Assembly (NCBI RefSeq): GCF_944324745.1
Contig: NZ_CALUXO010000048.1
Location: 1-44,439 of the forward strand
Length of the DNA stretch: 44,439 bases
Reading direction: 5' to 3'
Source: an uncultured Thomasclavelia sp.
GTDB taxonomy: Bacteria > Bacillota_I > Bacilli_A > Erysipelotrichales > Coprobacillaceae
A program made the translations under genes and the position numbers. The notes under the pieces were generated by a model, which saw only the letters and a list, made by a program, of their open reading frames with translations, was not told where the DNA came from and ran no database searches. Numbering within the stretch: the first letter of the stretch is position 1; the number at the start of each line of letters is the position of its first letter. Below, one piece after another: positions 1-44,439 of this stretch.

Positions 1-236
1 TATGCAGTTACTTCCATACCATTAGATAATCTAACACGGGCATATTTACGTAATGCTGAGTTAGGTTTCTTAGGTGTCATAGTAGCAACACGTGTACAAA
101 CCCCACGTTTTTGAGGTGAATTAGTAACTGTTGGTCTTTTTGCCAATGAGTTATAACCTCTGTTTAACGCTGGTGATTTTGATTTTGTAGTTTTGTCAGT
201 ACGACCCTGTCTAACTAATTGGTTAATAGTAGGCAT
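1..236 (-). CDS. rpsL: 30S ribosomal protein S12, partial (C-terminus beyond window)
   Basis: Translating the reverse strand from the ATG at 236 gives a protein beginning [12 protein letters not shown] and containing [13 protein letters not shown], the S12 signature of the decoding centre. The first 78 codons are visible; the rest lies left of the window. The start fits AAGGAG about 7 nt upstream (243-249); an ATG at 240 is out of frame. The lysine of PKKPNS, where streptomycin-resistance changes occur in other bacteria, is the usual one. It follows rpoC in the same direction, as in the classical rpoBC-str arrangement, but has its own promoter. Confidence 0.97.
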
Positions 237-328
237 TCATGTTCTCCTTTCTTAATTTTTTTAACACACAATCCCGGGTGTTTCATTTTTTTCAATAAAC
301 AATGCGCCTTCTTGCAGGCACCTATGAT

Positions 329-357
329 ATATTAAAATATTTATGAAAATATGTCAA
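329..357 (-). promoter_or_regulatory. Promoter of rpsL
   Basis: On the minus strand TTGACA (357-352) and TAATAT (334-329) are separated by exactly 17 bp, a near-consensus sigma-A promoter. It starts transcription about 85 bp before rpsL, so the str genes can be transcribed separately from rpoBC. Confidence 0.8.
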
Positions 358-460
358 TCATTTTTTTAGAAAATTTTGATTTTTTCATCTTTTTTTGTCC
401 TTATTAAGTAATTAACTTTTTAGAAAACTATCACAATAATAACTTTTATATTTAAATAAA

Positions 461-487
461 GAGATACTCTTAACTTAAGAGTATCTC
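461..487 (-). terminator. Terminator after rpoC
   Basis: Perfect inverted repeat GAGATACTCTTA / TAAGAGTATCTC with a 3-nt loop directly after the rpoC stop, followed on the minus strand by an AT-rich tract. The T run is modest, so termination may be partial. Confidence 0.7.
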
Positions 488-497
488 ATGTATATTT

Positions 498-3400
498 TTA
501 TCCGACTTGATCAATTGGCTGATCATTACTTTCATGTTCAGCTTCAATTGTATCATCAAATGTTTCTTGATTAGCTTTCATAGCTTCTTCAGCTTCTTTA
601 GCTAAAGTTTCAGGTGATTTTAATGGTCCACGGATTCCTGTTCCAGCTGGGATCAGTTTTCCAATTAAAACATTTTCCTTTAATCCTTTTAAATGATCTT
701 TTTTACCTTTAATAGCTGCATCAGTTAAAATCTTAGTAGTTTCCTGGAATGAAGCTGCTGATAAGAAAGATTCAGTTTCCAATGAAGCTTTAGTAATACC
801 TAATAAAACTGGTCGAGCAACGGCTGGATGTTTACCAGCTTTAAGAACTTCTTTATTAAGTTTTGTAAAGGCATTAATATTAATATTTGTACCAGGTAGA
901 CAACCAGTTTCGCCACCTTCGATAATTTTCATTTTCCGTAACATTTGTTTTACGATAATTTCAATATGTTTATCAGAAATTTCGATACCTTGGATACGAT
1001 ATACTTGTTGTGCTTCTTTGATAATATAATTTTCAACGGCTTCAACATCAGCTACTGACAATAATTCTTTTGGATCAATAGATCCGGCAGTAACTTTATC
1101 ACCAATATTAACTTTATCACCAATTTCTACTTGGATTTTAGCGCCGTAAGGAGCTAAATAACTACGAGTTTCTAAATCATTTGTAATAACAACTTCAATT
1201 CTTCCATTATTATCAATTAAATTAGTAACCTCACCTTCGATTTCACTAATAATTGATTTAGCTTTTGGATTTCTGGCTTCAAATAACTCTTGGATACGAG
1301 GTAACCCTTGAGTGATATCAGCTCCACCGGCAACTCCACCATCATGGAAAGTACGCATTGTTAACTGAGTACCAGGTTCACCGATTGATTGAGCAGCCAT
1401 GATACCTACTGCTTCTCCTAACTCAACAACGCTACCAGTTGCTAAGTTACGACCATAACATTTACGACAAATACCGCCTTCGGCAATACATCCTAAAACT
1501 GAACGAATTTCAACTTCTTTGATTCCAGCATTTACAATTTCATCAGCTGTAGTTTCATCGATCATTTCACCACCAGGTACAATTACCCGTTTAGTTTCGG
1601 GATCAATGACATCTTTTTGAGCAAAACGTCCAATTAAACGATCTCGAAGTGGTACGATAACTGATTGATCTTCGTTATTATATAATTCAGTAACTACAAA
1701 ACCACGATCAGTTCCACAGTCATCTTCAGAAATAATAACTTCTTGAGCTACATCTACTAAACGTCTTGTCAGATAACCTGAATCGGCTGTCTTTAAGGCA
1801 GTATCTGTAGATCCTTTACGAGCACCATGGGTAGAAATAAAGAATTCTGACGCTGTTAAACCTTCTCTAAATGAAGATTTAATTGGTAACTCGATTGTTT
1901 CCCCTTTTGGATTTGACATCAAACCACGCATACCTACTAATTGGGTAAAGTTTGAAAGTGATCCACGGGCTCCAGAATCAGACATGATGAAGATAGGGTT
2001 ACGGCTATCAGCTTCGAACTCTTGACGAACGACTTCTTGAACTTCGTCTTTTACATCTGTCCATAATTTAATAACGTTTTGATGTCTTTCTGATGCTGTT
2101 AATTTACCTTTGTTATAGAATTTATTAATTTGTTCTAGTTTAGCATCAGCTTCATCAAAAATTGAATACTTAGCTTCAGGTACTTGGATATCGTATACAG
2201 ATACGGTAGTACCAGCAATTGTTGAATAATAGAATCCTTGGTCTTTCAATTTATCAAGCATTAAACTTGTATCAGACATCGCTTCGTGTTTGAACACTTC
2301 ATCGATAATTTTACCAAGTGATTTTTTATTCAATGGTTTTATAATTTCTTGATTCTTAATATGTTCTTTGATGTTTGTTCCCATAGGGACAAAATACTTA
2401 TCAGGTGTTGCTGTTAAGTTTTCATCACTTGGATCATTAATGAATGGGAATTTTCCATCAAAGATATCATTAAAGAAAATCTTACCAACAGTTGTAATTA
2501 AATAGCACTCATTTTGTTCTTTAGTAAATGTTTTATTCTTTAAAGAACCAGCTTTAATTGCAACACGAGTGTGTAAATCAACTGTTTTAGCAAAATATGC
2601 ATGATCAACTTCATTACGATCTGCAAAGACAGTTCCTTCACCAATTCCGCCTTCATCTTCAAGAGTTAAGTAATAATTTCCTAATACCATGTCCTGAGAA
2701 GGGGTTACGATTGGTTTACCATCTTTTGGTCCTAAGATATTGTTAGAACCTAACATTAATTGACGAGCTTCTTGAATTGCTTCTTCACCTAATGGAACGT
2801 GTACCGCCATTTGGTCACCATCGAAATCGGCATTGAAAGCTGGTGTAACCAACGGATGCAAACGAATTGCACGACCTTCTACTAATTTAGGTTCGAATGC
2901 TTGAATACCTAAACGGTGTAATGTTGGCGCCCGGTTTAATAAAACTGGATGTTGTTGGATTACTTCTTCAACAATTGGCCAAATTCGGTCATCCATTTTG
3001 TCAATTAATCTTTCAGCTGCTTTAATATTTGTTGCTAGTTCATCACGAACTAAACCATTAATTACAAATGGTTTAAACAAGTTTAAAGCCATTTCACGTG
3101 GGATACCACATTGATACATTTTCAAATCAGGTCCTACGGCAATTACAGAACGTCCAGAATAGTCAACACGTTTACCTAATAAGTTTTGACGGAAACGTCC
3201 TTGTTTACCTTTAAGAGTATGACTTAATGATTTTAAAGCCCGTCCTCCAGCACCAGTAATTGGTTTTGAACGTCTTCCATTATCAATTAAAGCATCAACT
3301 GCTTCTTGTAACATTCTCTTTTCGTTTTGAACGATAATTGATGGAGTTCCTAATTCTAATAATTTCTTTAAACGGTTATTACGAGTAATAACACGACGAT

Positions 3401-4172
3401 ATAAATCATTTAAATCTGAAGTTGCGAATCTACCACCATCCAATTGTAACATTGGTCTTAAATCAGGTGGAATAACTGGTAATGCTTCTAAAATCATCCA
3501 TTCAGGTTGATTATCAGAAGTTCTAAAAGCATTAATTGCTTCTAATCGTTTTAATAACTTAGATCTCTTTTGCCCTTGAGCTTCTTTTAATTCTTTGCTT
3601 ACTTTATTAAATTCAGCTTCAAGATCTACTTGTTTTAACAATGTTTGAATTGCTTCAGCGCCAATTTGGGCTTCAAATGTATGTCCAAATTGTTCAAAAC
3701 ATTTACGATAGTCTCTTTCTGACAATACTTGTTTATACTCTAAAGGTGTACTTCCTTTATCAATTACAACATAAGAAACGAAATAGATAATCTCTTCTAG
3801 TTGTTTTGGTGACATATCCAAGATTAATCCCATTCTTGATGGAATACCTTTTAAATACCAAATATGAGCAATTGGAGTAGCTAATTCAATATGCCCCATT
3901 CTTTCACGTCTAACTGCTGATTTAGTAACCTCAACACCGCAACGATCACATACAACACCTTTATAACGTACTTTTTTGTATTTTCCACAGCTACATTCCC
4001 AGTCCTTAGAAGGACCGAAAATTCTTTCACAGAATAATCCATCCTTCTCTGGTTTTTGAGAACGATAGTTGATGGTTTCTGGTTTCTTTACTTCACCATA
4101 AGACCATTCGCGAATCTTTTCAGGGGATGCTAAGCCAATTTGAATTGCTGAGAAATTATTTGTAGTTGCCAT
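498..4172 (-). CDS. rpoC: DNA-directed RNA polymerase subunit beta'
   Basis: 1224-residue beta' subunit of RNA polymerase. The N-terminal zinc site is C60, C62, C75, C78 ([20 protein letters not shown]). The catalytic Mg-binding loop [12 protein letters not shown] lies near residue 450, and the second zinc site (DCGTDRGF ... GGICRKCYG) is in the C-terminal third. The length is normal for Firmicutes. AGGAGG stands about 7 nt before the ATG, and the gene begins 11 bp after the rpoB stop, so the two are one operon. The tail is Glu/Asp/Gln rich. Nothing is missing. Confidence 0.99.
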
Positions 4173-4183
4173 CTTTTTTCCTC

Positions 4184-7100
4184 CTATAATGATTCACTTT
4201 CATCAAAGTCTTCATCAATATCTTCTATATTTTCAATAACATCACTATCATCATCTTCAGCACCATTAACTTCCAAATCATCTTCAGCAATTTCTTCGCT
4301 GATATCATCTTTAGTTGATGGTTTTGCTGTATCAATTACTTCATCTTTGTCGATACTACGTGGGAAACGATGTTCCTCTTCTTCAATATTACGCATATCT
4401 ACTTCATTATCATTTTCATCTAATAAACGGACATCTAAAGCTAATGCTTGTAATTCCTTTTTCAATACTCTAAATGATTCAGGTAATCCTGGTTCTGGAA
4501 GTGGTTGTCCTTTAACGATTGCTTCGTAAGTTTTAACACGACCAACAACATCATCTGACTTAACTGTTAAGATTTCTCTTAAAGTATAAGCAGCACCATA
4601 AGCTTCAAGAGCCCAAACTTCCATTTCCCCAAATCTTTGTCCACCATTTTGAGCTTTACCTCCTAATGGCTGTTGAGTAACTAATGAGTATGGACCGACA
4701 GAACGAGCATGTAATTTATCATCAACCATGTGGGCTAATTTGATCATATACATGATTCCAACTGAAATCTTGTTATCATAATACTCACCTGTTTGTCCAG
4801 AGATAACTGGTTGCTTTCCATCTTTTGACATTCCGGCTTCTGCCATAATATCTTCTAGATCTTTAGGATGTAACCCATCAAAAGCTGGAGTAGCGATATA
4901 TAATCCAAGTTGTTTAGCTGCATATCCTAGATGCAATTCCAATACTTGTCCAATGTTCATACGAGATGGTACCCCTAATGGGTTTAACATGATATCTAAA
5001 GGTGTTCCATCTTCTAGATGTGGCATATCTTCAATTGGTAAGATTTTAGAGATAACCCCTTTATTACCATGACGCCCAGCCATTTTATCCCCTTCAGAAA
5101 TCTTTCTCTTTTGAACAATATATACTTTAACAACCTTATTTACACCTGGTTGTAATTCATCACCGTTTTTTCTTTCAAATACTTTAATATCATGAACGAT
5201 ACCAGCCCCACCATGAGGAACACGTAATGAATTATCTTTTACTTCACGTGATTTTTCACCAAAGATTGCCAGTAATAGTTTTTCTTCAGCTGATAATTCA
5301 GCTTGCCCTTTTGGCGTAACTTTACCTACTAGGATGTCTCCTTCTTTAACTTCAGCTCCAATCATGATAATACCATCACTATTTAAGTTTTTACGAGCTT
5401 CATCACCAACATTTGGGATATCTCTTGTAATTTCTTCTGGTCCTAATTTAGTATCACGACATTCAATTGAATATTCATCAATATGAATTGATGTATAAAC
5501 ATCATCTTTAACTAATCTTTCTGACATAATAACGGCATCTTCGTAGTTATATCCGTTCCATTCCATGAATCCAACTAAAACGTTTTGTCCTAGTGCTAAT
5601 TCACCTTGTTCCATAGCAGGTCCATCAGCAATAATTTGACCTTTAACGATTTGTTCACCAGTTTTTACAATTGGTTTTTGATTAATACAAGTACCGTTAT
5701 TAGAAATCTTGAATTTAGCTAAACGATAACGATGTTCAACTGCTTCTTCATCTTCAATAATAATCTTTTTAGCGTCAACATATTTAACAACACCGTCAAC
5801 GCGTGAAACGACAGCGGCACCTGAGTCACGAGCAGCCTGATATTCCATTCCAGTACCAACAAATGGTGTGTGTGGATTTAATAAAGGTACTGCCTGACGT
5901 TGCATGTTGGCTCCCATCAAGGCACGAGTAGCATCATCGTTTTCCAAGAATGGAATACATGAAGTTGCTACCGAAACGATTTGTTTTGGTGAGATGTCGA
6001 TAAAATCAACTTCTTCACGTTTAGCCATAATGTTCTCACCTAAATGACGGGCAATTACTTGTTCATCAAGAATCGTACCATTGTCATCTGTTTGAACATT
6101 TGCTTGAGCAATTACATAGTTCTTTTCTTCATCTGCTGTTAGATAACGAACGTCATTTTCGTCAATTACGCAGTTATTTACTTTACGATATGGTGTCTCA
6201 ATAAAACCATATTCATTAATTTTAGCATAAGATGCTAAAGTTGAAATCAACCCGATGTTTGGTCCTTCAGGAGTTTCAATTGGACAAATTCTTCCATAGT
6301 GAGAAGCATGCACGTCACGTACTTCATAACCAGCCCGATCACGACTTAAACCACCTGGACCAAGTGCTGACAAACGACGTTTATTTGTAAGCTCAGCTAA
6401 TGGATTAATTTGATCCATGAATTGTGATAACTGTGAAGATGAGAAAAATTCTTTAATTGCAGCTGTAAGTGGCCGAATATTTGTTAAAGATTGTGGTGTA
6501 ATTGAATCTACTTCAGACAATGACATTCTTTCTTTAACTACACGTTCCATTCTTGATAAACCAATTCTAAATTGATTTTGAATTAATTCACCAACTGAAC
6601 GAACACGACGATTTCCTAAGTGATCGATATCGTCTAATAATCCAATTCTTGCCATTAAATTAACACGGTCTTCAGCTGTTAAATCTAACGAATTATAAAT
6701 ATCTACTAAATTAAACATATAAGAATAAGCCGCAATCATATCAGAAATAGTTACGAATTTACTCTTTAACGATAAATCAGTTCCAATAACTCGCATTTTT
6801 TTAGATTTTGTTTCATCTACATAAACATCCAATACTTGGATGACATCATTTGATTCTAGTCGTGGATTGGTAGTTAATTTACGTGTATGAGCCCCAGCTT
6901 CTAAAACTGGTTTGATCCGATCAATTACTTCTTGAGTAATTGTTGTTCCTTCTGGGTAAACAACATTTCCATCGACATCAATTAAATCTTCAGCTAAAAC
7001 ACGTCCTGCAATTCGATCTAATAAACTTAACTTTTTACCAAATTTAAACCGTCCAGCTTTAGCTAAATCATATCTTTTACAATCAAAGAAACGAGTGTAT

Positions 7101-7864
7101 AAAAGGTTATTAGCTCCCTCAAGTGTTGCTGGTTCTCCTGGTCTTAATTTGTTGTAAATTTCAATTAAAGCTTCTTCAGTATTTGTTGTATTGTCTTTTG
7201 CAAGCGTATTTGTAATATATTCATGTTCACCGAATACATCGATAATATCTTCATCACTTGAAAGCCCAAGAGCTCTAAGTAATACTGTACCTGGCATCTT
7301 ACGATTACGGTCGATTCTGACATTTAAGTTATCTTTTGCATCAGTTTCGAACTCTAACCAAGTTCCTCTAGAAGGGATGATACTACCACTAAATACTGTT
7401 TTACCGCTTTTATCTAATACATCGGCAAAATAGGCACCTGGTGAACGTACTAATTGTGATACGATAACACGTTCTGCACCATTGATAATAAAAGTACCAG
7501 AATCTGTCATTAAAGGGAAATCTCCCATAAAAACTTCTTGCTCTTTTATTTCACCAGTGCTAGAATTAATTAATCTGAGTGATGCTCTAATTGGCGCTGC
7601 ATAGTTAGCATCACGATCTTTACTTTCTTCAACTGAGTACTTTGCCTCATCAAAAGTACAATCGACAAATTCTAATGACAAAGTTTCATTAAAATTAGTG
7701 ATTGGGTAGATATCTTCAAATACTTCTTTAATACCAACTTCCTTAAACCACTTGTATGAATTTGTTTGAATTTCAACAAGATTAGGAAGTTCTAATGATC
7801 CACTAATTCTTGAATAATTACGACGAGTAATTTTACTTTTTGCTTTAGTTACTTTGTTTTCCAC
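4184..7864 (-). CDS. rpoB: DNA-directed RNA polymerase subunit beta
   Basis: 1226-residue beta subunit. The rifampicin-pocket region ([18 protein letters not shown], then [20 protein letters not shown]) and [16 protein letters not shown] are clear. The pocket carries Asn494 (codon 6383-6385), where most bacteria have His (E. coli H526, S. aureus H481). The C-terminal [37 protein letters not shown] block is split only by normal variation. The protein ends in a long acidic tail of about 40 residues. The start is a GTG at 7864 preceded by GGAG at 7 nt. It has its own tandem promoters and leads into rpoC. Confidence 0.99.
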
Positions 7865-7926
7865 GTATTAACTCCACCCCTTTATATTTCTCTATCAGAA
7901 TGTTTTTGAGTGCATAAAAACTCTTT

Positions 7927-7982
7927 ATTATAAACACTAATAGGCATTTTACAAGTCTATCATATGGACTTTTTAAAGTCAA
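7927..7982 (-). promoter_or_regulatory. Two overlapping promoters of rpoBC
   Basis: P1: TTGACT (7982-7977), 17 bp, TAGACT (7959-7954). P2: TTGTAA (7954-7949), 16 bp, TATAAT (7932-7927). The first base of the P2 -35 is the last base of the P1 -10, so they could not be used at once. With the terminator after the upstream methyltransferase gene, they make rpoBC a separate transcription unit from rplJL. Confidence 0.65.
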
Positions 7983-8000
7983 TAATTTTTCTAAAAAAAA

Positions 8001-8040
8001 TAAAAAAACTATTGACAAATTATCATCTATTTGTTAATAG
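8001..8040 (-). terminator. Terminator after the rsmC-like gene
   Basis: Stem CTATTAACAAAT / ATTTGTCAATAG (one mismatch, 8-nt loop) followed on the minus strand by TTTTTTTATTTTTTTT. The stem contains the stop codon of the methyltransferase gene. Confidence 0.8.
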
Positions 8041-8620
8041 CTTTTAAAATATAATAACCTTTATCCCGTTTTACAATTGCAACATTGCCAAAAACTGTTT
8101 CAATATTCTTCTTTGCCGAAGGAGCTCCCTGCTTCTTTTGAATCACAACCCAGAGTTCACCATTTAAATTCAAATGATCTTTGGCTTCAACCAATATTTT
8201 AGTTACAACACTTTTTCCAGCTCGAATAGGTGGATTAGTTACGATTACATCATACTTTTTAGTTACATTTTGATAAACATCACTACTAAAAACATTAGCC
8301 TCAATTTGATTAGTCTTGGCATTAGCTTTAGCTAATTCAATCGCTCGACCATTGACATCTACCATATCAACATCCAAAAATGGATAAATTTTCTTCAATG
8401 AAATTCCAAACGTTCCATAACCACAGCCAACATCCAATAAACTATGTTTAGTTTCATCAAGCTCAATTGCATCTAACAATACTCTAGAACCATAATCGAT
8501 CATTTTTTTAGAAAAGACCCCATTATCACTAGTAAAATAAAGATCTCGATCACGATAGTGAAAAACAAACTGCTCTGGATCACTAACTAGTTCTTGATTA
8601 TCAGTATAATAATGTTTCAT
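8027..8620 (-). CDS. Class I SAM-dependent rRNA methyltransferase, RsmC/YbxB family
   Basis: About 197 residues. The SAM-binding motif LDVGCGYGTFGISL is followed by the N6/N2 methyltransferase motif VTNPPIRAGKSV, the combination seen in RsmC-type 16S rRNA guanine N2-methyltransferases. Position between rplL and rpoB matches ybxB of Bacillus. I chose ATG 8620 (MKHYYTDNQ), which gives the usual N-terminus; an in-frame TTG at 8632 lies inside the U-tract of the rplL terminator. No Shine-Dalgarno is visible before either start, so expression probably depends on read-through and is low. The exact target base is inferred from the family. Confidence 0.88.
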   Translation of the reverse strand: MKHYYTDNQELVSDPEQFVFHYRDRDLYFTSDNGVFSKKMIDYGSRVLLDAIELDETKHSLLDVGCGYGTFGISLKKIYPFLDVDMVDVNGRAIELAKANAKTNQIEANVFSSDVYQNVTKKYDVIVTNPPIRAGKSVVTKILVEAKDHLNLNGELWVVIQKKQGAPSAKKNIETVFGNVAIVKRDKGYYILKAINK

Positions 8621-8627
8621 CTTGATT

Positions 8628-8656
8628 AACAAAAAGAGCCCATCGGGCTCTTTTTT
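8628..8656 (-). terminator. Terminator after rplL
   Basis: Perfect stem AAAAAGAGCCC / GGGCTCTTTTT with a 3-nt ATC loop and a T-tract on the minus strand, directly after the rplL stop and touching the 5' end of the downstream methyltransferase gene. Confidence 0.92.
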
Positions 8657-8667
8657 ATTCAGTTAAA

Positions 8668-9036
8668 TTATTTAACTTCTACAGTTGCTCCAGCAGCTTC
8701 TAATTTTTCTTTAATTTCTTGTCCTTCAGCAGCAGGGATGTTTTCTTTGATTACTGAAGGTGCTTTGTCTACTAAACCTTTAGCATCTACTAATCCAAGT
8801 CCAGTGATTTCTCTTACTGCTTTGATAACAGCAACTTTAGTTCCACCTGGAGCAGTTAATGTTACAGTAACATTAGCTGGTTCAGCAGAAGCTTCTTCAG
8901 TTGCAGCAGCTACAGCTACAGGTGCAGCAGCAGTTACATCAAATTTTTCTTCAATTGCTTTTACTAAATCATTTAATTCTAAGATTGTAGCTTCTTCTAA
9001 GTAAGCTAAAATATCTTCATGTGTTAATTTTGCCAT
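8668..9036 (-). CDS. rplL: 50S ribosomal protein L7/L12
   Basis: 122 residues: N-terminal dimerisation helices, an Ala/Val-rich hinge (about residues 35-55), and the C-terminal factor-binding domain with [22 protein letters not shown]12 dimers bind L10 to form the ribosomal stalk that recruits and activates translational GTPases. GGAGG precedes the ATG. It follows rplJ by 32 bp and ends at a strong terminator. Confidence 0.99.
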
Positions 9037-9068
9037 CTTTAATTTTCCTCCGTTTTATCTTGAGCTGA

Positions 9069-9623
9069 CTATGCAGCTTCTGTTGTTGTTTCTTCTTTTG
9101 TTTCTTCTGTGCTTTCGCTAGCTTCAGTATTTTCACCTCTAGCATCAGCAACAGCTTGAATTACTCTTGCCACTTTTGCTACTGGTTCTTTTAACATAGC
9201 AAGTAACATAGAGTACATACCTTCACGATTAGGTAATGTAGAAATTTCTTTAACTTCATCAAGAGTTAATAATTTACCTTCAACTACAGCGCCTTTAATT
9301 ACTAAAGCTTCGTGTTCTTTAGCAAATTTAGCGATAACTCTTGCTGGAGCTACAGCATCACTGTTTCCAAATGCAAGTGCGTTTGGTCCAGTTAACTGAT
9401 CATTTAGTCCTTCATAAGCTGTATCTACAGTAGCTCTACGAACTAAAGAGTTTTTGTATACTTTTAATTCGCTATCTTCAGCTTTTAAGTTTTTACGTAA
9501 TTCAGTCATTTCAGCAACTGATAAACCACGATATTCAACTACGACTGCTGATTGAGCTGCTTGTAATTTAGCATTAATTTCTTCAACTAAACTACTTTTT
9601 GCTTTGATTGCTTCTGTTGACAT
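9069..9623 (-). CDS. rplJ: 50S ribosomal protein L10
   Basis: 184 residues; VVVEYRGLSVAEMTELRKNL and the LTGPNALAF segment identify L10, the stalk base that holds L12 dimers. It ends in a Glu/Thr-rich extension (EESTEETKEE type) longer than the minimal L10. AGGAGGTG stands close to the ATG. An L10-type leader lies immediately upstream, so rplJL are expected to be repressed by excess L10(L12)4. Confidence 0.98.
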   Translation of the reverse strand: MSTEAIKAKSSLVEEINAKLQAAQSAVVVEYRGLSVAEMTELRKNLKAEDSELKVYKNSLVRRATVDTAYEGLNDQLTGPNALAFGNSDAVAPARVIAKFAKEHEALVIKGAVVEGKLLTLDEVKEISTLPNREGMYSMLLAMLKEPVAKVARVIQAVADARGENTEASESTEETKEETTTEAA

Positions 9624-9635
9624 TGTTACACCTCC

Positions 9636-9800
9636 TGCTATTTTTTTTAATTTATATGCAACAATATACTCAAACTAAAACTCCCGTCATTAACGAGAGT
9701 TAAGCCAATATACTAGTAATATATCTTTTTAACACCTCGGTAACAAATTAAGGTTTCCCAGTTACTGTCTTGGGTATATTGATTGCGCCTATTTAATTTT
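9636..9800 (-). promoter_or_regulatory. Ribosomal protein L10 leader RNA (autoregulatory)
   Basis: The minus-strand RNA before rplJ contains CCAAGACAGTAAC ... GTTACCGAGGTG, the conserved core of the Firmicutes L10 leader (kink-turn region). It is followed by a hairpin AACTCTCG / CGGGAGTT (9701-9679, one G.U pair) with a T-rich tail that looks like an attenuator. Flanking CAATATAC / GTATATTG segments can pair to close the structure. In this family L10 or L10(L12)4 binding controls rplJL. Boundaries are approximate. Confidence 0.85.
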
Positions 9801-9806
9801 TGCTAA

Positions 9807-10490
9807 CTATTTAGCAGCCACTTTAATACTTGGTCCCATTGTTGATGTTAAAGCGATGTTTTTCATATAAACACCTTTTGAAGTAGATGGTTTGATTTTT
9901 ACTAATAAATCATAAACCGCATTAAAGTTTTCTACTAATTTTTCAGCATCAAATGAGACACGTCCAATTGTCATATGGACATTTCCTTCTTTATCAGTAC
10001 GATATGTAACTTTACCAGCTTTTGTTTCTTTAACTGCTTTAGCTACATCTTGTGTTACTGTTCCAGTTTTAGGGTTAGGCATTAATCCTTTAGGACCTAA
10101 AATACGTCCTAATTTCCCTAATTCAGCCATCATATCAGGAGTAGCAATCATTACTTCAAAATCAAGCCATCCTTTTTTGATGTCTTCTAAAATTTCTTTA
10201 CCACCAACTACATCAGCTCCAGCATCTTTAGCTTCTTGAGCTTTGGCACCTTCAGTTACAACTAAAACTTTTTTAGATTTTCCAGTACCATTTGGTAAAA
10301 CTAAAGCTCCACGTAATTGTTGGTTAGCTTGACGAGGATCTACCCCTAATTTGAATGCAACATCAACAGCTGCATCAAATTTTACTGTACTTGTCTTTTT
10401 AACTAAATCAACTGCTTCTTCAATTGAATATGCTTTTCCTTTTTCAATTAACTTAGCAGCTTCTTGATATCTTTTACTTTTCTTTGCCAT
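9807..10490 (-). CDS. rplA: 50S ribosomal protein L1
   Basis: 227 residues, normal length. The L1 signature is present ([23 protein letters not shown]), as is the C-terminal IGxxSF block ([16 protein letters not shown]). L1 forms the mobile E-site stalk and is often a translational repressor of its own rplKA mRNA. AGGAGG precedes the ATG. It follows rplK by 75 bp. Confidence 0.99.
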
Positions 10491-10565
10491 TATTTATTTT
10501 TCCTCCTTAGTGGTCTAACGGAATAACCCTTCCACAAATGACGATTAATATTCTTTAATCTTAAA

Positions 10566-10982
10566 TTACATACCTTCAACTTCAACGCCCATGTTACGAG
10601 CAGTTCCAGCGATGATTCTCATTGCTGATTCTAAATCGTTAGCGTTAAGATCTGGCATTTTGTATTCAGCGATTTCTTTTAATTTATCTGCTGATAATGT
10701 AGCAACTTTAGTAGTCCCGGCATTGCTTGAACCTTTTTGGATTCCGCAAGCTTTTTTAATCATTTCAGCTGCTGGTGCAGTTTTTAATACAAAATCAAAA
10801 TCTTTATCTTCGTAAATAGTTAAAACAACTGGTACTGTTTCACCTTTACGATCTTTTGTTTGGTCATTAAATGCATTACAGAATTTAGGCATTTGAATTC
10901 CGGCTCCGGCTAAAGCTGGACCTGGTTTAGCTCCACCTGCTGGAAACTGAATCTTCATGACTCTTACAACTTTTTTACTCAC
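10566..10982 (-). CDS. rplK: 50S ribosomal protein L11 with shortened N-terminal loop
   Basis: 138 residues. The C-terminal rRNA-binding domain is typical (EIAEYKMPDLNANDLESAM, IIAGTARNMGVEVEG). The N-terminal domain has AGGAKPGPALAGAGIQMPKF in place of the usual GxAxPxPPVGPALGQxGVNIMxF, four residues shorter. This is the proline-rich stretch linked to thiostrepton/micrococcin resistance and stringent-factor activation in other bacteria. Start is GTG at 10982 with AGGAGG 8 nt upstream. The gene stands first in its transcription unit; secE and nusG are not upstream. Confidence 0.97.
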   Translation of the reverse strand: MSKKVVRVMKIQFPAGGAKPGPALAGAGIQMPKFCNAFNDQTKDRKGETVPVVLTIYEDKDFDFVLKTAPAAEMIKKACGIQKGSSNAGTTKVATLSADKLKEIAEYKMPDLNANDLESAMRIIAGTARNMGVEVEGM

Positions 10983-11074
10983 GCGACATTCCTCCTATAT
11001 ATAAATTTGTCCGTGCTGTGGTCAAATGGACATAGTCCTTCCACGCATAATAACACATACTGCGTCAACTAAGG

Positions 11075-11102
11075 ATTATACATTATTCTTCGATAAATGC
11101 AA
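11075..11102 (-). promoter_or_regulatory. Promoter of rplKA
   Basis: TTGCAT (11102-11097), 16 bp, TATAAT (11080-11075) on the minus strand, followed by a leader of about 85 nt before the rplK GTG. Confidence 0.75.
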
Positions 11103-11140
11103 CACTTTTTTTAATTTTTTTTAAAATTATCTTTCCAATC

Positions 11141-11164
11141 AAAAAAGCAGGCAATAAACCTGCT
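11141..11164 (-). terminator. Terminator after the transglutaminase gene
   Basis: Stem AGCAGG / CCTGCT with a 7-nt loop and a six-T tail on the minus strand. The stem shares bases with the stop codon of the transglutaminase-like gene and ends the three-gene operon. Confidence 0.85.
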
Positions 11165-11909
11165 ACTTTAACTCAATTACTTTTACCGATACAGTTTGCT
11201 TTTGATTACAATTTCCAATAAACATTCCTTTATCAATAATACAATCATTATAATCTCGACCATGAGCTAATTTAAAATAATTATCATCAACTAGACGGTT
11301 ATTAGTTGGATCCAAACCAAACCAAAACCCTTGATCAAAAACTTCAACCCAGGCATGAGTAGCTCCTTCGCCTACCATCATTCCAACTGCATATCGTGCC
11401 GGGATTTTTTTATACTTTAATACACTTAACATAATATGAGCATAGTCCTGGCAAACTCCCTTTTTCTGCTTAAAAGCTTCCCTGGCATTTGTGTAAACTG
11501 TAGTACTTCCTGGTTGATAGGTCATCAGATTAAAAATACGATGCATTAAATCAATCGCATAATCGCGATTATTCGTCAGCACTACTTCATCACCAAAAGC
11601 CTTAATTGCATCATCTGGTTTAGTAAGAGGAGTCTCGTATTTATATACCGGATGAAAATAATCCCAATTTTTAAGAGGCGTAGAGCTAGTCATTACTACC
11701 CCACGAACATAAAAGCGAAATTTGTTATGTTTAGTTAAAGCACTCCCAACATAAACAAGATTGCCAAATCCATCAATTATCCAGGATATATGATCGGTTG
11801 GAGTAATCGAATAGGCAACTGATTCAACTTGCTGATAAGTTCCATCTTTAGGAACACAGCGTAATTGAAACTGTTGCTCTGAGACAAAACCATCAAACTC
11901 TAGATTCAT
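11163..11909 (-). CDS. Transglutaminase-like cysteine protease family protein
   Basis: 248 residues. The catalytic triad of the transglutaminase-like fold is visible: Cys in KKGVCQDYAHIML, His in GEGATHAWVEVF and Asp in FGLDPTNNR. The N-terminal half is the beta-rich domain usual for the COG1305 group found with cp-ATP-grasp and alpha-E proteins. No signal peptide, so probably cytoplasmic. It is last of three genes read in order ATP-grasp, alpha-E, transglutaminase. In this conserved context it is thought to act as a peptidase or amide-exchange enzyme on a peptide-tagged product; the substrate is unknown. Confidence 0.88.
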   Translation of the reverse strand: MNLEFDGFVSEQQFQLRCVPKDGTYQQVESVAYSITPTDHISWIIDGFGNLVYVGSALTKHNKFRFYVRGVVMTSSTPLKNWDYFHPVYKYETPLTKPDDAIKAFGDEVVLTNNRDYAIDLMHRIFNLMTYQPGSTTVYTNAREAFKQKKGVCQDYAHIMLSVLKYKKIPARYAVGMMVGEGATHAWVEVFDQGFWFGLDPTNNRLVDDNYFKLAHGRDYNDCIIDKGMFIGNCNQKQTVSVKVIELK

Positions 11910-11931
11910 TTCATATTCAAAACTTAAACGT

Positions 11932-12606
11932 TTAATAGTCTTGTACCGTAAATAAAGAATTTAAATTGTTTAATTTATTGACAAAATCTAGATAATTTGC
12001 TGTTTTCTCAATTAGTAATTGATTTGTTTTTTCTAATTCAAAAACTTTCTCTAACCTTAAAATTCTATAATTCAATTGTGAAATGCTTTTTTCTAATTTG
12101 TTTTGATCATAGCCCAATCGAAAATACATATCTACCTGTTCAACATATTTACCACATTTAATAATATTCTTTTCTATCTCATCAACTGTTTCATCAACGC
12201 TGCCCCAAAAAGCAAAAATATCATCTTTGATTCGTTGTAGCTGTAAAACCGGTGCTTCTGAAAATTCCATCTTTTCAAAAACATTACTAGCTAATTGAAT
12301 ATATGATAATGTTGCTGAGGTAATTTCTTCTCGTAAAACAACCGCATTATCATAAGCTCTAAGTAAATTAGAAACAATTGAATCGGGATTTTCTTGATCA
12401 TATAAATATGAAGTAATAAAATGGGCATCGTTAAAATAAAAATCATCGATATCCAGTTGTTTACAAAAAGTATGATAGGCATTTTGATCACCATCGATCA
12501 TTCGATCAAAAATATCCTGATAAGCAGTAATAGAAATAAAAACTCTTTCAATATAACGTCCTAACCAATATAAATTATTAGCCTTTTCTATCGTGAAAGC
12601 ACCCAT
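11932..12606 (-). CDS. Alpha-E domain-containing protein
   Basis: 224 residues, almost wholly helical, starting MGAFTIEKANNLYWLGRYIERV, the standard N-terminus of alpha-E (COG2307) proteins. This length is shorter than the roughly 310 residues common in Proteobacteria but usual in Firmicutes. Its start overlaps the 3' end of the ATP-grasp gene by 19 nt, which suggests translational coupling. The biochemical role is unknown; it is invariably linked to the cp-ATP-grasp partner. Confidence 0.88.
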   Translation of the reverse strand: MGAFTIEKANNLYWLGRYIERVFISITAYQDIFDRMIDGDQNAYHTFCKQLDIDDFYFNDAHFITSYLYDQENPDSIVSNLLRAYDNAVVLREEITSATLSYIQLASNVFEKMEFSEAPVLQLQRIKDDIFAFWGSVDETVDEIEKNIIKCGKYVEQVDMYFRLGYDQNKLEKSISQLNYRILRLEKVFELEKTNQLLIEKTANYLDFVNKLNNLNSLFTVQDY

Positions 12607-13901
12607 GTATCTTTAAACCCTCCTCCTTGCGATGAATTAACCACAAACGAACCTTCATTACGAGCATACCGTGTTAAACCACTAGGCCAAACTTTTGTTT
12701 TTTCCCCTGATAAAACAAAAGCACGGAGATCAGCTTTACGCATCACTTTTTCACCATTTTCATTAACTGGTAAATCGATAAAATCAATTACTTCCTGACC
12801 TATCCAGCGTCGTGGCTGATCAATAATTAATTGTTTTAGTTTTGCCAGTTCTTCTTGATTTAAATTGGCCCCAAAAACTACTCCATAACCACCAGCTTCT
12901 GAAACATCTTTAATAACTAACTTATCTAAATTGTTGATAACGTACTCCAAATCTTCTTTAAAATATGGTAAATATGTAGGTGCATTTTTTAAAATCGGTT
13001 GTTCGTGTAAATAATATTCGATCATTTTAGGTACAAAATAATAAATTCCTTTATCATCTGCTACTCCATTTCCTGGGGCATTGATAATCGCTACATTATT
13101 AGAACGATAAACTGCCATCAAATTAGGAATTCCAATTACTGACTCTGGTAAAAAGGTCATTGGATCAAGATATTCATCAGAAATTCTCCGATACAATGAT
13201 CCAACTTTAATTTTTAAACCAACATGATTTTTATAAAATAATAAATTGTTTTCAACCACCAGCTCTTGTGGTGTCGCCAATATTGCCCCAGTTTTTTCTG
13301 CTAAAAATGAATGTTCAAAATAAGCCGAATTATATCTACCCGGTGTTAAAATAACATTGATTCCATCACAATTAACATAATCCATTACCTCTTTTAGCAT
13401 CTGACCATAACCACGATTATCAACAATCGAGTTGTTGATAAAGGTCATTGGAGAGGCCCTTCTAGTTAATTCTCTAGCAATCATTGGATAACTGGCCCCT
13501 GATGGTATCCGTAAATTATCTTCAAGTACATACCACTCATGATCTTTTGCTTGAACTAAATCAATCCCAGAAATATGACTATAAATTTCTTTAGGTGGTA
13601 CCACGTTATAACATTCATGAAAATATCCTTTAGAAATATAAATAAACTCTTCAGGAATAATTCCATCCTTGACAATCTGTTGTTTAGTATAAATATCTTT
13701 TAAAAACATATTTAAACTGTTTACCCGTTGAATTAGTCCTTTTTCTAGATAAGCGAATTCTTTAGTTTCAATGATTCTAGGCAAGGTATCAAAAGGAAAA
13801 AAGTTTTCATGGAATTCATTATTTTTATAAATTCCAAACTTAACCCCATATCGTTTCAAAAGTTCATTGATACTCTTTTCATGTTTTATTAAACCTTCCA
13901 T
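12588..13901 (-). CDS. Circularly permuted ATP-grasp protein (COG2308)
   Basis: 437 residues. Landmarks of the circularly permuted ATP-grasp family are YVLEDNLRIPSGASYPMIAR, INAPGNGVADDKGIYYFVP, LVIKDVSEAGGYGVVFG and WIGQEVIDF, giving nucleotide- and metal-binding residues. Family members are predicted amide/peptide ligases. The gene is first in an operon with alpha-E and transglutaminase-like genes, a set proposed from comparative genomics to make and process an unknown small peptide or peptide tag. ATG 13901 is preceded by GGGGG. Its promoter carries a palindromic operator candidate. Confidence 0.9.
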   Translation of the reverse strand: MEGLIKHEKSINELLKRYGVKFGIYKNNEFHENFFPFDTLPRIIETKEFAYLEKGLIQRVNSLNMFLKDIYTKQQIVKDGIIPEEFIYISKGYFHECYNVVPPKEIYSHISGIDLVQAKDHEWYVLEDNLRIPSGASYPMIARELTRRASPMTFINNSIVDNRGYGQMLKEVMDYVNCDGINVILTPGRYNSAYFEHSFLAEKTGAILATPQELVVENNLLFYKNHVGLKIKVGSLYRRISDEYLDPMTFLPESVIGIPNLMAVYRSNNVAIINAPGNGVADDKGIYYFVPKMIEYYLHEQPILKNAPTYLPYFKEDLEYVINNLDKLVIKDVSEAGGYGVVFGANLNQEELAKLKQLIIDQPRRWIGQEVIDFIDLPVNENGEKVMRKADLRAFVLSGEKTKVWPSGLTRYARNEGSFVVNSSQGGGFKDTWVLSR

Positions 13902-13920
13902 ACAAATCCCCCAAATTTAT

Positions 13921-13975
13921 TATATTGATAATATTTTATTATCAATATAATACTTTATCTATTGGAGATTGTCAA
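13921..13975 (-). promoter_or_regulatory. Promoter with palindromic operator, ATP-grasp/alpha-E operon
   Basis: TTGACA (13975-13970), 17 bp, TATTAT (13952-13947). A perfect 12-bp inverted repeat TATATTGATAAT-(5)-ATTATCAATATA occupies 13921-13949, overlapping the -10 and the start site. A repressor bound here would block transcription; the repressor is not identifiable in the window. Confidence 0.75.
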
Positions 13976-13989
13976 TAAAACAAAGCATG

Positions 13990-14019
13990 AAAAAACCTCC
14001 AAGTTTTTTTGGAGGTTTA
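13990..14019 (-). terminator. Terminator after desulfoferrodoxin gene
   Basis: Stem AAACCTCCAA / TTGGAGGTTT with a run of T on the minus strand, overlapping the stop codon of the superoxide reductase gene. Confidence 0.9.
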
Positions 14020-14400
14020 TAACTCAACTTCTTTCTTCCACAATCCATGAAGATTACAATATTCATAAACTGTAGCTTTTCCGCTTTTTCCAGCGATATT
14101 AAATTTTGCAATTGGTTGATCATCAGCTGTTAATGTAGTTTTCATCATACTACCATCAGCAAATTCAACCCAAACATTTGAAATTAAGTGTTCTGGTGTC
14201 ATTGGATGTAACACTTCACCGACTGTAGCTGTTAAATAATCACCTTCAACAGTAACTACTGGAACATGTTTTTCCACTGCTGCATCAACTACACCAGCTT
14301 CGACAACTTCCATTGGTTTACCACAGCACATCAATGGCACACCATGATCTTCAACCATTTCAACAACATTGCCACAGATTGGACATTTCAATAGTTTCAT
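14017..14400 (-). CDS. Desulfoferrodoxin (superoxide reductase, two-iron type)
   Basis: 127 residues. N-terminal desulforedoxin-like iron site: C6, C9 (CPICGN) and C25, C26 (MCCGKPM). The superoxide-reducing Fe(His)4Cys site has its ligands in EKHVPVV, HPMTPEHLI and the C-terminal CNLHGLW. The enzyme reduces superoxide to hydrogen peroxide without making oxygen, the usual defence of anaerobes. It is a single-gene unit with its own promoter and terminator. AAGGAGG precedes the ATG. A palindrome in the promoter suggests redox control. Confidence 0.95.
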   Translation of the reverse strand: MKLLKCPICGNVVEMVEDHGVPLMCCGKPMEVVEAGVVDAAVEKHVPVVTVEGDYLTATVGEVLHPMTPEHLISNVWVEFADGSMMKTTLTADDQPIAKFNIAGKSGKATVYEYCNLHGLWKKEVEL

Positions 14401-14443
14401 TTAAAAAACCTCCTTATTAAGTTTATTTATCCCTTGCAACCAT

Positions 14444-14475
14444 ATTATAGCACATATAAATAGTAATAGTTACTA
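14444..14475 (-). promoter_or_regulatory. Promoter and palindrome of the superoxide reductase gene
   Basis: Extended -10 TGCTATAAT (TATAAT at 14449-14444) with no good -35. Over the -35 region lies the 15-bp palindrome TAGTAACTATTACTA (14475-14461), which matches the PerR box TTATAATnATTATAA at 9 of 14 fixed positions. Binding by PerR or another regulator is inference. Confidence 0.6.
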
Positions 14476-14539
14476 ATATGCTTTAATATTTTCAATATTT
14501 ATTATAACCAGCTCTTTAACAACTAAACCGTTCAAATAC

Positions 14540-14566
14540 AAAAAGAAGGCTCATAAAGCCTTCTTA
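14540..14566 (-). terminator. Terminator after tpiA
   Basis: Perfect stem AAGAAGGCT / AGCCTTCTT, 5-nt loop, T-tract on the minus strand. Confidence 0.92.
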
Positions 14567-14571
14567 AATGA

Positions 14572-15315
14572 TTAACCTAAATTTTCAATCATAGCAATAT
14601 ATGAATCAGGTTGTAATGAAGCACCACCTACTAAAGCACCATCAATATCAGGTTGTTCTAGTAATGTTTTTAATCCTTCAGGTTTTACTGATCCACCATA
14701 TTGAATTCTGATTGCATCAGCAACTTCTTGATCATATAAATCAGCAATTACACTACGGATATAAGCACAAACATCTTGTGCAATTTCGTTAGTAGCTGTT
14801 TTTCCAGTTCCAATAGCCCAAACTGGTTCATAAGCGATTACTGAACGAGCAGCACATTTTGGACATACATCTTTAAATGCAGCAACTGTTTGTTTTTTAA
14901 CTACATCTTTAGTAGTTCCTGCTTCATATTCTTCTAAAGTTTCACCAACGCATACGATTGGAGTCATATCATTTTTTAATACTTGAAGCATTTTAGCATT
15001 AACTGTTTCATCAGTTTCACCGAAATACTGTCTTCTTTCAGAGTGTCCAAGAATTACCCATTCAACTCCGATTTCTTTTAACATTTCAACACTAACTTCA
15101 CCAGTATATGCACCACTGTCTTTAAAGTGACAGTTTTCAGCAGCAACTAATAAGTTTTTAGCTTCTGCTTTAGCAGTTTGTAAAGCTAAATATGGAGTAG
15201 CAATTCCCCAATCAGCACTATCGCTAACTTTACCATCTACTGCTTCAACAAACGCTTTAGTTTCAGCGATTGTTTTATTCATTTTCCAGTTTCCTACAAT
15301 AATTGGTTTTCTCAT
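14572..15315 (-). CDS. tpiA: Triosephosphate isomerase
   Basis: 247 residues. IVGNWKMN (substrate-binding Asn/Lys), the electrophilic His in VILGHSERRQYF, the catalytic Glu in AYEPVWAIGTGK and the phosphate-binding GGSVKPEG / GALVGGASL segments are all present. It interconverts DHAP and glyceraldehyde-3-phosphate in glycolysis. It lies 15 bp after pgk on the same transcript, and GGGG precedes the ATG. Confidence 0.99.
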   Translation of the reverse strand: MRKPIIVGNWKMNKTIAETKAFVEAVDGKVSDSADWGIATPYLALQTAKAEAKNLLVAAENCHFKDSGAYTGEVSVEMLKEIGVEWVILGHSERRQYFGETDETVNAKMLQVLKNDMTPIVCVGETLEEYEAGTTKDVVKKQTVAAFKDVCPKCAARSVIAYEPVWAIGTGKTATNEIAQDVCAYIRSVIADLYDQEVADAIRIQYGGSVKPEGLKTLLEQPDIDGALVGGASLQPDSYIAMIENLG

Positions 15316-15330
15316 TATTATTTCCCCTTA

Positions 15331-16515
15331 TTATTTATCATCAATTGCAGCAATACCAGGAAGAACTTTACCTTCCATGTATTCTAATGAAGCTCCTCCA
15401 CCAGTAGAGATATGAGAAACTTTATCAGCATATCCAAGTTGCATTACTGCAGCAGCACTGTCTCCACCACCGATAATAGTGTTAGCACCGTCTAAGTTAG
15501 CTAAAGCTTCACATACTTCGATTGTTCCTTTAGCAAATGGTTCCATTTCGAATACACCCATTGGTCCATTCCAGATAACTGTTTTAGCACCTTGTAAAGC
15601 TGCTTTAATATTTTCAACTGATTTAGGTCCAATATCTAATCCCATATATACATCAGGGATATCTCCTTCAACAACTTTAATATCACCTTCAGCTGCAAAA
15701 GCATTATTAATTACTGAATCAACTGGTAATAATAATTTGTCTCCAGCTTTTTCTAAAATATCTTTAGCTACTTGGATACGATCTTCTTCAACTAAAGAGT
15801 TTCCAACTTTATATCCTTGAGCAGCAGCGAATGTATAACTCATTCCACCACCAACGATAACTTTATCAGCGATTTTTAATAAGTTTTCGATAACTAAGAT
15901 CTTATCAGAAACTTTAGCTCCACCTAAAATAGCAACCATTGGTCTTTCAGGATCGTTAACTGCTTTTCCAATATAAGCAATTTCTTTTTCAACTAAGAAA
16001 CCAGCAGCACTTGGTAAATGAGCAGGGATTCCAGCTGTAGAAGCATGAGCTCTGTGTACAGAACCGAATGCATCTTCAACAAATACATCACCTAAAGATG
16101 CCCAGTATTTTCCAAGTTCAGGATCATTTTTAGATTCACCTGGTTCATAACGAGTATTTTGAACTAAGATTACTGATCCAGGTTCTGCATTTTTAATTGC
16201 ATCTTCTAATACAGGTCCTCTTGTAGCATTAACGAAAGTAACAGGTTTTCCTAAATGTTTTTCTAAGCAAGGAGCAACAACTGCCATATCGTTTTTAGCT
16301 TTGTCTTCTTCTGTTTTAACCTTTCCTAAGTGTGAAAATAATACGATACATTTAGGATTATGTTCTAATAGATAATTAATAGTAGGCAATGCAGCAACTA
16401 CACGATTATCATTAGTAATTTCTCCAGTTTTTTTGTCTCTTGGTACGTTGAAGTCAACACGGCATAAAACAACTTTACCAGTGACTTCGATATCTTTGAT
16501 TGTTTTTTTATCCAT
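15331..16515 (-). CDS. pgk: Phosphoglycerate kinase
   Basis: 394 residues from ATG 16515. [21 protein letters not shown], the hinge/nucleotide segments [13 protein letters not shown] and [12 protein letters not shown], and the C-terminal [10 protein letters not shown] phosphate loop identify PGK, which makes ATP from 1,3-bisphosphoglycerate. A GTG three codons upstream (16524) sits on the GGAGGAG ribosome site itself, so the ATG is preferred. First gene of the pgk-tpiA operon; gap is not adjacent. Confidence 0.98.
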
Positions 16516-16538
16516 ATTCAACACTCCTCCATGGCTGA

Positions 16539-16567
16539 ATTATACCATTCTTAGGCATTGTTTTCAA
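16539..16567 (-). promoter_or_regulatory. Promoter of pgk-tpiA
   Basis: TTGAAA (16567-16562), 17 bp, TATAAT (16544-16539) on the minus strand, 24 bp before the pgk ATG, so the mRNA leader is short. Confidence 0.8.
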
Positions 16568-16598
16568 TTAGTTTCATACATTATAATGGAGGGAAAAT

Positions 16599-16910
16599 AT
16601 GAAAAATTATCAATTAGTTAGCGTAGATTCATTAAGAGAATTATTGCAACACGATTATCAATTCATCGATTTAAGAGAGCCCAGTCAATATAACCAACTG
16701 CATGTAAAAAAATTCGTCAATATTCCTTACAACAACTTTAGTCAATCTTTACCGAAACTTTCAAAAGACATTCCAATTTATCTGATCTGTTATAGCGGTC
16801 AAAGATCAAAAGAACTAGCCAGACAACTAAACAATTTGGGCTATCAGGCCTATAGTTTTGATGGTGGCTTTTATGCACTTATCTATCCAATTAATAATAA
16901 ATATTATTAA
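16599..16910 (+). CDS. Single-domain rhodanese-like protein
   Basis: 103 residues, one rhodanese domain. FIDLREPSQYNQLHVKKFVNIPY is the conserved N-terminal half. The active-site loop CYSGQRSKELA carries the persulfide-forming cysteine, followed by GYQAYSFDGGFYAL. Likely a sulfurtransferase or sulfur carrier in the cytoplasm; acceptor unknown. GGAGGG precedes the ATG. It diverges from pgk; a TATAAT at 16583-16588 is very close to the ATG, leaving the promoter unclear. Confidence 0.93.
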   Translation: MKNYQLVSVDSLRELLQHDYQFIDLREPSQYNQLHVKKFVNIPYNNFSQSLPKLSKDIPIYLICYSGQRSKELARQLNNLGYQAYSFDGGFYALIYPINNKYY

Positions 16911-16949
16911 AAAAGCTTACTATTGAAATACATAGTAAGCTTGCTTTGT
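16911..16949. terminator. Bidirectional terminator between convergent genes
   Basis: Perfect 11-bp stem AAGCTTACTAT / ATAGTAAGCTT with an 8-nt loop; TTTGTTTTTTT follows on the plus strand and a T-rich tract on the minus strand. It serves the rhodanese gene (+) and the YitT gene (-). Confidence 0.9.
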
Positions 16950-16953
16950 TTTT

Positions 16954-17808
16954 TTAAAGTGGTGCGTTATAAAAACGTCCAACATATTTTTCTGATTTCG
17001 ATACATTAATAATAACTTGAGGGTCAATTTCTTTCATCGCAAATATAACATCATCAACTTCATAACTAGAAACGATTGCTGTAAGTAAAGATACTGGTGT
17101 TTTTGAATAACCACCAATGCCATCTAATGCGGTAATTCCATGATGGAACTTTTTGCAATAAGCATCAATAATTTCATCTTTATGTTTGGTGTAGATATGC
17201 AACATAACTCTCTTATAACGAGTATGGAATGTTGATACCGTTTTAGTTGAAATAAACTGGAATAAAATTGAATACCCAGCAGCTTCAAAACTAAAGATAA
17301 AACCGAAGATAATTAACATACAGGCATTAAAAACAAAAACCTGATCCCAGATTTCACGACCGCTTTTATTAGAAACATATAAAGCGATAAAATCGGTTCC
17401 ACCACTTGAAGCATTTCCTTTTAAGGCAATGGCAATACTGCTACCAAAAAGGAAACCACCAAATATTACATTTAAAATCGTGTCATCAAACAATTCAACT
17501 CGTGGCATCAACGCTAAAAAGAACGATGTCAAACCAACTTGTAATAATGAAAAGAAAACAAATCTTGTCGAAATCTTTTTAGCACAGAACAATGCTACTG
17601 GAATATTTAAACACAACAGACCAATCGATGTTGGTAAACTACCACCTAACAATTCGGCTATCATGTCTGCCATTAAGGCAATCCCCATAAAACCACCAGA
17701 TATTGTTCCTGCAGGTCGTACTAAGTTTTTAGTTGCAAATGCCATAACTAGCGCTGATATAATAACGGCCCCAAAACTAATAATAGTCTTTTTCTTTCGT
17801 ATATCCAT
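16954..17808 (-). CDS. YitT family membrane protein (DUF161 plus DUF2179)
   Basis: 284 residues from ATG 17808 (GAAGGG 7 nt upstream); an in-frame GTG nine codons earlier lacks a site. The N-terminal two thirds has five or six hydrophobic segments, with the family motifs GTISGGFMGIALM and GNASSGGTDFIALYVSNKSG. The C-terminal soluble DUF2179 domain contains HGITALDGIGGYSKTPV and ends KYVGRFYNAPL. Family members are integral membrane proteins of unknown transport or sensing function. Monocistronic, with a TATAAT at 17837-17842. Confidence 0.9.
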   Translation of the reverse strand: MDIRKKKTIISFGAVIISALVMAFATKNLVRPAGTISGGFMGIALMADMIAELLGGSLPTSIGLLCLNIPVALFCAKKISTRFVFFSLLQVGLTSFFLALMPRVELFDDTILNVIFGGFLFGSSIAIALKGNASSGGTDFIALYVSNKSGREIWDQVFVFNACMLIIFGFIFSFEAAGYSILFQFISTKTVSTFHTRYKRVMLHIYTKHKDEIIDAYCKKFHHGITALDGIGGYSKTPVSLLTAIVSSYEVDDVIFAMKEIDPQVIINVSKSEKYVGRFYNAPL

Positions 17809-17932
17809 CTTACAACCCTTCTTTATTTTCGCCACGATTATAACACATACATTGTATTAATTAAAGAACAATTTCGTTATTTTTTAATTAAGAAAAAACA
17901 GTCAATTTTTTTAGCTATTTTTTCTTCCAAAA

Positions 17933-18823
17933 TTAAATCAATTTATAGTCCTGCAATTGCTTTTCAATCGCACTTTCATCAATAGTACAACGACATTCTC
18001 CTAATTCAATCGCTGGTTTAGTTTTTCCATGAAAATCACTGCCACAAGTAATTAAAATATGATGTTTTTTACCAGCGTTATAAAAATATTCTACTGTTTC
18101 TTTACTATGATAATTACTGAACGCTTCGACTCCTTCAACCCCTAAAGCAACCATCTCATCGAAAACTTCAAAATTTCCTTTCAAGTTATTTCCTGGATGG
18201 GCCAATACCACTGTTCCACCATGTTTTTTGATTAAATCAATGGTTTCTTTCAAACTTGGATAAACTATTTTAGTATAACATGGTTTTCCTTGAGCATAAT
18301 AATCCCAATAAAAATTAACATATGGGTTATCACTGCGACTGCCACCTTCACGATAAGGTTTTAACAAAGGATGATCTAGATAACGCTGATCGTTTAATAA
18401 AACTTCGCCAAACATTTCACCAGTATAAACCCCATTATCAGTTAATTTATCTAAAGCTTCTACATCAACATCAAAACCTAACTTATTTGTCAATGCAATT
18501 TTTTCTTTAGAACATTTTAACTCCTGATCTAAAACATTTTGTTCCAAAGCTTTAAAATCATCATGATGATAATCAATTCCATAACCTAAGACATGTAAAT
18601 TAATTCCGTTATAAGTACAATCAATTTCTGTGGCACTAATATATTTAATATCATATTTTTTAGCCATTTCTTTAGCTTCATCAATTGCTTTTACACTATT
18701 ATGATCAGCGATAGCCATGATCCTGATTCCTGCTTGATGACACATTTCTACTAATTGAGTTGGTGTAAACTCACCATCGTCACTATATTTTGAATGCATA
18801 TGTAAATCAATATATTTTTCCAT
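17933..18823 (-). CDS. PHP-domain phosphoesterase
   Basis: 296 residues. The metal-binding PHP motifs are DLHMHSKYSDDGEFTP, IMAIADHNSV, GGTVVLAHPGN and ITCGSDFHG. This layout, with an inserted helical segment in the middle, is that of YciV/TrpH-type 3',5'-nucleotide phosphatases that act on pAp or short RNA ends; the exact substrate cannot be read. Its start codon overlaps the stop of the ROK gene, so the two are co-transcribed and probably translationally coupled. Confidence 0.9.
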   Translation of the reverse strand: MEKYIDLHMHSKYSDDGEFTPTQLVEMCHQAGIRIMAIADHNSVKAIDEAKEMAKKYDIKYISATEIDCTYNGINLHVLGYGIDYHHDDFKALEQNVLDQELKCSKEKIALTNKLGFDVDVEALDKLTDNGVYTGEMFGEVLLNDQRYLDHPLLKPYREGGSRSDNPYVNFYWDYYAQGKPCYTKIVYPSLKETIDLIKKHGGTVVLAHPGNNLKGNFEVFDEMVALGVEGVEAFSNYHSKETVEYFYNAGKKHHILITCGSDFHGKTKPAIELGECRCTIDESAIEKQLQDYKLI

Positions 18824-19809
18824 TACTCTTCTCCATTTCTTAATCTCTTTAAAATAAGCTCACTTCCAAGTACATATAAGCCCCGATAAATCAACTCATC
18901 AATTTTTTTAACGAAAATAATTTGTGGCTGGTGTTCTTTTGATAAATAAAGATCTAAATTAAAATTGTCTAAATCAGTAATAACATCACTACTGATTCCC
19001 ACTATCTCGGGATTAATTACACAACATAAACTAACTAATTGTTTAATCAACAATTCTTTAGGATTTTGTTGCAACAATCGATCTTGTTGTTCATGGCTTA
19101 AAAAAGGCAAATATCTTAGTTCACCGGCAAAATTAGAAAACCCTTTACATAATTGATGATTGATCATCATACTACAACCAATATATTTTATTCGGGGCTG
19201 ATACATATATGCTAAATAATCACAATCAGGATAACTTTGACTAAATCCAATTCCGGCTACATTAACATCATTTTCAATGATTACCGCTAAATGATATTTA
19301 TTATCTAAAACTTGTTTTAAATCAAGATTAGCTAATAATTCAAAATCACAAATATCGATTTTCCCTTCGTTACTAACACCTGGAAGACTAATAACCAGAG
19401 TAGTAATTTTTAGATCATGATCAATTAAATAATCGATTGCTTTACACAAATCATCTAAACTACCATCTTGACTTTCAACTGTATTTTCAAAAACCTTTTT
19501 CCCTAATAAATCAACACTTTTTATTTTAAAATAATAATTTGCCTGATCTCGTTTTAAAACTATCAAACCAAGATGTTTAAAATCAACATTTAAACTGTAC
19601 TGTTTAGATTTACGACCACCAGTCGATTTAGCTTGACCTGTCAATTTAATTTCACCATTTTTTAACAGCCATTGTAAAACATTAGTAGTCGCTGCTAATG
19701 ATAGATTGGCTTGCTTCGCCAACTCATTTTTAGTCCAAATTTTACCATCATAAAAACATTTACGAACCCGATGAATATTTTCGTCTTTTAATTCCGTTAC
19801 TTTAGTCAC
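18823..19809 (-). CDS. ROK-family regulator with N-terminal winged HTH
   Basis: About 328 residues from GTG 19809, which has GAGGGG 7 nt upstream; the longer TTG start (19824) overlaps that site. Residues 1-75 form a winged helix (TKNELAKQANLSLAATTNVLQWL). The rest is a ROK/actin-like fold (VVISLPGVSNEGKIDI, VIIENDVNVAGIGF). The usual zinc cluster CxCGxxGC is not present, and the sequence is diverged after the first third of the kinase fold, so it is probably a regulator and not a sugar kinase. It leads the PHP gene and has palindromes at its own promoter. Confidence 0.85.
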   Translation of the reverse strand: MTKVTELKDENIHRVRKCFYDGKIWTKNELAKQANLSLAATTNVLQWLLKNGEIKLTGQAKSTGGRKSKQYSLNVDFKHLGLIVLKRDQANYYFKIKSVDLLGKKVFENTVESQDGSLDDLCKAIDYLIDHDLKITTLVISLPGVSNEGKIDICDFELLANLDLKQVLDNKYHLAVIIENDVNVAGIGFSQSYPDCDYLAYMYQPRIKYIGCSMMINHQLCKGFSNFAGELRYLPFLSHEQQDRLLQQNPKELLIKQLVSLCCVINPEIVGISSDVITDLDNFNLDLYLSKEHQPQIIFVKKIDELIYRGLYVLGSELILKRLRNGEE

Positions 19810-19824
19810 AGCATCACCCCTCAA

Positions 19825-19887
19825 ACTTTCGTCAACTCTTAACGAAAGTATTTAAGTTCATTATACATCAATGCTTTTTGATGTAAA
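19825..19887 (-). promoter_or_regulatory. Promoter of the ROK-PHP operon with two inverted repeats
   Basis: TTTACA (19887-19882), 16 bp, TATAAT (19865-19860). A 25-bp inverted repeat ACTTTCGTTAA-GAG-TTGACGAAAGT (19849-19825; 10 of 11 positions pair) lies just after the start site. A second perfect repeat ACATCAA-(6)-TTGATGT (19884-19865) fills the -35/-10 spacer. Autoregulation by the ROK protein is the simplest reading. Confidence 0.72.
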
Positions 19888-19888
19888 G

Positions 19889-19918
19889 AAAAATCACCTG
19901 GATAAAAGGTGATTTTCA
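19889..19918 (-). terminator. Terminator after the 37-residue peptide gene
   Basis: Stem AAAATCACCT / AGGTGATTTT with an 8-nt loop and TTTTTCTTT on the minus strand. It isolates the small gene from the ROK promoter. Confidence 0.85.
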
Positions 19919-19929
19919 GATTATGAAAT

Positions 19930-20043
19930 TTATTTTTTGATTTTCTTTTTATAAATAACAAAGCCAACAATAACTACAACCGCAATAATCATTACGATTA
20001 CATAAGGCATGATATTAGCACTATCTCCTGTCGCTACACTCAT
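19930..20043 (-). CDS. 37-residue peptide resembling a stand-alone sorting signal
   Basis: A small reading frame starting MSVATGDSANIMPY, then an uninterrupted hydrophobic run of about 18 residues and the basic end YKKKIKK. Its ATG has a perfect AGGAGG at 7 nt, a TATAAT (about 20061) upstream and a terminator downstream, so it is a genuine gene. The V-x-T-G-D, Tyr, membrane span, basic tail order matches the C-terminus of the large surface protein at 41660-43663 (EVKTGDESNLGLY...). It lacks a signal peptide and any passenger domain. It could be a membrane-inserted microprotein or a miniature sortase-type substrate; function unknown. Confidence 0.82.
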   Translation of the reverse strand: MSVATGDSANIMPYVIVMIIAVVVIVGFVIYKKKIKK

Positions 20044-20306
20044 ATTAAAACCTCCTAATATAGACATTATTATACACCTAATCTGGTTATTTGACTACTT
20101 TCGTGTAATTAACTTAATATTCTCCCTAATTCTAACAAGAATTTTATATTAATAATATTTTATCGTTTTACAGCATGTAAATAATTTACAATTAATCTAT
20201 CTACAATTTGCAAAAAATAACATTAACTCAACAAATTATTACATCTATAAAATTTTTTACATTTACTTATGTATAATTAAACTTATATTATATGGGGTGA
20301 AGTGTA

Positions 20307-21533
20307 GTGAATAATAAAAAATTTGCAAGTCTTTTAAAAAAATATATTAATAATAACCAATATACTGTTGTATATTTATCAAAACTAACCAATATCCCAC
20401 GTTCTACCATTCAAAAATATATGTCAGGTAATCTTTTACCAACAAATTACAATAATATAGAAAAAATCATCAGTTTTTTTCCACTTACTGCTTATGAAAA
20501 AAACGAATTAAAAAATACATATATCATAGAAAAAATCGGCTATCCAAAATTCAAAAAAATCAATATACTAAAAAGAATTATTGAATCTTTAAATAATATG
20601 GATAGTGAAATGATTCAATATAATATTTCCTATAACTTTAAAAAAATCAATAATTTTGCCAAAAATCCCGAAGAATTAAAACTGATGGTGCATTATATCT
20701 TAGAAGAAACTATAGTAACTACTAAAAAACTTAAAATATTATTAAATTGCAATAATAATCTTTTTGATATTATCTACATGTACGCCAAAAATAATCCTGA
20801 ATTATCTTTGGATATATTAGTAAATCTCAAAAGTCTTAATAATCAAGCATCATTATTTAATTTAGTACAATTTGAAAAGTTATTAAAATTATCATTATTA
20901 GATAATAATATATCCATTAGATATGTCCATGGAAACGAAACTAACTTTAATTACTACAGTATATTTCCTTATATGATTGCCAGTGACAAAAAAATAATTT
21001 TAATCAATAGCGATTATACTCTAGGAATTTTAATCGATGATAATCAAAAATTTTTACATGATGAATATAATAAAAAAAGAATATCTGCCAAAAAACTGAT
21101 TACCAAGGGTAATAAACAAGAAATAGATATAAATAGAATATTTAATGACTTTATTAATTCAAAATCACCTGATCATTATATCTACAGTGGTAAGTTTTTA
21201 AACTATTTTAATTCTATTCAAAATTTAAAAAGCAATTTTACTATTTATTTTAAATTCAACAACGAGGCCATAAATCCAACTTTAATAAAAGAACTTGAAG
21301 AAAGCGATAATGTAGCTATCCATATGATCAATAATCAAAAATTTCTTTTTCCCGATAATTTAACGATTTTTAGTAGTCAAAAATCATTAATTATTATCAA
21401 AGATAATATTGTAATTAATGTCTTAGAAAACACATTATGTCAAGATTTTCTTTTACTCAACAATTTATTTATAACAAATGATTATTGTTTTGATCAGCAA
21501 ACAAGCATAAATAAAATAAACCATCTACTATAA
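20307..21533 (+). CDS. HTH-domain protein of unknown function, paralogue 1
   Basis: 408 residues, GTG start with GGGGTG upstream. Residues 1-60 form an XRE-like helix-turn-helix (VVYLSKLTNIPRSTIQKYMSGN). A conserved helical linker follows (EKIGYPKFKKINILKRIIESLN), then a long region with no motif I recognise containing KKIILINSDYTLGILID. It aligns along its whole length with the next gene, lacking about 70 residues in the last third. The coding DNA is very AT-rich and Asn/Lys/Ile-rich compared with the housekeeping genes, suggesting accessory DNA. Probably a regulator with a C-terminal sensing domain; the ligand is unknown. Confidence 0.8.
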   Translation: MNNKKFASLLKKYINNNQYTVVYLSKLTNIPRSTIQKYMSGNLLPTNYNNIEKIISFFPLTAYEKNELKNTYIIEKIGYPKFKKINILKRIIESLNNMDSEMIQYNISYNFKKINNFAKNPEELKLMVHYILEETIVTTKKLKILLNCNNNLFDIIYMYAKNNPELSLDILVNLKSLNNQASLFNLVQFEKLLKLSLLDNNISIRYVHGNETNFNYYSIFPYMIASDKKIILINSDYTLGILIDDNQKFLHDEYNKKRISAKKLITKGNKQEIDINRIFNDFINSKSPDHYIYSGKFLNYFNSIQNLKSNFTIYFKFNNEAINPTLIKELEESDNVAIHMINNQKFLFPDNLTIFSSQKSLIIIKDNIVINVLENTLCQDFLLLNNLFITNDYCFDQQTSINKINHLL

Positions 21534-21548
21534 AATATCTATTTTAAA

Positions 21549-21587
21549 ACCTAGCTAATAATAAATCACCAGCTAGGCTTTATCTTT
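21549..21587 (+). terminator. Possible weak terminator between the HTH paralogues
   Basis: CCTAGCT / AGCTAGG separated by 14 nt, followed by CTTTATCTTT. Short stem and long loop, so only a candidate. Confidence 0.4.
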
Positions 21588-21794
21588 AATATAGTAATTT
21601 CAATATAAATAACTCTAATTAAATCAACTATCAAATTAACCAAAACCAATTTTAATTCTTTCTTTTATTATTAAGTAATTAAAAATAAAAGAGAAATATG
21701 AAACATAATTACCTTTATATAATTGAAAAATAAAACATTTAATTCAAATAATGTTATAATTATAACTAGATTCTTTGAGAATGTGAGGATACAT

Positions 21795-23228
21795 ATGAAT
21801 AAAGTAAGATTTCCTGTACTATTAGATTATTTAATCAAAAATCATACTTACAATAACAAAAAACTAGCCCAAGAAACCGGTATCGATCGAACAGTAATTC
21901 AAAAATATATATCAGGTGCCAGATTACCTTCAAGCTACGATAATATCGAACTAATTGCTGATAAACTAACACTGCCTGAAGAAGAACGTAATATGCTATA
22001 TGATGCCTATAAAATTGAAAAAGTTGGTTATGAAAAATATGAGCAATTAAAACTAATCAAAAAGATTATTGAAAACATTAGCTATCCCAAAAAGATTGAT
22101 GATTATGATTTTGATATATCATATCAATTCAACAATATAAACCATTTTGCTACCACTCATCAATCATTACTAATTTTAGTGAGATATGTAATTGATCAAG
22201 CAAAAAATGGTAACGACAACAACATATATGCGTATTTACCTGATAATACAGATATTATTGATTTAATTAGTGATAATTTAAATTCTAGCAGTCCATTGTA
22301 TTTAAATCTGCTTACTAATATCATTACAGTTGAAAAAGCTCAGATAGATAATATAAAAAAATTCGAAAATCTTTTACCACTAATTTTCTTAGATAATACG
22401 CAAATTCGATATCAGTATGAAAATTTATCACTAATTCAAGAGACCAATTTTTCTTATCCATACTGTATTAGTAGTCCTAGTTGCTCATTACTTATTAATT
22501 CCGATTTATCTTCTGGAATCTTAATAGAGAATGAAGGAAATAATTATATTTTGAAACAATTCAAAGAAACTTATGACAAGTCCATGCTATTTTGTCAAAA
22601 TATCAATTCTGCTACAGAAATAATTAAATACTATAATTCAGAATCAAAAAATATTAATTATGTTCGTTCATTTTCATATGAACCATGTATTGTTCCATGT
22701 TTAGATATTGATTTGATCCACAAAAGATATCAAGGTCCTAAAGAATATGGCAAACAAATTATTGATTTTCTAATTCAATATAAAAATCAAGAATTGCAAC
22801 ACATAAAAAATGGAAGCAAATTTAGTTTTTACTTTACCAAATCAGGTTTGCAATCATTTTATGATACTGGCCGTGTTAGTGAGATACCAAATCAGTTTTA
22901 TCACCCGTTTTCTAAAAATGATGTTATTTTACTATTATCAAGAACTTTAAATTTGGCTAGAAATTATGATAGTTATCGATTTTATTTAATTAATGAAGCT
23001 AAATTTAATATTCCCAATAAATTTAGTTTAGTATTAAATGATGAAACTGAAGCTCTTATTACTCTTGGTGGTGATAATAATGATACATCAGTCAATATTG
23101 CCATTTTGGAACCAATCTTAAGGCGAGAGTTTTGTTCATTAATTGAATTAATTGATTTAGAAGATAGCTATTATGACTTTGAATACTCATTTAACTATAT
23201 TCAAAAGTTTATCGATTCACATAAATAA
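21795..23228 (+). CDS. HTH-domain protein of unknown function, paralogue 2
   Basis: 477 residues from ATG 21795, which has GAGGA 5 nt upstream; the longer frame from TTG 21723 would run through the TATAAT at 21755-21760 and is rejected. Residues 1-65 form an HTH (NNKKLAQETGIDRTVIQKYI). The same linker as its neighbour follows (IEKVGYEKYEQLKLIKKIIEN), then a region containing CSLLINSDLSSGILIE and a C-terminal block ending YDFEYSFNYIQKFI. Tandem duplication with 20307-21533 is clear, but with large divergence, so the copies are old or acquired together. No enzymatic motif seen. Confidence 0.82.
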   Translation: MNKVRFPVLLDYLIKNHTYNNKKLAQETGIDRTVIQKYISGARLPSSYDNIELIADKLTLPEEERNMLYDAYKIEKVGYEKYEQLKLIKKIIENISYPKKIDDYDFDISYQFNNINHFATTHQSLLILVRYVIDQAKNGNDNNIYAYLPDNTDIIDLISDNLNSSSPLYLNLLTNIITVEKAQIDNIKKFENLLPLIFLDNTQIRYQYENLSLIQETNFSYPYCISSPSCSLLINSDLSSGILIENEGNNYILKQFKETYDKSMLFCQNINSATEIIKYYNSESKNINYVRSFSYEPCIVPCLDIDLIHKRYQGPKEYGKQIIDFLIQYKNQELQHIKNGSKFSFYFTKSGLQSFYDTGRVSEIPNQFYHPFSKNDVILLLSRTLNLARNYDSYRFYLINEAKFNIPNKFSLVLNDETEALITLGGDNNDTSVNIAILEPILRREFCSLIELIDLEDSYYDFEYSFNYIQKFIDSHK

Positions 23229-23355
23229 TTGATATTCAAATAATGTAACACTATTAAATATCTTTTACTAAGCAACACATTATATGTAACTTTATCTATT
23301 AAATATAAATTTATCTGGTTTGAATTTGCTGTATTCTCAAACACTATAATTATAT

Positions 23356-23415
23356 AAAAAGGATACTACTTTTTTATAGCAACTTGCTTAACCAAACTTG
23401 TAATATCCTTTTTTG
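23356..23415. terminator. Candidate bidirectional terminator, long loop
   Basis: AAAAAGGATA / TATCCTTTTT, a perfect 10-bp repeat around a 38-nt loop between the convergent HTH and TPR genes. The rest of 23229-23460 is AT-rich with no reading frame I can support. Confidence 0.45.
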
Positions 23416-23460
23416 CATTTTAATTACTATTTCATATCTAAAATTTCTTAAACAAACATG

Positions 23461-24891
23461 TCATGCATATCTTTTTCCAGCACTTAATTTTTGATAACTA
23501 TCCATCATCCCTTTTAAACAATCTTTAGTAATCGGATAACTATCACCATAGTTATTTTTATAAATTCGGTAACATCTTCGATACAATAACAAAGCTGTTT
23601 GATATTGTTTTAAGCAATAATAATCAAAAGCTAAATTAAACAAAAACTCTGTAGCTACTACATCATCATTTTGACTTAAACAGTAGTTATAGCTGTTTAG
23701 ATCTTTACTTAATAATAATTGGTTTAATTTATCACTTTGATTAAGCAAACGTAACCGCTTAGTATCAATTTTGATAGTAGCATAACTTTCAGTTGGCATT
23801 AAATGCTTGATTTTTTGTGATATTTTATTAGCTTTATCAATCATATTTAAATTAATATAGTCAATTTTTAGATTTTCTAAAACGTCGATGAATATTCGAT
23901 TATACTCATCATACACTTCCAGCATTTCCTGATAATATTGATAATCCAACTCTAATGCCTGATGATATTTATGTAATAAACGATAAACATCAGCCTGATT
24001 TTTAATGCTTGCAAGAGTATCCGGATGATTTTTACCTAACAGCTTAAATCTTAATAAATAACACTTTTTATGCAGATTTAAAGCCAGATAATAACTTTCT
24101 AATCCTTGATAATCTAATGCCAGATTATTTAAACTATTTAAAGTATCTTGATGGTTTTCAGTTAATAACTTTAAATATAATTGATAACACTGATCATCTA
24201 ATGTTAATGCTTCTTGATATCGGTACAGTTTTCGATAGCAGGCAGCTAAATTTGACATAATCTCTAACGTTTTTAAATCTTCACATCCATATTTAGCTTT
24301 TATAATTTGATAACATTGCTGATATAGTTTTAAAGATCGTTCATATTTTTCAATCATATAATAATCTTTAGCTAGTATTTTTAAAGCAGTGATAGTTTGG
24401 ATATTTGAAGAACCTAAAATTTGATTTTTTAAATCATAACTTAGCATGTCAATTTTAATTAATTTATTTATTCTAAAAGAATCGGGTTTATTTAAAATAT
24501 CCTCTCGGATTTTATCAAAATAATCATCTTGATAATTTAATGCTTTTTGATATAGTTCATTTAATGATCCTTCTTTTACTGAAGTCTCACTATACATCAA
24601 AGCAAAGTTAAATAAACTATTTAAAGTCTCTAAATGATTGGTTCCAAGTAGATCATTAAATACTTGATAACATTCTAAATATATTTGATAATCATATTTA
24701 AAATCATCAATCAAATCATAACAGTTTTCTAATTGATTTAATGTTTTAAGCGTCTTTTTATCATCTAATCCTAATAGCTCGCTTTGAGCATCAAAACACT
24801 CCTGATAGATTGGTAACGCTAAATAATATTTACCCTCTTGATAAAAACCATCAGCTTGATTTAATAAAATAGCAATACTTTCTTCATCCAT
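23461..24891 (-). CDS. Tetratricopeptide-repeat protein
   Basis: 476 residues made of about ten TPR units of roughly 42 residues, of the kinesin-light-chain-like type (LYQQCYQIIKAKYG..DLKTLEIMSNLAACYRKL). No signal peptide or membrane span and no catalytic domain, so probably a cytoplasmic protein-binding scaffold. AGAGGA precedes the ATG. It starts 12 bp after the CARF/PD-(D/E)XK gene and is surely co-transcribed with it. The partner protein is therefore the best clue to its job; the peptide it binds is unknown. Confidence 0.88.
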   Translation of the reverse strand: MDEESIAILLNQADGFYQEGKYYLALPIYQECFDAQSELLGLDDKKTLKTLNQLENCYDLIDDFKYDYQIYLECYQVFNDLLGTNHLETLNSLFNFALMYSETSVKEGSLNELYQKALNYQDDYFDKIREDILNKPDSFRINKLIKIDMLSYDLKNQILGSSNIQTITALKILAKDYYMIEKYERSLKLYQQCYQIIKAKYGCEDLKTLEIMSNLAACYRKLYRYQEALTLDDQCYQLYLKLLTENHQDTLNSLNNLALDYQGLESYYLALNLHKKCYLLRFKLLGKNHPDTLASIKNQADVYRLLHKYHQALELDYQYYQEMLEVYDEYNRIFIDVLENLKIDYINLNMIDKANKISQKIKHLMPTESYATIKIDTKRLRLLNQSDKLNQLLLSKDLNSYNYCLSQNDDVVATEFLFNLAFDYYCLKQYQTALLLYRRCYRIYKNNYGDSYPITKDCLKGMMDSYQKLSAGKRYA

Positions 24892-24903
24892 AATTTTCCT
24901 CTT

Positions 24904-26058
24904 TTAATAAACTGATAATAATTTTGATACTAGATTTCCTTTTTTGATATCATCTTTATCAATAATGATACAATCTAGCTTTCTAGCTCGTTCATATATC
25001 AGACTAGTTCTTTCATCAATATCAGTTGTCGTAACAATTACTGGAAAAGATTCTTTTAAGCCAAATCTTTTAGTAATTACATATATTTCATTTAAATATT
25101 CTGTTTTTAATTCACTGGTCTTACAAGAAATAAAATATAGTTTTCTACCAATTCTAGCAATAACATCAACTTCATTAATAATCTTATTTTCATCGTCTTT
25201 ATCCCAATCGATAATTGTATTGATTTTTATTTCATCAAATTGCTTAGAATTATATATCTGCAAATAAGTATAAACCTCTAAAAAACTACCTTGTTGATTA
25301 ATTAAATTTTCAATTGTTTCATCATAATAATTAAAACAGATGCGCTCATCATAAATCTCTAAATTAATTAAAGCCCCAATTTTAGCTAAAGTATTAAACA
25401 TCGAAATATCTGCTTTGATTTTTCTACCGTCTAATTTGATATTTCTAGGAGCATCAATATTCCCATAGTAATTCGAATATTTTGCATTAATATATGAAAT
25501 AAAACGACTAAATCGTTTCCAGCGATTGACATCTTTTAATGCCAAAGCCACAACTTGATCAATAAAACTATTATTAACAATTTTATGAACATCTTGATTA
25601 CCGACAAAAGATGTTGCTCCAGCCAGATATAATATTTGTTCAATATCCAGTTTAACAAAACTAATTGTCTGATAGGTATTTTGGCTATCATTATTTAAAA
25701 GAATTATATTTTCATTTTCAATATCCAAATAGCTACATTGGATTTGATTTTCAATTGCGTATTTAAGCAAAGGAACTTTAATTCGGTCTTCACCACCAGT
25801 AATATCAATACAATCAACATCTTTAATTACTTGATGCAACTTTTCATCAATGATAAAAACTGATGAAAAATCAAGTTTTACTATTTCTACATTTATTCCT
25901 TGACATTTATTTTCAAGAAACGCTGCTGTATATTTTGCTTTTTGAATCAAATCATCATCTTCGTCAACTAAAAATGTAACTTTCAAAGGATTAAATGCCA
26001 TACTGGCATAAATATTATCTTCCAGTGAATCTGTAAATATCTCTAATAATTGTTTCAT
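24904..26058 (-). CDS. CARF-like plus PD-(D/E)XK protein, DUF1887 (Card1/Can2-like)
   Basis: 384 residues from ATG 26058, which has GGAG 6 nt upstream; ATG 26070 lacks a site. The N-terminal Rossmann/CARF-like domain (about 25-140) has VTFLVDEDDD and IDITGGEDRIKVPLLKYA. Thr87-Gly88-Gly89 aligns with the TGG(T/x)K ligand loop of DUF1887 CARF domains, but here it reads TGGED. A central region follows (about 150-250). The C-terminal restriction-like domain has GSFLE (Glu261), NEVDVIARIGRKLYFISCKT (Asp298, Ser311-Cys-Lys313). In Card1/Can2, cyclic tetra-adenylate from type III CRISPR activates nucleic-acid cleavage. No CRISPR array or cas gene is in this window; instead a TPR gene follows. The specific ligand and activity are inference. 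Confidence 0.8.
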   Translation of the reverse strand: MKQLLEIFTDSLEDNIYASMAFNPLKVTFLVDEDDDLIQKAKYTAAFLENKCQGINVEIVKLDFSSVFIIDEKLHQVIKDVDCIDITGGEDRIKVPLLKYAIENQIQCSYLDIENENIILLNNDSQNTYQTISFVKLDIEQILYLAGATSFVGNQDVHKIVNNSFIDQVVALALKDVNRWKRFSRFISYINAKYSNYYGNIDAPRNIKLDGRKIKADISMFNTLAKIGALINLEIYDERICFNYYDETIENLINQQGSFLEVYTYLQIYNSKQFDEIKINTIIDWDKDDENKIINEVDVIARIGRKLYFISCKTSELKTEYLNEIYVITKRFGLKESFPVIVTTTDIDERTSLIYERARKLDCIIIDKDDIKKGNLVSKLLSVY

Positions 26059-26268
26059 ATCTTTCTCCATTAAAATAGATTTTTTTACTTATAACAATAT
26101 TTTGATCATTATTTCGCCGTTTTTTATAAACTTATTATAACTTCAAATTAATCAATATAAAATAATCCACGCATTAAATTCCATATTTAGATTAAAATTA
26201 AATTTTTTATTTAAATAACTTGAATTAATCAACTAAATTTTATTAATCAAAAAAATAGGGCATTAAAT

Positions 26269-26296
26269 TTGTATTTATAAAAAAAACCGGTATACT
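26269..26296 (+). promoter_or_regulatory. Promoter of ldh
   Basis: TTGTAT (26269-26274), 16 bp, TATACT (26291-26296), 26 bp before the ldh ATG. Upstream are three copies of ATTAATCAA (26147, 26224, 26242) of unknown meaning. Confidence 0.7.
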
Positions 26297-26322
26297 GAAA
26301 GTAACAAGAGGAGGAAATTATT

Positions 26323-27267
26323 ATGGCAAACATGCAAAAAATCGCTGTTATTGGATGTGGTTTTGTTGGATCAACATCAGCTTTTAGTTTAATTCAAACA
26401 AATTTATTTTCAGAAATGGTTTTAATAGATGCAAATCAAGATCGAGCTGAAGGAGAAGCAATGGATTTAAGTCATGGTAGTGCTTACTCAACACCAATGA
26501 AGATCTATGCTGGTACTTATGATGATATCGTAGATGCGGGAATTATTGTTATTACGGCTGGAGCTAATCAAAAACCTAATGAAACAAGATTAGACTTAGT
26601 TAAAAAGAATGTTAATATTTTTAAAAGTATTATTCCTGAAATTACTAGTAGAAATTGCGAAGGGATCATTTTAGTTGTTTCTAATCCAGTTGATATTTTA
26701 ACTGAAGTTACTTTAAGATTATCAGGACTACCTGCTAATCGAGTAATTGGTTCTGGAACTGTTTTGGATACTGCAAGATTAAAATATGTTTTAGGTCGTC
26801 ACTTACAAGTAGATCCACGTAATATTCATGCTTATATTATTGGAGAACATGGAGATAGTGAACTAGTTGTTTGGTCAGGTGCTAGTGTTGGTGGTATTCA
26901 TATTAATCACTTCTGTGAATTAAGAGGGCATTTCCAGCATGAAGAAGCAATGGAACGTTTAGCTCAAGAAGTTCGTGACAGCGCTTATGAAATCATCGAA
27001 CGTAAAGGAGCTACTTACTATGGTGTGGCTGTAGCTGTTAAACGAATTGTTGAAGCCATCGTAAAAGATGAACATGCGGTTTTACCAGTATCTAGTTTAA
27101 TGCAAGGTGAATTTGGTTTAGATGGTTTATGTTTAAGTATTCCAACTGTTGTTGGCCAAGACGGGGTTGAAAAAGTTGTTGATATTCATCTAAATGAAGA
27201 AGAAAATCAAAAATTACAAGCTAGTGCTAAAGCCCTAAAAGAAATTATCGATAGTCTTGATTTATAA
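26323..27267 (+). CDS. ldh: L-lactate dehydrogenase
   Basis: 314 residues. NAD-binding loop IGCGFVGSTSAF, VVSNPVDILTEV, GSGTVLDTARLKYVLG and the active-site segment YIIGEHGDSELVVWS (catalytic His) identify L-LDH, which reduces pyruvate to lactate and regenerates NAD+. Length is standard. AGGAGG lies before the ATG. Monocistronic with its own terminator. Together with pgk-tpiA it fits a fermentative gut bacterium. Confidence 0.98.
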   Translation: MANMQKIAVIGCGFVGSTSAFSLIQTNLFSEMVLIDANQDRAEGEAMDLSHGSAYSTPMKIYAGTYDDIVDAGIIVITAGANQKPNETRLDLVKKNVNIFKSIIPEITSRNCEGIILVVSNPVDILTEVTLRLSGLPANRVIGSGTVLDTARLKYVLGRHLQVDPRNIHAYIIGEHGDSELVVWSGASVGGIHINHFCELRGHFQHEEAMERLAQEVRDSAYEIIERKGATYYGVAVAVKRIVEAIVKDEHAVLPVSSLMQGEFGLDGLCLSIPTVVGQDGVEKVVDIHLNEEENQKLQASAKALKEIIDSLDL

Positions 27268-27278
27268 TTCTTATAATT

Positions 27279-27383
27279 TTAATGCCAGAAACAGTGTTTC
27301 TGGCATTTTTTATTATTAAAACTATTTTTAGAATATCTTGCATTAATATCATTATCGTCTTCAACAATTAAAATTTTTGACAT
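27279..27383 (-). pseudogene. 5' relic of an OmpR-type response regulator
   Basis: Reverse-strand ATG at 27383 opens a 34-codon frame beginning MSKILIVEDDNDIN, the first beta strand and acidic pocket of a response-regulator receiver domain. Similarity ends after about 20 codons, and the frame runs into the ldh terminator and stops. No ribosome site precedes the ATG. It is best read as the remaining tip of a deleted two-component regulator gene. Confidence 0.65.
27281..27314 (+). terminator. Terminator after ldh
   Basis: Perfect 12-bp stem AATGCCAGAAAC / GTTTCTGGCATT, 3-nt loop, followed by TTTTT. Confidence 0.95.
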
Positions 27384-27389
27384 AGTTTA

Positions 27390-27803
27390 CTAAATTAAAA
27401 TGCCCTGACAATGATCAATTTCATGTTGAATGATTTGAGCTGTAAATCCTGTGTAAGTTTTAATCTTCTTTTTAAATTTTTCATCTAAATAACTAACTTT
27501 TACCTTTTCATAACGGCTTGTTGGTTTTCTTTGAGGTAATGACAAACAAGCTTCTTCAGTTTGATATTTTTGACCAGAAAATTTCATTATTTCTGGATTG
27601 ATCATCACAGTATAATCTTTTCCATCTTTGATTACAATAATACTTTTATTAACACCAATCATATTAGCGGCCATTCCTACACAATTCTCTTGATGGGCTT
27701 TGATCGTATCCAACAAATCTTCTACTACCTCAATATCATTTTCAGTTGCTGGCTTAGCTTTTTGACTTAATAAAAAACTATCCGTCACTATTTCCTTAAT
27801 CAT
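27390..27803 (-). CDS. def: Peptide deformylase, short form
   Basis: 137 residues from ATG 27803. The three motifs are present: motif 1 as CVGMAANMIGV (usual GxGLAAxQxG; Gly1 and Gln are replaced), motif 2 EACLSLP with the metal-binding Cys, and motif 3 QHEIDHCQGIL with HExxH. It removes N-formyl groups from nascent proteins. Short homologues with this altered motif 1 are common in Clostridia-like bacteria, usually beside a second, canonical enzyme. A 12-codon upstream extension to 27839 contains the AAGGAAAGGA site and is rejected. Confidence 0.88.
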   Translation of the reverse strand: MIKEIVTDSFLLSQKAKPATENDIEVVEDLLDTIKAHQENCVGMAANMIGVNKSIIVIKDGKDYTVMINPEIMKFSGQKYQTEEACLSLPQRKPTSRYEKVKVSYLDEKFKKKIKTYTGFTAQIIQHEIDHCQGILI

Positions 27804-27841
27804 TAGTACTTCATTCCTTTCCTTAATATTAAAACACAAAT

Positions 27842-27870
27842 ATTATAACATTCTCCACTTTCTTTTTAAA
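27842..27870 (-). promoter_or_regulatory. Promoter of the deformylase gene
   Basis: TTTAAA (27870-27865), 17 bp, TATAAT (27847-27842) on the minus strand. Confidence 0.6.
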
Positions 27871-27875
27871 CAAAC

Positions 27876-27902
27876 AAAAAGACACATCCCTGTGCCTTTT
27901 GT
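27876..27902 (-). terminator. Terminator after the agr peptide gene
   Basis: Stem AAAAGGCACA / TGTGTCTTTT (one G.U pair), 4-nt loop, then T-rich sequence on the minus strand. It ends the agr locus, about 75 bp after the peptide stop. Confidence 0.75.
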
Positions 27903-27974
27903 TAAAATTAACCCGATATTATATTTTCTAAATTTCAAATATTCTAAATAACTACTTCAAATTAGAATTATAAA

Positions 27975-28079
27975 TTATTTAGTTTTTCTTCTTGGTTTGT
28001 AAGCTCCACCTGGTGAATAATTGTTTTCATACTTTTTGGCAATTTTTTTCACCATTTTGCAGACTTTTTCTTTTGTCAT
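27975..28079 (-). CDS. Candidate AgrD-type signal-peptide precursor, 34 residues
   Basis: Small frame with GGAGGTG upstream, overlapping the last 53 nt of agrB in another frame, as agrD genes commonly adjoin agrB. Residues 1-18 (MTKEKVCKMVKKIAKKYE) form a basic amphipathic helix like the AgrD leader. The core is NNYSPGGAY and the tail KPRRKTK. Standard AgrD has a ring Cys followed four residues later by the cleavage site, then an acidic Pro-containing tail. Here the core offers only Ser22, and the tail is basic. A serine lactone (as in the FsrD signal) or a linear product is possible. Assignment rests on location, size and helix. Confidence 0.7.
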   Translation of the reverse strand: MTKEKVCKMVKKIAKKYENNYSPGGAYKPRRKTK

Positions 28080-28590
28080 TATACCTTTTCACCTCCATAC
28101 TTATTGCAGTCATAAAGACTGTAAATCCGATTACATATGAAATCATTGGTATTTGATAGAACATAACTATCAAGAGTAGATAAATGACAAATAACACTTG
28201 GCTACGTAAAATGTTTTTTTCAAGCAAACTGGATTCTTGAAACCAAAATGCCTTAGCACTAAACAATAACATTAACGTCAAGATATATCCATTTAAATAA
28301 TGATATATCAGCATACATATTACATAAACCGTTGTCGTTATAAACATACACTTTTGAAAACTATCTGCATGATAACCATCCACTAATGTTCTTAACGAAA
28401 CCATTACTACGACAAAAATAATAGTTTCCAATAACTGCCCCAATAGTAATCCGATAGCGAAAATGATAAAAATTAATATACTCTGTGTTAAAACCAACTC
28501 TACCCCAAATCTTATCTCATCAAATTCATCATCGGTTACTGATTTGCCCTCAAGCAGATATGCTGTTATCTTTTCACTTACCTTCTCCAT
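28027..28590 (-). CDS. agrB: Accessory gene regulator B-like membrane protease
   Basis: 187 residues from ATG 28590 (CAGGTG 5 nt upstream); the longer frame to 28671 runs through the promoter. The AgrB active-site block SLRTLVDGYHADSFQKC gives His74 and Cys81, matching H77/C84 of the S. aureus enzyme. Five or six membrane spans follow. AgrB cuts and cyclises the AgrD precursor at the membrane. It is first of the agrB-peptide transcript and has AgrA-type boxes upstream. Confidence 0.92.
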   Translation of the reverse strand: MEKVSEKITAYLLEGKSVTDDEFDEIRFGVELVLTQSILIFIIFAIGLLLGQLLETIIFVVVMVSLRTLVDGYHADSFQKCMFITTTVYVICMLIYHYLNGYILTLMLLFSAKAFWFQESSLLEKNILRSQVLFVIYLLLIVMFYQIPMISYVIGFTVFMTAISMEVKRYNDKRKSLQNGEKNCQKV

Positions 28591-28606
28591 GATTTCACCT
28601 GCCTTG

Positions 28607-28675
28607 ATTATATTACAATTTTTGACATATTTTAATACTTGTGGATCGAACGGTCGAAAATTTGGATCCAACGGT
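28607..28675 (-). promoter_or_regulatory. agrB promoter with two AgrA/LytTR direct repeats
   Basis: On the minus strand ACCGTTGGATCCA (28675-28663) and ACCGTTCGATCCA (28654-28642) repeat with a 21-bp period, that is two 9-bp boxes with a 12-bp spacer, the geometry of AgrA sites. Six bp further on come TTAAAA (28635-28630), 17 bp and TATAAT (28612-28607). The poor -35 fits an activator-dependent promoter. Direct binding is inferred. Confidence 0.85.
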
Positions 28676-28687
28676 TAATTTTTATCT

Positions 28688-29947
28688 TTATTCACTAATA
28701 ATAATTCTAAAAAAGACTCGATTATTAGTATATTTATAATCAATCATTCCACCTAATGAAGCGATAATTTCTTTAATGATCATCATACCATTACCATGAC
28801 CTTTACCTTTAGTCGTAATAAAATTAGGTTCTTGAACAACTGGATTACTCACTTCAATTAACAGCATGTCTTCTTTACTAACTATTTTAATTGTAATATT
28901 TTTATTATCAGTTTGTCTTGCCGCTTCAACGGCATTATCAATTAAATTAAACAATAAACTACTCAGTTTATCCTCCGGTATTTTTAAGTTAGCTTTGACG
29001 ATTAAACTTGTTTCAAAATTAATATCCGGATTCAAACTTATTTTAGAATTGACAATGGCATCAATAACATTATTTCCACTAAAAACAATCTGCTTTATCT
29101 CATTTAAATTATGATTTAATTTAACTAAATATTGTTTGGCCTCTTTTGAATCATTATTAACTAACCCATTTAAGACATCAAGATGATTGATAAAATCATG
29201 TTTAAACTTACTTAACTCCAATTGTTCATGTTTTAAATCATTTAGATATTGCTTGGTCATACAATAAGAATTTTCCAATAACTCTAGTTTTCCATTTTCA
29301 ATAAAATTTTCTGAAGAACTTAAAATAAAATAATCAACTAAAACTAATAATATTGCCATAAGAATAATTGAAACTGTGATATCTATATCGTTTGTTTTAG
29401 ATAATATTGTATTCAGTAATAATACAATAAATAATTCTATAATATTAATAATAGTATAGAACGCAATGTTAATTGTAGGTAATCCATCAAAAATATACTC
29501 TTTCTTACTTAATATCCTGTAACTGATAAATAGAGCTAGCATATTTATTACTATAATAACTGCCCATCTTCCATTACCAGTTAAAACCTTTGAATAATCT
29601 GATGATAAATATGTCATTCCTAAAGATATAATGATTCCACAACTAATTACAAAAACATTATAATATAGAATAGTTATCAGTAAATTACTAAACTTATATT
29701 GCTTAGTAATAAAGCCACAATAGATAAAATCAGTAATCATGCATAATAGATTTCCAATAATAAACCAGCTGGCAAAATCTGCAGTTGAATAGGTGACAAT
29801 ATTTACAACAATCGCATAAATAAGAATTGCAATAATTAGTTTAAATGTTTTTTGTTTTCTTACTTTAGGAATTACTAAAGAGATAATAAATGTTAGGCCT
29901 ACAACATACATTAATGAGTAAATATATTCAATAAAAAAATTAATCAT
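28688..29947 (-). CDS. agrC: AgrC-like sensor histidine kinase (GHKL type)
   Basis: 419 residues. About six or seven membrane spans fill residues 1-210, the usual peptide-sensing domain. Then come a coiled dimerisation segment with the phosphoacceptor FKHDFINHLDVLNGL (His250), the N box LFNLIDNAVEAA (332-343) and the G box GKGHGNGMMIIKEI (about 381-394). It should sense the product of the neighbouring peptide gene and phosphorylate the adjacent regulator. Its ATG overlaps the stop of agrA by 4 nt (ATGA). Confidence 0.92.
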   Translation of the reverse strand: MINFFIEYIYSLMYVVGLTFIISLVIPKVRKQKTFKLIIAILIYAIVVNIVTYSTADFASWFIIGNLLCMITDFIYCGFITKQYKFSNLLITILYYNVFVISCGIIISLGMTYLSSDYSKVLTGNGRWAVIIVINMLALFISYRILSKKEYIFDGLPTINIAFYTIINIIELFIVLLLNTILSKTNDIDITVSIILMAILLVLVDYFILSSSENFIENGKLELLENSYCMTKQYLNDLKHEQLELSKFKHDFINHLDVLNGLVNNDSKEAKQYLVKLNHNLNEIKQIVFSGNNVIDAIVNSKISLNPDINFETSLIVKANLKIPEDKLSSLLFNLIDNAVEAARQTDNKNITIKIVSKEDMLLIEVSNPVVQEPNFITTKGKGHGNGMMIIKEIIASLGGMIDYKYTNNRVFFRIIISE

Positions 29948-30630
29948 ATTCGTTCCATCACTTTCATAATCAATTCAAAAATACTTTCCTTCTTTCGCCG
30001 ACTAACTTCAATTTCTACATTTGTATGATTTAAAGTTATAATATTTCCTTTCATCTTTTTGACATTGTCGATATTGATAATTTGATTCTTATTCACTTGA
30101 ATAAACTGACTCGGTAAAAGTGGCAGTATTTCTTTAAAAGGAATGTAACCGATATCTTCATATTCATGTGTTAAATGAACAAATACATGCTTTTGAACAT
30201 ATTCGATATATAAAATATTCATTGGATTAAAACGATATATTTCTTTTTTATTGCTTATAGTAATTTTACGGTTTTGATTAACTAATTTAAATGTTTCATT
30301 TAACACGCGACCAATTTCTGTTTCTAATTGATTTTTGAATATGTATCCAGCAACATTGATCCCAAATGCTTCAGCCATTCTATCAGGAATTCCAGTTATG
30401 AATATGATAATAATATTTTCATAACGTAGTTGCTTAGCCAGAGCAATTCCATCAATTTCTGGCATATCAATATCTAAAAGTATAATATCGTAATCTTTGC
30501 TGCTATTAATAAAATCTTTGGCTTTTGTATATTTGTCTATTTTACACTTTTCTAAATAATTCCTTTCTAATATTAACTCGTGAATCTTGTTGCAATAATA
30601 AATCTCATCATCTAAAATTGCTATTTTCAT
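29944..30630 (-). CDS. agrA: AgrA-like LytTR response regulator
   Basis: 228 residues. Receiver domain with Asp8/Asp9 and phosphoacceptor Asp53 (ILLDIDMPEIDG), and conserved Lys near 103 region. The C-terminal LytTR DNA-binding domain includes NILYIEYVQKHVFVHL and FIQVNKNQIINIDNVKKM. It is first in agrA-agrC, the reverse of the S. aureus order. GGAG lies 9 nt before the ATG. The LytTR boxes upstream of agrB are the obvious target. Confidence 0.93.
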   Translation of the reverse strand: MKIAILDDEIYYCNKIHELILERNYLEKCKIDKYTKAKDFINSSKDYDIILLDIDMPEIDGIALAKQLRYENIIIIFITGIPDRMAEAFGINVAGYIFKNQLETEIGRVLNETFKLVNQNRKITISNKKEIYRFNPMNILYIEYVQKHVFVHLTHEYEDIGYIPFKEILPLLPSQFIQVNKNQIINIDNVKKMKGNIITLNHTNVEIEVSRRKKESIFELIMKVMERI

Positions 30631-30811
30631 TTCCTATCTTCTCCATTTTGGTTTCTTTTTTTAGAGCATTATTGTTTTTAGGTGTGTTAAAGATATTTGG
30701 GAAAGTCAAAATTATCTGACAAATATCATTATATTATAATAATAGCTTTGAAAGTGAAATATAATTCAATCCAATTGTATTAAAAGTGAATTATTTGTAT
30801 TTTAAAGTCAA

Positions 30812-30842
30812 AAAAGCATTCTAGATTTTCTAGAATGCTTTT
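30812..30842 (-). terminator. Terminator of the leu-ilv operon
   Basis: Perfect 14-bp stem AAAAGCATTCTAGA / TCTAGAATGCTTTT with a 3-nt loop and TTTTTT on the minus strand, just after the ilvB stop. Confidence 0.95.
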
Positions 30843-30848
30843 ATCTTG

Positions 30849-32528
30849 TTATTTATTTTTTAAATCTGAAGCATCAAAAGCTTTAGCAATTGCACCACCT
30901 GGAGCAACCATTGGGAATACTTTATCATCTTGATCAATAATACATTCAATTACCACTGGTCCATTATATTCCATTGCTTCTTTTAAAGCTGGTACTAATT
31001 CATCTTTAGTACTAACTTTAATCGCTTTACAGCCAAGTCCTTCAGATACTTTACAAAAATCAACTTTATCAGTTAAGATCGTATTAGAATAACGTTTTCC
31101 ATAGAATAGTGTTTGCCATTGACGAACCATTCCCAAAACGTGATTATTCATAATAACTTGAATTACTGGTATATTATAACGGCTTAGTGTAGCTAATTCA
31201 TTCATATTCATTCTAAAGCAGCCATCACCAGCAATATTGAAAACTGTTTTAGTTGGATTCCCTAATTTAGCTCCCATTGCAGCGCCAAGACCAAATCCCA
31301 TAGTACCAGCACCACCTGATGTAATTAATTGACGTGGACGTTTAAATTTATAATATTGAGCTGTCCACATTTGATGCTGCCCAACATCTGTACACATAAT
31401 TGCTTCACTATTAGTTAGATAATCAATTTGTTCAATGATGTAAGGACCTGTTAATCCTTCATGATCATAAGTTAATGGATATTGTTCTTTTAAATCACGA
31501 ATTTCTTTTAACCAATGTGGATGGTTTTGTCTTGAAAGTTTAGCATTCAATTCTTGTAAGACACTTTTAGCATCTCCAACAATACCCAAATCAACAACTA
31601 TATTTTTATTGATTTCCGCTGCATCGATATCAATATGAATAATTTTAGCATTTTTGGCAAAAGTTCCAGTATCTCCAGTTACCCGATCAGAGAAACGAGC
31701 ACCAATAACAACCAATAAATCACAACGGCTTACCCCAAAGTTAGATGTTTTAGTACCATGCATTCCTAACATTCCAGTATAACGAGGTCTTGTACCATCA
31801 AAAGCACCTTTACCCATTAAAGTATCTGTAACAGGGGCATCGATTTTTTCAGCAAATTCTTTTATTTCAGCACTGGCACCACTAATAATAGCGCCACCAC
31901 CAACGAAGATATATGGTTTTTCGCTTTCTTCAATCATTTTGATAGCCTGATTGATTTCTTGGTTACCATAAGTATATTTACGTGGTTCGATTACTTCAGG
32001 TACTTCTGGTTCAAAATCAATTGTAGCTGCCGTAACATCTTTGGTAATATCGACTAACACTGGACCCGGTCTTCCCTCTTTAGCAATTTGGAAAGCCTTA
32101 CGAATTGTTGGAGCTAGATCTTTGATATTTTTTACAATAAAATTATGTTTAGTAATTGGCATTGTCACACCAGTAATATCGATTTCCTGGAAACTGTCAC
32201 GTCCTAATAATGAAACTCCAACGTTAGCAGTAATTGCCACAACTGGTGAAGAATCCATATAAGCTGTAGCAATACCAGTGACTAGATTAGTAGCTCCTGG
32301 TCCTGAAGTAGCCATACATACTCCAACTTTACCAGTAGAACGCGCATATCCATCAGCCGCATGAGCTGCGCCTTGTTCATGTGAAGTTAGAATATGATTA
32401 ATTTTATCTTTGTACTCATATAAAGCATCATATACGTTTAAAATTGTTCCGCCTGGATAACCGAAGACAGTATCCACACCCTGTTCGATCAAACATTCAA
32501 CAACAACTTGCGAACCCGTTAATTTCAT
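30849..32528 (-). CDS. ilvB: Acetolactate synthase large subunit
   Basis: 559 residues. The TPP-binding glutamate region (DTVFGYPGGTILNVYDALY, SHEQGAAHAADGYARSTGK), the FAD-binding middle, and the TPP/Mg motif IAGDGCFRMNMNELATLSRYN ... NNHVLGMVRQWQ show the anabolic AHAS type. It condenses two pyruvates, or pyruvate with 2-oxobutyrate, as the first common step to Val, Leu and Ile. Last of the eight-gene operon; the small subunit is encoded far upstream on the same transcript and not next to it. Confidence 0.97.
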   Translation of the reverse strand: MKLTGSQVVVECLIEQGVDTVFGYPGGTILNVYDALYEYKDKINHILTSHEQGAAHAADGYARSTGKVGVCMATSGPGATNLVTGIATAYMDSSPVVAITANVGVSLLGRDSFQEIDITGVTMPITKHNFIVKNIKDLAPTIRKAFQIAKEGRPGPVLVDITKDVTAATIDFEPEVPEVIEPRKYTYGNQEINQAIKMIEESEKPYIFVGGGAIISGASAEIKEFAEKIDAPVTDTLMGKGAFDGTRPRYTGMLGMHGTKTSNFGVSRCDLLVVIGARFSDRVTGDTGTFAKNAKIIHIDIDAAEINKNIVVDLGIVGDAKSVLQELNAKLSRQNHPHWLKEIRDLKEQYPLTYDHEGLTGPYIIEQIDYLTNSEAIMCTDVGQHQMWTAQYYKFKRPRQLITSGGAGTMGFGLGAAMGAKLGNPTKTVFNIAGDGCFRMNMNELATLSRYNIPVIQVIMNNHVLGMVRQWQTLFYGKRYSNTILTDKVDFCKVSEGLGCKAIKVSTKDELVPALKEAMEYNGPVVIECIIDQDDKVFPMVAPGGAIAKAFDASDLKNK

Positions 32529-32546
32529 ATCCCGTCCTCCTTTACA

Positions 32547-34223
32547 TTATTTTTCCATTTTAGCTTCTAAAATTGCACCTCGATCGGCAGATGTTACCAT
32601 TGCAGCATATCTTACTAAATATCCTTTAGTAATTTTTGGTTGCCGTGGCTGCCATTTAGCTTTACGAGCAGCTAATTCTTCATCACTGACTTGAACATTA
32701 ATTGAATGTTCTAAGATATTAATATCAATAATATCGCCTTCTTCAATTAAAGCAATTGGTCCTCCAGCAGCTGCTTCTGGTGACACATGCCCAATTGAAG
32801 CTCCACGAGTAGCCCCAGAGAAACGACCATCAGTGATCAAAGCTACGTCTTTATCTAAGCCCATTCCAGCAATCTCACTAGTTGGTGATAACATTTCACG
32901 CATTCCTGGACCACCTTTAGGTCCTTCATAGCGAATAACAACTACATCACCTTTAACGATCTTTCCACCACGAATAGCCGCGATTGCTTCATCTTCACTG
33001 TCGAATACACGAGCTGGTCCACTATGAACCATCATTTCTTCAGCTACTGCTGATTGTTTAACAACAGCACCGTTTGGCGCAATATTTCCTTTTAAAACTG
33101 CAATTCCACCATATGGTGAATATGGGTTGTCGACTGGACGGATAATTTCAGGATTTAAATTAACACAACCTTCAATGTTTTCACCTACTGTTTTTCCAGT
33201 TACTGTCATAATATCAGTGTGTAATAATCCTAATTTATTAATTTCATTCATAACAGCATAGACACCACCAGCATCATTTAAATCTTCCATGAAAGTATCT
33301 CCAGCAGGAGCTAAATGACATAAGTTTGGTGTTTTCTTGCTGATTTCATTAGCTATTTCTAGATTTAATTCAACTCCAGCTTCATGAGCAATCGCTGGTA
33401 AATGTAACATTGAGTTAGTTGAACATCCTAAAGCCATATCGATTGTCAAAGCATTATAAAATGCTTCTTTAGTCATAATATCACGTGGTTTAATATCTTT
33501 TTTAATACATTCCATGACTTGCATTCCGGCATGTTTAGCTAAACGAATTCTTTCAGAGAATACGGCTGGAATTGTTCCATTTCCTCTTAATCCCATACCT
33601 AAAACTTCTGTTAAACAGTTCATTGAATTAGCTGTATACATTCCAGAACATGATCCACAAGTTGGGCATGCTTTTTGTTCAATTTCATGTAATTTTTCTT
33701 TAGTAATTTTTCCGGCATTAAACTGACCAACTGCCTCAAACAAAGATGAAAGACATGTTTGTTTTCCATCAACACGGCGCCCTGCTAACATTGGGCCACC
33801 TGAAACAAAGACAGTTGGGATATTTAATCTAGCTGCTGCCATTAATAATCCTGGTACGTTTTTATCACAGTTAGGAATCATAACTAAACCATCAAATTGA
33901 TGTGCAGTCGCTAAAGCTTCAGTACTATCAGCAATCAATTCTCTAGTAACCAGTGAATATTTCATCCCGGTATGATTCATGGCAATTCCATCACAGACAG
34001 CAATAGCAGGAACTTCAACTGGAACCCCACCAGCTAAATAAATTCCTTTTTTTACCGCTTCTGCAATTTTATCTAGATTCATGTGTCCAGGCACAATTTC
34101 ATTATATGAATTAACAACTCCGATTAACGGACGTTCTAACTCTTCATCAGTATAACCTAACGCATTAAATAGTGAACGATGTGGTGCTCGTTCAGTCCCA
34201 CTTTTTACATTATCACTTCGCAC
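32547..34223 (-). CDS. ilvD: Dihydroxy-acid dehydratase
   Basis: 558 residues. Iron-sulfur cysteines lie in [11 protein letters not shown] and [18 protein letters not shown], and [20 protein letters not shown] is the C-terminal active-site block. It dehydrates dihydroxy-isovalerate and -methylvalerate to the oxo-acids leading to Val/Leu and Ile. Lies 18 bp before ilvB and 13 bp after leuB. Confidence 0.98.
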
Positions 34224-34236
34224 TTAAAATCCCCCT

Positions 34237-35319
34237 TTACATATTCGCTACGATCAAATCGCCCATTTCTTTAGTACCAACTAAAGTTTTTCCTTCAGAC
34301 ATAATATCAGTCGTCCGATAACCTTGTTGCAAGACTTTTTCAATTGCTGCTTCAATCACATCAGCTTCTTGATCCAAATCAAATGAATAACGAAGCATCA
34401 TTGCAGCTGATAAAATTGTAGCAATTGGATTAGCAACATTTTGTCCGGCAATATCTGGTGCACTACCATGACTTGGTTCATACATACCAAATTTATCTTC
34501 TCTTAAAGAAGCGCTTGATAACATTCCAATTGAACCAGTTACCATACTAGCTTCATCACTTAAAATATCACCAAACATATTTTCTGTTAAGATAACATCA
34601 AATTGTTTCGGATCTTTGACTAACTGCATCGCACAGTTATCAACTAACATATGTTCCAAAGTAACTTCTGGATACTCTTTAGCAACTTCATTTACTATTT
34701 TACGCCATAATCTTGAAGTATCCAAAACATTTGCTTTATCAACGCTAGTTACTTTTTTATTTCTTTTCATAGCAATATCGAATGCTCTTTTAGCAATTCG
34801 TTTAATTTCTGTTTCACTATAGCTCATTGAATCACGAGCTACCAGTTCCCCATTTTCTTCTTCAGTTGAGCGCTTACCAAAATATAAACCACCTGTTAAT
34901 TCACGCATAATCATCATATCAAAGCCACCTTCCGTTAACTCTTCTTTTAACGGACATGCTCCTTTAAGTTCATCGTATAAAATAGCTGGTCTTAAATTAG
35001 CAAACAATCCTAATTCTTTACGAATCTTTAATAGTCCAGCTTCTGGACGTAAATTTGGCTCTAGTTTATACCATGGTGAAGTGTTGGTATCACCTCCGAT
35101 AGAACCCAGTAATACTGAGTCACTATCTTTAGCAATCTGTAAAGCTTCATCTGTAAGCGGCACTCCATGGACATCAATTGAAGCTCCACCCATCAAAATT
35201 TCAGTATAATTAAATTTATGATTATATTTTTCAGCAATGGCATCAAGAACCTTTAATGCTTCATTTACAATCTCCGGTCCGATCCCATCACCTTTAATTA
35301 CTGCAATATTCTTTTCCAT
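34237..35319 (-). CDS. leuB: 3-isopropylmalate dehydrogenase
   Basis: 360 residues. [19 protein letters not shown], the substrate-binding [30 protein letters not shown] and [25 protein letters not shown] mark IPMDH. It oxidises and decarboxylates 3-isopropylmalate to 2-oxoisocaproate. Its ATG abuts the leuD stop. Confidence 0.98.
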
Positions 35320-35802
35320 TTATTTACCTCTTTTTGCATTTACATAGTTGACTAGTCCATTAGCGGCAATCATTTTTTGAATAAATTCAGGGAAAGGTTG
35401 ACTCTGGAAAGACTTACCAGTGGTTACATTAGTAATAACTCCAGTATCATAATCGATTTTCACTTCATCACCTTGATTAATTCCATCAACAGCCTCAGGA
35501 CATTCCATAATTGGTAAACCAATATTAATAGAATTACGATAGAAAATTCTCGCAAAACTTTTAGCGATGATACATTCGATTCCAGCTGTTTTTAAACAAA
35601 GTGGTGCATGTTCTCTTGAAGAACCACAACCAAAGTTCTGACCAGCAACAATAATATCGCCCTTTTCTACTGTTTTAGCAAAATCAGGATCAATATCCAC
35701 CATTGCATGAGTTGCTAGTTCATTAGCATCAAATGAATTTAGATAACGCGCAGGAATAATTACATCAGTATCAACGTTATCACCATATTTGTATATTTTC
35801 AT
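35320..35802 (-). CDS. leuD: 3-isopropylmalate dehydratase small subunit
   Basis: 160 residues, the short LeuD type that pairs with a roughly 420-residue Leu[18 protein letters not shown] and the mobile loop [13 protein letters not shown] are diagnostic. With LeuC it isomerises 2- to 3-isopropylmalate. Start overlaps the leuC stop by one base. Confidence 0.98.
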
Positions 35803-37076
35803 TACTCCACACCTACCTTTTCTGGATTTGCAATATATCCGGCAATAGCACTAGCAGCCGCTACTTCTGGAGAAGCTAAATAAATCAATGCTTCAGTATC
35901 TCCCATTCTTCCAACAAAGTTACGGTTAGTAGTTGAAACACATTTTTCACCTTTAGCCATAACTCCCATATGACCTCCCATACATGGGCCACAGCTTGGA
36001 GTATTGAAAGCACATCCAGCTTCAACAAAGATTTCAGCTAAACCTTCAACAATACATTGTAAGAAGATTTTTTGAGTAGCTGGAACTACCATTACTCTAA
36101 CATTACGAGCTACTTTCTTTCCTTTTAAGATTGCAGCAGCTTTTCTTAAGTCACTAATACGGCCATTAGTACATGAACCAATTACTACTTGATCAATATA
36201 AATTGGTTCCATGGCTTCAATTTCATCAATTGTATGTCCATTTCCAGGTAAATGTGGGAATGCAACAGTTGGTCTTACTTTGCTTAAATCAATTTCAATT
36301 ACTCTTTCATATTCTGCATCTTCATCTGCTTCATAAATTTTATATTCTTTTTTAGAATGTTCTTCCATATAAGCAATTGTTTGATCATCAACTGGGAAAA
36401 TACCATTTTTAGCCCCAGCTTCAATTGCCATATTACAAATAGTAAAACGATCATCCATTGTTAGATATTGGATTCCATCACCAACAAATTCCATTGATTT
36501 ATACAAAGCACCATCAACACCAATTTCATTAATTATATGTAAAATGACATCTTTTCCACTAACATATTTAGTTGGTTTTCCAGTTAAAACAAATTTAATT
36601 GCTTCTGGTACTTTAAACCATAATTCACCAGTTGCCATACCAGTAGCAATATCTGTTGTTCCAACTCCAGTTGAAAAAGCTCCTAAAGCCCCATAAGAAC
36701 ATGTATGTGAATCAGCACCGATGATACATTCACCTGCAACTACAATTCCCATTTCTGGTAAAATCGCATGTTCAACACCACATTTACCTTGTTCCATATG
36801 ATATGTTAGTTCTTGTTCATTAGAAAAATCCAAAATCGCTTTTGAATTTTCAGCTGATTTAATATCTTTATTAGGAGTAAAGTGATCTGGTACTAAGACG
36901 ACTTTATCTTTATCAAAGACTTTATCAGCCATTTGTCGAAAAATTGGTAAAGCCATTGGACCAGTAATATCATTAGCCATTACCACATCCAATTTTGCTT
37001 CTATCAATTGACCGGCCACGACTGATTCCAAACCAGCATGATCAGCCAAGATTTTTTGTGTCATTGTCATTGCCAT
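35802..37076 (-). CDS. leuC: 3-isopropylmalate dehydratase large subunit
   Basis: 424 residues. The three [4Fe-4S] cysteines are in [12 protein letters not shown] and [33 protein letters not shown] is the aconitase-family signature. The size places it in the archaeal/clostridial LeuC2 group, matching the short LeuD. A run of G (AAGGGGG) stands before the ATG. It is preceded by two hairpins in the 98-bp gap after ilvC, the only sizeable gap in the operon. Confidence 0.98.
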
Positions 37077-37108
37077 TATTTTATATCCCCCTTTTATTCC
37101 TTTGTAAG

Positions 37109-37161
37109 TTGTAATTAAGGAGTCAAAACAACTCCTTAATTACAACACACAAAAGTGTGTT
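37109..37161 (-). other. Tandem hairpins between ilvC and leuC
   Basis: Perfect 15-bp stem TTGTAATTAAGGAGT / ACTCCTTAATTACAA with a 7-nt loop (37109-37145), and a 7-bp stem AACACAC / GTGTGTT with a 4-nt loop (37144-37161) sharing two bases with it. Neither has a T-tract on the minus strand, so they look like mRNA processing or stability elements and not terminators. Confidence 0.75.
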
Positions 37162-37174
37162 GTTTTAAAATATA

Positions 37175-38720
<1,546 letters not shown>

Positions 38721-38736
38721 AATTTGCTCCTTTCGC

Positions 38737-40413
38737 TTATTTTAGCGCCCGATATAAACGATTCATTGCAGAAATAATCGCTTTAATCGTTGCTGTAGTA
38801 ATATTTGGATGAATTCCAACACCATATTCTTGTTTAGCACTACCTTTGGCTCTTAAATATACATAAGCTGCTGCTTTAGAACTTGATCCTGAACTTAAAG
38901 CATGTTCACTATAGTCTAACAAATGTGAATAAAGACCAGGAAGTGAATTTAACGCATTTTTTACTGCATCAATTGGTCCGTTTCCTAAACCAGTCAATTC
39001 TTTAATTTCACCATTTACTGCAACAGTGATTTCAGCGCGACGTTCATATTCGCTGTCATCACCACTAATATCAATTAATTTTTGACTTATGAAACGATAA
39101 GGTTCTTCAAGATCAACATATTGTTCAATAAATGTATCATAAACTCGCTCTGGAGAAACTTCTCCTTCTTCTTCACTGATATCTTGAATAATCTTTGAAA
39201 AATCAACTTGAAGTCCTTTAGGCAAATGGAATCCATACATACTTTCCATGACATAAGCTACGCCACCTTTACCAGATTGAGAGTTGATTCGAACAATTGG
39301 TTCATATTGACGTCCAATATCACTTGGATCAATTGGTAAATATGGAACTTCCCAAATATCACTGTTTCTTTCTTGTAAAGCATGCATACCTTTATTAATA
39401 GCATCTTGATGACTACCAGAAAAAGCAGTGAAAACTAATTGTCCAGCATATGGTTGACGAGGTGGTATTTCCATTTTCGTAACTTTTTCATAGACATATT
39501 TTATATTATTAATATTGCTCAAATCAAGTTTTGGATCAATTCCTTGAGTGAACATATTTAATGCTACTACAACAATATCTAAATTTCCAGTTCTTTCACC
39601 ATTTCCAAATAATGTTCCTTCAACACGATCAGCTCCAGCCATGATACCTAATTCAGTTGCAGCCACTCCTTCACCACGATCATTATGAGTATGCAATGAC
39701 AAAATAACTCTTTCACGATCTCTAAAATGAGTTGACATCCATTCAATTTGATCGGCATATACATTTGGTGTTGTCATTTCAACAGTAGATGGTAAATTGA
39801 TAATAACTTTTTTATCTTTTGAAGCTCCCCATTCATCCATTACTGCTTCACAAACTTCTAGAGCATAATCTAGTTCAGTTCCGGTAAAACTTTCTGGTGA
39901 ATATTCAAGAATTACTTCACCATCAAATTCTTTGCTTAATTCTTTAACTAATCTTACTCCATCAACGGCAATCTGTTTAATTTCTTCTTTATTTTTATTA
40001 AAGACAACATCTCTTTGTAATGTTGAAGTTGAGTTATAAACATGAACGATTGCTTTTTTCAAACCTTTCAATGATTCAAAAGTTCTTCTAATTAGATGTT
40101 CTCTTGCCTGTGTCAATACTTGAACAGTAACATCATCTGGTATCAAATTTTCTTCAATCAATATTCTCAAAAAATCATATTCTATTTGACTAGAAGATGG
40201 AAAACCAACTTCGATTTCTTTAAATCCCATATCTACTAAGAGTTGAAACATTTCCACTTTCTCTTCGATTTTCATTGGTGTAATCAAAGCTTGATTACCA
40301 TCACGTAAATCGACAGAAACCCACGTTGGCGCTTTTTCAATTACTTTATCAGGCCATGTACGTTCTTTAAACTTAATTGGTTCAAATCTCTTATACTTTT
40401 GATAATTCATCAT
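38737..40413 (-). CDS. leuA: 2-isopropylmalate synthase, long form
   Basis: 558 residues. Catalytic barrel motifs are VSVDLRDGNQALITPM, IEVGFPSSSQIEYDF and LHTHNDRGEGVAATELG; the C-terminal regulatory domain (from about 430) mediates leucine feedback. Length and the N-terminal YQKYKRFEPIKFKERTWP place it in the LeuA type 2 group and not the 510-residue type. It condenses 2-oxoisovalerate with acetyl-CoA. First gene after the T-box; AGGAGG lies 10 nt before the first of two consecutive ATGs. Confidence 0.97.
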   Translation of the reverse strand: MMNYQKYKRFEPIKFKERTWPDKVIEKAPTWVSVDLRDGNQALITPMKIEEKVEMFQLLVDMGFKEIEVGFPSSSQIEYDFLRILIEENLIPDDVTVQVLTQAREHLIRRTFESLKGLKKAIVHVYNSTSTLQRDVVFNKNKEEIKQIAVDGVRLVKELSKEFDGEVILEYSPESFTGTELDYALEVCEAVMDEWGASKDKKVIINLPSTVEMTTPNVYADQIEWMSTHFRDRERVILSLHTHNDRGEGVAATELGIMAGADRVEGTLFGNGERTGNLDIVVVALNMFTQGIDPKLDLSNINNIKYVYEKVTKMEIPPRQPYAGQLVFTAFSGSHQDAINKGMHALQERNSDIWEVPYLPIDPSDIGRQYEPIVRINSQSGKGGVAYVMESMYGFHLPKGLQVDFSKIIQDISEEEGEVSPERVYDTFIEQYVDLEEPYRFISQKLIDISGDDSEYERRAEITVAVNGEIKELTGLGNGPIDAVKNALNSLPGLYSHLLDYSEHALSSGSSSKAAAYVYLRAKGSAKQEYGVGIHPNITTATIKAIISAMNRLYRALK

Positions 40414-40446
40414 TTCCCTTTTTCCTCCTATATATTTTTAAATACT

Positions 40447-40757
40447 TATAAAAAAACTCTCGCACTCAAAATGACATAGTCATTTTGAGGACGAGAGTAT
40501 ACTAACCCCGTGGTTCCACCTCAATTTATTAATATCTCACGATATTAACCTCACTAAGTACGCTATACTATTATAGTTCATACTCTTGCTAGATAACGGT
40601 TGCACTCCGTAGCCACCTACTAATTTCAGCGCTCCACTCAAGGATGAGTTCAATAAACAACCAACGATTCTTTACACCAGCCAGAATCTCTCTAGGCATG
40701 ATTTATTTATCTACTAGTTCCTATCAAAGTATTTAAGTTATGTTACTCAATATGATA
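40447..40757 (-). promoter_or_regulatory. T-box riboswitch, leucine (CUC) specifier
   Basis: On the minus strand a leader of about 300 nt contains a stem I with AGTAGAT ... GGCTGGTG elements and a specifier loop TTGAACTCATCC whose triplet CTC (40648-40646) is a Leu codon. The T-box TGAGGTGGAACCACGGG (40523-40507) follows, then a terminator ACTCTCG...CGAGAGTTTTTTT (about 40495-40452). Uncharged tRNA-Leu would stabilise the antiterminator and switch on all eight downstream genes. Confidence 0.95.
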
Positions 40758-40780
40758 GCTTGATATCATCTTTTAGTCAA
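40752..40780 (-). promoter_or_regulatory. Promoter of the leu-ilv operon
   Basis: TTGACT (40780-40775), 17 bp, TATCAT (40757-40752) on the minus strand, immediately upstream of the T-box. Confidence 0.78.
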
Positions 40781-40845
40781 CCCATTTTCCAAAAAAATCC
40801 ACAAATAATAATTTATTAAAATGATGATATTTTATCAATAGACTA

Positions 40846-41463
40846 TTAATGATATTCGCTCATTTTGTTTCTAGTTACAACTGCTTTAGCTGCAAAAGTT
40901 TTATCAACTAAATTATACTCATCTAAATAATTAGCATATAGTTTTTGATAGTTTTGATATTCATCTAATAAAAATGGAAATTCTTTAATTATTTCATTAT
41001 CTGGATAAATTAAATAAAAACGTAAACCCTGGTTATCATCTAAAACTAAATCATAACTAGCTTTACTAGTTAAAGTCGTTCTTAGATCATGTTTCATAAT
41101 TTCAATAATTCGATCATCCAAACCATTTTCTTTTATTATAATCTTTTCTTTTAATTCTCTTACATCACTAACAAAACGAATTTCATAATCCTTCAAATCT
41201 AGACCAACCTTTTTCAACAATTTTGGTCCATTTGAACTTAAGATTAAAGCATATTTTAAGACTGGATCATAATAAACACACTCATATAAAATTCTTTGAT
41301 AATGACCACAATGCAAACAATAATAATAAAACAAATCTTCATCCATAATTTCTTTTTTAGCTTTTAAATCTTTTTGACCATTAATAATTGGATAGATTTC
41401 TTTTTCACCAGATTCCAAACAATGAACACAACTTATCTCTAATTTCAATTTATTTATCATCAT
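40846..41463 (-). CDS. CpXC-domain protein
   Basis: 205 residues from ATG 41463 (AGGAGG 5 nt upstream; a second ATG follows directly); the longer frame to 41496 runs over that site. Two zinc-ribbon-like Cys pairs, CVHCLESGEK and YCLHCGHYQRIL, fit the CpXC domain seen in Firmicutes proteins of unknown function. The remainder is acidic and mixed alpha/beta with no known motif. No signal peptide. A single-gene unit with TTGATA-18-TATACA upstream. Confidence 0.7.
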   Translation of the reverse strand: MMINKLKLEISCVHCLESGEKEIYPIINGQKDLKAKKEIMDEDLFYYYCLHCGHYQRILYECVYYDPVLKYALILSSNGPKLLKKVGLDLKDYEIRFVSDVRELKEKIIIKENGLDDRIIEIMKHDLRTTLTSKASYDLVLDDNQGLRFYLIYPDNEIIKEFPFLLDEYQNYQKLYANYLDEYNLVDKTFAAKAVVTRNKMSEYH

Positions 41464-41659
41464 GAATTCCTCCTGGGTACTATTGTATAAATCCAATAAA
41501 CTATTACTATCAAACTATCTATAGTTTTTCTAAAGATTTCGCAAAGTCGTTAAATATACAAATAATTTTACACAAAATTTACAATTCAATTACATGGGCT
41601 AGATAGTTATAAATAAAACAATTTATATAATAAAAACACAAAATAAAAAGGAGAAAGAT

Positions 41660-43663
41660 ATGAAAAAAACAAAAATACTTACCGGACTTTTGACACTTTC
41701 AATGCTGACATCAACTGCAATGACGACATTAAACGCTCAAAATGATCGTACTAGTTTTAATAACACTATGCATGAAATCGCCAACTATAATACAAATGCT
41801 GGTGCTGATGGTGATGGTGGTGTTGCCGAAATTGTCAAATATAATAAATATAATCAAACTATGTATTTAGTTTCTGGTAAAACCCAATCTGTTCATATTG
41901 TCAATTTAAGTAATGTTAGCTCTGATAGTAACATTAATTTAGATGCCACAAAAACAATCACCCTTGAATCTATTGGAATAACTGATGCTGAAGATATCAC
42001 TAGCGTTGATGTTAGTCCTGATGGTAAAGAAATTGCAATTGCCATTCAACATGAAGAATATGATAAAAATGGTTATATTGCCAGATTTGATGCTGATGGT
42101 CAATTAATTAGTATCCACAAAGCTGGAGTACAACCTGATATGATTACATACTCTCCTGATGGTTCTTTAATTTTAACTGCTAATGAAGGAGAACCTCGTC
42201 TAGGATATGATAATGGAGCTATCGATCCTAAAGGATCAATAACTGCCTTAGATACCAACACTAATCAAAGTTATGATATTGATTTTACCGCTTTTGATAG
42301 CGTCGAAAATCGCGCCGATTTAGTAACCAATAATGTCATTATTAAAAAAGATACGGCTCCATCTGTCGATTTTGAACCAGAATACATTACAGTTTCTAAC
42401 GATAGTCTAACTGCTTATGTTACTTTACAAGAAGCTAATTCAATTGCAACAGTTGATCTAACGACTAAACAAGTAACTAGAGTAGATTCTTTAGGTTTTA
42501 AAGATTATAGTAGTGGTGAAAACAAGATCGATCTTTATAAAAAAGACGATGCTATCAATATTACAAATACTGATGAGTTTTTAGGTATTTATATGCCAGA
42601 TGGTATTGCTTCATATGAAGTTGACGGTAAAACATATTTATTAACAGCCAATGAAGGTGATAGTCGTGAATGGGGCGATTATATTAATGAAGTTGAAGAA
42701 AAATATGGCGAATCAGAAAGTAAGATCGTAACTTTAAATACTGATGATTACGATGGTTTTGATAACTTATCTAAAAAATATTTATTCGGTGGTCGCTCTT
42801 TTTCTATCATTGATGCTACAACTATGAAAGTGGTAAGCGATAGTCACGGTGAATTTGAAGAAATTACTGCCAAATTGTTACCTGAATATTTTAACTGTTC
42901 AAATGATGATATTTCATTTAAAGATCGTAGTGGTAAAAAAGGTCCTGAACCTGAAGACGTTAAAACAATGATCATTGACGGTAAAGCAATGGCATTTATT
43001 GGTTTAGAAAGAATCGGTGGGGTTATGATGTATGATGTCAGTGATCCTGCTAATCCTACTTATGTTGATTATCTTAATTTAAGAGATTTCAGTGATGATA
43101 TTAGTGGTTCTGTATCACCAGAAGGATTATGTACTATCAGTGCTAAAGATAGTCCAACTAATAAACCAATGTTACTTATCGCTAATGAAGTATCTGGTGA
43201 TGTTAATGTCGTAGAAGTTGCTGGCGAAACATATCAGCATTCCCTAACACTAGATAAAACCGAAATAAATCTTAAACCAGGTGAAACCCAGACATTAAAT
43301 ATCACTTATGATGGTTATAAAACATTAACATACTCAAGCGATAATACTAATGTTATCACCGTTGATAATAACGTTATTACGGCTATCAATCCTGGAGATG
43401 CTACAATTACAGTAAGTGATGGTCAAATCCAAGCGACTTGCAAGGTAACTGTAACTAAGCCAGATAGTAGTCAAACAGAAACAAAAACACCAGATCAAAG
43501 GCCAAATACACCTGATCAAACTGTTTCAAACCAAGAAAAACAGCCAACAAATTCAGAGGTAAAAACTGGCGATGAATCTAATTTAGGATTATATACGGTT
43601 ATTTCATTTTTAGTGATTGGTCTAATTATCGAATTAGTTAGAAGAAAACAACAAAATCATTAA
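41660..43663 (+). CDS. Secreted choice-of-anchor-I protein with Ig-like domain and VKTGD anchor
   Basis: 667 residues. Signal peptide 1-27 (MKKTKILTGLLTLSMLTSTA...). A propeller-like choice-of-anchor-I domain (about 40-525) has ITYSPDGSLILTANEGEPR, GIYMPDGIASYEV, LLTANEGDSREWGDY, GPEPEDVKTMII and GGVMMYDVSDPANPTYV. A BIG2/Ig-like module (about 535-605) has LTLDKTEINLKPGETQT. Then a Thr/Pro/Gln linker and a C-terminal EVKTGD, hydrophobic span, RRKQQNH tail. LPXTG is absent; VxTGD looks like a variant sorting signal or a simple membrane anchor. Homologues are sometimes annotated as alkaline phosphatase; no such active site is seen. GGAG precedes the ATG. Confidence 0.9.
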   Translation: MKKTKILTGLLTLSMLTSTAMTTLNAQNDRTSFNNTMHEIANYNTNAGADGDGGVAEIVKYNKYNQTMYLVSGKTQSVHIVNLSNVSSDSNINLDATKTITLESIGITDAEDITSVDVSPDGKEIAIAIQHEEYDKNGYIARFDADGQLISIHKAGVQPDMITYSPDGSLILTANEGEPRLGYDNGAIDPKGSITALDTNTNQSYDIDFTAFDSVENRADLVTNNVIIKKDTAPSVDFEPEYITVSNDSLTAYVTLQEANSIATVDLTTKQVTRVDSLGFKDYSSGENKIDLYKKDDAINITNTDEFLGIYMPDGIASYEVDGKTYLLTANEGDSREWGDYINEVEEKYGESESKIVTLNTDDYDGFDNLSKKYLFGGRSFSIIDATTMKVVSDSHGEFEEITAKLLPEYFNCSNDDISFKDRSGKKGPEPEDVKTMIIDGKAMAFIGLERIGGVMMYDVSDPANPTYVDYLNLRDFSDDISGSVSPEGLCTISAKDSPTNKPMLLIANEVSGDVNVVEVAGETYQHSLTLDKTEINLKPGETQTLNITYDGYKTLTYSSDNTNVITVDNNVITAINPGDATITVSDGQIQATCKVTVTKPDSSQTETKTPDQRPNTPDQTVSNQEKQPTNSEVKTGDESNLGLYTVISFLVIGLIIELVRRKQQNH

Positions 43664-43675
43664 TATTATAAAATT

Positions 43676-43710
43676 AAAGGAAACTAGTTTTAATAACTAA
43701 TTTCCTTTTT
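43676..43710. terminator. Terminator after the surface-protein gene
   Basis: AAAGGAAA..TAGTT / AACTA..TTTCCTTT interrupted stem with TTTTT on the plus strand and TTT on the other; it overlaps the end of the convergent transposase-family pseudogene. Confidence 0.85.
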
Positions 43711-44439
43711 CATTAATTATTCTTTCAATTGTTATCGTAGTGGGTTTTCCATTGATATATCCTTCTTTTGATCTTAAATCTTCTATCAGCCGTTTTGTCA
43801 TTTCTGCAATTTCCTCACTTTTTACCAGCCCTACTAACCTCATTATCTTATCTAATGATATATCAGTCTGCTCCAATAGATTTATCAGTATGTCATATTT
43901 CTCTTCGATTCGTCCAGCCATGCGATTTTCGATTATTAACCCCTGGGCTAAATTACACATATTTTCAACTCCTTCCTTTAATTCTGCACTCATTTTAAAT
44001 TTATATTCATTTTCCAGAATCTTCCTTATCTCCCTAGCACTTGCTCCATTCATTCCAAACAGTAACATTACTGGCCTTAATAACGCATCATTTTCTTCAT
44101 ATTTTTTGCTTATTACATGTTTATTACTAGTATAGATTGTTACGATCTTGATTTTATCATAAGCTTCTTGATTATTTAGTAGTTTTCCTGACGCTACTTT
44201 CTCCTGTAATTTATAGCTCCTTATTGTTCCATCATCTTTTAGCGGTGCCTGTGGCAGCAGTCAGATTGAATATACTTTTTGCATCTTTTGATACTTGTTG
44301 GCCCTGATTACAGTTTTAAACTGTTGTGATATCTGTTGACTGGTATAGGCTACCCCTCTAGTTACGATTTCATATTCGTTATAGATACTATTTTGGGCTT
44401 CGATATTAATCTGTAATCTGGTATTTGTACCAGGTATAT
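43697..44439 (-). pseudogene. PD-(D/E)XK nuclease-family transposase (Rpn-like), broken by in-frame TGA
   Basis: The reverse strand from the window edge encodes RLQINIEAQNSIYNEYEIVTRG (nuclease Glu-x-Gln motif) and RANKYQKMQKVYSI, then TGA at 44263-44261 exactly where family members have Trp. The same frame continues without shift (LLPQAPLKDDG ... LLFGMNGASAREIRKIL ... NMCNLAQGLI) to TAG at 43699. A single nonsense change thus splits a Rpn/PDDEXK transposase-family protein. Its 5' end lies beyond the window. The open part from ATG 44068 is not likely to be a real gene. Confidence 0.85.

Follow-up and report, generated by a model that had tools for sequence, protein, structure and literature searches.

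What signal can an AgrB peptidase make from a precursor that has neither a ring cysteine nor an acidic tail? The question is raised by a 34-aa ORF beside agrB in a 44,439-nucleotide stretch of contig NZ_CALUXO010000048.1 (assembly GCF_944324745.1) from an uncultured Thomasclavelia sp., here called the window. The peptide has a single cysteine, in the leader at position 7, and none in the core SPGGA, hence the Cys-x4 layout is lacking. Its tail, YKPRRKTK, has eight residues and keeps the proline but holds neither D nor E, in contrast to the acidic tail of classical AgrD. An earlier note on this DNA had read both absences correctly and had proposed a new class of agr pheromone. The rules for AgrB substrates derive almost wholly from Staphylococcus aureus, in which the cysteine and particular tail residues are needed, and in the open-licence literature we came across neither an account of agr for this genus nor one of AgrDs with an SP-type core. 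Judging from the comparisons below, the window appears to hold an agr-type system whose Ser-core AgrD represents a new subfamily, and the subfamily is its distinctive part. The AgrB probably makes a Ser-lactone autoinducing peptide (AIP) with the ring SPGGA from the AgrD of a complete agr operon.

The operon and its precursor gene

The operon is complete, in the order agrA-agrC-agrB-agrD, and the Pfam domains to be expected of agrA, agrC and agrB are all present (Table 1). The AgrB is intact, as the earlier note had it. G72-Y73-H74-A75 and C81 are kept in the AgrB alignment, H74 and C81 are invariant within the clade, and H74-x6-C81 has the same spacing as the His77/Cys84 dyad of S. aureus AgrB. 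With a His/Cys dyad in AgrB and a receptor kinase and LytTR regulator in the same operon, the locus has the parts of an agr-type system, and terminator-like hairpins flank it at both ends. We found no relative of the window AgrB among plasmid records and none related to it by sequence among solved structures.

Table 1 Features of the agr operon in the window (coordinates are window positions).
Feature	Position	Strand	Remarks
Intrinsic terminator-like hairpin after agrD	27877..27900	(-)	
agrD-like pheromone precursor gene	27975..28079	(-)	ATG start, 34 aa, MTKEKVCKMVKKIAKKYENNYSPGGAYKPRRKTK; evidence: ORF, orthologs in L003 and L005, dN/dS
C-terminal tail Y27-KPRRKT-K34	27978..28001	(-)	net +5, without acidic residue; predicted AgrB cut before Y27
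Predicted five-residue lactone ring S22-P-G-G-A26	28002..28016	(-)	Ser at -5 of Y-x-P; best PSSM register in peptide
Leader M1-Y21	28017..28079	(-)	basic, amphipathic; net +5, GRAVY -1.1
agrB, membrane peptidase	28027..28590	(-)	187 aa, intact; PF04647 E=1.1e-21; putative dyad H74/C81
Shine-Dalgarno GGAGGTG of agrD	28090..28096	(-)	strong; 10 bases before ATG; kept in all three orthologs
Promoter-like TTAAAA-17-TATAAT upstream of agrB	28607..28635	(-)	consensus match only, of a kind no commoner in this region than in shuffles
AgrA/LytTR-type direct repeat ACCGTTGGATC-N10-ACCGTTCGATC	28644..28675	(-)	period 21 bp; just upstream of promoter-like site before agrB
agrC, receptor histidine kinase	28688..29947	(-)	419 aa; HATPase_c_5
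agrA, response regulator with LytTR domain	29944..30630	(-)	228 aa; PF00072, PF04397
Terminator-like hairpin	30812..30842	(-)	parts upstream acetolactate-synthase-like gene from agrA

The 34-aa ORF is the last gene of the operon, and its first 53 bp lie within the 3' end of agrB. It has the make-up of an AgrD precursor, a short ORF overlapping agrB with an amphipathic leader, a core and a tail, the leader being basic and hydrophilic instead of hydrophobic. The earlier note had asked for a comparison of the peptide genes beside agrB in sister species, and such a comparison yielded both close orthologs and a wider subfamily. An orthologous operon occurs in two further species of the genus, in each of which the peptide follows the orthologous agrB: Erysipelatoclostridium sp. 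An173 (L003, same contig as G002:C48; MTKEKVCNMVRKIAKKFENNYSPGGLYKPRRKTK) and genome G005 (L005; MAIKKKVVSLVKKVSKKYADNYSPGGMYKPTRNKK). The two orthologs (88% and 62% identity) keep NYSPGG[A/L/M]YKP, and frame, Shine-Dalgarno sequence, core and position are conserved across the three species. Between the window and An173, 89 of 102 agrD nucleotides are identical without a gap, and the 110 nucleotides downstream align only with 38 gap positions. The dN/dS for this pair is about 0.067/0.58; the ORF is under purifying selection and is a real gene, beyond chance. On a DNA level, the pattern for SPGG-x-YKP occurs once in each of the three genus genomes with an orthologous agrB and in 0 of 6 other genus genomes, at one genome per species and with a host genome that is 95.6% complete in 100 contigs. 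The pattern SPGGxYKP also matched 36 viral contigs, and these matches are coincidental: 34 lie inside one conserved larger frame, mostly of about 220-240 aa, two look like chance, and none has an AgrD-like ORF.

Serine cores among related AgrDs

To judge what is normal in the host's bacterial family, we gathered AgrB partners from 43 of its genomes and paired 24 AgrBs with a convincing AgrD outside the subfamily described below. The residue at -5 of the Y-x-P-like motif is Ser in 17, Cys in 5 and Thr in 2 of these, counts that cover recognisable AgrDs only, because a simple search left roughly half of the AgrB loci without a clear AgrD. For one peptide with Cys beside Ser (SCNHQ, L016), the assignment was taken from L064 (SRGHQ), a close relative. 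Among family neighbours, Ser-x4 with a Y-x-P-like motif behind it is hence the commonest layout (for example, SRWGD-YQPKES, SVLGM-YQPKIP and SWWLF-YEPKKP, beside CDILF-YQPKEP and TWIWM-YEPEKP), and rings of the form S-x-x-G-x recur (SRIGM, SRWGD, SVLGM, SIFGM, SRSGS). SPGGA-YKP fits this layout, so the missing ring cysteine is ordinary here. A PSSM built from the family cores finds its best register in the window peptide at S22, although the significance is modest in the window: 866, 491 and 13 of 20,000 shuffles reach the score of the three orthologs, 866 for the window and 13 for L005.

A second agr locus in the host genome (L002, G000:C4:5365-8862) has an agrB, an agrC-like gene and a Ser-type AgrD, SRIGM-YQKQE, without Pro. 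This peptide and the family Ser-type AgrDs (SRWGD-YQPKES, SVLGM-YQPKIP, SRSGS-YQGKEP) share with the window Ser-x4, then Y-x-P or a close variant, and an AgrB partner, but differ in a hydrophobic leader and in tails of 11-15 aa that contain 1-5 acidic residues. More generally, the tails of the 24 other catalogued AgrDs have 1-5 acidic residues compared with 0 in the window, and leaders of relatives outside the subfamily are hydrophobic (GRAVY +0.1 to +1.5). What is unusual in the window peptide is the tail without acid, its shortness and the hydrophilic leader. Of the departure from the usual AgrD tail that the earlier note had stressed, only the complete lack of acid is special; Tyr-x-Pro is retained, and net-basic tails are common among family relatives.

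The peptide matches no family at E<=1 in Pfam or NCBIfam, AgrD models included, and a TIGR04223 scan of the host genome gave nothing above the cut-off and nothing at the 27975-28079 gene. Because curated AgrD models describe the Cys type, and TIGR04223 misses Ser-type peptides, this makes membership of TIGR04223 less likely but not that the peptide works like an AgrD. The subfamily described below hints that Ser-lactone signals are common in this bacterial group and have been overlooked by the curated models.

The window peptide belongs to a subfamily of eight, found in two families of a single order, that share S-P-x3-Y-[KR]-P and a basic tail. In the AgrB tree, two further systems adjoin the window clade (100/99), with agrD after agrC and the gene order B-A-C-D, compared with A-C-B-D in the window; their agrDs are MKLINKIANTLICQVKKSNYNCSPLGFYKPKK (L123:6997-7095) and MKNMIKKVIKKRIEKVKLNGYNCSPCDYYRPKKPSK (L124). 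Searching with a profile brought in two more members, MVLIKKVARIMIERVKETNYNCSPAGFYKPKKLFKKD (L146) and MKLLKKITAMIVGYVIKSDYCCSPMGYYKPKK (L147), and the eighth, MKNKFASVLSKVLIKVGQTFDRNVSPHNFYKPKKYK (L148), was reached in another family of the same order by way of an AgrB profile. All five sisters share S-P-x3-Y-[KR]-P with basic residues after it, and where the window has Tyr21, four have Cys (NCSPLGF-YKP, NCSPCDY-YRP, NCSPAGF-YKP, CCSPMGY-YKP) and L148 has Val. S, P, Y and P are invariant in all eight, Ser always being at -5 of Y-x-P, whereas the residue before Ser runs Y, Y, Y, C, C, C, C, V. Tails are basic after the core, with one acidic residue among them all, at the very end of L146. Within the host's family, the AgrBs of five subfamily members group together (100/99 in a first analysis, 92/83 in a second), and for six tested subfamily AgrBs, in a tree with long branches, a single clade is compatible with the data (p-AU 0.42). 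In a phylum survey of 392 sampled genomes, matches to the subfamily profile were confined to the host's order (4 genomes). The N-termini of the window-clade AgrBs are among the most acidic (-5), although a test for complementary charge on the AgrB N-terminus and the AgrD tail gave no significant result.

Some relatives have features of their own. In L146 (4600-4785, G019:C11), the agrB looks truncated or degenerate and lies directly before agrA, while agrA, agrC and the SP-type agrD are intact; the system is possibly receiver-only or processed in trans. L147 (4771-4869, G026:C5) has an SP-type AgrD without a nearby agrB; a subtilase-like gene and ABC transporter genes lie a few hundred bases away. 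L148 (1393-3912, G390:C7) has two tandem agrC-like receptor genes of 414 aa, near-identical in their first 34 residues, before agrB and agrD, possibly a duplication or receptor switching. Outside the subfamily, AgrD-like peptides downstream of agrB in two congeners carry Thr at the ring position (L021:1317-1451 and L070; TWIWM-YEPEKP and TWIWM-YEPKRP) and are candidate Thr-lactone signals. Three AgrB-like proteins of family f2 (L128, L129, L130) carry DDTFHS where others have the GYHA motif, and no agrD was recognised alongside them.

Probable ring closure

The window peptide reads S22-PGGA-Y27-K-P, with Ser five residues ahead of Y-x-P, and the invariance of this position (8/8) bears out the suggestion that Ser22 is the probable ring residue. 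A five-residue core followed by aromatic-x-Pro is also found in the AgrDs of Listeria monocytogenes and Clostridium. Unlike the window, these form a Cys thiolactone, which can rearrange to a homodetic cyclopeptide (PMC11297923). Ser-lactone AIPs are known from Staphylococcus intermedius/pseudintermedius (PMC3673130, PMC10482373), in which the same Ser-for-Cys swap occurs in an AgrB-AgrD-AgrC-AgrA system, and the window system differs in its SPGG-x core, all-basic tail of 8 aa, hydrophilic leader and gene order A-C-B-D. GBAP of the Enterococcus faecalis Fsr system is likewise a Ser-closed lactone of an agr-like operon (PMC12312760), with a nine-residue ring in an 11-residue peptide compared with the predicted five residues in the window. 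A ring serine is thus already known and is the commoner residue in the host's family, and a 'new class of agr pheromone' is too strong a description.

The Ser-lactone reading would work as follows. The basic amphipathic leader would keep the precursor at the inner membrane face, where AgrB, through H74/C81, would cut between A26 and Y27. Attack on the acyl-enzyme by the S22 hydroxyl would then yield SPGGA as a five-residue lactone that bears a short exocyclic tail (perhaps N-N-Y); removal of the leader and export of the peptide would follow. Since Ser is preceded by Tyr in three species, by Cys in four and by Val in one, it is the sole constant nucleophile, which favours a Ser lactone throughout the subfamily, the cysteine of the sisters being exocyclic. 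Several observations speak against it: the window tail has 8 aa and no acid, although E34, L41 and tail length are needed in S. aureus AgrD (PMC10482373); the Cys beside Ser could be the nucleophile in four subfamily members; the window core scores modestly on the family PSSM; the charge test described above gave no significant match; and S. aureus AgrB is unable to process a Ser-AgrD (PMC10482373), so tolerance of Ser must be a property of the window AgrB, with other substrate rules.

If no ring is kept, the signal would be a linear pheromone, with AgrB, perhaps helped by a second peptidase, trimming the precursor to an active N-Y-S-P-G-G-A-type peptide. The core holds no Cys, Pro-Gly-Gly is unusual in a ring, and both leader and tail are strongly unlike classical AgrD. 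Lactone formation from an acyl-thioester is, moreover, less favoured than thiolactone exchange. We nevertheless consider a linear signal improbable, given that the Ser at -5 is invariant in the subfamily and the usual residue there in the family, that AgrB chemistry couples cleavage to cyclisation and that linear staphylococcal AIPs are inactive on AgrC (PMC10482373). The cysteine ahead of Ser in the NCSP and CCSP sisters raises another reading, a Cys-type ancestor with a six-residue ring (C-S-P-x-x-x) that lost its Cys in the window clade, leaving the window peptide to be otherwise processed or rearranged (homodetic). Six-residue Agr rings have been mentioned (PMC12312760), but with Tyr at this position in three species and Val in L148 it is Cys that is dispensable and not Ser, and the other Cys-type AgrDs of the family have Cys at -5, not -6, which leaves this history with a low probability. 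It is very unlikely that another gene encodes the true AgrD and that the 34-aa ORF is degenerate or accessory: the lack of a Pfam or NCBIfam match and a fragmented genome that could conceal a gene stand against the conservation and purifying selection described above, an occurrence in the genus that fully coincides with that of the orthologous agrB, and a search of the genome for a separate Cys-type agrD, raised as a possibility by the earlier note, that found none, the AgrD model scan (which misses Ser-type peptides) giving no match over its cut-off and the only other agrBD (L002) having its own Ser-type AgrD.

Beyond the Ser lactone itself, we propose that the AgrBs of the subfamily work without an acidic tail. 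A bolder version, that of an order-restricted AgrBD subfamily whose AgrB recognises a short all-basic tail and closes a Ser ring even beside Cys, or else makes a non-thiolactone (linear or homodetic) signal, is tentative and rather doubtful. If true, Ser closure beside Cys with a basic tail, or a non-thiolactone signal, would change the accepted substrate rules of AgrB. The subfamily offers natural substrates with neither the Cys nor the particular tail residues, together with sisters with adjacent Cys and Ser, so that the roles of nucleophile, tail charge and leader are separable with few constructs.

Proposed sensing and control of the operon

With a Ser-lactone signal, AgrC would sense the exported peptide, and ring residue 5 is the most likely species-specific determinant. 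It is the sole ring residue that varies among the three orthologs in an otherwise fixed core (GCT, TTA and ATG, for A, L and M). Between the window and An173, the AgrC sensor is 85% identical over residues 1-110 and 51% over residues 111-205, a divergence expected if the second sensor half meets a changing ligand.

Upstream of agrB, putative AgrA-type tandem sites lie at the promoter-like site with a 21-bp period, the same layout as in S. aureus P2, in which two 9-bp AgrA sites are 12 bp apart (PMC10482373). In a genome search for AgrA-type repeats, the agrB site is the only match with 0-2 mismatches; the search for an AgrA regulon gave three weak sites with 3 mismatches besides it, none convincingly at a promoter. 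Repeats with 21-bp spacing occur at the matching place in the orthologous operons; in L003 they precede agrB, and in L005/L074 they follow agrC. Their presence in three orthologous operons points to an autoinducing circuit, in which phospho-AgrA would bind the repeat and raise agrBD transcription; we infer autoinduction of the agr operon from this arrangement.

In G005, the interval between agrC and agrB (L074:5635-6010) has the AgrA-type repeat and a promoter-like site about 370 bp from agrB. The ~370 bp that separate them from agrB hold a strong hairpin plus T-run (GCTTTGTGC..GGCACAAAG TTTTAATTTTTTT), and the interval, by analogy with RNAIII in S. aureus, could encode a small AgrA-controlled RNA. 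Elsewhere in the window, a 388-aa protein (24904-26070, (-)) with a Card1-like endonuclease domain (PF09002, E=5.9e-7) is encoded beside a TPR protein (23461-24891) and is possibly a cyclic-oligonucleotide-activated nuclease.
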